Assembly: GCA_026705295.1 (NCBI GenBank)
Contig: JAPPBA010000110.1
Coordinates: 1 to 40,207, forward strand
DNA length: 40,207 bases
Origin: Candidatus Palauibacter australiensis
GTDB taxonomy: Bacteria > Gemmatimonadota > Gemmatimonadetes > Palauibacterales > Palauibacteraceae
Direction of reading: 5' to 3'
The translations under genes and the position numbers were made by a program. Shown here in pieces: positions 1 to 40,207 of the stretch. A model generated the notes under the pieces. That model worked only from the letters and a program-made list of their open reading frames with translations, made no database searches and was not told the DNA's origin. Within the stretch, counting starts at the first letter, position 1. Each line of letters starts with the position of its first letter.

Positions 1-226
1 ATTCGTGAGCGAGCAGGTCTCGCACGAGGAAACGACCGACGAATCCGGTTGCGCCGGTGACCAGGACATTGCGAAAGTCGGCGGGCGAAACCGCGGGAGC
101 CGGGGTTGCATCGGCTAGCGCGGCGCGAACGGATCGGCGCAGGGTGGTGAGATCGCGCTGGCAATCGGGCGGCAGGGTCCCTACCAGTGGCGGCACCTGG
201 TGCCTTGTCGCGGATGCGCTGGCCAT
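1..226 (-). CDS. Thioester reductase-like NAD(P)-binding protein, 5' part only
   Basis: Reading the minus strand from an ATG at 226-224 gives an open frame that runs off the window edge. After about 50 residues it shows NVLVTGATGFVGRFLVRDLL, a glycine-rich Rossmann motif (TGATGFVG) of the type found in thioester reductase / NAD-binding-4 domains and extended SDRs. The gene lies only 7 bases past the PKS stop. An alternative GTG start at 241-239 would overlap the PKS end. The PKS has no thioesterase, so this protein is the obvious candidate for NAD(P)H-dependent release of the acyl chain from the ACP as an aldehyde or alcohol. The Rossmann motif is seen directly; the release role is inference, and a sugar epimerase-like SDR is possible because the catalytic Tyr/Lys region lies outside the window. 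Confidence 0.75.
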   Translation of the reverse strand, partial: MASASATRHQVPPLVGTLPPDCQRDLTTLRRSVRAALADATPAPAVSPADFRNVLVTGATGFVGRFLVRDLLAHE

Positions 227-233
227 GGCGGAA

Positions 234-3200
234 TCAGTCACCCGCGACAGGACCGGCGCTCGGCACCGTCGACGAAATCACTCGTCGCGCGGATCCGTCG
301 AAGCCGTGAACCGGGGCGGGTTCATCCTTTGGGAAGTGGTCCTCGAACCTGTTCGCGAAGGGCGAGCGCCGCCGGCGTACCCGGTGTTCGGGTTGCCGTG
401 AGACCTCCGCCGACCCGTCGGTTTCGGCCGCGGTCTCACCCTCCCCATCCGATTCGGCTCCGTATACGATCATCTCCGCCAGTGACAGGGCGGAGGCGGT
501 CGTCATCAGCTCGAGGGCGCTCACCTGCCGGTTGAACTGGGCCTGGATGAAGGCGCCGAGTTCCGCGACCGAAATCGAGGTGAGCCCGAAGCTCGACAGC
601 GGCTCGGCGACATCGCCCTCTTCGTGCCCGCAAAGCTCGGCCACCTTGGCGGAGATCTGCGCGACGACGCTCTCGAGGGTCAGTTCGCCGCGCACGTTCA
701 CCTCGAACGCCGCCTGGTTGTTCAGCAGGCGCCCGTTGCGCATGTAGTCCGGGGAATCGACGGTCCACGCCGGGTTGGAGAAGAGCGCGGTGACCAGATG
801 GTCATGCCCCGTCGTGCCCCGCTCCGGCGTGCCGGGCTCCGGCGTGCCGGGCGCCATCGCGCGCAGGGCGTAGTCGAGATTGGCGATCGCGAAATTCGCG
901 CTCACCGTCGTCATTCCCGCCGCGCGCATCATCCGCATCACGTGGAGGCTGCGCGCCGCCATCCCGACCTCCGTGACGGGGCCGAGGTTGTACGAAAACC
1001 CGGGCAGCCCCTGCCGGCGACGCCAGGCCGCCAGCCCGTCCAGAAAGGCGCTCGCGCTGCTGTAGTTGACCTGCCCCACGTTCCCGAACGTCGAGGCGAT
1101 CGACGAGAAGAGGACGAAGTAGTCGAGGGCGCAGTCGGTCGTGGCATCGTGCAGGTTCAAAGCGCCGCGCGCCTTGGGCGCGAACACATTCTCCAGGGAC
1201 TCGGCGGAAGTGTCGAGGAACGAGCGGTCCTCCAGCGTTCCGGCGAGGTGGAAAACGCCCTTGAGCGGCCGTTGCACCCCGGCGATGCAGCGGCGCACAT
1301 CCTCCGCGTCGCGCACGTCGCCCGAAACGATCTCGATTTCGTAATCGCCGGTCATCTTCGACAGCGTGGTCGTCTGGCGGAGCCACTCGACGCTCCGTCG
1401 ACGCTCCGGATCGCGGTCCATCAGGGTGACGTGCCGGGCCCCCGCCGCGATCAGGTAGGGCACCAGGCGCAGCCCGAAACCGCCCAGCCCGCCCGTGACC
1501 AGGTAGGTGGCCTCCGGGTCGAGGAAGGGGCGCGTGTCCGCGATCGCGAACCCCCGATTCGCCGCGTCGGACGGCGTCTTCAGGACCAGTTTCCCCTGGT
1601 GCCGGCCCGTCGTCATCAGGCGGAGCGCCCTGGCGTAGTCGCCGTACCCGTAGGCGGTGAGTCGCGGTGGCGGCACCGCACCCTCGTTCATGAGGTCCAG
1701 ACAGGCCTGCGAGAGCATGTGCGACAGCACCGGATCGTCGAGCATCAGCCGGTCGACGTCGATCGCGGCGAAGCGGAGGTTCTTGCGGAAGACCCGCATG
1801 CCCAGCGAGTTGTCCGTGAAGATGTCGACCTTCCCGATCTCGCAGTGCCACCCCGATGGCCTAAGGGCCTTGAGGCACAGGGCGATGTGGTGGCCCGCGA
1901 GCGAATTCAACACGACATCGACGCCTTCGCCGCCCGTTGCCTCCATCAGGTCGTCGTACCACTCGTGGCTGTGCGAATCGAACGCCCCGCGCACGCCCAT
2001 CTCGAGCAACTGCTCGCGCTTGCTCCGATTGCCGGCGGTCGCGTAGACCTCCGCCCCGACGTGGTGCGCCAGCGCGATCGCCGCCTGTCCGACGCCGCCC
2101 ATCGCGGAGTGGATGAGGACCCGCTGTCCCTCCTTGAGACGGGCCAGGTGGATGAGCGCGTAGTACGCGGTCACGGTGACGGAGAGGGACGCCGCGGCCT
2201 CCTCCATGCTCAACCTGGGCGGCTTGAGGAAGGCCAGGTGCTCGTTCACGACGATTCGGTTGGCGATGCAGCCGCCCGTCGTGACGGCCACCTCGTCTCC
2301 GGGGCTCAGGCGCTTCACGTCCGGGCCGGCGCGGCGTACGACGCCGCTTCCCTCGATGCCGACCTCGCGGCCCAGCGCCGAGCGCTCGTAGGCCATCGCG
2401 GGGAGGAGCCCCAGCGTCACCATGACATCCCGAAAGTTCAGCGCCGCCGCGGCCATCTCGATCTCGACGTCGGAGGGTCCGAGCGGGGGCAACGCGGTGG
2501 TCGCCACCTGCAGGCCGCTCACCTGACCGGGGTTGTCGAGCCGGAGCCGGTAGGGGGGATCCGCTTCCGCGGGCACGAGCGGCCAGCGATCCCGAACGCT
2601 CACGACGCGCGGCACCCACAAGCGTCCGTCCCTGATCGCCAGCTCCCGCTCGCGCGGGTCACACGCGTCGAGCCGGGCCAGCGCCTCCAGGTCGCCGGCG
2701 GCGCCCAGATCCACGAGACGGAAGTCGATCTTTGTGTCCTCGGCGAGAAGCTCGAGCGCCAGGCTGCGCACGGCTCCCCACAACGCGCTCCCTCGCGGCG
2801 CCTCCACGCCGCAAACGGCACCCTGCGTCACGACGTTCAGGCGACAACTCCGGGTCGCGCTCTCCAGCCGGAAGGGCGCGAGGGCCTGGAGGAAGGCGAC
2901 GAGGCGCCACACCGCTCGCTCGCCCGTCGGATCATCCAGGTCCGCCCCGACGAAGAAATCGATCGCCTCGAGGTCGGCCCCCGACGGCCACTCTTCCAGC
3001 GATGCAAAATCTCCGCCCTCGATGGCGCTCCCGGGGACGCGATACGCTTCGGCCAACTCGAGTTGCGCAGTCCACTCCGTGGCCAGGCTGCCGGGTTCGC
3101 CGATCACCCAGCGGGGACCGGCGGCGCCGACCGAAGCGGCCGTCGGCGCGGGATCCTCCTGCGCAGCCTGCAGGAGCGTCGTGCGGGAGCCGGCATGAAG

Positions 3201-6200
3201 AGTGGTCCAGCCGTTCCCCGGCTCGATGACGTCGCTCTCGGCATGCGAGATGAGCGCCAGTCCCCCGGGCACGGCCAGCCGCTCGAGAACCGCCCACGCT
3301 TCGGCCCAGCGATCCCCGGCCGCTCCGTCTTCGCCCGCGTCACGGTGCAGAAGGATGATTTCGGCCGCGGCGGGCCGTAGCAGACCCGTCGCCATGTCCG
3401 TGTCGAACGCGCCCTCCGCCGTGGCGTCCAGCGACGCGAAGCGAATCGCGGCATCACGGTGGTTGAAGGCGTCGTAGAGTGCGCGCGTGGACTCTTCATC
3501 GGCGCCTAGCAGCCAGTACTCGCTCTGCGCGTCGGGGCCGGAGAGATGCTCCAGGCATCGCTCGAGCATGGTCCGCTCCGCGTCCCGGCGGCCGGCAATC
3601 TCGATGACGTGACAGGCGTACGGGTCGCCTGCCGCACCCTGTTCGAGGGCGGCGATGAGGGCGGCGGGATCGACGTCTCCGTCCCGGATCGCCTCTCCGA
3701 TCCGGGGCGCCGGCGGCACGAACTTGGGTTGCCAGCGAATGAGGTGCTTGCTGTCGGGGACGTCGCTCCAGCGCGGATTGCTGTTGAAGGAGTGATACTC
3801 CCCGATGTGCGCGAGCAGCTGCCCGGTATCGGTGTCGTAGAAGCTGAGCCGCCCGATGTACAGCTCGCCGAGAGGCTTGTTGTACTGGCCCCGCTCGTCC
3901 ACGTCGAACCAGTCGCCCGTATCGACGAGAAAACAGGTGATGCGCGGCCCCGTCGGGGGGCGCACGAACGTGATGTCGCACGCCCGCTGCGGCATGGAGA
4001 AGAAGTCGGGCAGCCGCATCAGGTAGCGTAGAAAAATCTGCAGCCCGCCGTCGGTGAGCGGGGGATAGAGGAGATATCCCTCCTCGCGGCCGGACGCCCA
4101 CAGTTCCTGATCGACCTCGATCTCGAACAGCAGGTCCGTCGAATCCGAGTCCATCTCGATCCGCTGGACGCTGCGGAACTCGGGGCCGAACTCGAAGGCA
4201 TCCCCGACGACCGCTTCAATCTGGTCGTAAAACTCCTCTCCCGTCGCGAGGGGCGAGGGATCGAAGTCGGAAGCGAGGACATCGTTCAGGGTCGGGAATG
4301 CATCGACGGCATGGTTTTCATCCACGCGCCGCACCCGTCCGCGGCAGTGCAGCGTTCCCGCCTCATCGTCCTCGAAGGATCGGGTGGAGATGGTGAACGT
4401 GAACTGGCCGGGGGCGTCGGGTACGGGGAACAGGGCCGTCTGCAGCCGTACCGGCGTCGGGTTCACCGGCGTGTGCTGCAGGAACTCGATCTCCTCGATG
4501 TTGATGGGATCCCCGGAGAACGCCTGCAGCAGAAGCTCGATGTATCCGGCGGCCGGAATGATCGGGGCCCGGTGGACGCGGTGGTCGGTCAGCCAGGGAA
4601 AGTCCTTCTCGGAGAGCCGCGCCTCGAACAGGACGTGGTCGCAGGCGACGCGGTGTCCGACGAGCGGGCCGTGGGAGTACTCGCCGCGCCGGACGAAAAT
4701 CTCGTCGTCCACCAGGTCATCGCTGGTCGTGGTCTCTTCCTTGGGATGGCCGGGAAGGAGATGAGCGATGGGTTCCGGGCGCGGATACTGCGAGGCAAAA
4801 TCCAACGTGACGCCGGCCCGGTAGAGGTTCCCCATGGCCTCCTGAAAGCGCGGGCACGCATCCTCATCCTTCATCAGTGTGGGGAGACAGGCCGCGGCTG
4901 GGCTGGCCGCTTCCAGACACTGCCGGATGAGCGGCTGCAGCGCGCCGTGCGGGGCGATCTCCAGGACCACGTCGGGCCGGCATTCCCGCCTCACGGTCTC
5001 CATCGCTGCGCCGAAGAGCACGCGGTGCCGGATGTTGGACCACCAGTAGGCGTTGTCCAGACGCTCGACCGTCGCCCCGGTGACGGACGACACCATGGGC
5101 ACGTCGAAGTTGAAGTCGCATTCGTTCAGGAAGGCGAGCGCCTGAAGCGCGTCGTCCCGCAGCGGATCCATGGCGCTGGAGTGGAATGCGATGTTCCCGG
5201 GGATCAGCCGGTTCTGCAGGCCGCGCCGGTCGAGTTCGGCCATCACCGGCCGCAGCGCGGATTCCCTCCCGCAGATGACGGTGTTGGCGGGCGAGTTCTC
5301 GCAGGCGATCTCCACCTCGGCCTGCCGGTGGTCTTCCAGCAGGTCCTCCACACCCGGCCGGTCGAGGCCGACCGCCAGCATCCGACCGGAGCCGGCCACC
5401 CGCTGCTGCAGCGTGGCGCGGTGGTAGACGAGCCGCGTGGCCTCGGCGAGGGAAAGCGCCCCGCTCGCGTACGCCGCGGCGACTTCGCCCGAACTGTGCC
5501 CGACGGCGCAGTCCGGATGCACACCCCATGTCGCCAGCAGCTCCACCAAGGCACACTGGATCATGAAGATGGCCGGCTGGGCGAGCTGAACCTCGTTCAA
5601 CTCCTCCTGGCTCGCCGAGAAACAGGCGTCGCGCAGCGACACGTCCGAGTGCTTCCGCCACTCGTCCTCGATGGCGTCGACGACCCGCCGGAAGACGGGG
5701 TCGGCATCGTACAGATCGCGTCCGCACCCTGCCCATTGCGTGCCCTGCCCCGAGAACACCATGGCCACCCGGCGCTCGCCCGCTTCCACCGTTGAGATCG
5801 GGGAGGGGTCTTCCGCGAAGGCGTCCAGTGCCTCGACCAACTCCGGGCGGCTGCGGACGACGAACGCCGCACGCACGGGGAACTGGGCGCGGCGCCGGCC
5901 CAGGTTGCCGGCCAGCGTGTAGAGGTCGATCTCCCGCCCATCCAGAAACTCCCGCAGGCGTCGTGCGCTCTCCTCCAGGGCCTTCGGCGTCCGCGCCGAG
6001 AGAGGGATCACGTAGCCGGTGTCCGGCGCCAGCGGCACCGACCACGCCCTGGATGGGTCCGGCCGGTACTCCCGCACGACGCAGTGTCCGTTCGCGCCGC
6101 CGAACCCGAAGGAGTTGATCCCGACGACGACCGGGTGGTCGGGGAATGGCTCGCAGGCGGTCTGCACCTCCATCGGACCGCGGTCGAAATCTATCTCCGG

Positions 6201-7388
6201 ATTTGGAATCAGGTAGTTCTTCGAGATGGGGGCGAACGTCCGCCGCCGCATCATGAGGATGACCTTCAGCAGCGCACAACTGAACGCCGCGGCCTCGAGG
6301 TGTCCCACGTTGCTCTTCACGCTGGCCACGCGGAGCGGCACCTCGCGCTCGACGCCGCCGAACGCCTCGGCAATGGCGTTTCCTTCGATGCGGTCGCCCA
6401 CGACCGTGCCGGTCGCATGCGCCTCCACGTAGTCGAAGTCCTCCGGCCGCAGTCCCGCCCGCTTGCAGGCCTCGCGCATGAGTTCGACCTGTGAATGCCG
6501 CGTCGGCGCCGTGATGTAGCGCCCCTGGGCGAGTCCTGCGGCGTCATCGGCGGTCCCGGCCGTGTTGACCGCCGTGGCTTCGATCGCCGCGAAGATGTGA
6601 TCTCCGTCCCGCTCTGCCGCTTCCAGCGGCTTGACGGCGAACACGAACGCGCCTTCGGACCGCATGTAGCCGTTGGCGTCGGCGTCGAAGGAGTGACAGC
6701 TGGCGTCGGGACTGATGACGCCGAGTGCGTTGAAGGAGGCGCTGCAGCGGGCGGAACCCAGGTAGGTGGCGGCACCCACCAGAGCCTGCTCGCAATCGCC
6801 CTGACGGATCGCGTTCACCGCCGTGTGAAGCGCGGTCAGCGACGCCGAGCAGGCGGTGGAGGTCGCGATCGACGGACCCATGAGGTTGAGATGGTAGGAG
6901 ATCCGGTTCGCCAGCATCGAGGCATCGATGCTCAGGATGGAGAACTCGTTGGTCCCGAACAGGGCGCGCCAGTTCGCGGTGGAGGCGACCTGGGCTCCGA
7001 TGAAGACGCCCGTGCGACTGTTGCGGAGGGCGTTCAGGCTCCAGCCGGCGTGTTCGCAGCTCTCCCACGCGCAGCCCAGTAGCATCCGGATCTGCGGGTC
7101 CATGTAGGCCATTTCGTGATGGGAGACCCCGAACAGGCCCGGATCCATCCGCTGCTCGAGGTCGTCGCGGAGCAGCCCTTCGTACGGACTGCCGAAACGA
7201 CCCGGGCCCGAGAACCGTCCGACCGGCTGGTAGCCCCGGCCGTAGCGCTCGGTGACAGGCTCCTGGACAACCTCGCGTTCGCTGAGGAGCCGCCAGAAAT
7301 CGTCGTCCGTGCGGATGCCGCCGGGCATCCGGTAGGCATAGCCGACGATGGCGATGGAAGCGCCGGATGTACCTGCGATGGAAGTCAC
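234..7388 (-). CDS. Single-module reducing type I polyketide synthase (KS-AT-DH-pseudoMT-ER-KR-ACP)
   Basis: A 2384-residue multidomain synthase that should build a reduced acyl chain iteratively. Domains in order: KS about 11-440 (TACSAS Cys180, EAHATGT His324, His363); AT about 545-860 (GHSSGE, Ser632; AFHS at His736, closer to malonyl- than methylmalonyl-type motifs); DH about 905-1200 (His936, FGPEF, Asp1113); a degenerate methyltransferase-like spacer about 1215-1600; ER about 1612-1938 (HSAMGGVGQAA); KR about 1960-2190 (TGGLGGFG, Ser2096, Tyr2109); ACP about 2236-2308 (GLTS, Ser2271). There is no thioesterase. The start is GTG at 7388-7386, which forms GTGA with the radical SAM stop and has GGAGG four bases upstream; the open frame continues further upstream but would lie inside the radical SAM gene. 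The architecture resembles the small sponge-symbiont PKSs (sup/swf type), fungal reducing PKSs and animal FAS. The product is unknown. Confidence 0.95.
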   Translation of the reverse strand: MTSIAGTSGASIAIVGYAYRMPGGIRTDDDFWRLLSEREVVQEPVTERYGRGYQPVGRFSGPGRFGSPYEGLLRDDLEQRMDPGLFGVSHHEMAYMDPQIRMLLGCAWESCEHAGWSLNALRNSRTGVFIGAQVASTANWRALFGTNEFSILSIDASMLANRISYHLNLMGPSIATSTACSASLTALHTAVNAIRQGDCEQALVGAATYLGSARCSASFNALGVISPDASCHSFDADANGYMRSEGAFVFAVKPLEAAERDGDHIFAAIEATAVNTAGTADDAAGLAQGRYITAPTRHSQVELMREACKRAGLRPEDFDYVEAHATGTVVGDRIEGNAIAEAFGGVEREVPLRVASVKSNVGHLEAAAFSCALLKVILMMRRRTFAPISKNYLIPNPEIDFDRGPMEVQTACEPFPDHPVVVGINSFGFGGANGHCVVREYRPDPSRAWSVPLAPDTGYVIPLSARTPKALEESARRLREFLDGREIDLYTLAGNLGRRRAQFPVRAAFVVRSRPELVEALDAFAEDPSPISTVEAGERRVAMVFSGQGTQWAGCGRDLYDADPVFRRVVDAIEDEWRKHSDVSLRDACFSASQEELNEVQLAQPAIFMIQCALVELLATWGVHPDCAVGHSSGEVAAAYASGALSLAEATRLVYHRATLQQRVAGSGRMLAVGLDRPGVEDLLEDHRQAEVEIACENSPANTVICGRESALRPVMAELDRRGLQNRLIPGNIAFHSSAMDPLRDDALQALAFLNECDFNFDVPMVSSVTGATVERLDNAYWWSNIRHRVLFGAAMETVRRECRPDVVLEIAPHGALQPLIRQCLEAASPAAACLPTLMKDEDACPRFQEAMGNLYRAGVTLDFASQYPRPEPIAHLLPGHPKEETTTSDDLVDDEIFVRRGEYSHGPLVGHRVACDHVLFEARLSEKDFPWLTDHRVHRAPIIPAAGYIELLLQAFSGDPINIEEIEFLQHTPVNPTPVRLQTALFPVPDAPGQFTFTISTRSFEDDEAGTLHCRGRVRRVDENHAVDAFPTLNDVLASDFDPSPLATGEEFYDQIEAVVGDAFEFGPEFRSVQRIEMDSDSTDLLFEIEVDQELWASGREEGYLLYPPLTDGGLQIFLRYLMRLPDFFSMPQRACDITFVRPPTGPRITCFLVDTGDWFDVDERGQYNKPLGELYIGRLSFYDTDTGQLLAHIGEYHSFNSNPRWSDVPDSKHLIRWQPKFVPPAPRIGEAIRDGDVDPAALIAALEQGAAGDPYACHVIEIAGRRDAERTMLERCLEHLSGPDAQSEYWLLGADEESTRALYDAFNHRDAAIRFASLDATAEGAFDTDMATGLLRPAAAEIILLHRDAGEDGAAGDRWAEAWAVLERLAVPGGLALISHAESDVIEPGNGWTTLHAGSRTTLLQAAQEDPAPTAASVGAAGPRWVIGEPGSLATEWTAQLELAEAYRVPGSAIEGGDFASLEEWPSGADLEAIDFFVGADLDDPTGERAVWRLVAFLQALAPFRLESATRSCRLNVVTQGAVCGVEAPRGSALWGAVRSLALELLAEDTKIDFRLVDLGAAGDLEALARLDACDPRERELAIRDGRLWVPRVVSVRDRWPLVPAEADPPYRLRLDNPGQVSGLQVATTALPPLGPSDVEIEMAAAALNFRDVMVTLGLLPAMAYERSALGREVGIEGSGVVRRAGPDVKRLSPGDEVAVTTGGCIANRIVVNEHLAFLKPPRLSMEEAAASLSVTVTAYYALIHLARLKEGQRVLIHSAMGGVGQAAIALAHHVGAEVYATAGNRSKREQLLEMGVRGAFDSHSHEWYDDLMEATGGEGVDVVLNSLAGHHIALCLKALRPSGWHCEIGKVDIFTDNSLGMRVFRKNLRFAAIDVDRLMLDDPVLSHMLSQACLDLMNEGAVPPPRLTAYGYGDYARALRLMTTGRHQGKLVLKTPSDAANRGFAIADTRPFLDPEATYLVTGGLGGFGLRLVPYLIAAGARHVTLMDRDPERRRSVEWLRQTTTLSKMTGDYEIEIVSGDVRDAEDVRRCIAGVQRPLKGVFHLAGTLEDRSFLDTSAESLENVFAPKARGALNLHDATTDCALDYFVLFSSIASTFGNVGQVNYSSASAFLDGLAAWRRRQGLPGFSYNLGPVTEVGMAARSLHVMRMMRAAGMTTVSANFAIANLDYALRAMAPGTPEPGTPERGTTGHDHLVTALFSNPAWTVDSPDYMRNGRLLNNQAAFEVNVRGELTLESVVAQISAKVAELCGHEEGDVAEPLSSFGLTSISVAELGAFIQAQFNRQVSALELMTTASALSLAEMIVYGAESDGEGETAAETDGSAEVSRQPEHRVRRRRSPFANRFEDHFPKDEPAPVHGFDGSARRVISSTVPSAGPVAGD
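821..850 (-). repeat. Perfect 15-bp tandem duplication inside the PKS gene
   Basis: Two identical adjacent 15-base units (GCTCCGGCGTGCCGG on the plus strand, 821-835 and 836-850) encode a repeated Pro-Gly-Thr-Pro-Glu in the linker between the KR and ACP domains. The repeat is in frame and only lengthens a flexible linker. It could be a recent slippage event. Confidence 0.8.
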
Positions 7389-9175
7389 ATGGCCTCCGCC
7401 CGGCGGTCGCGCGCTGCGGCTCCCAGGACGGGCAGCCTGGCGTTCGCCGGCCCGGCGGGTCGCGGCTCCGAAGTCAGCGCGAGTTCGAAGTCCGCCAGAG
7501 CCTCGCGGACACCGTCTCCGGCAAACCGGAACTCGGCGGGGATGGCGTTCCGGCGCGCCTCCGCGCGCTGCATGGCCTTCCGTCTGAGACGGTCCTCCGG
7601 ACCCGCGGCCGAACCGGGATCCCATCCGGCTTCATGGAATGATGCCGACTCCGACTTCAGGTAGTCCTTGAAGCCGCGGAGAACGGTCTGCTGGCGCGTG
7701 AACTTCTCGCAGTGATGCCCCGTGGCGGCCAGGCTGATGGCCAGCGGCAGGAGTCGAGGGTGGTCCCTGGACACTTTGGCGATGTAGCGCGAAAACGGCG
7801 GGAGCTGTTCCGGCGTGAGGCGCCGGCGGATTCCCATGATACCCGCATAGAGGATATGCCCGGCCACCGGCTTGTGGAGGTGCGGTACGGGATTGAGGTG
7901 GTCCAGCAGAGTAAGGCAGCGGTCGAAGTAGTTCTCCAGCGTCGAATCGTAGATGGTCCCGATGACCCGGAGATACCCCTCCACCAGCGTCCCGGCATCC
8001 ATTTGCGGCTTGAAATTCAGCGAGGTGTCGTCGATTGCGACGGGTTTGTCCAGCAATCGATTCTCGCGCTCCAGCCGGGTCCAGAGGTTCGTGCCCTTGA
8101 GCGCGGTCAGCAGCCCGATCAGCGCCATCGGAATCCCGGTTTCCTGAATGAAATCGATCTGGGCATCGAACGCGTTGTCATCGTCGTCGTCGAGCCCGAG
8201 GATGAAGCCGCCCAGAACCTGCATGCCCTTCCCTTGAATCTTGCGCACAGCCTTGAACAGGTAGTCGTCATCGCGCGTGTCGATGTTCTGCGGTTTCTTC
8301 ATCTTCTTGAGCGCCTTCGGGTTGGGCGTCTCAATGCCCAGGAAGACGGAGTCGAAACCGGCCTCGATCATGACATCCATCAAGTCGTTCATCCGGACGA
8401 GATTTACGCTCGCTTCCGTGAACAGGGAAAAGGGGTGGTCGCGCTCCTTTTGCCATTCGGCGATCGCGGGGAGGAGCCTGGAGACCTCGCGCTTGTTGCC
8501 GATGAAGTTGTCGTCGACAAGAAAGAGAGGGCCCCGCCATCCCAATGCATACAGAAGCTCGAACTCGGCCACCATTTGTTCCGGGGATTTCGTTCGGGAC
8601 ACACGGCCGTACAGCTTCGTGATGTCACAGAACTCGCAGTCGAAGGGGCATCCCCGCGAGAACTGCAGACACATCGAGTAGTAGTCGTTCAGGTCGATGA
8701 GGTCGAAACGGGGAAGCGGAGCGAGGGTCACATCCGGCCTGCGCGGAGCACGATAGACGGCCTGCGCCGTCCCGTTCTCCAGGTCGCGAAGGAAGTCCGG
8801 GAAAGTCTCCTCGACCTCATCGAGCACGAAATGATCGACGCCCTCCATCTCCTCATGAAACGTAGTGGGATGCGGACCGCCGGCGATGACGGGAACCTGC
8901 GCGCGGTTGCAGCGCTCCACGACCCGCTCCAGCGAGGGGCGTTGCGGGATCATGCTCGACGTGAAGGCCAAGTCCGCCCACTCCAGGTCGGCGTCCTCGA
9001 GCGAAGTCACGTTGAGGTCGACCACGCGCAGGTTGTACCGCGATGGGAACATCGCGGCGACGGTTAGCAAGCCTAAAGGAGGAAAGGCCGCCCTGATTCC
9101 CATGATATCCAGGGCGTAGTTGTGGCCCCAGTATGTCGGCGGGTGCCTGGGATAGAGCAGCAGCGCGTTAGGCAT
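7385..9175 (-). CDS. Cobalamin-binding-type radical SAM protein (B12-SAM/DUF4070-like)
   Basis: A 596-residue enzyme with an N-terminal region (about 1-140) matching the B12-binding domain that precedes many radical SAM cores, including AGGPHPT near residue 98. The radical SAM core carries Cys176-x3-Cys180-x2-Cys183 (GCPFDCEFC) for the [4Fe-4S] cluster, followed by LYGRVSRTK and FLVDDNFIGNKREV. That pattern is typical of the family containing hopanoid methylase HpnP and other DUF4070 proteins. The ATG at 9175-9173 lacks a clear ribosome binding site. The gene ends in ATGTGA, sharing four bases with the PKS start, so the two are almost certainly translated together. A C-methyltransferase acting on the PKS product, or on an unactivated carbon of a lipid, is the leading inference. 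Whether cobalamin is really bound cannot be judged, because no clear DxHxxG motif was found. Confidence 0.88.
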   Translation of the reverse strand: MPNALLLYPRHPPTYWGHNYALDIMGIRAAFPPLGLLTVAAMFPSRYNLRVVDLNVTSLEDADLEWADLAFTSSMIPQRPSLERVVERCNRAQVPVIAGGPHPTTFHEEMEGVDHFVLDEVEETFPDFLRDLENGTAQAVYRAPRRPDVTLAPLPRFDLIDLNDYYSMCLQFSRGCPFDCEFCDITKLYGRVSRTKSPEQMVAEFELLYALGWRGPLFLVDDNFIGNKREVSRLLPAIAEWQKERDHPFSLFTEASVNLVRMNDLMDVMIEAGFDSVFLGIETPNPKALKKMKKPQNIDTRDDDYLFKAVRKIQGKGMQVLGGFILGLDDDDDNAFDAQIDFIQETGIPMALIGLLTALKGTNLWTRLERENRLLDKPVAIDDTSLNFKPQMDAGTLVEGYLRVIGTIYDSTLENYFDRCLTLLDHLNPVPHLHKPVAGHILYAGIMGIRRRLTPEQLPPFSRYIAKVSRDHPRLLPLAISLAATGHHCEKFTRQQTVLRGFKDYLKSESASFHEAGWDPGSAAGPEDRLRRKAMQRAEARRNAIPAEFRFAGDGVREALADFELALTSEPRPAGPANARLPVLGAAARDRRAEAM

Positions 9176-9219
9176 GCGAAACCGGAGGCTCGCGCGATGC
9201 GCGGGTCAGTCCGCGCGAA

Positions 9220-9495
9220 TCAGGAACCCTCGACAGCCCCTCGCACGGCCTCGTCGGCAGCGTCGAACAGCATCTTGCGCCATTTCTTCCGCTGATTCCG
9301 GAGCGCCTTCACCATCTCCCACAGCGCGTCGCGGACCCGCTCCACCGCCTCCTCTTTCGCTTCATCGGACAGCGCCTTGCCGCTCGTGAACTCGTACTTC
9401 TCGATCGCGAAGTCGGCGATGTCCAGGATGTTGTCTCCGACGACCGCGTAATCAACCGCGTTCCTCATGGCGGGGGCCTCTCGTGGCTCGCTCAT
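9220..9495 (-). CDS. Small helical protein of unknown function, first gene of the PKS cluster
   Basis: A 91-residue charged protein. After a short disordered start, residues about 10-40 contain hydrophobic stretches (AVVGDNILDIADFAI) and residues 45-85 look like two amphipathic helices ending in a basic patch (LRNQRKKWRKML). The start at ATG 9495-9493 is chosen because CGAGG lies nine bases upstream. A closer ATG at 9504 would abut the same site, and a GTG at 9543 is possible. It lies 44 bases before the radical SAM gene on the same strand and is probably co-transcribed with it. I do not recognise a family. There is no signal peptide, membrane segment or metal motif. A cluster-specific accessory or partner protein is only a guess. 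Confidence 0.7.
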   Translation of the reverse strand: MSEPREAPAMRNAVDYAVVGDNILDIADFAIEKYEFTSGKALSDEAKEEAVERVRDALWEMVKALRNQRKKWRKMLFDAADEAVRGAVEGS

Positions 9496-9545
9496 CCGGT
9501 TCATCCTCGTGGAATGGGTTTCTGGGGTTGCTGATCCTGCCACAG

Positions 9546-9574
9546 AATGAATGGCCGTCGGGAAAAATAGTCAA
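9546..9574 (-). promoter_or_regulatory. Candidate promoter for the PKS cluster
   Basis: On the minus strand TTGACT (9574-9569, five of six matches to a -35 box) is followed after 17 bases by TTCATT (9551-9546, a weak -10 box). It lies in the 85-base gap after the NCS2 permease, about 50 bases before the small protein's start. This gap is the only one longer than 50 bases between 9175 and 20927, so a new transcript may start here. The -10 is poor, so this is tentative. Confidence 0.35.
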
Positions 9575-9580
9575 CCGCAT

Positions 9581-11353
9581 TCACGTCACTCCCCTCTCCC
9601 CCGCGGACCAGGCGCGGTCCACGTGCACGGTCAGGATGTCGGCGTTGTGGTACTGGTGGTGCTTGACGGAGGAGGCGTGATGCCGCAGCAGCGCCAGCGA
9701 CAGGTCCCGCTCGCTCGTCGGGTCGGGGCGGTCCCCGAGCAGGGCCATCTGGTTCTCCAGGTTGCCCTCGTGCGTCGCCGCGGTGAACTCCAGCCCGGCG
9801 CCGAAACGGAGGTTCCGGGCCACGACGCGCAGCCGGCGCTCGCCAGGGGCGGGGGCGTGTTCGTCCTCTTCCTGGCGCAGGAGGCTGAGAAGCGCCTCCT
9901 CGGCGGCCGCCCGCAGGCGGTCCGTGGCCTTGCCGCTCCACTTGTATCTGGCCGCGAAGTCCGCGAGGAACCCGTCGAGTTGCGGAAGGTTCTCCGGGCG
10001 CAGCGCCATCTCGGTCCTGTGGCGCCGGGGTCCGGTCACGTCGAGAAACAGGTTCAGAAGCAGGATGGACAGCCCGCCCACGGTGAGACCGTTCGCCAGC
10101 ATGCGGCCCATGGGCGTGGCGAGGTAGGCGGGGAAGATGGCCTGGAACTGGATCCCCGCGCCGATCCAGAACGCCAGGCCCGCGATCAGCGAATACTGCC
10201 GGTCGATCCCCTCCTGGAAGAGGATCCGCATGCCCTGGACGAAGATGAGGCCGAAGATGACGGTCATGTAGGCGCCGAGCACGGGCGCCGGGATGGACAG
10301 GATGACGGCCGTGATCTTCGGCACGAAGGCGAGCGCGATGAAGCCGACACCGATGACGACGCCGACGCTCCGGGCGGCGACGCCGATGCCGCTCGCGATC
10401 GCGATCCCGGCGAAGTAGGGCCACGGCGGCAGCACCCCCGCGAGCCCGGACAGGAGCGTGCCCGCCCCGCAGGCTGCGACGGACCCCTGGACCCGGCGGA
10501 AATCAACCGCCCTCAGCTCGCGCCGCGAGAGGCGCTGCATGCGGACGTTGTCGGTCACCTGCCGGATCACGATCACGAAGGACAGGAAGAGGAACCCGGG
10601 CAGGAGCAGCCAGAAACTTCCGTCGAAGCTCAGGTCCAGGCCGGCTGCCGGAAGAGTGGGGATCCCGACCCAGCGGGCTTCCGCCACGCGTCCGAAGTCG
10701 ACGATCCCGAACAGCGCGGCGGTCACGCAGCCCGCGCCGATCGCGATCACGGCGTTCCACGCCCGCACCCACCGTTTGCCCCGGAGCATGAGGCCGACGA
10801 CGCACAGCATGGTGACGGCGGCGACCGTGGGGGCCGCGACCGGCGGAGCGTTCTCCGGCACCCGCGTGAGCATGGCAAACGCCATGGGCATGACGGTCAC
10901 GGCCACGAGCGCCGTCAGCGTGCCCGACACGACCGGCGTGATGATGCGCCGGAGCAGCGCCAGACGGGCCGCCAGCGCGAGCTGGCACAGCCCCGCGACG
11001 ATGACGAGCACCCCGAGCAGCGCCGGTCCGCCCGCGACGAGCGCAAGCACGCCGACCCCGATCGAAGCCCCCGAAGCGCCCATGATGGTCAGCGTTCCCC
11101 CGCCGATGCCGACGAAGCGCTTCGCCTGGACGATCGTGAGGAGGCCGCCGATCACCATGCTCGCGAAGATCGCCCAATAGAGGTATTCGTCGCTCTGGTT
11201 CGCGACGCGCGCGACGATCGTCGTGACCACCACCACCGGCACGCACACGAGGATCGCTGTCTGCGCGCCGAGCACGAGGCTCATCGCACGCGGAGGACGT
11301 TCGTCGGCCGCGAACCGCAGCTTCGCGACATCCAGGGCGGGTCCGTTCGCCAT
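9581..11353 (-). CDS. NCS2-family (SLC23-like) permease with C-terminal HATPase-like domain
   Basis: A 590-residue inner-membrane protein. Residues about 1-440 contain many hydrophobic segments and the NCS2 hallmarks, including the conserved glycine/alanine-rich TIMGASGAS region and SIPAPVLGAYMTVIFG (the family's P-x-P-V-L-G motif). Residues about 441-590 form a soluble domain whose AAEEALLSLL helix and later strands suggest a degraded HATPase/anti-sigma-like fold. ATG 11353-11351 is chosen because it overlaps the cysNC stop as TGATG; the open frame extends 22 codons upstream. NCS2 proteins usually import uracil, xanthine or ascorbate. Coupling to cysD-cysNC suggests instead a sulfur oxyanion or related anion, but this is inference from context. 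The usual Gln/Asn-rich NCS2 substrate motif appears altered (LAGVLPPWPYFAG). Confidence 0.85.
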   Translation of the reverse strand: MANGPALDVAKLRFAADERPPRAMSLVLGAQTAILVCVPVVVVTTIVARVANQSDEYLYWAIFASMVIGGLLTIVQAKRFVGIGGGTLTIMGASGASIGVGVLALVAGGPALLGVLVIVAGLCQLALAARLALLRRIITPVVSGTLTALVAVTVMPMAFAMLTRVPENAPPVAAPTVAAVTMLCVVGLMLRGKRWVRAWNAVIAIGAGCVTAALFGIVDFGRVAEARWVGIPTLPAAGLDLSFDGSFWLLLPGFLFLSFVIVIRQVTDNVRMQRLSRRELRAVDFRRVQGSVAACGAGTLLSGLAGVLPPWPYFAGIAIASGIGVAARSVGVVIGVGFIALAFVPKITAVILSIPAPVLGAYMTVIFGLIFVQGMRILFQEGIDRQYSLIAGLAFWIGAGIQFQAIFPAYLATPMGRMLANGLTVGGLSILLLNLFLDVTGPRRHRTEMALRPENLPQLDGFLADFAARYKWSGKATDRLRAAAEEALLSLLRQEEDEHAPAPGERRLRVVARNLRFGAGLEFTAATHEGNLENQMALLGDRPDPTSERDLSLALLRHHASSVKHHQYHNADILTVHVDRAWSAGERGVT

Positions 11354-13233
11354 CAGCGATCCTCCGTCACGGGAGTTGGGTACTCGCCGTCGAGTCTTTC
11401 GACCAGCAGGTCCACACATTCTTCCGCGGAGAGTGTTTCCGTGTCCAGGCGCAGATCGGGTTGTTCGGGCCGTTCGTAGGGACTGTCGACTCCCGTGAAG
11501 TTCCTGATGTCTCCTCTGAGCGCCTTGGCATAAAGTCCCTTGGGGTCACGCTCCGCGCACGCCTCCAGCGACGCGTCCACGAAGACCTCGACGAAGTCGC
11601 CGGGCTCGAACAGGCTGCGGGCATAGTCGCGCTCCGACCGGAAGGGGCTGATGAAGGCGACGATGACGATCAGCCCCGCATCGACCATGAGGCGAGCGAC
11701 CTCCGCCACTCGCCGGATGTTCTCCACCCGATCCGCCTCGGTGAAGCCCAGGTCCCGGCACAGGCCGTGGCGCACGTTGTCCCCGTCCAGAAGATACGTA
11801 TGCCGGCCCTCGATGGTCAGGCGGCGGTCGAGCAGGTTGGCGATGGTGGACTTCCCCGAAGCGGACATCCCGGTCAGCCACACGCACTGGGCGCGCTGGA
11901 GCTTGAGCCGCGAGCGGACATCCTTCGAGACGTCCAGGTGCTGCCATTTCACGTTCGCCGACCGCATGAGCGGGAAGACGATCGTGCCGGCGGCGGCCGT
12001 CGCGTTCGTGGCGCGGTCGATCAGGATGAAGCCTCCCAGCTTGCGCGACTCGTCGAAGGGCGCGAAGGGCACGGGGCGGTCGGTCGCGAGGTTCACGGTA
12101 CCGAGGTCGTTCAGGCGCAGCACGGAAGCGGCCAACTCGTTGCCGTTGGACACGTCCAGCCGGTGCCGGATCCGGGTGACGGCGGCGCCCACTTCCCGCG
12201 AGTGGAGCTTCATCGTGTACCGGCGGCCGACGGCGAGGGGCTCGTCGTGCAGCCAGACGAGGCGCGCCTGGAACTGGTCCGCCACCTCGACGGGCTCATC
12301 GGCGGCCACGACGACATCGCCCCGCGTGACATCGACATGGGGAGCCAGGGTCAAGGTCACGGAGTCGCCCCGGGTGGCGCGGTCTCGGGTGCCATCCCCC
12401 ACGACGATCGACGCCACACGGCTCCCGGTTCCGGCGGGCGAGACGCGTACGGCATCGCCGACCGCCACCGAGCCCGCGGCTACGCGCCCGCAGTACCCCC
12501 GGAAGTCGGCGTCCGGCCGATTTACGTATTGGACCGGCATCCGAAAGGGCTCGCCGCCGCGCGCGCCGCCGACCTCCACGGTCTCGAGGTACGCAAGGAG
12601 TGTCGGGCCTTCGTACCACGGCGCCGACGTGCCGTTTCGGGTGAGGTTGGCGCCGGTCAGCGCCGAGACGGGAATCGCCTCGACCGCGGCAAGGTCGATC
12701 TCGTCGGCGATGGCGCGACACGACGCGCGGATCGATTCGAAGACGTCCCGGTCCCATTCGACGAGGTCCATCTTGTTCACGGCGAGCACCGCGTGGCGGA
12801 CGCCGAACATGGCCGCGATCCGCGTGTGCCGCGCCGTCTGCCGCAGAACCCCCTTGCGCGCGTCCACCAGGACGACGGCCACGTCGGCGGTCGAGGCGCC
12901 CGTCGCCATGTTGCGCGTGTACTGCTCGTGGCCGGGCGCGTCGGCCACGACGAACCGGCGACGCGGCGTCTCGAAACTCCGGTACGCGACGTCGATCGTG
13001 ATGCCCTGTTCACGCTCGTCCCGCAGTCCGTCGACGAGCAGGGCGAAATCGGTCGCCTTCCCCTGCGTGCCGTAGCGGGCCGAGTCGTGTTCGACGCGCC
13101 TCAGTTCGTCGGAAAAGACCTGCCGGCAATCGTACAGCAGCCGGCCGATGACGGTGCTCTTGCCGTCGTCGACGCTACCGCAGAGCACGAAGCGAAGGGT
13201 CGGCGGCACGGGCGGCGGCACGGGCGGCGGCAT
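11353..13233 (-). CDS. cysNC: Bifunctional sulfate adenylyltransferase subunit 1 / adenylylsulfate kinase
   Basis: A 626-residue fusion. The N-terminal GTPase half (CysN, about 1-430) shows CGSVDDGKST, DAPGHEQYTRNM and NKMD, the G1, G3 and G4 motifs that drive ATP sulfurylase. The C-terminal APS kinase (CysC, about 435-626) shows the P-loop TGMSASGKST and FISPFRSERDYAR. With CysD it converts sulfate and ATP to APS and then PAPS in the cytoplasm. The ATG at 13233-13231 overlaps the cysD stop (TGATG), and its own stop overlaps the NCS2 permease start in the same way. The fusion is common in bacteria. All expected motifs are intact, so the enzyme should be active. Confidence 0.97.
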   Translation of the reverse strand: MPPPVPPPVPPTLRFVLCGSVDDGKSTVIGRLLYDCRQVFSDELRRVEHDSARYGTQGKATDFALLVDGLRDEREQGITIDVAYRSFETPRRRFVVADAPGHEQYTRNMATGASTADVAVVLVDARKGVLRQTARHTRIAAMFGVRHAVLAVNKMDLVEWDRDVFESIRASCRAIADEIDLAAVEAIPVSALTGANLTRNGTSAPWYEGPTLLAYLETVEVGGARGGEPFRMPVQYVNRPDADFRGYCGRVAAGSVAVGDAVRVSPAGTGSRVASIVVGDGTRDRATRGDSVTLTLAPHVDVTRGDVVVAADEPVEVADQFQARLVWLHDEPLAVGRRYTMKLHSREVGAAVTRIRHRLDVSNGNELAASVLRLNDLGTVNLATDRPVPFAPFDESRKLGGFILIDRATNATAAAGTIVFPLMRSANVKWQHLDVSKDVRSRLKLQRAQCVWLTGMSASGKSTIANLLDRRLTIEGRHTYLLDGDNVRHGLCRDLGFTEADRVENIRRVAEVARLMVDAGLIVIVAFISPFRSERDYARSLFEPGDFVEVFVDASLEACAERDPKGLYAKALRGDIRNFTGVDSPYERPEQPDLRLDTETLSAEECVDLLVERLDGEYPTPVTEDR

Positions 13234-14141
13234 CAGAAGTAGCCCCGCGTCTTCTTGAGTTCCATCGAGCCGTCGCGGTCATGGTCGATGAGACGCCCCT
13301 CGCGTTCGGAGCGATCCGTCGCGAGCGTCTCCGCGATGACCGCGTCGAGCGTCTCCGCGTCGCTCTCGACGGCGGCCGTCAGCGGGTAGCAGCCCAGCGT
13401 CCGGAAGCGGATGCGCCGTTGCTGCGGCTCCTCGCCCGGGCGCAGCGGCATCCGGTCGTCGTCGACCATGATCCACCGTCCATCCCGCTCGACGACGGGA
13501 CGCTCGGCGGCGTAGTAGAGCGGAACGATCGGGATCTCCTCCGCGCGGATGTACCGCCAGACGTCCGCCTCGGTCCAGTTCGAGAGCGGGGAGACTCGCA
13601 GCGATTCGCCGGGCGCCAGGCGCGTGTTGTACAGGTTCCACGGCTCTGGACGCTGCGCCTTCGGATCCCACCGGTGCGCCGCGTCGCGCAGCGAGAACAC
13701 ACGCTCCTTGGCGCGCGACTTCTCCTCATCCCGGCGCGCGCCGACGAAGATGATGTCGTATTCGCCCTCGTCGAGCGCCTGCCGCAGCGCGACCGTCTTC
13801 ATGATGTCGGTGTAGCGATCCGACCCATGGTCGAACGGATTGACGCCCTCGCGCAGCCCGGCATCGTTCGTGTGAACGCGGAGTTCCAGGCCCGCTTCCG
13901 CCGCCGTTCGGTCCCGGAACGCGATCATCTCCCGGAACTTCCACGTCGTGTCGATATGGAGCAGCGGGAACGGCGGCGATGCCGGCCAGAAGGCCTTCCG
14001 GGCGAGGTGCAGGAGCACGGACGAATCTTTTCCGACCGAATACAGCATCACGGGCCGCGACGCCGCCGCGAGGCCCTCCCGGAGGATTTCGATGGCTTCG
14101 GACTCGAGCGACGCCAGCCAGGCGCCCGAGAGATCGTTCAG
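13233..14141 (-). CDS. cysD: Sulfate adenylyltransferase subunit 2
   Basis: The catalytic ATP-pyrophosphatase subunit of ATP sulfurylase. The PP-loop [17 protein letters not shown] and the terminal KKTRGYF are typical of CysD. The frame stays open upstream to 16226 inside the RND gene, but no ATG, GTG or TTG lies near the expected N-terminus. The best start is CTG at 14141-14139, which overlaps the RND stop as CTGA, lies nine bases after GGGAGG and yields 302 residues, the usual family length. The next in-frame ATG ([10 protein letters not shown]) would remove the N-terminal helix before the PP-loop. The enzyme acts with CysNC immediately downstream. Its coupling to an efflux operon is unusual. 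Confidence 0.95.
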
Positions 14142-17100
14142 CGCTCGAACCCTCCCGCGGCCAGGCCCAGTTGGGGCTTTCGCCGCCAGCGAACGAAGGC
14201 CCGCTTCGCCCGCACCGTGAACGTGTAGTTCATCATCGCCAGGGCCGGCACGGCGAGCATGATGATGAAGGTGGCGAACAGGATTCCGAACCCGAGACTC
14301 ACCGCCATGGGCGAGAGGAACTGCGCCTGCGTGCTGCGCTCGAGGATGATCGGCGACACCCCGAGGAAGGTGGTCACGGAGGTCAGCATGATGGGCCGGA
14401 AGCGGACCTTGGCTCCCTGCACGATCGCCTCCGACATGGGGAGCCCGCTTCGGTGCCGCTCGTTGATGAAATCGATCAACACCAGCGAGTCGTTCACGAC
14501 CACGCCCGACAGGCCCACGAGCCCGAACATCGAGAGCATGCCGAGGTCCAGTCCCATGATCAGGTGCCCGATCGCGGCGCCCACGAGCCCCAGCGGGATC
14601 GAAGCCATGACGACGAGCGGCTGCAGGTACGAGCGGAAGGGGATGGCGAGGAGCGCGTAGATCGCGAGCAGGGCGAGCAGGAAACCGCGGGCGATCCCCT
14701 CGAACGCCAGGGTCTGCTGGCGCTGCTCTCCGCCGAACCCGTAGCGAAGGCCCGGGTATTGGGCCTGCAGTTCCGGCAGGATCGCCGAGGTAATCTCCGT
14801 GTTGACCTCCTGTCCCGTGATCACGGCCGCGTCCACATCCGCCGTGACCGTCACGATGCGCCGTCCATCGATCCGGTTGATCGTCGATGACGCGACCCCG
14901 AACGACACGTCCGCGACCTCCGACAGCGGCGCCTCGCCGCCCGTCGGCGTACGGATCCGGTAGTCCTGCAGGTCGGCGAGCGTGTTCCGCTCCGATTCCG
15001 GGAGCCGGACGTAGACGCGCACTTCGTCGCGGCCCCGCTGCAGGCGGTAGACCTCGTTCCCGAAGAACGCCCCGCGCACCTGGCGCGCCAGGTCGTCGAG
15101 CGTGATCCCGAGTGTGCGCGCGGCGGGCTTCAGCTCCAGCTCCAGCTCGCGCTTGCCGCGGCCGCGGTCGTCGCGGACCTCCGCCACGCCCGCGATGCGA
15201 ATCAGCCGGTCCGTGAACTCGGGCACCGCCGCGTTCAGCATCGCCGTATCGGGATGGGAGAGTTCGACCTGCACCGGCGACCCCAGGTCGATGAGGATGG
15301 AACTGAACGTGAGTTCCCGCGCGCCCGCGACCGGGCCGACGCGCTCCCGCCAGGCCCGCTCCACCTCGATGGCCGGCAGATCCCGGATCTCCGGATCGGT
15401 CAGCCGCAGGCTGACCTCGGCGATGTTCGACCGGACGAAGCTCGCTTCGGCGCTCATGCCGGGGCCTCCGGCCTGCGAGGGACGCTGCCCGATGCTCGTG
15501 AACACCGCCTCGACCAGGGGCGGCTCGTCGTCCGGCAACTGCGCTTCGAGTTCCGCGATCGCCGCGTATCCCTGCCCCTCCACGTAGCTGGCCACTTCCG
15601 CGGTGCGCTCGCTGGTCGTCCCCTCGGCCATCTCGATGTAGGCCACGACCTCCTCGCCCTCGATCACGGGCAGCAGGCTGAACCGGAGATGCCGTCCCGC
15701 CACCAGCCCCCCCACGATCATCAGGGAGGAGAGGGCCCCGAGCACGGTCAGGCCCGGCCGCCGCACGGCGAAGCGCACGGAACGCTCCAGAGGACCGTCG
15801 ATGAAGCGCTGCAGGTTCGTCTGGACGAGCGTCTGCAGGCGGTAGACGGGCCCCAGCCAGCCTCCCTTCCCGCGGCTCGCGCCCGGCTCCGGGAGGTGCG
15901 AGAGGTGGTACGGGAGAATGAACAGGACCTCGACGAGCGAGAGCAGCAGCACCGAGATCACGATCGCGGGGATGACGTAGAGGAACTTCCCGAGGCTGCC
16001 GGGCACGAAGAGCAGCGGGGTGAACGCCGCCACGGTCGTGAGCACGGCGAAGATTACCGGCACCGAGACGCGTCTCGTGCCCTTGATCGCCGCCCGCAGC
16101 GCGGCCGCTCCTTTCTCCCGTTCGGCGAAGATGTTCTCTCCCACCACGATCGCGTCGTCCACCACGATCCCGATCGCGAGGATGAAGCCGAACAGCGCCA
16201 TCATGTTGATGGAGATGCCGGCCCACGCCATCACCGCGAACACGCCGGCGAAGGAGAGGAAGATCCCGACCGCGGTCCAGAACGCGAGGCGCAGGTCGAG
16301 GAAGAGGGCCAGCGCGATGAGCACCAGGATCAGACCCAGCCGACCGTTCTTGATGAGGAGGTCGATGCGGCTCTGCAGGTACGAGGCTTCGCTGCGCCAG
16401 ATGCTGTAGTCGACGCCCCGCGGGAGCGAGATCGCCAACTCCTCTTCCAGGTAGCGCTCGACCTCGTCGGAGATCTCCAGGACACGCTCGTCTCCCGTCC
16501 GCAGGACCTGGACGAAGGCCGTCGGCTGCCCGTTGTAGGCGTTGATGAGGTCTACGTGCTCGAAGCCGTCCTGGATGTCCGCGACGTCGGAGAGACGGAG
16601 CATCGACCCGTCGACGTTCGCCCGCACGACGATGTCCGCGAAGTCCGCCCGGGTGTAGTTCTGGCCCCGGATGTGGACGAGAATCTCCTCGCGGTCGGTC
16701 TCGACGCTCCCGCCCGGAAGGTCGAGGCTGCCGCGCCGCACCGCCGCGGCCACCTCGTCGAGCGTCAGACCGTGGGCGCGCAGGGCCGCCTTCGACACCT
16801 CGATCGAGATCTCGTACTGCCGGACGCCGGAAACGCGGACGAGCGAGATCGTCGGCAGCGAGGTGAGGTCATCCTTGACTCGGTTCGCGATCTCCTTGAG
16901 GGTTCGCTCGGGGACGTCGCCGAAGATTGCGATCTCCATGACGCGGCCTTGCGCGGCCAGCGCGACCACCTCCGGCTCCTCCGCATCGACGGGAAAGCTC
17001 GTGATCCGGTCGATGGCGGACTTGATCTCGTCCAGCGTCTTCGACTCATCCGTGCCCAGCGACAGTTCGGCGAGCACGATGCCGACACCCTCCGAGGCGG

Positions 17101-17350
17101 CGCTCGTCACGCGGTCGACGCCCTGGATGCCGGTGATCCGCTGCTCGACCCGCCGCACGATTGCCTGCTCGACTTCGTCGGGCGACGCTCCGGGGTACTG
17201 GACCTGTACCTGAATCGTGTCGAGGGAGATCTCGGGGAACGTCTCCTGGGGCAGACTGACGAGGCTCACGAATCCCGCCAGGATGATCAGCACCATCAGC
17301 AGGTTCGCGGCGACGCCATGCTTGGCCATCCACCCGATCGCCCGCCTCAT
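14138..17350 (-). CDS. RND-family efflux pump, inner-membrane proton antiporter
   Basis: A 1070-residue AcrB/MexB-like transporter. It has an N-terminal membrane helix ([20 protein letters not shown]), two large periplasmic loops and two blocks of membrane helices. [13 protein letters not shown] near residue 400 contains the paired aspartates of the proton relay, and [19 protein letters not shown] marks the second block. The start is ATG 17350-17348, which overlaps the membrane fusion protein stop as ATGA; an upstream extension of 15 codons is unlikely. With its MFP and OMF partners it would export lipophilic compounds across both membranes. The residue pattern fits the HAE-type (organic compound) rather than the heavy-metal branch, but the substrate is unknown. 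Confidence 0.94.
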
Positions 17351-18654
17351 GAGCCGTCTCCTTCCCGCTCGTCGCCGTTGGCGCCCCGCTCCCACGGCTC
17401 GGCGCTCTCCAGCAACTGAACCGGCCGCACCGTCATGCCCTCGGTGACGAAGAGGAGCATCGAAACGATGACCGGGGTGCCATCCGGGATGGGTCCGAGC
17501 ACGACGGCTTCATCGTCCACTTCCTGGATCGGCTCGACCGGCGTCATGACGAGGAGCGTGTCGTCCGCCACCGTCCAGAGGACATCGCCGTCGCGGACGG
17601 CGGCGGCCGGGACGACGGCGTACTCTTCGAAGCTCGTGCCTTCGATGTCCACCGTCGCGTAGCTGCCGATCAGAAGCGGGGGGCGGCGGGGATCGTCCTC
17701 CGGGGGCGTGAACGGTTCCGGGACGGCGACGACCACGTCAACCGTTCGGGTCTGCTCGTCGAGGGCCGCCTCCGCCCGGTCCACGTATCCCGACCACGCG
17801 TACTCGACCCCGCCGTACTCGGACACGATATCGACCGGGATGCGGGTCGCCGCGTCGCCGGCGCGCGCGTTCCACAGGCGTTCGATCAGCGCCGCCTCGT
17901 TGTCGCTCAGCGGCACGACGATCTCCACCGCGTCCGTCGCGTACAGACGGCCGACGGCCTGGCCCGCCGCGACGAACTGTCCGAGGTCGACGGTCTCCTC
18001 GCGGACGATCCCGTTGAACGGGGCCCGGATCCAGGTCCGTTCCAGCGCCAGGCGCGCGTCTTCCAGCCTGGCCCTGGCGCTCCTCAGGGCGGCGGCGGCC
18101 GCATCGAGTTGCGGCTGCCGCGTGACGAGCGCGTTGGGCGGCGCCGGGTCTAGGTTCTCGCGGGCGGCGAGCCGCCTCCATTCGTCGAGCGCCAGGCGCG
18201 CGTTCTCCTCGGCTTCCAGCAGTGCCACGTCGCGCTGGGCGACATCCGCCTCCGCGGCCTCGACGGCGTTCTCGTAGTCGGCCGGGTCGACCCGCAGGAG
18301 CGGTTCGTTCTCGACGAAGCGCCCGCCGCTCACGAGGGCGGGCGCCGTCCAGATCACGCGCCCGCCGACCTGCGACGCGATCGTGACCTCCGCGCTGGGA
18401 CGGACCGTGCCGCCGCCCCGCACCTTGATCGCGCCCTGCGTCACGCGGGCGGGCACCGTGCTGACCGTCGGGATCACACGTGGCGGCTCCACCTCCGCCG
18501 GTGCGGCACGCATGCCGAACAGCAGCGCGAAGCCGAACACACCCACGCCGATGACGATCGCCCCCTGTACCAGCCGCTTCATGAACGCGGGCGGGGCGAC
18601 GGGCGCCCCCGTGTCCCCGGCCTCGTGCGGCGTCTGCCGCGTTTCGTCTTCCAT
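17347..18654 (-). CDS. Membrane fusion protein of RND efflux system (HlyD/AcrA family)
   Basis: A 435-residue periplasmic adaptor with a short cytosolic tail, one membrane helix at about 28-48 (VIGVGVFGFALLFGM), a lipoyl/barrel-sandwich half (VTIASQVGGRVI), an alpha-hairpin with heptad-like Ala/Glu/Arg helices at about 130-215, the second lipoyl half (TWIRAPFNGIVREETVDLGQFV), and beta-barrel and membrane-proximal domains. It links the RND pump to the outer-membrane factor. It begins 9 bases after the OMF stop and overlaps the RND start by four bases. The C-terminus ends in an acidic tail ([12 protein letters not shown]). Confidence 0.92.
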   Translation of the reverse strand: MEDETRQTPHEAGDTGAPVAPPAFMKRLVQGAIVIGVGVFGFALLFGMRAAPAEVEPPRVIPTVSTVPARVTQGAIKVRGGGTVRPSAEVTIASQVGGRVIWTAPALVSGGRFVENEPLLRVDPADYENAVEAAEADVAQRDVALLEAEENARLALDEWRRLAARENLDPAPPNALVTRQPQLDAAAAALRSARARLEDARLALERTWIRAPFNGIVREETVDLGQFVAAGQAVGRLYATDAVEIVVPLSDNEAALIERLWNARAGDAATRIPVDIVSEYGGVEYAWSGYVDRAEAALDEQTRTVDVVVAVPEPFTPPEDDPRRPPLLIGSYATVDIEGTSFEEYAVVPAAAVRDGDVLWTVADDTLLVMTPVEPIQEVDDEAVVLGPIPDGTPVIVSMLLFVTEGMTVRPVQLLESAEPWERGANGDEREGDGS

Positions 18655-18663
18655 TGTTCCGCC

Positions 18664-20241
18664 CTATCTCCGGTCTGGGAGCGACGCCGCGCCCCCCGTG
18701 TCGTCATTCGTCTCGACGTCCTCTACATCCTCGACATCTTCGGCCACCCACGCGCCGCCCAGGGCGCGATGCACGGCGAGCCGCGCCTCCCCGATGCCGC
18801 GTTCGGCGAGCACCCGGGTAGTTTCAGCGCCGTTCAGGTTGACCCTCGCGTCCAGGTATTCGACGTAGTCCCCCACCCCGCTCTGGTAGCGCTCCAACTG
18901 GTTCTCCAGCGAGGCGCGGGCGTCGGCGACCTGTTCCATGACCTGCGCGTACCGCTCCCGCTCGTTCTCGAACTGCCGCAGGCTCGTCCGCACCTCCCGG
19001 TAGGCGCCCAGGACCGTGCGCGCGTAGGCGATCAGCGCCTGGTCGTACTGGGCCCAGGCCGCCCCGAGGTTCGCCCGCAGGCGGCCGCCCTGGAAGATCG
19101 GCGCGACGAGGCCGCCGATCAGGTTCGTGAACCACTGGTCGACGAACCGCAGATCTCCGAGTTCGCCCGCCTGGCGTCCCCCGGCCCCGTTCAGGGAGAT
19201 CGTGGGGAGCAGTTCGGCCCGGCGCGCCCCGACCCTGCGGCGCGCCGCCTCGACGCGCTCGAACGCGGCCATGACGTCAGGGCGATCCTCGAGCAGCGAC
19301 ACCGGCAGCCCGCCGGGAATCGGGGTCGTGTCGACCGCCGGCTCGAGTGTCGGCGGTAGAAGATCTTCGATCATCCCCGCGTACCGTCCCACGAGGAGGG
19401 CCAGGCGCCCTTCCGCATCGTCCACGGCCGTGCGCAGGCCCGGCAGGTTCGACTCGGCGGTCCGGTACTGCTGCCGGATCGCGTAGAGTTCGAAGGTGTT
19501 CGTAACGCCGGCCTGATACCGCTCGCGGGTGAGTTCGGCACGCTCCCGCAGCAGATCGACGTTGTCCTCGGCGATCGCGAGCTGGGCCCGCGCGGAGACG
19601 ACCTCGAGATACGTCGAGATGGTGGACGCGATGACCGTGAGCCGCACGGTCTCCGCGTCCGCGCGCGAGGCCAGGAAGTCGCGGACCGCCGCCCCGGATT
19701 CGTTGCGCAGCCGGCCCCAGAAGTCGAGTTCGTAGGCGAAGCCGAGCGAGGCCGAGTACGTCGTGAACTCGAACCGGTCGGGGAAGTTGAAGCTGAGCCC
19801 CGCGATCGGGCTCTCGCCGCCGTCATCCCCGTCGCCCCCGAACTGCGACCCGAGCCCCGTATTGGCGGGGGTGCTGGACCGGTTTCCGTTCGCGTCGAGC
19901 GTCAGCGCCGGGAAGAGCGGCGCCCGCGCGATCCGGTACCGGTGCCGCAGTTCCTCGAGCCGCGCGACGGCTTCGTGCAGGTCGAGGTTCGCGACGAGCG
20001 CCGTCTCGATCAGGCGGTCCAGCGTCGCGTCGTCGAACGCTCGCCACCAGTCGCGGGGCTCGGGCGCCGCCTCGGCCGGCGGAACGTCCGTATCGTACGC
20101 CGTCGGCAGTTCGGCGACCGTGGCCGGAAGTCGGGGGCCCGGCGCGAACGAACACGCACCGGCCGCCGCGAGAAGAAGAAACCCGGCCGCTCGCGGCCAA
20201 CCGCGCGCGCCAACCCCGGAGACCGCCGTCGCGGCGCTCAC
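18664..20241 (-). CDS. Outer-membrane factor lipoprotein of RND efflux system (NodT/OprM family)
   Basis: A 525-residue TolC-like channel with a signal sequence and likely lipobox ending at Cys30 (LLLAAAGACSF). WWRAFDDATLDRLIETAL and the two repeated helical halves are typical of NodT-type outer-membrane efflux lipoproteins. The start is GTG 20241-20239, overlapping the tetR stop as GTGA, with GGAGG seven bases upstream; the open frame continues upstream inside tetR and is not coding there. The protein ends with an acidic stretch containing repeated Val-Glu-Asp units (VAEDVEDVEDVETNDD), which is unusual for an OMF C-terminus. It completes the tripartite pump. Confidence 0.92.
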   Translation of the reverse strand: MSAATAVSGVGARGWPRAAGFLLLAAAGACSFAPGPRLPATVAELPTAYDTDVPPAEAAPEPRDWWRAFDDATLDRLIETALVANLDLHEAVARLEELRHRYRIARAPLFPALTLDANGNRSSTPANTGLGSQFGGDGDDGGESPIAGLSFNFPDRFEFTTYSASLGFAYELDFWGRLRNESGAAVRDFLASRADAETVRLTVIASTISTYLEVVSARAQLAIAEDNVDLLRERAELTRERYQAGVTNTFELYAIRQQYRTAESNLPGLRTAVDDAEGRLALLVGRYAGMIEDLLPPTLEPAVDTTPIPGGLPVSLLEDRPDVMAAFERVEAARRRVGARRAELLPTISLNGAGGRQAGELGDLRFVDQWFTNLIGGLVAPIFQGGRLRANLGAAWAQYDQALIAYARTVLGAYREVRTSLRQFENERERYAQVMEQVADARASLENQLERYQSGVGDYVEYLDARVNLNGAETTRVLAERGIGEARLAVHRALGGAWVAEDVEDVEDVETNDDTGGAASLPDRR

Positions 20242-20927
20242 GCGAGTTCCTCCCGCCGGGCGCCCCCGGTCGGCCTCAGGCCCGCGAGCAGGAGGTCGAC
20301 GATGTGCGCCTTCCGTTCCTGCAGGAAGCGATCGAAGTCCTCCACGGCGCGGGAGTGGAAGAGACGCACCGTCGGGAGAGCGACGAACGGAAACAGGCAT
20401 GCGGACACGATCGTGAGCAGCGTGTGCCGGAGGTCGATCTCCCGGATCTCGCCCGCCCCAATGGCTGCGCGCAGCCGGTCCTCGAGCAGGAGTCCCGGGA
20501 CCTCCTCGCGCGCCTCGATCGCGGCCGCGAGGTGTCGCTCGAGGACGCCGCCGCCGCACAGACATTCGTTCAGCATGAGGCGCGCCATGTCCTGATGTTC
20601 GTAGATGTAGTCGATGTAGCCGTACACGAAGGCGCGGAGGCTGTCCTCGACCCCCTCCTCCGCCCGCAGCGACTGGCTGAGCCCGGCCATGAACTGCCGG
20701 CACCCGTGCTCGAACACGGCCTCGTAGAGCTGTTCCTTGGTGCGGAAATAGTAGTGCAGCAGCGCGCGATTGATCCCCGCGTGATCCGCGATCTCCTGCA
20801 GTCGAGCGCCGTCCCGCCCCTTGCGGGCGAACACCGTCAGCGCGGCGTCGAAGATCCGCTGTTCGGTGTCCGGCGGCCGTTGTTCGGTATCGGGCGGTCG
20901 TGTGGCGGCCGGAGCTTGCGGCACCAT
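20238..20927 (-). CDS. TetR/AcrR-family transcriptional regulator
   Basis: A 229-residue regulator. The N-terminal helix-turn-helix (FDAALTVFARKGRDGARLQEIADHAGI..LLHYYFRTKEQLYEAVF) is the TetR DNA-binding domain at about 25-72, followed by an all-helical ligand-binding domain. ATG 20927-20925 has GAGG six bases upstream. It is the first gene of the efflux/sulfate operon and is transcribed away from a gamma-glutamyltransferase gene. By analogy with AcrR it should repress its own operon until a ligand, probably a pump substrate, binds. The DNA-binding domain is preceded by a duplicated PPDTEQR heptapeptide. Confidence 0.93.
   Translation of the reverse strand: MVPQAPAATRPPDTEQRPPDTEQRIFDAALTVFARKGRDGARLQEIADHAGINRALLHYYFRTKEQLYEAVFEHGCRQFMAGLSQSLRAEEGVEDSLRAFVYGYIDYIYEHQDMARLMLNECLCGGGVLERHLAAAIEAREEVPGLLLEDRLRAAIGAGEIREIDLRHTLLTIVSACLFPFVALPTVRLFHSRAVEDFDRFLQERKAHIVDLLLAGLRPTGGARREELA
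20856..20897 (-). repeat. Imperfect 21-bp tandem repeat in tetR
   Basis: Two adjacent 21-base units (20856-20876 and 20877-20897), differing at three positions, encode PPDTEQR twice (residues 11-24) just before the helix-turn-helix. The synonymous differences show the duplication is not very recent or is under protein-level constraint. Confidence 0.75.
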
Positions 20928-20940
20928 CGCAATCCTCGCG

Positions 20941-20970
20941 TTGTCCAAATCGTTTAACAGTCTTGTCAAG
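20941..20970. promoter_or_regulatory. AT-rich candidate operator/promoter between tetR and the gamma-glutamyltransferase
   Basis: The 183-base divergent spacer is mostly GC-rich apart from this 30-base stretch. It contains TTGACA on the minus strand (20969-20964), TTGTCA on the plus strand (20963-20968), and an imperfect dyad around AAATCGTTT. It lies just before tetR, as expected for an autoregulatory TetR operator. I could not pair a convincing -10 box on either strand, so it is tentative. Confidence 0.35.
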
Positions 20971-21110
20971 AGGACCCGGACCCTAGTCACGGCTCGTACC
21001 GCGCGCAAGTTTCCCGCGGGCGAGATGCATCGCGCGAGGTGCATCGCCGCCCCCATTCGGCAGAGCTCGGGCCACGGGCTGCCGGGGACCGCAACATCGA
21101 CGGAGGATCC

Positions 21111-22835
21111 ATGAAGCCAGGCGTCCGAATGTACGGCACGACCGTTCTCGCGGTACTCGCGTTCGCGGCGGTTCCGCTTGGGCTGGGCGCGCAGAGTGCG
21201 CCGCAGGTCGCGCGCTCGGCGGACGGGGTCGTCGTGGCGGCGCAGCCGCTGGCCGCGGCCGCGGGCGCCCGAATGCTGGAACTCGGGGGGAACGCCGCGG
21301 ATGCGGCCGTGGCCGCCGCGTTCGCGATCTCCGTGGTCGAACCGAGCATGAACAGCATCGGGGGGCGCAACCAGATCCTCATTCGGACGCCCGACGGCGG
21401 GGTCGCGGGCATCGACGGGACGACGTCGGTTCCCCTGGGATACGACCCGGCCACGGCGCCCCGCGCCGCCTACGGCTATCCGACCGTCGGCGTGCCCGGG
21501 TCGGTCGCGGGCCTCATGCGCCTGCACGAGGAATACGGCTCCCTCCCGCTGACCACGATCATGGCCCCGGCGATCGATTACGCGGCGCACGGGTTCCGGC
21601 TGTTGCCCGGCGAAGCGCGCCGCCAGGCCGGATCGCGCGACCAGGTGGCGGAGTCCGAAGGCGCCCGGCGCTACTACCTGAAGGCCGACGGATCACCCTA
21701 CCGCCCCGGCGACCGTCTCGTGCAGTCGGACATGGCCGAGACGCTGAGGGCGATTTCCCTCGGCGGCGGCGACGCCTTCTACCGCGGCGAGATCGCCGGT
21801 CGCATCGCCGACGACATGGCCGCGAACGGCGGCTTCCTGACCCGCGTGGCGATGGCGGCCTACGAAGCTGAGGACTCGAGGATCGTGCGCGGATCCTACC
21901 GGGGGTTCGAGATCGTCGGCTCCGACATCCCGGCCTCCGGCGCGATCGCGATCCTCGCCCTCCAGATCGCCGAGGTCTTCGATCCCGGCGGCATGAGCGA
22001 CGAGGCGTGGGCTTCCGTCATCGCCCAGTCCCTCGCCATCGCCATGACGGAATACCGCCGCCCGAGTTCGGACTCCTCCGCCGTGCGCGTGACGTCGAAG
22101 GCGTTCGCCCGCCAGCTCGCGGAGCAGGTCCGCGTGCCCGTGGAGGCCGCCATCGAATCGGGCACGGAGTCCTGGACCGCGTCGGGGGCCGCGAGTTCAT
22201 GGTCCGCGGTCGGCGGTCCGGCGCTGCAACTGCCGCCGGAGGACGGCCACACGACGCATCTCTCCGCGGCGGACGGGAACGGCATGGCCATCGCGCTCAC
22301 CCAGACGATCGGGCCCGGCATGGGAGCGAAGGTCGCCACCCCCGGACTCGGCTTCCTCTACGCCGTGACGCTGGGCGGCTACCTCGGGATCAGCGAGCCG
22401 GGCGAACGCGCGCGCTCCGGCATCACGCCGTTCATGGTCCTCGACGACGGCGAGCCGTTCCTCGTCCTGGGCGCCGCGGGCGGCATCCGCATCATCTCGG
22501 CGGTCGTCCAGGCCGTGACCCGGGTCGTCGATGACGGCCTGGCGCTACCCGCCGCGCTCGCGGCCCCCCGCGTGCATCCGGACATGGGCCCGGACGGACT
22601 CGCCGGCTTCTCCGTGGAAGCGGGCCCCGAGGACGGCTGGTCCGGGGCTTCGGTAGAGGAATTCCGGGAAATGGGATTCGAGATCACGCCCACGCCGCGG
22701 CAGGGCGCGTTCGGGCGCATCCACGGCCTGCAGTACGACGCCGCCACGCGCACCTGGATCGGGGCCGCCGACCCCGACTGGGAGGGCGCCGCCGTGGCGC
22801 CCCGCCCGCCGGGGCCGACAGGAGGTCGAGACTAG
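21111..22835 (+). CDS. ggt: Secreted gamma-glutamyltransferase (glutathione hydrolase) family protein
   Basis: A 574-residue Ntn-hydrolase precursor that would cleave gamma-glutamyl bonds such as that of glutathione in the periplasm. The signal peptide is residues 1-27 (TVLAVLAFAAVPLGLGAQS). The N-terminal half has GGNAADAAVAAAFAISVVEP, a family signature. HTTHLSAADGNGMAIALTQT contains the expected self-cleavage site and nucleophile Thr381, followed by GPGMGAKV. ATG 21111 is chosen because GGAGG lies directly upstream and a signal peptide follows; an upstream extension of 24 codons is unlikely. It diverges from tetR. Its stop overlaps that of the convergent molybdenum-hydroxylase gene. The substrate could also be another gamma-glutamyl or acylase-type amide. 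Confidence 0.93.
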   Translation: MKPGVRMYGTTVLAVLAFAAVPLGLGAQSAPQVARSADGVVVAAQPLAAAAGARMLELGGNAADAAVAAAFAISVVEPSMNSIGGRNQILIRTPDGGVAGIDGTTSVPLGYDPATAPRAAYGYPTVGVPGSVAGLMRLHEEYGSLPLTTIMAPAIDYAAHGFRLLPGEARRQAGSRDQVAESEGARRYYLKADGSPYRPGDRLVQSDMAETLRAISLGGGDAFYRGEIAGRIADDMAANGGFLTRVAMAAYEAEDSRIVRGSYRGFEIVGSDIPASGAIAILALQIAEVFDPGGMSDEAWASVIAQSLAIAMTEYRRPSSDSSAVRVTSKAFARQLAEQVRVPVEAAIESGTESWTASGAASSWSAVGGPALQLPPEDGHTTHLSAADGNGMAIALTQTIGPGMGAKVATPGLGFLYAVTLGGYLGISEPGERARSGITPFMVLDDGEPFLVLGAAGGIRIISAVVQAVTRVVDDGLALPAALAAPRVHPDMGPDGLAGFSVEAGPEDGWSGASVEEFREMGFEITPTPRQGAFGRIHGLQYDAATRTWIGAADPDWEGAAVAPRPPGPTGGRD

Positions 22836-23701
22836 CCGGGCTGCATCCCGGGGCAGCCGGCGGCCTCGGCCACGGCGCGCGCGATCAGCACCTGCGCGAG
22901 GTGGACGCGGTACTCTGAACTCGCGTTCTCGTCCGCCGGGGGCGTCTCGAGTTCCGACACCTTCGACGCCGCCGCGAGGATCTGCGCCTTCTCGGACGCG
23001 CCGTTCAGGGCCGCTTCGACTCCGGGCGCCCGCAACGGCGTGCCGCCCATGTTCGTGAGCCCGATCGCGGCGCCCGCGATGCCCGACTCCGTCCAGTTCA
23101 CGACCGCGGCCACGCCGACGATCGCCCAGTCCTGCGCGCGGCGCTGGAACTTCCGGTAGGCGCTGCCCGAGCCCTCCCGCTTCGGCACCCGGACGCCCGT
23201 CACGATCTCGCCATCGGCCGCGGCCGACATGAACGGACCGACGAAGAAGTCCGCCGCGGCCACCGATCGCGTGCCATCGCGTCCCGCGAGCGTGACCTCC
23301 GCATCGAGCGCGAGCAGCGCCGCCGGAAGGTCGGAGGCCGGATCCGCGTGCGCGACGGAGCCGCCGAGCGTGCCGCGGTGCCGCACCTGGGGATCGCCGA
23401 TCCCTTCCGCCACCTTCGCGAGGAGGCCGCTGCCGCCCGTGAGTTCGGACGCGCCGGCCACTTCGTGATGCGTCGTCAGCGCGCCGATGACGACCGAGTC
23501 CCCATCCGCGTGCACGCCGCGCAGTTCGTCCAGGCCGCCGATATCGACGAGCAGCGAGGGCCGCGCGAGTCGCAACCGCATGAGCGGTAGCAGCGAATGT
23601 CCGCCAGCCAGCGGCCGGGCGTCCTCGCCGCCCTCGGCGAGCAGGCTCAGCGCCTCATCGAGAGACGACGCGCGCTCGTAGTCGAAAGACGCGGGAATCA
23701 T
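22832..23701 (-). CDS. FAD-binding (medium) subunit of a CoxM/xanthine dehydrogenase-type molybdenum hydroxylase
   Basis: A 289-residue flavoprotein. The motifs AGGHSLLPLM and the downstream GTLGGSVAHADPASDLPAALLAL are the two FAD-contacting glycine-rich motifs of CoxM-like subunits. It passes electrons from the iron-sulfur subunit to the acceptor. ATG 23701-23699 overlaps the large-subunit stop by four bases (ATGA). Its stop lies within a CTAG shared with the convergent gamma-glutamyltransferase. The length fits the family. Confidence 0.93.
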   Translation of the reverse strand: MIPASFDYERASSLDEALSLLAEGGEDARPLAGGHSLLPLMRLRLARPSLLVDIGGLDELRGVHADGDSVVIGALTTHHEVAGASELTGGSGLLAKVAEGIGDPQVRHRGTLGGSVAHADPASDLPAALLALDAEVTLAGRDGTRSVAAADFFVGPFMSAAADGEIVTGVRVPKREGSGSAYRKFQRRAQDWAIVGVAAVVNWTESGIAGAAIGLTNMGGTPLRAPGVEAALNGASEKAQILAAASKVSELETPPADENASSEYRVHLAQVLIARAVAEAAGCPGMQPG

Positions 23702-26064
23702 GCCTCACCTCCCTGGGCCGCCTGAATCGCTCGCCAGACCCGTTCCGGACTCGCCGGCATCGGGATGTTCGTCACGCCGAGGTGCGAGAGCGCGTCCACG
23801 ATCGCGTTGATCACGGCCGGCGCCGACCCGATCGTCCCTGCCTCGCCAATCCCCTTCACCCCCATGGGGTTCGAGGTGCTCGGCGTCACCGTTCGATCCG
23901 TCTCGAAGGACGGGAATTCCGCCGCGGACGGCACGAGGTAGTTGACCATCGACGAGGTCTCGAGCGTCCCATCCTCCGCGTACGTCGCCTCCTCGTACAG
24001 CGCGGCCGCAATCCCCTGCGCGACGCCGCCGTGCACCTGGCCGTCGACAATGACGGGGTTGATCACGGGCCCGCAGTCGTCGACCGCGATGTAGCGGACG
24101 AGATCCACCGCGCCCGTCTCCGTATCCACCTCGACGACGGCCACGTGCGTGCCGAAGGGGAAGGTGAAGTTCGGCGGGTCGTACACGCAGCTCGCCTCGA
24201 GCCCCGGCTCGGAGTCTTCCGGCAGGCTGTGGGCCGTCCACGCCGCGAAGGCGAGTTCCGGCATCGACTTCGTGCGGTCCGGCACGCCCTTCACCGAGAA
24301 GGTCCCCGCCTCGTACTCGAGGTCTTCGGGCGCCACCTCGAGCAGGTGCGCCGCGAGCCCTCTCGCCTTATCCACCACCCGGTCGCACGCATTGTGCACG
24401 GCGACGCCCGCCACCGCGAGGCTGCGGCTCCCGTAGGTGTTCATCCCGTGCGGCGCCACGTGCGTGTCGCCGTGGAGGACCGTGACGTCCTCGTACGAAA
24501 TGCCGAGCGCGTCCGCCGCGATCTGGGACCAGGAGGTCACGTGCCCCTGCCCGTGCGGCGAGCTGCCCGTCACGACCTCCGCCTTTCCGGTCGGCAGCAT
24601 GCGCACCGTGGCCGCGTCCCAGCCGCCGGCTGCGTACTTCAGCGAGGCCAGCACCTGCGAGGGCGCGAGCCCGCAGATCTCCACGTAGGAGGAGAACCCG
24701 ACCCCGATCTGCTTGCCGCCCCCTCCCGCCCGGCGTTCTGCCTGGTCGCTCCGGAACCCGTCGTAGTCCAGCAGTTCCAGCGCCCGGTCGAGCGCGGGCT
24801 CGTAGTCGGCCGAGTCGAAGGCGAGCCCGCCCGGGCTCTGCACCATGTCGCCGGCCGGGAGGAAGTTGCGGCGCCGGATCTCCGCCGCGTCCACGCCGAC
24901 CTCGCGAGCGAGCGCGTCGATCGCCCGCTCGATGGCGTAGGTGGCCTCGGGCCGGCCCGCGCCCCGGTAGGCGTCCGTTGGCGTCGTGTTCGTGAACACG
25001 CCCGTGCACTCGAAGTGGTACGCCTCGCCGCCGTAGCAACCGCAGTAGAGGAAGGCGCCCAGGAGCGGGACCCCCGGCGCCACGAGCTGCAGGTAGGCGC
25101 CCATCGCCGCCGCGATGTTCACGCGGTACCCGAGGATGTCGCCGTCGGAGGTCGCCGCGATCTCGATCTTCTGGACCTGGTCGCGGCCATGGATCGTGGC
25201 CAGGTATCCCTCGCTGCGGCCCGCGACCCACTTGACCGGCTTCCCGAGACGGCGCGCGAGGGCGATGCAGAGCGCCTCCTCGGCATAGACGTTGAGCTTG
25301 GAGCCGAAGCCGCCGCCCACGTCGGAGGGCGCGATGACCCGGATCTGGCCCTCGGGGATCCCGAGGGTGAGCGCGAACAGGACTTTCGCCACGTGCGGGA
25401 TCTGCGTCGTGGACCACACGGTGAAGTCGCCCGTCGAGGGGACGGACTGCGCGACGACGGCGCGCGGCTCCATCGCGTTCGGGATCAGCCGCGGCTGCGT
25501 GTAGCGCTCACTGACGACCACGTCCGCCTTCGCGAAGGCCGCGTCCACGTCACCGTTCGTCAGCGCCCACGTGTAGCTCTTGTTGTCGTCGAATGACTCG
25601 TGCACGCGCGGCGCGTCGTCGGCCAGCGCCGCCTCCACGTCCACGACCGCGTCCAGCACCTCGTAATCGACCTCGACCAGTTCCGCCGCGTCCAGCGCCG
25701 CGTTGCGGCTCGTCGCGACCACGACCGCCACCGCGTCGCCCACGTAGCGCGCGGCATCCTGCGCCACGGGCCAGTGATCGGGGATCCGGATGTCGTCGGT
25801 CACGGGCCACGCCATGGGCAGTCCCGCCGCCCATTCATCGGCCAGGTCGGCCCCGCTGTACGCGGCCACCACGCCCTCCGCGGCCTCGGCGTCGGAAACG
25901 TCCACCGAGTTAATGCGCGCCGAACCGTGCGGACTGCGCACGAGCGCCGCATGAAGCATGCCGGGCAGCGTGAGGCCTTCCAGGAACGCGCCCTGCCCCG
26001 TGAGAAGCTTGGGATCCTCTTTCCTCGGGACCCCACCGCCAACGTATTTTTCAGCCGTCGCCAT
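23698..26064 (-). CDS. Molybdopterin-binding large subunit, form II CoxL-like aldehyde/xanthine-type hydroxylase
   Basis: A 788-residue catalytic subunit. The active-site loop AYRGAGR (365-371) is the form II signature and differs from the AYxCSFR loop of true (form I) CO dehydrogenase. The catalytic glutamate is Glu741 in KGIGEAG. GGGFGSK near residue 250 and SSPHGQGHVTSWSQIAADAL are molybdopterin-contact motifs. Form II enzymes oxidise varied aldehydes, N-heterocycles or unknown substrates, so CO oxidation should not be assumed. The gene starts 15 bases after the small subunit. No cox maturation genes (coxD/E/F/G) lie in the window. Confidence 0.94.
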   Translation of the reverse strand: MATAEKYVGGGVPRKEDPKLLTGQGAFLEGLTLPGMLHAALVRSPHGSARINSVDVSDAEAAEGVVAAYSGADLADEWAAGLPMAWPVTDDIRIPDHWPVAQDAARYVGDAVAVVVATSRNAALDAAELVEVDYEVLDAVVDVEAALADDAPRVHESFDDNKSYTWALTNGDVDAAFAKADVVVSERYTQPRLIPNAMEPRAVVAQSVPSTGDFTVWSTTQIPHVAKVLFALTLGIPEGQIRVIAPSDVGGGFGSKLNVYAEEALCIALARRLGKPVKWVAGRSEGYLATIHGRDQVQKIEIAATSDGDILGYRVNIAAAMGAYLQLVAPGVPLLGAFLYCGCYGGEAYHFECTGVFTNTTPTDAYRGAGRPEATYAIERAIDALAREVGVDAAEIRRRNFLPAGDMVQSPGGLAFDSADYEPALDRALELLDYDGFRSDQAERRAGGGGKQIGVGFSSYVEICGLAPSQVLASLKYAAGGWDAATVRMLPTGKAEVVTGSSPHGQGHVTSWSQIAADALGISYEDVTVLHGDTHVAPHGMNTYGSRSLAVAGVAVHNACDRVVDKARGLAAHLLEVAPEDLEYEAGTFSVKGVPDRTKSMPELAFAAWTAHSLPEDSEPGLEASCVYDPPNFTFPFGTHVAVVEVDTETGAVDLVRYIAVDDCGPVINPVIVDGQVHGGVAQGIAAALYEEATYAEDGTLETSSMVNYLVPSAAEFPSFETDRTVTPSTSNPMGVKGIGEAGTIGSAPAVINAIVDALSHLGVTNIPMPASPERVWRAIQAAQGGEA

Positions 26065-26079
26065 GTTCTCTCTCCTCGC

Positions 26080-26547
26080 CTAAGAGCCCATGTCGTCGGC
26101 GGCCGCGAGCACCGCCTTGACGATGTTGTGGTAGCCGGTGCACCGGCAGAGGTTGCCCTCCAGCGCGAGCCGGACGTCGTCCTCCGTGGGCGACGGGTTC
26201 TCATCCAGGTATCCCACCGCGGCCATCATCATCCCCGGCGTGCAGAACCCGCATTGCAGACCGTGGTTCTCGTGGAACGCCTTCTGGACCGGGTGCCAGT
26301 CGCCGTTGCTCGCGAGCCCCTCGACCGTGGCCACGTCCGCGCCGTCCGCCTGGACAGCGAGCACGGTACACGACTTCACCGACTGACCGTTCATCAGAAT
26401 CGTGCAGGCGCCGCACGAGGACGTGTCGCAGCCCACGTTGGTGCCGGTCAGTTCGAGTTGTTCGCGGATGAAATGAACGAGGAGGGTGCGGGGTTCGACG
26501 TCCGCCTCGTGCCGAACCCCGTTCACGGTCATGGAGATGCGCTTCAT
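26080..26547 (-). CDS. [2Fe-2S] small subunit of the molybdenum hydroxylase (CoxS-like)
   Basis: A 155-residue ferredoxin-like protein. The plant-type cluster is held by Cys40, Cys45, Cys48 and Cys60 ([11 protein letters not shown]). The second cluster near the molybdenum site is held by Cys99, Cys102, Cys134 and Cys136 (CGFCTPG and [10 protein letters not shown]). All eight ligands are present. The start ATG 26547-26545 has AGGAG seven bases upstream. It leads the small-large-medium operon. Confidence 0.95.
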
Positions 26548-26608
26548 GCGGCCACTCCTGATCCTGTGCCGGCGGGAGCGCCGGCGGAGCTCCCGGAACG
26601 GGACTCAT

Positions 26609-26627
26609 CCGGCCGCCCGTCGGCCGG
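26609..26627. terminator. GC-rich hairpin after the PadR operon, possible terminator
   Basis: The 149-base gap between the end of the PadR operon and coxS contains CCGGCCG-CCCGT-CGGCCGG (7-bp stem, 5-base loop) and a second stem at 26568-26585 (GCCGGCG..CGCCGGC). Neither has a T-run, so intrinsic termination is uncertain. No clear promoter for coxS was found in this gap. Confidence 0.25.
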
Positions 26628-26696
26628 GGGGATTCAGTCTAGAACGGGCTGCGGGGCCGGGGCAACCGGGCCGGGCCCGGGAGTCGGCGGGAGTGG

Positions 26697-28865
26697 TTAG
26701 CGGGCCGGGTCCGGGGTCGGCGCGTCGAACGTGAGGGCGACGCGGAAGCCGGTGCCGCCGCCGACCTGCGGATGGGCGTGGCGCGCTTCGGCGGTGGCCA
26801 GAATGCTGCCGCCGCTGCGCCACGCCGAGCGTACGGTCCAGCGGAAGTGGTAGAAGGCGCCGCCCCGCCAGGTGGGACGCAGGCAGCGGCCTTCGCTCCA
26901 GTGATGGGACGCTTCGCGGACGGGTGAGCCGTCGGTGGGCACCTCGTCGTAGGTGGCCGTCCAGCAGTCGGCCGCGAGTTCGGACACGTTGCCCAGCATG
27001 TCGTGGAGTCCCCACGGGTTCGGCGGCAGCGATCCCGTGGGCGCGGTGGACCCCACCTCCCAGTCGAGGCCGCACTCGTCGCACACCGCGTGTCCGCTCC
27101 CGACCTCGTCTCCCCACCAGCGGGCGGTCGTCGTCCCGGCGCGGGCCGCGTATTCCCACTCGGCGCTGCTCGGCAGCCGGTACGGGCGGCCGGTCTCCTC
27201 CGCCAGCCAGGCCAGGTACATCTCGGCGTCGAGGTAGGAGACGTGGATCACGGGACGGTCGCCCCGCCCCCACCCCCTGTCCTCGGGCCGGTAGTCGCAT
27301 CCTCCCGCTGCCACGCAGCGGTCCCACTCGTCGAACGTCACCTCGTACTTGCCGATGGCGAACCGGTGTCCGAACTCGATCCGCACGCGGGGACGCTCCC
27401 GCTCCCGGCTGAACTCCGGCCGGTCCGGCTCCCGGTCGAGCCCCAGGCGCCGGTCTTCTCCCTCGGCCCGCCCCATCACGAACCCTCCCGGCGGCATTTC
27501 CACCATGACCGGACAGAGGTCGCAGTCCCTAAACTCGCGCAGGCCCGCCGGGTTGGGCTCCGAGGGGCGCCGGGGCGGGGCCGACGCCGCGGCGGAGGAC
27601 GATTGTCTGGACCCGCCGCGCAGTACCGACCCGATCCGAGCGGGCGGGCTCCCGGCGGCGGGCCCGCGGCCATCGCGGGCGCCCGATCCGCCGGCCGCCG
27701 CGGCGTCCGTCCCGATTTCGTACAGCGACACCCGGATCTCCCCCGTCTCCGGCACCGGCCGCACGGCGACCAGCCGCAACGGCGACACGAACCCGACGGG
27801 GATGGCGGGGATGTCGAGCGTCCCCAGGTATCCGCCTCCGGGTCCCATCACATCGATGACCTCGGGGATGAGACCACGCGTCCGCCGCGACACCCACAGC
27901 CCGCCCGCCGGATCGGGCGTGAACCCGACGATGGGAGACAGCACTTCTTCATATCCGGTGGCGTCGACCACTTCCCCGGCCGTCACGCCGCACTGCCGCA
28001 TGAGGCTCCCGTACGGGCCCGGGCCGAAGGAGAGCGACGCCATCGCCATCGCCCGCGTGACCGGGATCGCGGGGGCCGCCGCCCGCCGCAGGCTGGCGAA
28101 GACCGCTCCCCGCGCGTAGCCGTCGATCCGGAACCCGTCCCCGTTCACGAACCAGAGCGTGTCGCCGCGGCTCGCCCACACCGCGTCCGGCGCGAACACC
28201 TTCGGGGCGGGCATGGACGCGCACGGCAATTCCATGAGCGACAGTTCCCGCCGCACGACGTGGACCGGTTCCGCTCCGCGCGGCGTGTGCACCGCCAGCG
28301 TCTGGTCCATCGACATGTCCGCCGTGGCCGAACCGACGGTCGCGAACCATTCCGCCGCCCCGCCCTCGCCGACCGCGAACCCGGGTCCCCAGTAGCTCGC
28401 CGGGAGCCGCTCCTCGCCCGCGAACTCTCCATCCGGGGACCAGCGGCTGAGCACGCCCCGTCTCGCGTCGAGCGCCACGAGCGTCCCGCCCGGCGCCAAC
28501 GTCAGCGCGGACACGCCCCGAAACTCGCCCGGACCCTCTCCCGCCCGTCCCAACGCCTCCACGAACGCCCCCGCGCCGTCGAACACGGCGACGCGGGCGC
28601 CCGTCATGTCCGCCACGTAGACGCGCTCGGCCGCCGGATCCGCGACCACCCCCCAGGGGAGCGCCGTGAGCGCGCTGTCCGGCGTCATGAGATCCGCGAT
28701 GTGCGCCGCCCCACCCGCGAACGGAGCGTCGCCGGCCTCGTTGTCGGAGATTGCCACCCCCGCCGAGTCGCGCCGCGACAGGCCCCCGAGACCTCCCTCC
28801 GGCTCCGGGGCGCAGGCGCCGAGCACGAGGACGAGACCGGCCGCGACCAGCGCCGGGACGCGCAT
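26697..28865 (-). CDS. Beta-propeller lipoprotein fused to a C-terminal FGE/SUMF1-type domain
   Basis: A 722-residue protein. The signal peptide ends in the lipobox LGAC (Cys18). Residues about 45-400 look like an NHL/6-bladed propeller, with repeated patterns such as WGVVADPAAERVYVADMTG and RVAVFDGAGAFV. A Ser/Ala/Pro-rich linker (about 400-437) leads to a formylglycine-generating-enzyme-like domain (about 440-722) with MPPGGFVMG, GKYEVTFDEWDRC, YRLPSSAEWEYAARAG, WGLHDMLGNVSELAADCW, WRGGAF and GFRVAL. The catalytic cysteine pair of true FGE is not visible near GFR, so it is probably a binding or structural version. ATG 28865-28863 overlaps the upstream stop (TGATG). 'RDSAGVAIS' resembles propeller lipoproteins common in Gemmatimonadota. 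Its role is unknown, and the fusion is unusual. Confidence 0.88.
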   Translation of the reverse strand: MRVPALVAAGLVLVLGACAPEPEGGLGGLSRRDSAGVAISDNEAGDAPFAGGAAHIADLMTPDSALTALPWGVVADPAAERVYVADMTGARVAVFDGAGAFVEALGRAGEGPGEFRGVSALTLAPGGTLVALDARRGVLSRWSPDGEFAGEERLPASYWGPGFAVGEGGAAEWFATVGSATADMSMDQTLAVHTPRGAEPVHVVRRELSLMELPCASMPAPKVFAPDAVWASRGDTLWFVNGDGFRIDGYARGAVFASLRRAAAPAIPVTRAMAMASLSFGPGPYGSLMRQCGVTAGEVVDATGYEEVLSPIVGFTPDPAGGLWVSRRTRGLIPEVIDVMGPGGGYLGTLDIPAIPVGFVSPLRLVAVRPVPETGEIRVSLYEIGTDAAAAGGSGARDGRGPAAGSPPARIGSVLRGGSRQSSSAAASAPPRRPSEPNPAGLREFRDCDLCPVMVEMPPGGFVMGRAEGEDRRLGLDREPDRPEFSRERERPRVRIEFGHRFAIGKYEVTFDEWDRCVAAGGCDYRPEDRGWGRGDRPVIHVSYLDAEMYLAWLAEETGRPYRLPSSAEWEYAARAGTTTARWWGDEVGSGHAVCDECGLDWEVGSTAPTGSLPPNPWGLHDMLGNVSELAADCWTATYDEVPTDGSPVREASHHWSEGRCLRPTWRGGAFYHFRWTVRSAWRSGGSILATAEARHAHPQVGGGTGFRVALTFDAPTPDPAR

Positions 28866-29245
28866 CAGCGCGCCATTCCGGGATCCCGCCGACCGCTCGC
28901 GTACTGCAGGACGAGCCAGGCGATCGACGCCACGCCGAGGATCAGGAAACCGACGATGGACGAGCCCAGGGCGACCTGGATCCCGCCCCACGCCAGCCCC
29001 GCGTTCACCTCCCCCGCCCGCGAGATGGCTTCCGCGGCCAGCCAGACGCCGACCAGCGACCCGAGCACCCCGAGGCACGCGGCGAGCGCCCCGAGCACCA
29101 GGATGGAATGGATGCGCAGACCCGCCGGCGGGGCTCCGGACGACCGGAACCAGTCGGCCGTCGCGCGTCCGATTTGTACCAGCATCAGGATCAGCACGAT
29201 CCAGATCGGATACTGGATGAACCCGAGCGATTCGAGGAAGGACAT
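28865..29245 (-). CDS. Small MotA/TolQ/ExbB-like membrane protein
   Basis: A 126-residue protein with three hydrophobic segments (about 12-27, 47-66 and 91-114). The stretch LGVLGSLVGVWLAAEAI..AGEVNAGLAWGGIQVALGSSIVGFLILGV aligns by eye with the MotA/TolQ/ExbB core (a Leu-Gly-Leu-Leu-Gly-Thr motif, then Gly-Ile..Ala-Leu). It is shorter than ExbB and lacks an extended cytoplasmic loop. ATG 29245-29243 lies 2 bases after the preceding gene, and the stop overlaps the propeller lipoprotein start. No ExbD/TolR partner is seen, so a proton-channel role is uncertain. It may only be a scaffold. Confidence 0.65.
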   Translation of the reverse strand: MSFLESLGFIQYPIWIVLILMLVQIGRATADWFRSSGAPPAGLRIHSILVLGALAACLGVLGSLVGVWLAAEAISRAGEVNAGLAWGGIQVALGSSIVGFLILGVASIAWLVLQYASGRRDPGMAR

Positions 29246-29247
29246 CG

Positions 29248-30012
29248 TTACCTCCGCGTTGATGAGGTGGGTGGGAGCCGCGAGGCGAAGAACGCCGATA
29301 TGCGGTGCTCCATCGTTTCGTCGTCGATCAGGCGCGGGGTGATCGCGAGCCAGCCGAAGAGTCCGAAGATCGCCGCGCTCAACCCGAGCGCGGCGAAGGA
29401 GACGATGCGGCCGACGGCGTCCCACATGGCCGGCGGCGCAAAGGCTTCGGCTTCAAGCGCTCCGAAGGCGCCGTAGACCTCACGGGCGGCGCCCAGCGCC
29501 CCGAGGGCGACCGCGAGGACGATGAGGCCGATCTGCCGCTCCCACAGCCGGCGCCGCAGTTCGGGCCGCAGGTCGCCGTCGATCCAGAGACGCTTGGCGG
29601 CCCGGGTCCAGTTCGCGGCGAGCAGGGCGACGACGATGACCTGGGGCCAGGCCAGCACGGCCGCGGAGCCGAGCGGACCCGCTCCGAGAATCGTGATGCA
29701 TGCCACCGCCCCGGCCAGGCCCGTGGCCACGAGAATCCCGAGGCGTTCCGCCCGGTCGATCCATCCCGTGCCCCGCGCCCAGCGGCCCAGAGGCGGGGCG
29801 TGCTGCGCCTCGAGTTGCGCGAGCGTCTCCGTCCCCGGCACGACCCGCCGGAGGGCGGCGCGGCGTGCCTGCGCCGGCCCGTATCCGCGACGTTCCAGTT
29901 CCGCCTGCAGCGCCTCCGCGTCGGCGTCGACTTCCTCCAGCACGTCGAGGCGGCGTCGCGGCGACACCGCGAGACTCCGTTCGACGTCGGCCAGGGGATG
30001 CTCAGGCCGCAT
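29248..30012 (-). CDS. Multi-pass membrane protein with N-terminal helical (permease-prefix-like) region
   Basis: A 254-residue protein. Residues about 5-70 are charged and helical (LDVLEEVDADAEALQAELE, then ARRAALRRVVPG), like the helical domain found before permeases next to padR genes. About four hydrophobic segments follow, including ILVATGLAGAVACITILG and FAALGLSAAIFGLFGWLAI. ATG 30012-30010 lies inside the end of padR, overlapping by 11 bases, so translation is coupled. No transporter or enzyme motif is recognised. It may sense or anchor a membrane complex controlled by PadR. Confidence 0.7.
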   Translation of the reverse strand: MRPEHPLADVERSLAVSPRRRLDVLEEVDADAEALQAELERRGYGPAQARRAALRRVVPGTETLAQLEAQHAPPLGRWARGTGWIDRAERLGILVATGLAGAVACITILGAGPLGSAAVLAWPQVIVVALLAANWTRAAKRLWIDGDLRPELRRRLWERQIGLIVLAVALGALGAAREVYGAFGALEAEAFAPPAMWDAVGRIVSFAALGLSAAIFGLFGWLAITPRLIDDETMEHRISAFFASRLPPTSSTRR

Positions 30013-30328
30013 GGGTCCCCGCGAAGAGTTCCAGCAGCACCCGAAACTGCCGCTCCAGTTGCGCCGCCCCCGCCGCCAGTTCGGCACGGCCCGCGTCGGT
30101 CAGTTCGTACGTCTTCCGCCGCCGGCCCTCCCCGCCCCACTTGCCGCGCACGTGTCCATCCGTCTCGAGCCGGTGCAGGATCGGGTAGAGCGTCCCGTGC
30201 TGAAACGAAAAGGCGCCCCCCGTCCGTTCCTCCACGGAGAGCGCGATCTGGTAGCCGTGCGCGGGTCCCCGCTCCAGGACCGCGAGCACGAGCAGCTCGT
30301 TGATTCGCTTCGAGAGAGTGGCCTGCAA
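30002..30328 (-). CDS. PadR-family transcriptional regulator
   Basis: A 108-residue winged-helix repressor. LLVLAVLERGPAHGYQIALSVEE, FSFQHGTLYPILHRLETDGHVRGKW and RRRKTYELTDAGRAEL are the classic PadR recognition-helix and wing motifs. It has a short C-terminal dimerisation helix (short, PadR-s2-like). The start is TTG 30328-30326 with GAGG six bases upstream. It heads an operon of a membrane protein, a MotA-like protein and the propeller-FGE lipoprotein. It very probably represses its own promoter through the palindrome at 30396-30418. Confidence 0.93.
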   Translation of the reverse strand: MQATLSKRINELLVLAVLERGPAHGYQIALSVEERTGGAFSFQHGTLYPILHRLETDGHVRGKWGGEGRRRKTYELTDAGRAELAAGAAQLERQFRVLLELFAGTHAA

Positions 30329-30393
30329 GCGGCACCTCGTTTCGACCGTCCACGTTCACCTCGGCGCCCGGCTCACCCGGGAGCCTCTGAAGC

Positions 30394-30422
30394 ATGATAT
30401 AAAGATCATCTTTATATCGCAA
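30394..30422 (-). promoter_or_regulatory. Promoter of the PadR operon
   Basis: On the minus strand TTGCGA (30422-30417) and TATCAT (30399-30394, five of six matches) are separated by exactly 17 bases, about 66 bases before the padR start. The palindromic operator overlaps both boxes, which is the expected layout for repression by blocking RNA polymerase. Confidence 0.6.
30396..30418. promoter_or_regulatory. Perfect palindrome, likely PadR operator
   Basis: A perfect inverted repeat with 11-base arms GATATAAAGAT and ATCTTTATATC separated by one C. It is strikingly AT-rich within a GC-rich region and lies in the padR promoter. PadR proteins bind such dyads as dimers. It may also affect the divergent gene at 30547, 129 bases away. 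Confidence 0.75.
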
Positions 30423-30546
30423 ATCTGCATACGGAAGAGATTCCGGACGGGGCGCGCCACGCGCGGCGGCGGGTGTCACGGGAAGCGATGAAGTGGCGGC
30501 GGTCGCGGGTATCCCCGACCGAGCCGGTCCACAACATTGGGGGCGC

Positions 30547-31671
30547 ATGTATACGACCTGTATCTTCTGCCACGCCGACCTCAAGCGGAACGAAGCCATC
30601 GAGGAGTTCCCCGTCGGGCGCCGTCTGGCCTTCGACGGAGCCAGAGGACGGCTCTGGGTCGTGTGCCGGCGCTGCGAGCGCTGGAACCTGTCGCCGCTCG
30701 AGACGCGCTGGGAGGCGATCGAAGCCTGCGAACGCGCCTTCGAGGGCACCCGCATGCGGGTCGCCTCCGACAACATCGGGTTGGCGAAGCTCAAGGAGGG
30801 CCTCGAACTCGTCCGCGTCGGCGACCCCGTCCGCCAGGAGTTCGCCGCATGGCGCTACGGCGACCAGTTCGGTCGGCGGCGGCGGCGGGCCGTGCTCGTC
30901 ACCGGGGCCGTCGGGACGGCGGCGGGCGCGGTCGTAGTCGGCGGCACGATCGCCGGGTTCGCGATGGGCGGCATCTTCCCGGGGCTCTTCCAGGGGGCTC
31001 AAGCCTGGTACCGGGACCGCGTCCTTCTCCGTCTCAGGGACGAGCACGGCGATCCCATCCGAATACAACGGAAGCACCTCTACACGTCTCGCCTGGTACC
31101 CAGCCCCGACGCATCGGGGTGGGACCTCCGCGTCGATCACATCCCGGGTTGGGACAAGTGGGGGAAGACCCGCAAGCGCAAGAACCGCCGGCATACGATG
31201 ATCGTGCACGGGAGCGAAGCGATCGGCCTCGCGGGCCAGCTCATGGCCCACGCCAACCGGAGTGGCGGGGCCCGGAAGGCGATCCGCGCCGCGGTCGAGC
31301 GGATCGAGGAGGCCGGACATCCGGAGGCTTTCCTGCCAGGGGCGGCTCGCCGCGCCATGAGCGACTTCTCCGGCTCGGGAAAGGCGGATCTCCCCCCCAA
31401 GAAGGTCGAGAATCTCATGAAGCCGCTTCCCGGAACCCTGGCGGGTCTCAAGGTGGACATGCGGCTTGCCATCGAGATGGCGACGCACGAGCAGGCGGAG
31501 CGCGAAGCGCTGGAGGGGGAACTGAAGGAACTGGAGGCGCGGTGGCGCGAGGCCGAGGAGATCGCCCGCATCGCCGACAACCTCCTCGTCCCCGAGAGCG
31601 TGGACGGCTTCATTGCCAGCGAACGTTCGCGGGTCGACGACGACCCGGCGAAGGGAGCCCGAACCGGCTGA
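30547..31671 (+). CDS. Zinc-ribbon membrane protein of unknown function
   Basis: A 374-residue protein. Residues 5-43 form a putative zinc ribbon (Cys5-x2-Cys8 and Cys40-x2-Cys43). A glycine-rich membrane segment lies at about 116-148 (AAGAVVVGGTIAGFAMGGIF). Basic and charged regions follow, with a likely coiled coil at about 325-360 (EQAEREALEGELKELEARWR). ATG 30547 is chosen because the Cys motif starts immediately after it; the frame extends 18 codons upstream without support. The ribosome site is weak (GGGGGC). I do not recognise a family. It is transcribed divergently from padR and 57 bases before a GroES-like gene, so the last two may be co-expressed. Confidence 0.8.
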   Translation: MYTTCIFCHADLKRNEAIEEFPVGRRLAFDGARGRLWVVCRRCERWNLSPLETRWEAIEACERAFEGTRMRVASDNIGLAKLKEGLELVRVGDPVRQEFAAWRYGDQFGRRRRRAVLVTGAVGTAAGAVVVGGTIAGFAMGGIFPGLFQGAQAWYRDRVLLRLRDEHGDPIRIQRKHLYTSRLVPSPDASGWDLRVDHIPGWDKWGKTRKRKNRRHTMIVHGSEAIGLAGQLMAHANRSGGARKAIRAAVERIEEAGHPEAFLPGAARRAMSDFSGSGKADLPPKKVENLMKPLPGTLAGLKVDMRLAIEMATHEQAEREALEGELKELEARWREAEEIARIADNLLVPESVDGFIASERSRVDDDPAKGARTG

Positions 31672-31728
31672 AGGCCCAGGCCGGCTGATCAACCTGTCCG
31701 GGGCCGCCCCCGTTCCCTATCGTGCCGC

Positions 31729-32121
31729 ATGAGCGAGAAGAAACTCATCGTCGTCGGCGACCGCGTACTCATCGAGCCGCTGGAGGGCGAGGACCGCACG
31801 AACGTCGGCCTCTATCTCCCTCCCACCGCGATCGACAAGCAGGCCGTGCAGGCGGGAACGGTCGTGGCCGTCGGCCCCGGGACGCCGGTCGGTCCGCCCG
31901 CCGAACTCGGGGACGAGCCCTGGAAGATCGGCGCCACCGAAGCCCGCTATCTTCCCATGCAGGCGCGACCGGGAGACTACGCGCTCTTCTTCCGGAAGGC
32001 CGCGGTGGAGATCACCTTCGAGGGCACCCAGTACCTCGTCGCCCCCCAGGGCGCGATCCTCACCCTCGTGCGCGAGGAGAACGAAGAAGCCTCCGACGGC
32101 TTCGATCCCTCCTTCCTCTAG
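31729..32121 (+). CDS. Divergent GroES-like (Cpn10 fold) protein
   Basis: A 130-residue protein. VGDRVLIEPLEGEDRTNVGLYLPPTA and GTVVAVGPG match the start and mobile-loop region of co-chaperonin 10, and a central stretch (about 60-80) is longer than in canonical 95-residue GroES. The mobile-loop tip reads GLYLP rather than the usual GIVL. No groEL is adjacent, so it is probably a specialised paralogue rather than the housekeeping gene. There is no Shine-Dalgarno sequence. Instead TATCGT lies five bases before the ATG, which suggests a leaderless transcript. Confidence 0.8.
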   Translation: MSEKKLIVVGDRVLIEPLEGEDRTNVGLYLPPTAIDKQAVQAGTVVAVGPGTPVGPPAELGDEPWKIGATEARYLPMQARPGDYALFFRKAAVEITFEGTQYLVAPQGAILTLVREENEEASDGFDPSFL

Positions 32122-32144
32122 AGGCCGCCGCCAGCCACGACCTG

Positions 32145-32702
32145 CTACCGGTCGACGGGGCCGATCCGGTTGGGACGCAGCGAGTGGCAGTTCACCGCCC
32201 AGGACGTCGCCCGGGCCTGAACCGAGGCGTCACCCGCAGGAGATGCGGCGGCCGCTTGCCCCCGTAGCCGCGCCACCGCCCGTCCGACCATGTCCCCGCG
32301 ACTGCGGCGCAGCGCCACAGCGCCCCGCACCTCCGGACTCGACCACACGACCCAGAGCGTGTCGGCCCGCGTGAACCAGCGCGTCTCCATGCCGGAGAGG
32401 TCTCCGTCTCCCGCGAGAGGGACGGCCTTGTAGGCGGTCATCTCCCTCCCGTACGCGTCGACGGAGTCGGCGAACAGCATGAGCGACCGTACGACAGGCG
32501 GATCGGCCTCGGGAGCCTCGCCGCCCTCGTCCGCGAGCCAGATATCGAACTGGAGGTGCCGGCAACCCAGGAAATCCCACAGGCGAAGATCGGCAGGTTC
32601 GGGCGGGGGCGGCGGTTCGACCTCCCGGAAGCGGAACCAGATCGAGACCCAGACGAAGACGACCGACAGTCCGGCCACCGCCATCCACTTTTTCGTTCTC
32701 AG
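32145..32702 (-). CDS. Small membrane-anchored protein of unknown function
   Basis: A 185-residue protein with a basic N-terminus (RTKKW), one membrane segment (VAGLSVVFVWVSIWF), a proline-rich spacer (EVEPPPPPEP) and a soluble domain of about 140 residues predicted to lie outside the membrane. The best start is CTG 32702-32700, six bases after GGAGG. An ATG at 32684 lacks a site and would drop the basic residues. The soluble part has scattered Trp, Arg and Asp (ETRWFTRADTLWVVW) but no motif I recognise. It diverges from typA and converges with the GroES-like gene, leaving 23 bases between stops. Confidence 0.65.
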   Translation of the reverse strand: MRTKKWMAVAGLSVVFVWVSIWFRFREVEPPPPPEPADLRLWDFLGCRHLQFDIWLADEGGEAPEADPPVVRSLMLFADSVDAYGREMTAYKAVPLAGDGDLSGMETRWFTRADTLWVVWSSPEVRGAVALRRSRGDMVGRAVARLRGQAAAASPAGDASVQARATSWAVNCHSLRPNRIGPVDR

Positions 32703-32789
32703 CTCGCACCTCCGGCCGCGCCAGAATCGCCGCGGCAACCTAGTGTCGCCCTCGCCGCCATGCACACGCCCTCGCCACCCCGCACCGCT

Positions 32790-32818
32790 TTGTCGTTCGG
32801 TGCCGGCGACGGTAGAAT
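32790..32818 (+). promoter_or_regulatory. Promoter of typA
   Basis: TTGTCG (32790-32795) and TAGAAT (32813-32818, five of six matches) are separated by exactly 17 bases, leaving a leader of about 50 bases before the typA GTG. It lies in the 175-base divergent spacer between a small minus-strand gene and typA. Confidence 0.6.
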
Positions 32819-32877
32819 ATCCACGCGATTCCCCGCCGTTTCCCCCCAACCGCGAGTACGCGGAAGTCGAGGCCTGC

Positions 32878-34743
32878 GTGGCGCCCCCGCCCGGGAAGAT
32901 CAGGAACATTGCGATCATCGCCCACGTCGATCACGGGAAGACGACGCTCGTCGACCACATGCTGCGGCAGGCGGGCGCCTTCCAGTCGCACGAGCGCGTC
33001 GAGGAGCGCGTCATGGACTCCAACCCGCTGGAGCGCGAGCGCGGCATCACGATCCTGTCGAAGAACACGGCCGTGCGCTGGGGCGAGACGCGGATCAACA
33101 TCGTCGACACGCCTGGCCACGCGGATTTCGGCGGCGAGGTCGAGCGCATCCTCCGGATGGTGGACGGCGTGCTCCTCCTGGTGGATGCCGCCGAGGGGCC
33201 CATGCCGCAGACACGCTTCGTCACGCGGAAGGCCCTCGCGCTGGGGCTCGCGCCCGTGGTGGTGATCAACAAGGTGGACCGGCCCGACCAGCGCGCCACC
33301 GAAGTGCACGACGACGTGCTGGAACTGTTCCTGGAGTTGGACGCCACCGAGTCCCAGCTCGACGCCCCCTTCCTCTACGCGAGCGCGCGGGACGGCTGGG
33401 CATCGCCGGACAGCGAGGCGCGCGGCGGAGACCTGGAGCCGCTGTTCGAGACGATCGTGGCGGCGGTCCCCACCCCCGCCGGCGACCCCGAGGGACCGTT
33501 CCAGATGCTGGCCTCGACGCTGGACCACTCCAGCTACGTGGGGCGCATCGCGATCGGCCGCATCGAGCGGGGCGCCGTGGCCGAGGCGGATCGGGTGGTG
33601 CTGCTGCCGCTCGGCGAGCCGGGGCCCGTCCCGGACGACGAGGCGATCCCGGCCCGGGTGCTCAAGATTTACGGCTTCGACGGCCTGAAGCGGGTCGAAA
33701 CGCCCCGCGCGAGCGCCGGCGACATCGTGGCGCTGGCGGGACTCGAAGGCGTGGAGATCGGCCAGACGGTCACGGACCCCGGCCACAGGGAGCGCCTCCG
33801 GGGGATCGCCGTCGAGCGGCCCACCCTCGCGGTGGATTTCCGGGTCAACGACGCCCCCTTCGCCGGGCGGACGGGCAAGTACGTCACGACCCGGCAACTG
33901 CGCCAGCGCCTCTTCCGGGAACTGGAGAGGAATGTCGCCCTTCGCGTCGAGCCCACGGAGTCGCCCGACACCTTCTCCGTCTCGGGGCGCGGGGAACTCC
34001 ACCTCACGATTCTCATGGAGACGATGCGTCGGGAGGGGTACGAGTTCTCCGTCTCGCGCCCCCGCGTCATCCTGCGGGAGGGACCGGACGGGGAGGTCCT
34101 GGAGCCGTACGAGGAGGCCGTGATCGAGGTGCCGTCCGGGATGGTCGGCGTGGTGATGGAGAAGATGGGAAGCCGGCGGGCTGAACTCCTCTCGATGCGG
34201 CCGACGGACCAGGGCCCGGTGCGCCTCGACTTCAGGCTTCCGTCGCGCGGCCTGTTCGGATACCGCTCCGAGTTCCTCACGGACACGCGCGGCGAGGGCC
34301 AGTTGCACCACCGCTTCCTCGAGTACGGCCCCCGAGCCGGACGCCTCGAACACCGGCGCCGGGGAGTGCTCGTCGCGGACCGCCCGGGAACGTCGGTGGC
34401 CTTCGCCCTCTTCAACCTGCAGGAACGGGCCGAGATGCTGATCGGCCCCGGCGTCGAGGTCTACAGCGGGATGATCGTGGGCGAGCACGTCCGCGCCGGC
34501 GACCTCGAGGTCAACGTGTCGAAGGGGAAGAAGCTCACGAACATGCGCGCCGCCGCCGCGGACGAGAACGTGCGCCTGGAGCCGCCGCGCGAACTGACGC
34601 TGGAACTCGCCCTCGAGTTCATCAACGACGACGAGCTGATCGAGATCACGCCCGACGCGATCCGCCTCCGCAAGCGCAAGCTCGACCCGATCGAGCGCAA
34701 GAAGGCGATGCGCCGCGCCGCCGCCGAGGCGCGAGGAGACTGA
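32878..34743 (+). CDS. typA: Ribosome-associated GTPase TypA/BipA
   Basis: A 621-residue translational GTPase of usual length. G1 is AHVDHGKTTL, G2 lies in RERGITI, G3 is DTPGHADFGGE and G4 is NKVD. The EF-G-like beta-barrel and C-terminal domains follow (FSVSGRGELHLTILMETMRR; SRGLFGYRSEFLTDTRGEG). It assists ribosome assembly and stress translation. GTG 32878 is chosen because GAGG lies five bases upstream and the GTPase domain begins shortly after; the frame stays open another 133 codons upstream but with no conserved content. It converges with the TRAP permease, leaving 9 bases between stops. Confidence 0.97.
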   Translation: MAPPPGKIRNIAIIAHVDHGKTTLVDHMLRQAGAFQSHERVEERVMDSNPLERERGITILSKNTAVRWGETRINIVDTPGHADFGGEVERILRMVDGVLLLVDAAEGPMPQTRFVTRKALALGLAPVVVINKVDRPDQRATEVHDDVLELFLELDATESQLDAPFLYASARDGWASPDSEARGGDLEPLFETIVAAVPTPAGDPEGPFQMLASTLDHSSYVGRIAIGRIERGAVAEADRVVLLPLGEPGPVPDDEAIPARVLKIYGFDGLKRVETPRASAGDIVALAGLEGVEIGQTVTDPGHRERLRGIAVERPTLAVDFRVNDAPFAGRTGKYVTTRQLRQRLFRELERNVALRVEPTESPDTFSVSGRGELHLTILMETMRREGYEFSVSRPRVILREGPDGEVLEPYEEAVIEVPSGMVGVVMEKMGSRRAELLSMRPTDQGPVRLDFRLPSRGLFGYRSEFLTDTRGEGQLHHRFLEYGPRAGRLEHRRRGVLVADRPGTSVAFALFNLQERAEMLIGPGVEVYSGMIVGEHVRAGDLEVNVSKGKKLTNMRAAAADENVRLEPPRELTLELALEFINDDELIEITPDAIRLRKRKLDPIERKKAMRRAAAEARGD

Positions 34744-34752
34744 CGCCCGCGG

Positions 34753-36621
34753 CTACCCGGTTTTCCGTGCCCTCCGCGCGTTCTGGGCGTGGAGAGCCAA
34801 CACCGTGGCGCCCAGCAGCACGCCGGCGATCCGTGCCGGGTCGTTCGGGACCAGGATGAGGGCGCCCGCCAGGGCGAACAGGGCGCGCTCGGCGCCGCCG
34901 CATGCGGCCACCGCGAACCCTTCGATCGCGTACGCCGCGACCGAGATGAGCGCCACCGTGCAGAGGATGGCGAAGATGAACGCCGGCACGGAGGTGCCGT
35001 CCACCAGGATCAGGGCCGAATAGGCCATCATCGCGGGCACGATGAAGAAGCCGAGGGAGAGCTTCACGGCCTGGGTCGCCGTCCGCATGGGCGCGGAACC
35101 CGCCACCCCGGCCCCCGCGAAGGCGGCGAGCGCGATGGGCGGCGTCACGTTCGACGTCTGCGAGAGCCAGAAGATGATCATGTGCGCGACGAGGAGGGAG
35201 AGCCCGAGCCCCTCCAGCGCCGGCGCGGCCATGACCGAGATCACGATGTAGGCCGCGGTCACGGGCAGTCCCATCCCGAGGACGAGCGCCGCGATCGCAA
35301 TGAAGATGAGCGCGAGCCACAGCAGCCCGCCCGCCGCCTGCACGACGGATTCGGTGAACTGGAGGCCGATCCCCGTCTGGCCGATCACGCCCACCACGAT
35401 CCCGGCCGTGGCGCACGCGAGCGAGATCGGCAGCGCCAGCACCGCGCCTGTCCGCAGCCCCTCCAGGATCGTGCGCCAGCCGACCCGCGTCCGCTTCCGC
35501 GCCATCCCCGTCACGACGACGGCGAGGCAGCCCACCGCCCCGACCAGCGGGGGCGAGTAGTTGAGGAGGAGGAGCGCGACGACGAGCCCCAGCGGAAGGA
35601 GGAAGTGGACGCCCTCGCGCAGCGTGCGCCGCACCGGCGGCGGGTTCTTCATCCCCCGGAGTCCCAGTTTCAGGGCCATGAGGTGGACGAAGAGGAGCGT
35701 GCAGCCGAAGTAGAGGATCGCGGGCGCGATGGAGAGCGCCACGATCTCCCGGTACGGGGTGTTCGTGAAGTCCGCCATGATGAAGGCGCCGGCGCCCATG
35801 ATCGGCGGCATGATCTGGCCGCCGGTGGAGGCGGCCGCCTCGATCCCGCCCGCCTGCTCCGGACGGTAGCCGAGCTTCTTCATCATCGGGATCGTGAGCG
35901 CGCCCGTCGTCACCGTGTTGGCGATCGCCGAGCCGGAGATCGACCCCATGGCCGCGGAGGCGATGACGCTCGCCTTGGCCGGCCCGCCCCGGAAGCGGCC
36001 CGCAGCGGCGAAGGCGAGGTCGATGAAGAAGCGCCCCGCCCCCGTCACCTCGAGGAACGCCCCGAAGAGGACGAAGATGAACACGGTCCCCGCCGCGATC
36101 CCCAGCGGCGTCCCGAACAGGCCCGACCCCGTGAAGATCTGGAAGCGGAGGATGCGCTCCAGCGTGAAGCCGCGATTCGCGATCACGTCCGGCAGCAGGT
36201 CGCCGAACCCCGCGTAGAGGAGAAAGACGAGGCCCACCGCGACCATCACCCAGCCCACGGCCCGGCGGGTCGCCTCGAAGAGGAGGATCACGAACACCAG
36301 GCCCGCGATCAGGTTGTGGGTCGTGAGTCCGTCCAGGATGTGGTCGACCCCGCGGTAGTCGAAGCCCACGATGACCCACCCGCAGTAGAGGGCGACCAGC
36401 GCCAGAGCGGCATCGAGCCACAGGCTCCAGCGGGGCGCGGGGCCCTCCCCCGTCCACGAGGGCTTGGCGAGGAAGGTGAGGACGACGACCCAGGCGAGGT
36501 GGATGGGCCGGCCGAGCGTGGCCGAGAGCGTGCCGGTCGTGCTCTGCCAGAGCTGGAAGAGGGAGAGCCCTACCGCGAGGGCGAAGATGATGCGCCGCCA
36601 CGGCGGCCGCCGGGTCGTCAA
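34753..36621 (-). CDS. Fused 4TM/12TM TRAP transporter permease (TAXI type)
   Basis: A 622-residue inner-membrane protein combining the small (DctQ-like) and large (DctM-like) TRAP membrane subunits. GPAKASVIASAAMGSISGSA, the following TVTTGALTIPMMKKLGY, and GGQIMPPIMGAGAF are hallmarks of the large subunit, and the N-terminal part supplies the extra helices. It imports an organic acid or similar solute driven by a sodium or proton gradient. The start is TTG 36621-36619, 18 bases after the binding-protein stop, with no clear ribosome site, so the start is less certain. It is probably coupled to the TAXI gene upstream. Confidence 0.93.
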   Translation of the reverse strand: MTTRRPPWRRIIFALAVGLSLFQLWQSTTGTLSATLGRPIHLAWVVVLTFLAKPSWTGEGPAPRWSLWLDAALALVALYCGWVIVGFDYRGVDHILDGLTTHNLIAGLVFVILLFEATRRAVGWVMVAVGLVFLLYAGFGDLLPDVIANRGFTLERILRFQIFTGSGLFGTPLGIAAGTVFIFVLFGAFLEVTGAGRFFIDLAFAAAGRFRGGPAKASVIASAAMGSISGSAIANTVTTGALTIPMMKKLGYRPEQAGGIEAAASTGGQIMPPIMGAGAFIMADFTNTPYREIVALSIAPAILYFGCTLLFVHLMALKLGLRGMKNPPPVRRTLREGVHFLLPLGLVVALLLLNYSPPLVGAVGCLAVVVTGMARKRTRVGWRTILEGLRTGAVLALPISLACATAGIVVGVIGQTGIGLQFTESVVQAAGGLLWLALIFIAIAALVLGMGLPVTAAYIVISVMAAPALEGLGLSLLVAHMIIFWLSQTSNVTPPIALAAFAGAGVAGSAPMRTATQAVKLSLGFFIVPAMMAYSALILVDGTSVPAFIFAILCTVALISVAAYAIEGFAVAACGGAERALFALAGALILVPNDPARIAGVLLGATVLALHAQNARRARKTG

Positions 36622-36639
36622 CGGATCGTCAATGCGCCG

Positions 36640-37611
36640 TCAACGCGCCGCGGGGTCCAGAACTTCGTCGAAGTAGCGCCGGGCGCCGGGGTGGAGCGGG
36701 AAGTCGCCCACGTCGCGCGCGGAGGGCGGCGTGATGAAGCTCGCCACCCCGGAGATGTTCTCGAGATCCTCGCGGCGCTCGAGCATCGTGCGCGTGAGAT
36801 CGTAGGCGAGTCCCGCCTCCATCGCGCGGTGGACGACGACCAGGTTCCAGAGCGTAGGCGTGAGCACCGCCTCATCCACGCCGCGGTAGACGCCGGGTGG
36901 CACACGGAAGCCGCTGTACGCGGGCTCCGACCGGACGATCGTCGCGATCTCATCCTCCGAGAAGGGGACGAGGACCATGGACCGGGAGACGCCGATCTCG
37001 ACCACGGCGGGCATGCCCACGCCGCCCGCGATGAACCCGGCATCCAGCGTCCCGTCCTTGAGCCCGTTCGACATCTGCGCGTAGTTGAGCTGCCGCACGG
37101 TGAAGTCGGACTCCCCGATCCCCATCGCTTGGAGCACGTTCCAGGCGGTGACCGCGTTCCCCGACCCCGGCGGGCCCACCGATACGCGGCGCCCGCGGAG
37201 GTCCTGCACGGACTCGATCCCCGTGCTCCGGATCGTCACGAGGTGCACGACGTTGGGATAGAGCTTCCCGAGCGAGGCGAGCGGCATGGGCTCCGGGAAG
37301 CGCCCGCGGCCGGCCAGCGCCGCGGCGAGCGCGTCCGCCTGCGTGAAGCCGACCTCGCTCTCCCCCTTGGCGACTTGGATGAGGTTCGTCACGGAGCCGG
37401 CGGTGGTCTCGGCCTTCATGTTCACGCCGTCGACGTGCCGCGACCAGATCGACGCCAGGCCGCCCCCGAGCGGGTAGTAGAGCCCGTTCGTGTTCCCCGT
37501 CGCGATCGAGAGCGTCCGCTGCCCCTCGCCCCCGCAGCTCGCGGCGCTGGCAGCCGCCGCAATGCAGATCAGGACTCGGCGTACGGCTCTGTTGAAGGCC
37601 CCTGCCGGCAT
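36640..37611 (-). CDS. TAXI-family TRAP transporter solute-binding lipoprotein
   Basis: A 323-residue periplasmic receptor. Its signal peptide ends in the lipobox SAASC (Cys26). SIATGNTNGLYYPLGGGLASIW is the N-terminal TAXI signature, followed by TAGSVTNLIQVAKGESEVGFTQ (split here) and GPPGSGNAVTAWNVL. It binds the ligand for the fused permease directly downstream. ATG 37611-37609 has AAGGGA five bases upstream. TAXI proteins often bind glutamate, 2-oxoacids or other dicarboxylates; the ligand here is unknown. Confidence 0.94.
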   Translation of the reverse strand: MPAGAFNRAVRRVLICIAAAASAASCGGEGQRTLSIATGNTNGLYYPLGGGLASIWSRHVDGVNMKAETTAGSVTNLIQVAKGESEVGFTQADALAAALAGRGRFPEPMPLASLGKLYPNVVHLVTIRSTGIESVQDLRGRRVSVGPPGSGNAVTAWNVLQAMGIGESDFTVRQLNYAQMSNGLKDGTLDAGFIAGGVGMPAVVEIGVSRSMVLVPFSEDEIATIVRSEPAYSGFRVPPGVYRGVDEAVLTPTLWNLVVVHRAMEAGLAYDLTRTMLERREDLENISGVASFITPPSARDVGDFPLHPGARRYFDEVLDPAAR

Positions 37612-37687
37612 GGTCGTCCCTTTCTGTCGTCAGGTGGCCGGGAGGTTAGCCCTGCTCCCACTCGATATCCAGCGTACGACGGGCGTT

Positions 37688-37726
37688 TCCTTGCAAATCC
37701 GGAATGGCGTGCCGGATTTGCAAGGA
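37688..37726. repeat. Perfect 15-bp inverted repeat (REP-like hairpin)
   Basis: Arms TCCTTGCAAATCCGG (37688-37702) and its exact complement (37712-37726) flank a 9-base loop. It begins 5 bases past the symporter stop and lies before the TAXI gene. There is no T-run on either side. It could act as a terminator or mRNA 3'-end protector, or be one copy of a dispersed REP-type element. Confidence 0.85.
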
Positions 37727-37731
37727 TGACA

Positions 37732-39132
37732 TCACGCGCCGCGCCGGCGTCCGCGGGCCAGCGCGACGAGGGCGAAGGCGGCGGCGGAGACGACGAGGCC
37801 GATGAGCGTGCGGTCGAGGAGGGCGGGCGCGTCGGCCGGGGCGAAGATGTGGACGGCGCCCAGCGCCGCGAGGCCGGCCCCGATCGCGGCCAGGGCTTCC
37901 GGTACGCCGGCGCGCTTTGAGTGGAGCCCGGCAGCCACCGGAACGAACAGGCTCACGCTCAGGATCGAGTAGAAGATCGTGAGCGACGCGATCACGCTCT
38001 CGAGCCAGAGCGCGAGCAGCACGCCCAGCGTCCCCCCGGCAATCGCGGCGCCTCGCGCCACCCGTAGCACCTGCTGGCTCGTCGCCTCGGGTCTCAGGGA
38101 TCCCTTGTAAAGGTCCTTCGAGAGAGAGGTCGAGAGCATGAACAGCCCGGCGTCGGCCGAACTCACCTCGGCGGAGAACACCGCGGCGAGGCCGAGCAGC
38201 CCCAGCGCGGGCGGCAGCGCGGTGGCGAGGAGCATGGGCAGGGCCTGCTCGCGGCTGGCGAGCGCGGGATCGTAGACGCGGGCGATCATGCCGAGCAGCG
38301 TCGGCGCGAAGGCAAACAGGATGAGCCCGACGCCGGCGGCGAGGAGTCCGATCCGGATCGCCCGGGGACCCGTCGCTCCGTAGGCCTTCTGCACCAGCCC
38401 CGGGGAGATGATGAAGGCGGGCGCGAGGAGGGCGATGTAGACCCACCCGGACCCGCCGCCCTGCCACAGATTCAGGTAGTCCGGCGACGTGCGCGCAGCG
38501 GTGGCCTCGACGGCGGCCCAGCCGCCGATGTCGGAGAGCGCCCACGGGATCGCGACCGCGAACCCTGCGAGCAGCACGATGAGCTGGACGAGGTTGACCC
38601 AGGCCGACGCCACCAGGCCGCCGGCGCTGAAGTAGACGATGACGACGATCCCGCCCACGAGCGCGCCGATCCAGCGCGGGGTTCCGGCGACGACCGAGAC
38701 GATCTCGGCCATGGCGATGAGCTGCCCGGACACGATGGTCAGGGTGGCGAACCAGAGCAGAACGGCGATCAGCAGCCGCACGGAGCGGCCGTAGCGCAGG
38801 TCGAGGTAGTCGCCCATGGTGAGGAGCCCGTGGCGCGCGGCCACCTTCCAGATGCGCGGCCCGACCCAGAGGGCGAGCAGGATCGTCCCGATGCCGGCCG
38901 AGCCGACCCACCACCACGCGCTGAGCCCGTCCCGGTAGCCGAGTCCCGCCGCGCCCACCGTCGTGCCCGCCCCGAGGTTGGCGGCCAGCACGGTGGCGAA
39001 GAGCAGCACCGGCCCGAGCTTCCGGTCCGCGACGAAAAAGCTCCCCGCCCGGCCAACCCGCCGCCCAATCCACGCCCCCAGCGCCACGAGCCCCGCAGCG
39101 TAAGCGAGTAGCACCCACAGGCCGGCGTTCAC
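37732..39132 (-). CDS. Sodium:solute symporter (SSS family)
   Basis: A 466-residue membrane protein with about 13 hydrophobic segments. The SSS pattern is seen in SFFVADRKLGPVLLFATVLA, then NLGAGTTVGAAGLGYRDGL, and in AAVFSAEVSSADAGLFMLSTSLSKDLY, the conserved sodium-site region of helix 8. It imports a solute with sodium; the residues do not identify it. The GTG start 39132-39130 has no clear ribosome site. An inverted repeat follows its stop. Confidence 0.93.
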   Translation of the reverse strand: MNAGLWVLLAYAAGLVALGAWIGRRVGRAGSFFVADRKLGPVLLFATVLAANLGAGTTVGAAGLGYRDGLSAWWWVGSAGIGTILLALWVGPRIWKVAARHGLLTMGDYLDLRYGRSVRLLIAVLLWFATLTIVSGQLIAMAEIVSVVAGTPRWIGALVGGIVVIVYFSAGGLVASAWVNLVQLIVLLAGFAVAIPWALSDIGGWAAVEATAARTSPDYLNLWQGGGSGWVYIALLAPAFIISPGLVQKAYGATGPRAIRIGLLAAGVGLILFAFAPTLLGMIARVYDPALASREQALPMLLATALPPALGLLGLAAVFSAEVSSADAGLFMLSTSLSKDLYKGSLRPEATSQQVLRVARGAAIAGGTLGVLLALWLESVIASLTIFYSILSVSLFVPVAAGLHSKRAGVPEALAAIGAGLAALGAVHIFAPADAPALLDRTLIGLVVSAAAFALVALARGRRRGA

Positions 39133-39196
39133 GCGATCACGGCAAGCTTACCGGGCCGCGTTCAAGACGGCCGCGTCCGAGAGGGACTACGGAGCG

Positions 39197-39370
39197 TCAT
39201 CCGCGTCCGAACCGGGCCTGATCGTCTTCAAGCTCAAGCGCCCTCGGCCGATCCAGATCGACGCCCGGACGGGGCGCGGCGCGCACAGTCACCAGGCGGA
39301 AGGGCGCTGGCACCGACCGCTCGGGCCGTTTGGATTCGGAGTCTGGAGAGCGGGGGGTCGTCGGTTTCAT
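39197..39370 (-). CDS. Possible small leaderless ORF, 57 residues
   Basis: In the 277-base gap between the symporter and the peptidase, an ATG at 39370-39368 opens a 57-codon frame rich in Pro, Arg and Glu. TATTCT lies six bases upstream of the ATG and TTGGAG 18 bases further, as expected for a leaderless promoter. The protein has no recognisable motif and could be spurious. Nothing else was seen in this gap. Confidence 0.3.
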   Translation of the reverse strand: MKPTTPRSPDSESKRPERSVPAPFRLVTVRAAPRPGVDLDRPRALELEDDQARFGRG

Positions 39371-39409
39371 ACGAGAAGAATAGCCGCGGTTGATCGGCCG
39401 CTCCAACGA

Positions 39410-40207
39410 TCAGCCGCCGGTGCCCTCCAGATCTGCCACGGAGGGGAGGCCGGGGAGGCCGGTGGCGGCGCGGACGGCGCGCAGGATCGCCTCGGCGACC
39501 ATGTCCGCGGCGAGCGCGCCGATCCGCGCCAGACCTGCGTCGTCCGTGTGCGTGCCGGTGGCGAGGCCGAACAGGGTGTCGCCGTCGCTCGGGGTGTGGG
39601 CCGGGTAGATGGCGCGGGCGAGCCCGTCGTGCGCCATCTGCGCGACCTTCGTGATCTCGGCCTTCGAGAGGCGCGCGTTCGTCGCCACGACGCCGATGGT
39701 CGTGTTCTCGACGGAACGGTCGCCGTCCGGCGCGTCGTCCGGCGGCCGCACGGCGCCCTCGCGCAGCAGAGCGCGAGCGTCCGCGAAGCCCGTCCCGGCC
39801 TCGGTGCGGACGCCGGCCACGACCTCTCCCGTGGCCGGATCGATCACGTCGCCGACCGCATTGACCGCCACGACCGCCGCCACGGTGAGACCGTCCTCAA
39901 GGGTGATCGAGGCGGTGCCGATCCCGCCCTTCATCGCGCGGCCGCGGCCGCGGAGCTTCCCGACCGTCGCTCCGGCCCCCGCGCCGACGCTGCCCTCGGC
40001 GGGCGCCGCCGTGCTCGCCGCGCGGGCGGCCTCGTAACCGCACTCCGGCCCCGGCCGAACGGACCCGCCGCCGATGCCGAGATCGAACAGGATCGCGGCC
40101 GCCACGATCGGGACGACATGGTCCCCGGCCCGGTATCCGATCCCGCGCTCCTCGAGATACCGGACCACGCCCGACGCCGCGTCGAGGCCGAACGCGCTCC
40201 CGCCCGA
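39410..40207 (-). CDS. P1-family (DmpA/NylC-like) self-cleaving aminopeptidase/amidase, 3' part
   Basis: The frame enters from beyond the window with GGSAFGLDAASGV, a P1-peptidase signature, and continues with VVPIVAAAILFDLGIGG, MKGGIGTASI and VAAVVAVNAVGDV. ENTTIGVVATNARLSK contains the autoproteolytic Asn-Thr junction (Asn at 39706-39704, Thr at 39703-39701). The new N-terminal Thr becomes the nucleophile, as known for NylC; DmpA uses Gly-Ser instead. It would hydrolyse N-terminal residues, beta-peptides or cyclic/oligo amides. The N-terminal part lies outside the window. The C-terminus is complete. Confidence 0.92.
   Translation of the reverse strand, partial: SGGSAFGLDAASGVVRYLEERGIGYRAGDHVVPIVAAAILFDLGIGGGSVRPGPECGYEAARAASTAAPAEGSVGAGAGATVGKLRGRGRAMKGGIGTASITLEDGLTVAAVVAVNAVGDVIDPATGEVVAGVRTEAGTGFADARALLREGAVRPPDDAPDGDRSVENTTIGVVATNARLSKAEITKVAQMAHDGLARAIYPAHTPSDGDTLFGLATGTHTDDAGLARIGALAADMVAEAILRAVRAATGLPGLPSVADLEGTGG

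Follow-up and report, generated by a model that had tools for sequence, protein, structure and literature searches.

The swf cluster and its published relatives

The swf cluster was described in 2013 (Della Sala 2013) and comprises swfA, a PKS with the domain order KS-AT-DH-ER-KR-ACP; swfB, a reductase joined to a sulphotransferase in a protein of 839 aa; and swfC, a B12 radical SAM enzyme (PMC3908369). Published loci include PS11G3, PSA11D7, and POR_0547-0550, and in PS11G3 a permease, a STAS gene, and a 92-aa ORF of the POR_0546 type precede swfA (PMC3908369). An alkyl-sulfate product was proposed in 2013, of a kind that standard saponification and methylation would miss, and expression of the whole cluster in E. 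coli BAP1 yielded no new metabolite (PMC3908369). Sponges and other marine invertebrates are known to yield aliphatic sulfates, though rarely (PMC6780655). Swf-like clusters have also been reported from sponge MAGs of Nitrospirota, Latescibacterota, and Acidobacteriota (PMC9426513) and from Candidatus Thalassonella (PMC10227082), and the poribacterial origin was withdrawn in a 2014 paper (PMC4245539). Swf is widespread in marine sponge bacteria.

The sup clusters (supA) likewise feature a single-module PKS in sponge symbionts, and the permease of swf locus PS11G3 has its closest reported match in a SupE-type permease. They are nevertheless set apart by description: supA forms a separate PKS clade in published trees, whereas swf is defined by the fusion of reductase and sulfotransferase and by the radical SAM gene.

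A copy of swf in a Palauibacter-type symbiont

The window analyzed here is the whole of contig C110 (40,207 bases) from a draft genome of 3.58 Mb in 188 contigs (95.5% complete); because it spans the entire contig, the assembly stops at base 1. The host is a Candidatus Palauibacter-type Gemmatimonadota sponge symbiont. The nearest named relative is the Gemmatimonadota sponge symbiont Candidatus Palauibacter rhopaloidicola RHO1_bin_50 (genome G003), whose SwfC is 98% identical, and the records of the MAGs, that species among them, name sponge projects; the sponge origin is thus as read from record names.

Seven predicted genes follow each other in one direction on the minus strand in the order cysD, cysNC, permease, small protein, swfC, swfA, and swfB. 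The cysD stop and cysNC start overlap as TGATG, and a TGATG with a one-base overlap likewise joins the cysNC stop to the permease start. Between the permease stop and the small gene lie about 86 nt, and between the small gene and swfC 44 nt, while swfC and swfA overlap by GTGA (...GCCATGTGACTTCC...) and swfA and swfB by 8 nt (GTGACTGA). An earlier note on this DNA had described the last four genes as a tight minus-strand unit with a shared GTGA junction. All four are present on that strand, and the GTGA junction holds for swfC/swfA, the swfA/swfB junction being the 8-nt overlap instead; further upstream on this strand, the unit takes in permease, cysNC, and cysD. A promoter and terminator scan between the genes returned no signal clearly above chance, and we infer from the overlaps and the shared strand that the row forms an operon.

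Judged by its sequence, the cluster is a copy of swf, as the published SwfA signatures, the domain order, the reductase-sulfotransferase swfB, and the B12 radical SAM swfC all match. With PS11G3, PSA11D7, and POR_0547-0550, it shares the PKS domain order, signature motifs, a fusion protein of ~839 aa, and the B12 radical SAM enzyme, and with PS11G3 also a permease and, probably, the 92-aa ORF upstream of swfA. It differs from published swf loci in gene order (swfC-swfA-swfB), in its Palauibacter-type Gemmatimonadota host, in having no separate STAS gene between the permease and the small gene, and in the PAPS synthesis genes cysD-cysNC that head the row. The earlier suggestion of a possibly undescribed lipid pathway is rejected, since the window agrees with the published swf definition (PMC3908369) in all published features tested; that definition also has a 92-aa ORF immediately upstream of swfA. 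Of the precedent that the earlier note had sought, a known cluster with the same genes and a characterized product, the first half exists; no characterized swf product was found in the published literature searched. The earlier note was right about the setting in sponge symbionts and the choice of sup and swf as comparison.

A single-module, fully reducing synthase

SwfA (234..7388, minus strand; 237-7388 without the stop; GTG start at 7388) is a single-module type I PKS/FAS of 2384 aa, the published type being ~2350 aa, in which Pfam identifies KS, AT, DH, ER, KR, and ACP. Its KS motifs, DPQIR at 97 and HATGT at 324, take the swf form (DPQ[I/V]R/HATGT) as opposed to DPQQR/HGTGT, and the AT carries FSGQGTQW at 545, QCALVEL at 611, GHSSGE at 630, and IAFH at 733. 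Given the malonyl-type AT motif and the full reducing set, an iteratively built, saturated chain would be expected. The earlier note's single-module, fully reducing PKS is thus recovered domain by domain, with iteration as a prediction from this architecture.

Residues 1180-1640 (2469..3851, minus strand) cover a possible pseudo-methyltransferase and structural KR region. An active C-methyltransferase is rejected for SwfA: Pfam gave no hit to one, and neither a methyltransferase motif nor a SAM-binding glycine motif was present in this stretch in 30 orthologues. The best fold match of its AlphaFold model (pLDDT 70) is the CurJ C-methyltransferase 5thy (E 5e-5), followed by PKS reducing regions and then mammalian FAS. 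Profile comparison of this linker with the active C-MT domain of another PKS in the same genome gave no support. A dead methyltransferase domain inside SwfA is therefore possible, and stays a suggestion because the model is weak and the profile comparison unsupportive.

SwfC as a candidate methylase and the spread of swf

SwfC (7385..9175, minus strand; 7388-9175 without the stop) has 596 aa with B12-binding, radical SAM, and DUF4070 domains (DUF4070 match, E 4e-21) and a CxxxCxxC motif at C176/C180/C183. As the earlier note had proposed, these features are plausibly those of a methylase that targets an unactivated carbon. In the published tree, SwfC groups with methylases, nearest to HpnP (PMC3908369). 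HpnP and other DUF4070 methylases share the B12-binding, radical SAM, and DUF4070 architecture, whereas the gene setting of HpnP differs and the SwfC substrate is unlikely to be a hopanoid.

That tree position, together with the lack of a methyltransferase motif in SwfA itself, argues against a different radical modification by SwfC, such as C-C coupling of chains, epimerisation, or desaturation. We regard such a reaction as fairly unlikely, even though B12 radical SAM families are diverse; the NCBIfam models for ApyD, BchE, PhpK, HpnJ, HpnR, and ladderane-type enzymes all score far below cut-off, and profile comparison brings up, as the best-matching solved chains, 9ccb, a generic radical SAM protein, and the non-methylase AprD4. 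Methylation by SwfC remains our preferred reading, and it may be optional, since PSA11D7 carries swfA and swfB without swfC (PMC3908369).

SwfC relatives were sought in 84,980 species genomes, and those with swfA and/or swfB come from records named Gemmatimonadota, Acidobacteria, Alpha- and Gammaproteobacteria, Nitrospira(les), and Latescibacterota. In a quick IQ-TREE phylogeny of 84 proteins (SH-aLRT), all 53 linked proteins group in a single clade, which has 59 members and a support of 100, the remainder being 2 unlinked and 4 undecidable at contig ends, so that swfA and/or swfB lie close by in 53/55 decidable loci. The outgroups, from Geothrix, Sungiibacteriota, Poribacteria, and other Acidobacteria, have neither gene nearby. 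The earlier note had asked whether the radical SAM homologues might never co-occur with the PKS; the opposite was found within the swf clade, and the tree rejects a chance neighbor. Because the clade mixes phyla, its sequences suggest transfer of swf between symbionts, although misbinning of MAGs may explain some phylum labels. The clusters of Nitrospirota, Latescibacterota, Acidobacteriota, and Tectomicrobia (PMC9426513; PMC10227082) are of the same type across phyla, and Palauibacter-type Gemmatimonadota is added here to the swf hosts named in the papers found.

The nearest non-swf relatives of SwfC, in sponge-type Acidobacteria (L114, L116, L119), lie 3-6 kb upstream of type II fatty acid synthesis-like genes that appear by eye to be fabD, fabG, acpP, and fabF, perhaps a hint of an ancestral lipid substrate.

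PAPS synthesis genes are linked to swf in the swf-bearing genomes of the genus

At the head of the row, cysD (13233..14138, minus strand; start codon uncertain) encodes the small subunit of sulfate adenylyltransferase, and cysNC (11353..13233, minus strand) encodes its GTPase subunit fused to APS kinase; together they would synthesize PAPS. Among 17 draft genomes of the genus, swfB and swfC are present in 12, and cysD-cysNC adjoin swf in 12/12 of these, while cysD occurs in one (G012) of the five genomes that lack swf (one-sided p=0.002, a simple count that ignores common descent). PF01507 picks out a single gene, the linked CysD, in each genome with swf; two are present only in G011, and both are CysD. 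With CysD as the sole match to PF01507, no CysH is detectable in the 17 incomplete drafts, and the same drafts returned no match to the sulfite/nitrite reductase family NIR_SIR (PF01077), for which 11/14 control genomes did. Assimilatory sulfate reduction operons would be expected to include both CysH and sulfite reductase. As a result, sulfotransfer is the only visible use of PAPS, and the simplest reading of these gene contents is that PAPS here serves sulfotransfer.

Could the linkage be incidental, with cysD-cysNC simply the ordinary sulfate assimilation genes of the host? The pair is common bacterial housekeeping, it is usually the only copy in the 12 genomes, and these genomes share ancestry and do not represent 12 independent events. 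Against this, 0/17 genomes encode a CysH-like gene besides CysD or a NIR_SIR match; sulfotransferase genes likewise stand next to the remaining two cysD-cysNC operons of the genus (at G011 C90 and G012 C31); and outside the genus, where cys-swf linkage is not universal, APS-kinase genes lie close to swf at four loci, from Nitrospira (L134), a bacterium (L105), a gammaproteobacterium (L123), and Gemmatimonadetes (L127). We consider an incidental association improbable and retain the reading in which the pair supplies sulfotransfer.

Several side observations concern the same genes. The cysD-cysNC operons at L188 (9009-16517) and L189 (5842-11345) have no adjoining swf; they carry a sulfotransferase and a nearby MpaB/rubber-oxygenase-type protein, with DUF1499 also in L189, and possibly represent another sulfation pathway. 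In L134, a similar small ORF seems, by eye only, to lie between swfB and cysNC. Given that PF01077 is undetected in the 17 genomes, the symbionts probably need external reduced sulfur.

Proposed chain release by a reductase-sulfotransferase fusion

Only the first 80 codons of swfB (2..241, minus strand) are encoded in the window before the contig ends. They feature a Rossmann motif, TGATGFVG, and match NAD_binding_4 (positions 1-18), the N-terminus of a thioester reductase. Full-length SwfB of relatives spans 832-840 aa, with NAD_binding_4 (thioester reductase) followed by Sulfotransfer_3. The sulfotransferase part lies on another contig of the same genome: the last 192 SwfB codons open contig C144 (C144:1-579) and share 68% identity with residues 647-838 of the relative's protein that served as query. 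Full-length SwfB here would accordingly number about 838 aa, and swfB is probably intact, a grade set by the roughly 1.7 kb between the two pieces that was not found in the assembly of this genome. The earlier note's thioester reductase therefore stands as to its reductive release domain; the relatives' full-length proteins and contig C144 reject a reductase only, and the sulfotransferase was invisible to the earlier reader because the contig ends 80 residues into swfB.

Reductase and sulfotransferase are fused in every full-length SwfB examined, and across 49 distinct sequences the Rossmann motif is kept in 42/49, YxxxK in 48/49, and the PAPS loop in 48/49. By profile, the reductase domain matches MxaA and other R-domain structures, and the sulfotransferase domain matches 2zq5 and 2z6v. 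Elsewhere in the genome, a stand-alone sulfotransferase (G000:C11:22775-23893, L061) is 37% identical to the SwfB sulfotransferase domain; it lies near clpP/clpX/tig-like genes (by eye) and has copies in several genomes of the genus.

A sulfotransferase coupled to chain release, as in SwfB, could instead serve activation, with a chain hydroxyl sulfated as a leaving group to give an alkene or other unsulfated lipid. The curacin sulfotransferase domains are described as acting in this manner where PMC3908369 cites Gu 2009, and the ST-TE of CurM resembles SwfB in being a PKS-associated PAPS sulfotransferase. CurM-type chemistry, however, depends on a thioesterase and on decarboxylation of a beta-hydroxy acid, whereas SwfB has a reductase, and no thioesterase domain was found in the window proteins or in the relatives' SwfB; we give activation a similarly slim chance to that of an incidental PAPS linkage. 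Slimmer still is the prospect of a free aldehyde or alcohol as end product, as the earlier note had it, with the sulfotransferase dispensable or acting on another substrate: R domains do release aldehydes or alcohols, and an SDR gene followed by a convergent aldehyde dehydrogenase just downstream of swfB on C144 could process an aldehyde further, but the release enzyme carries a fused sulfotransferase with a PAPS loop in 48/49 sequences and the PAPS genes adjoin swf.

Accessory genes

The 91-aa helical protein (9220..9495, minus strand; 9223-9495 with its stop at 9220-9222) has homologues beside swfA/swfC in many loci, upstream of swfA in several, and by size and place probably matches ORF19/POR_0546 of published swf loci. 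Its model consists of two helices (pLDDT 88), for which solved structures offered no significant fold match. In other loci (L105 2090-2783, L111 2568-3382, L138 1324-2619, L093 14388-15038) the homologue comes after a STAS (anti-anti-sigma) gene or forms one protein with a STAS domain, which suggests that swf has an attached module for partner switching or regulation.

The 590-aa NCS2-fold permease (9581..11353, minus strand) resembles in position the SupE-like permease of PS11G3, and its C-terminal domain is weakly like HATPase_c_2 of RsbW type (E 0.007). It has about four paralogues per genome, in the window genome at G000:C96, C136, C166, and C67; NCS2-type permeases with a C-terminal RsbW/HATPase-like domain make up a family with about five members in each Palauibacter-type genome, and the paralogue at C166 (L172) adjoins a large PKS with a methyltransferase domain. 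A regulatory or transport role is possible for both accessory genes.

Proposed pathway and implications

We propose, with fair confidence, that the swf cluster of this Palauibacter-type symbiont, linked to PAPS synthesis, directs formation of a (methyl-branched) alkyl sulfate. SwfA would build a reduced acyl chain iteratively from malonyl units, and the cobalamin radical SAM enzyme SwfC would methylate an unactivated carbon, either in the chain or in the product after release. The reductase domain of SwfB would release the chain as a primary alcohol by four-electron reduction, and the fused sulfotransferase would move sulfate from PAPS, supplied by CysD and CysNC, onto this alcohol. From the encoded enzymes, the likely product is a primary alkyl sulfate, probably methyl-branched. 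The sequences themselves establish family membership, domains, catalytic motifs, gene order, the linked PAPS genes, and that the CysH and sulfite reductase families are undetected in the genus; we infer the iteration, the chain length, methylation and its position, release as alcohol rather than aldehyde, and sulfation of that alcohol.

Activity should not be assumed in every genome, since the cluster of Candidatus Palauibacter rhopaloidicola (G003) is decayed. Its swfA is split over two contigs that share a 10-bp sequence and have foreign flanks (L037 1-3400, L176 1-1400, 6185-8704), one flank carries a phage-type integrase, and its swfB has an in-frame stop. Genome G008 (L038) is an example with an intact set.

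Overall, the cluster in the window is ordinary for its type, which is known yet unsolved, and its gene context adds a useful new clue. The cluster type and the alkyl-sulfate idea date from 2013; the linkage to PAPS genes and the Gemmatimonadota host are new here. A PAPS-synthesis pair locked to swf, in genomes with no visible reductive use of PAPS, backs the alkyl-sulfate proposal at the genomic level and implies that experiments should include cysD-cysNC and seek anionic sulfates without saponification. More tentatively, and with somewhat less than even expectation, swf in this genus may work as a seven-gene operon that leads from PAPS to alkyl sulfate and is self-sufficient, having sulfate activation and a membrane permease of its own, and methyl-branched alkyl sulfate lipids may be common to unrelated phyla of sponge symbionts, overlooked because standard lipid work-up misses them.
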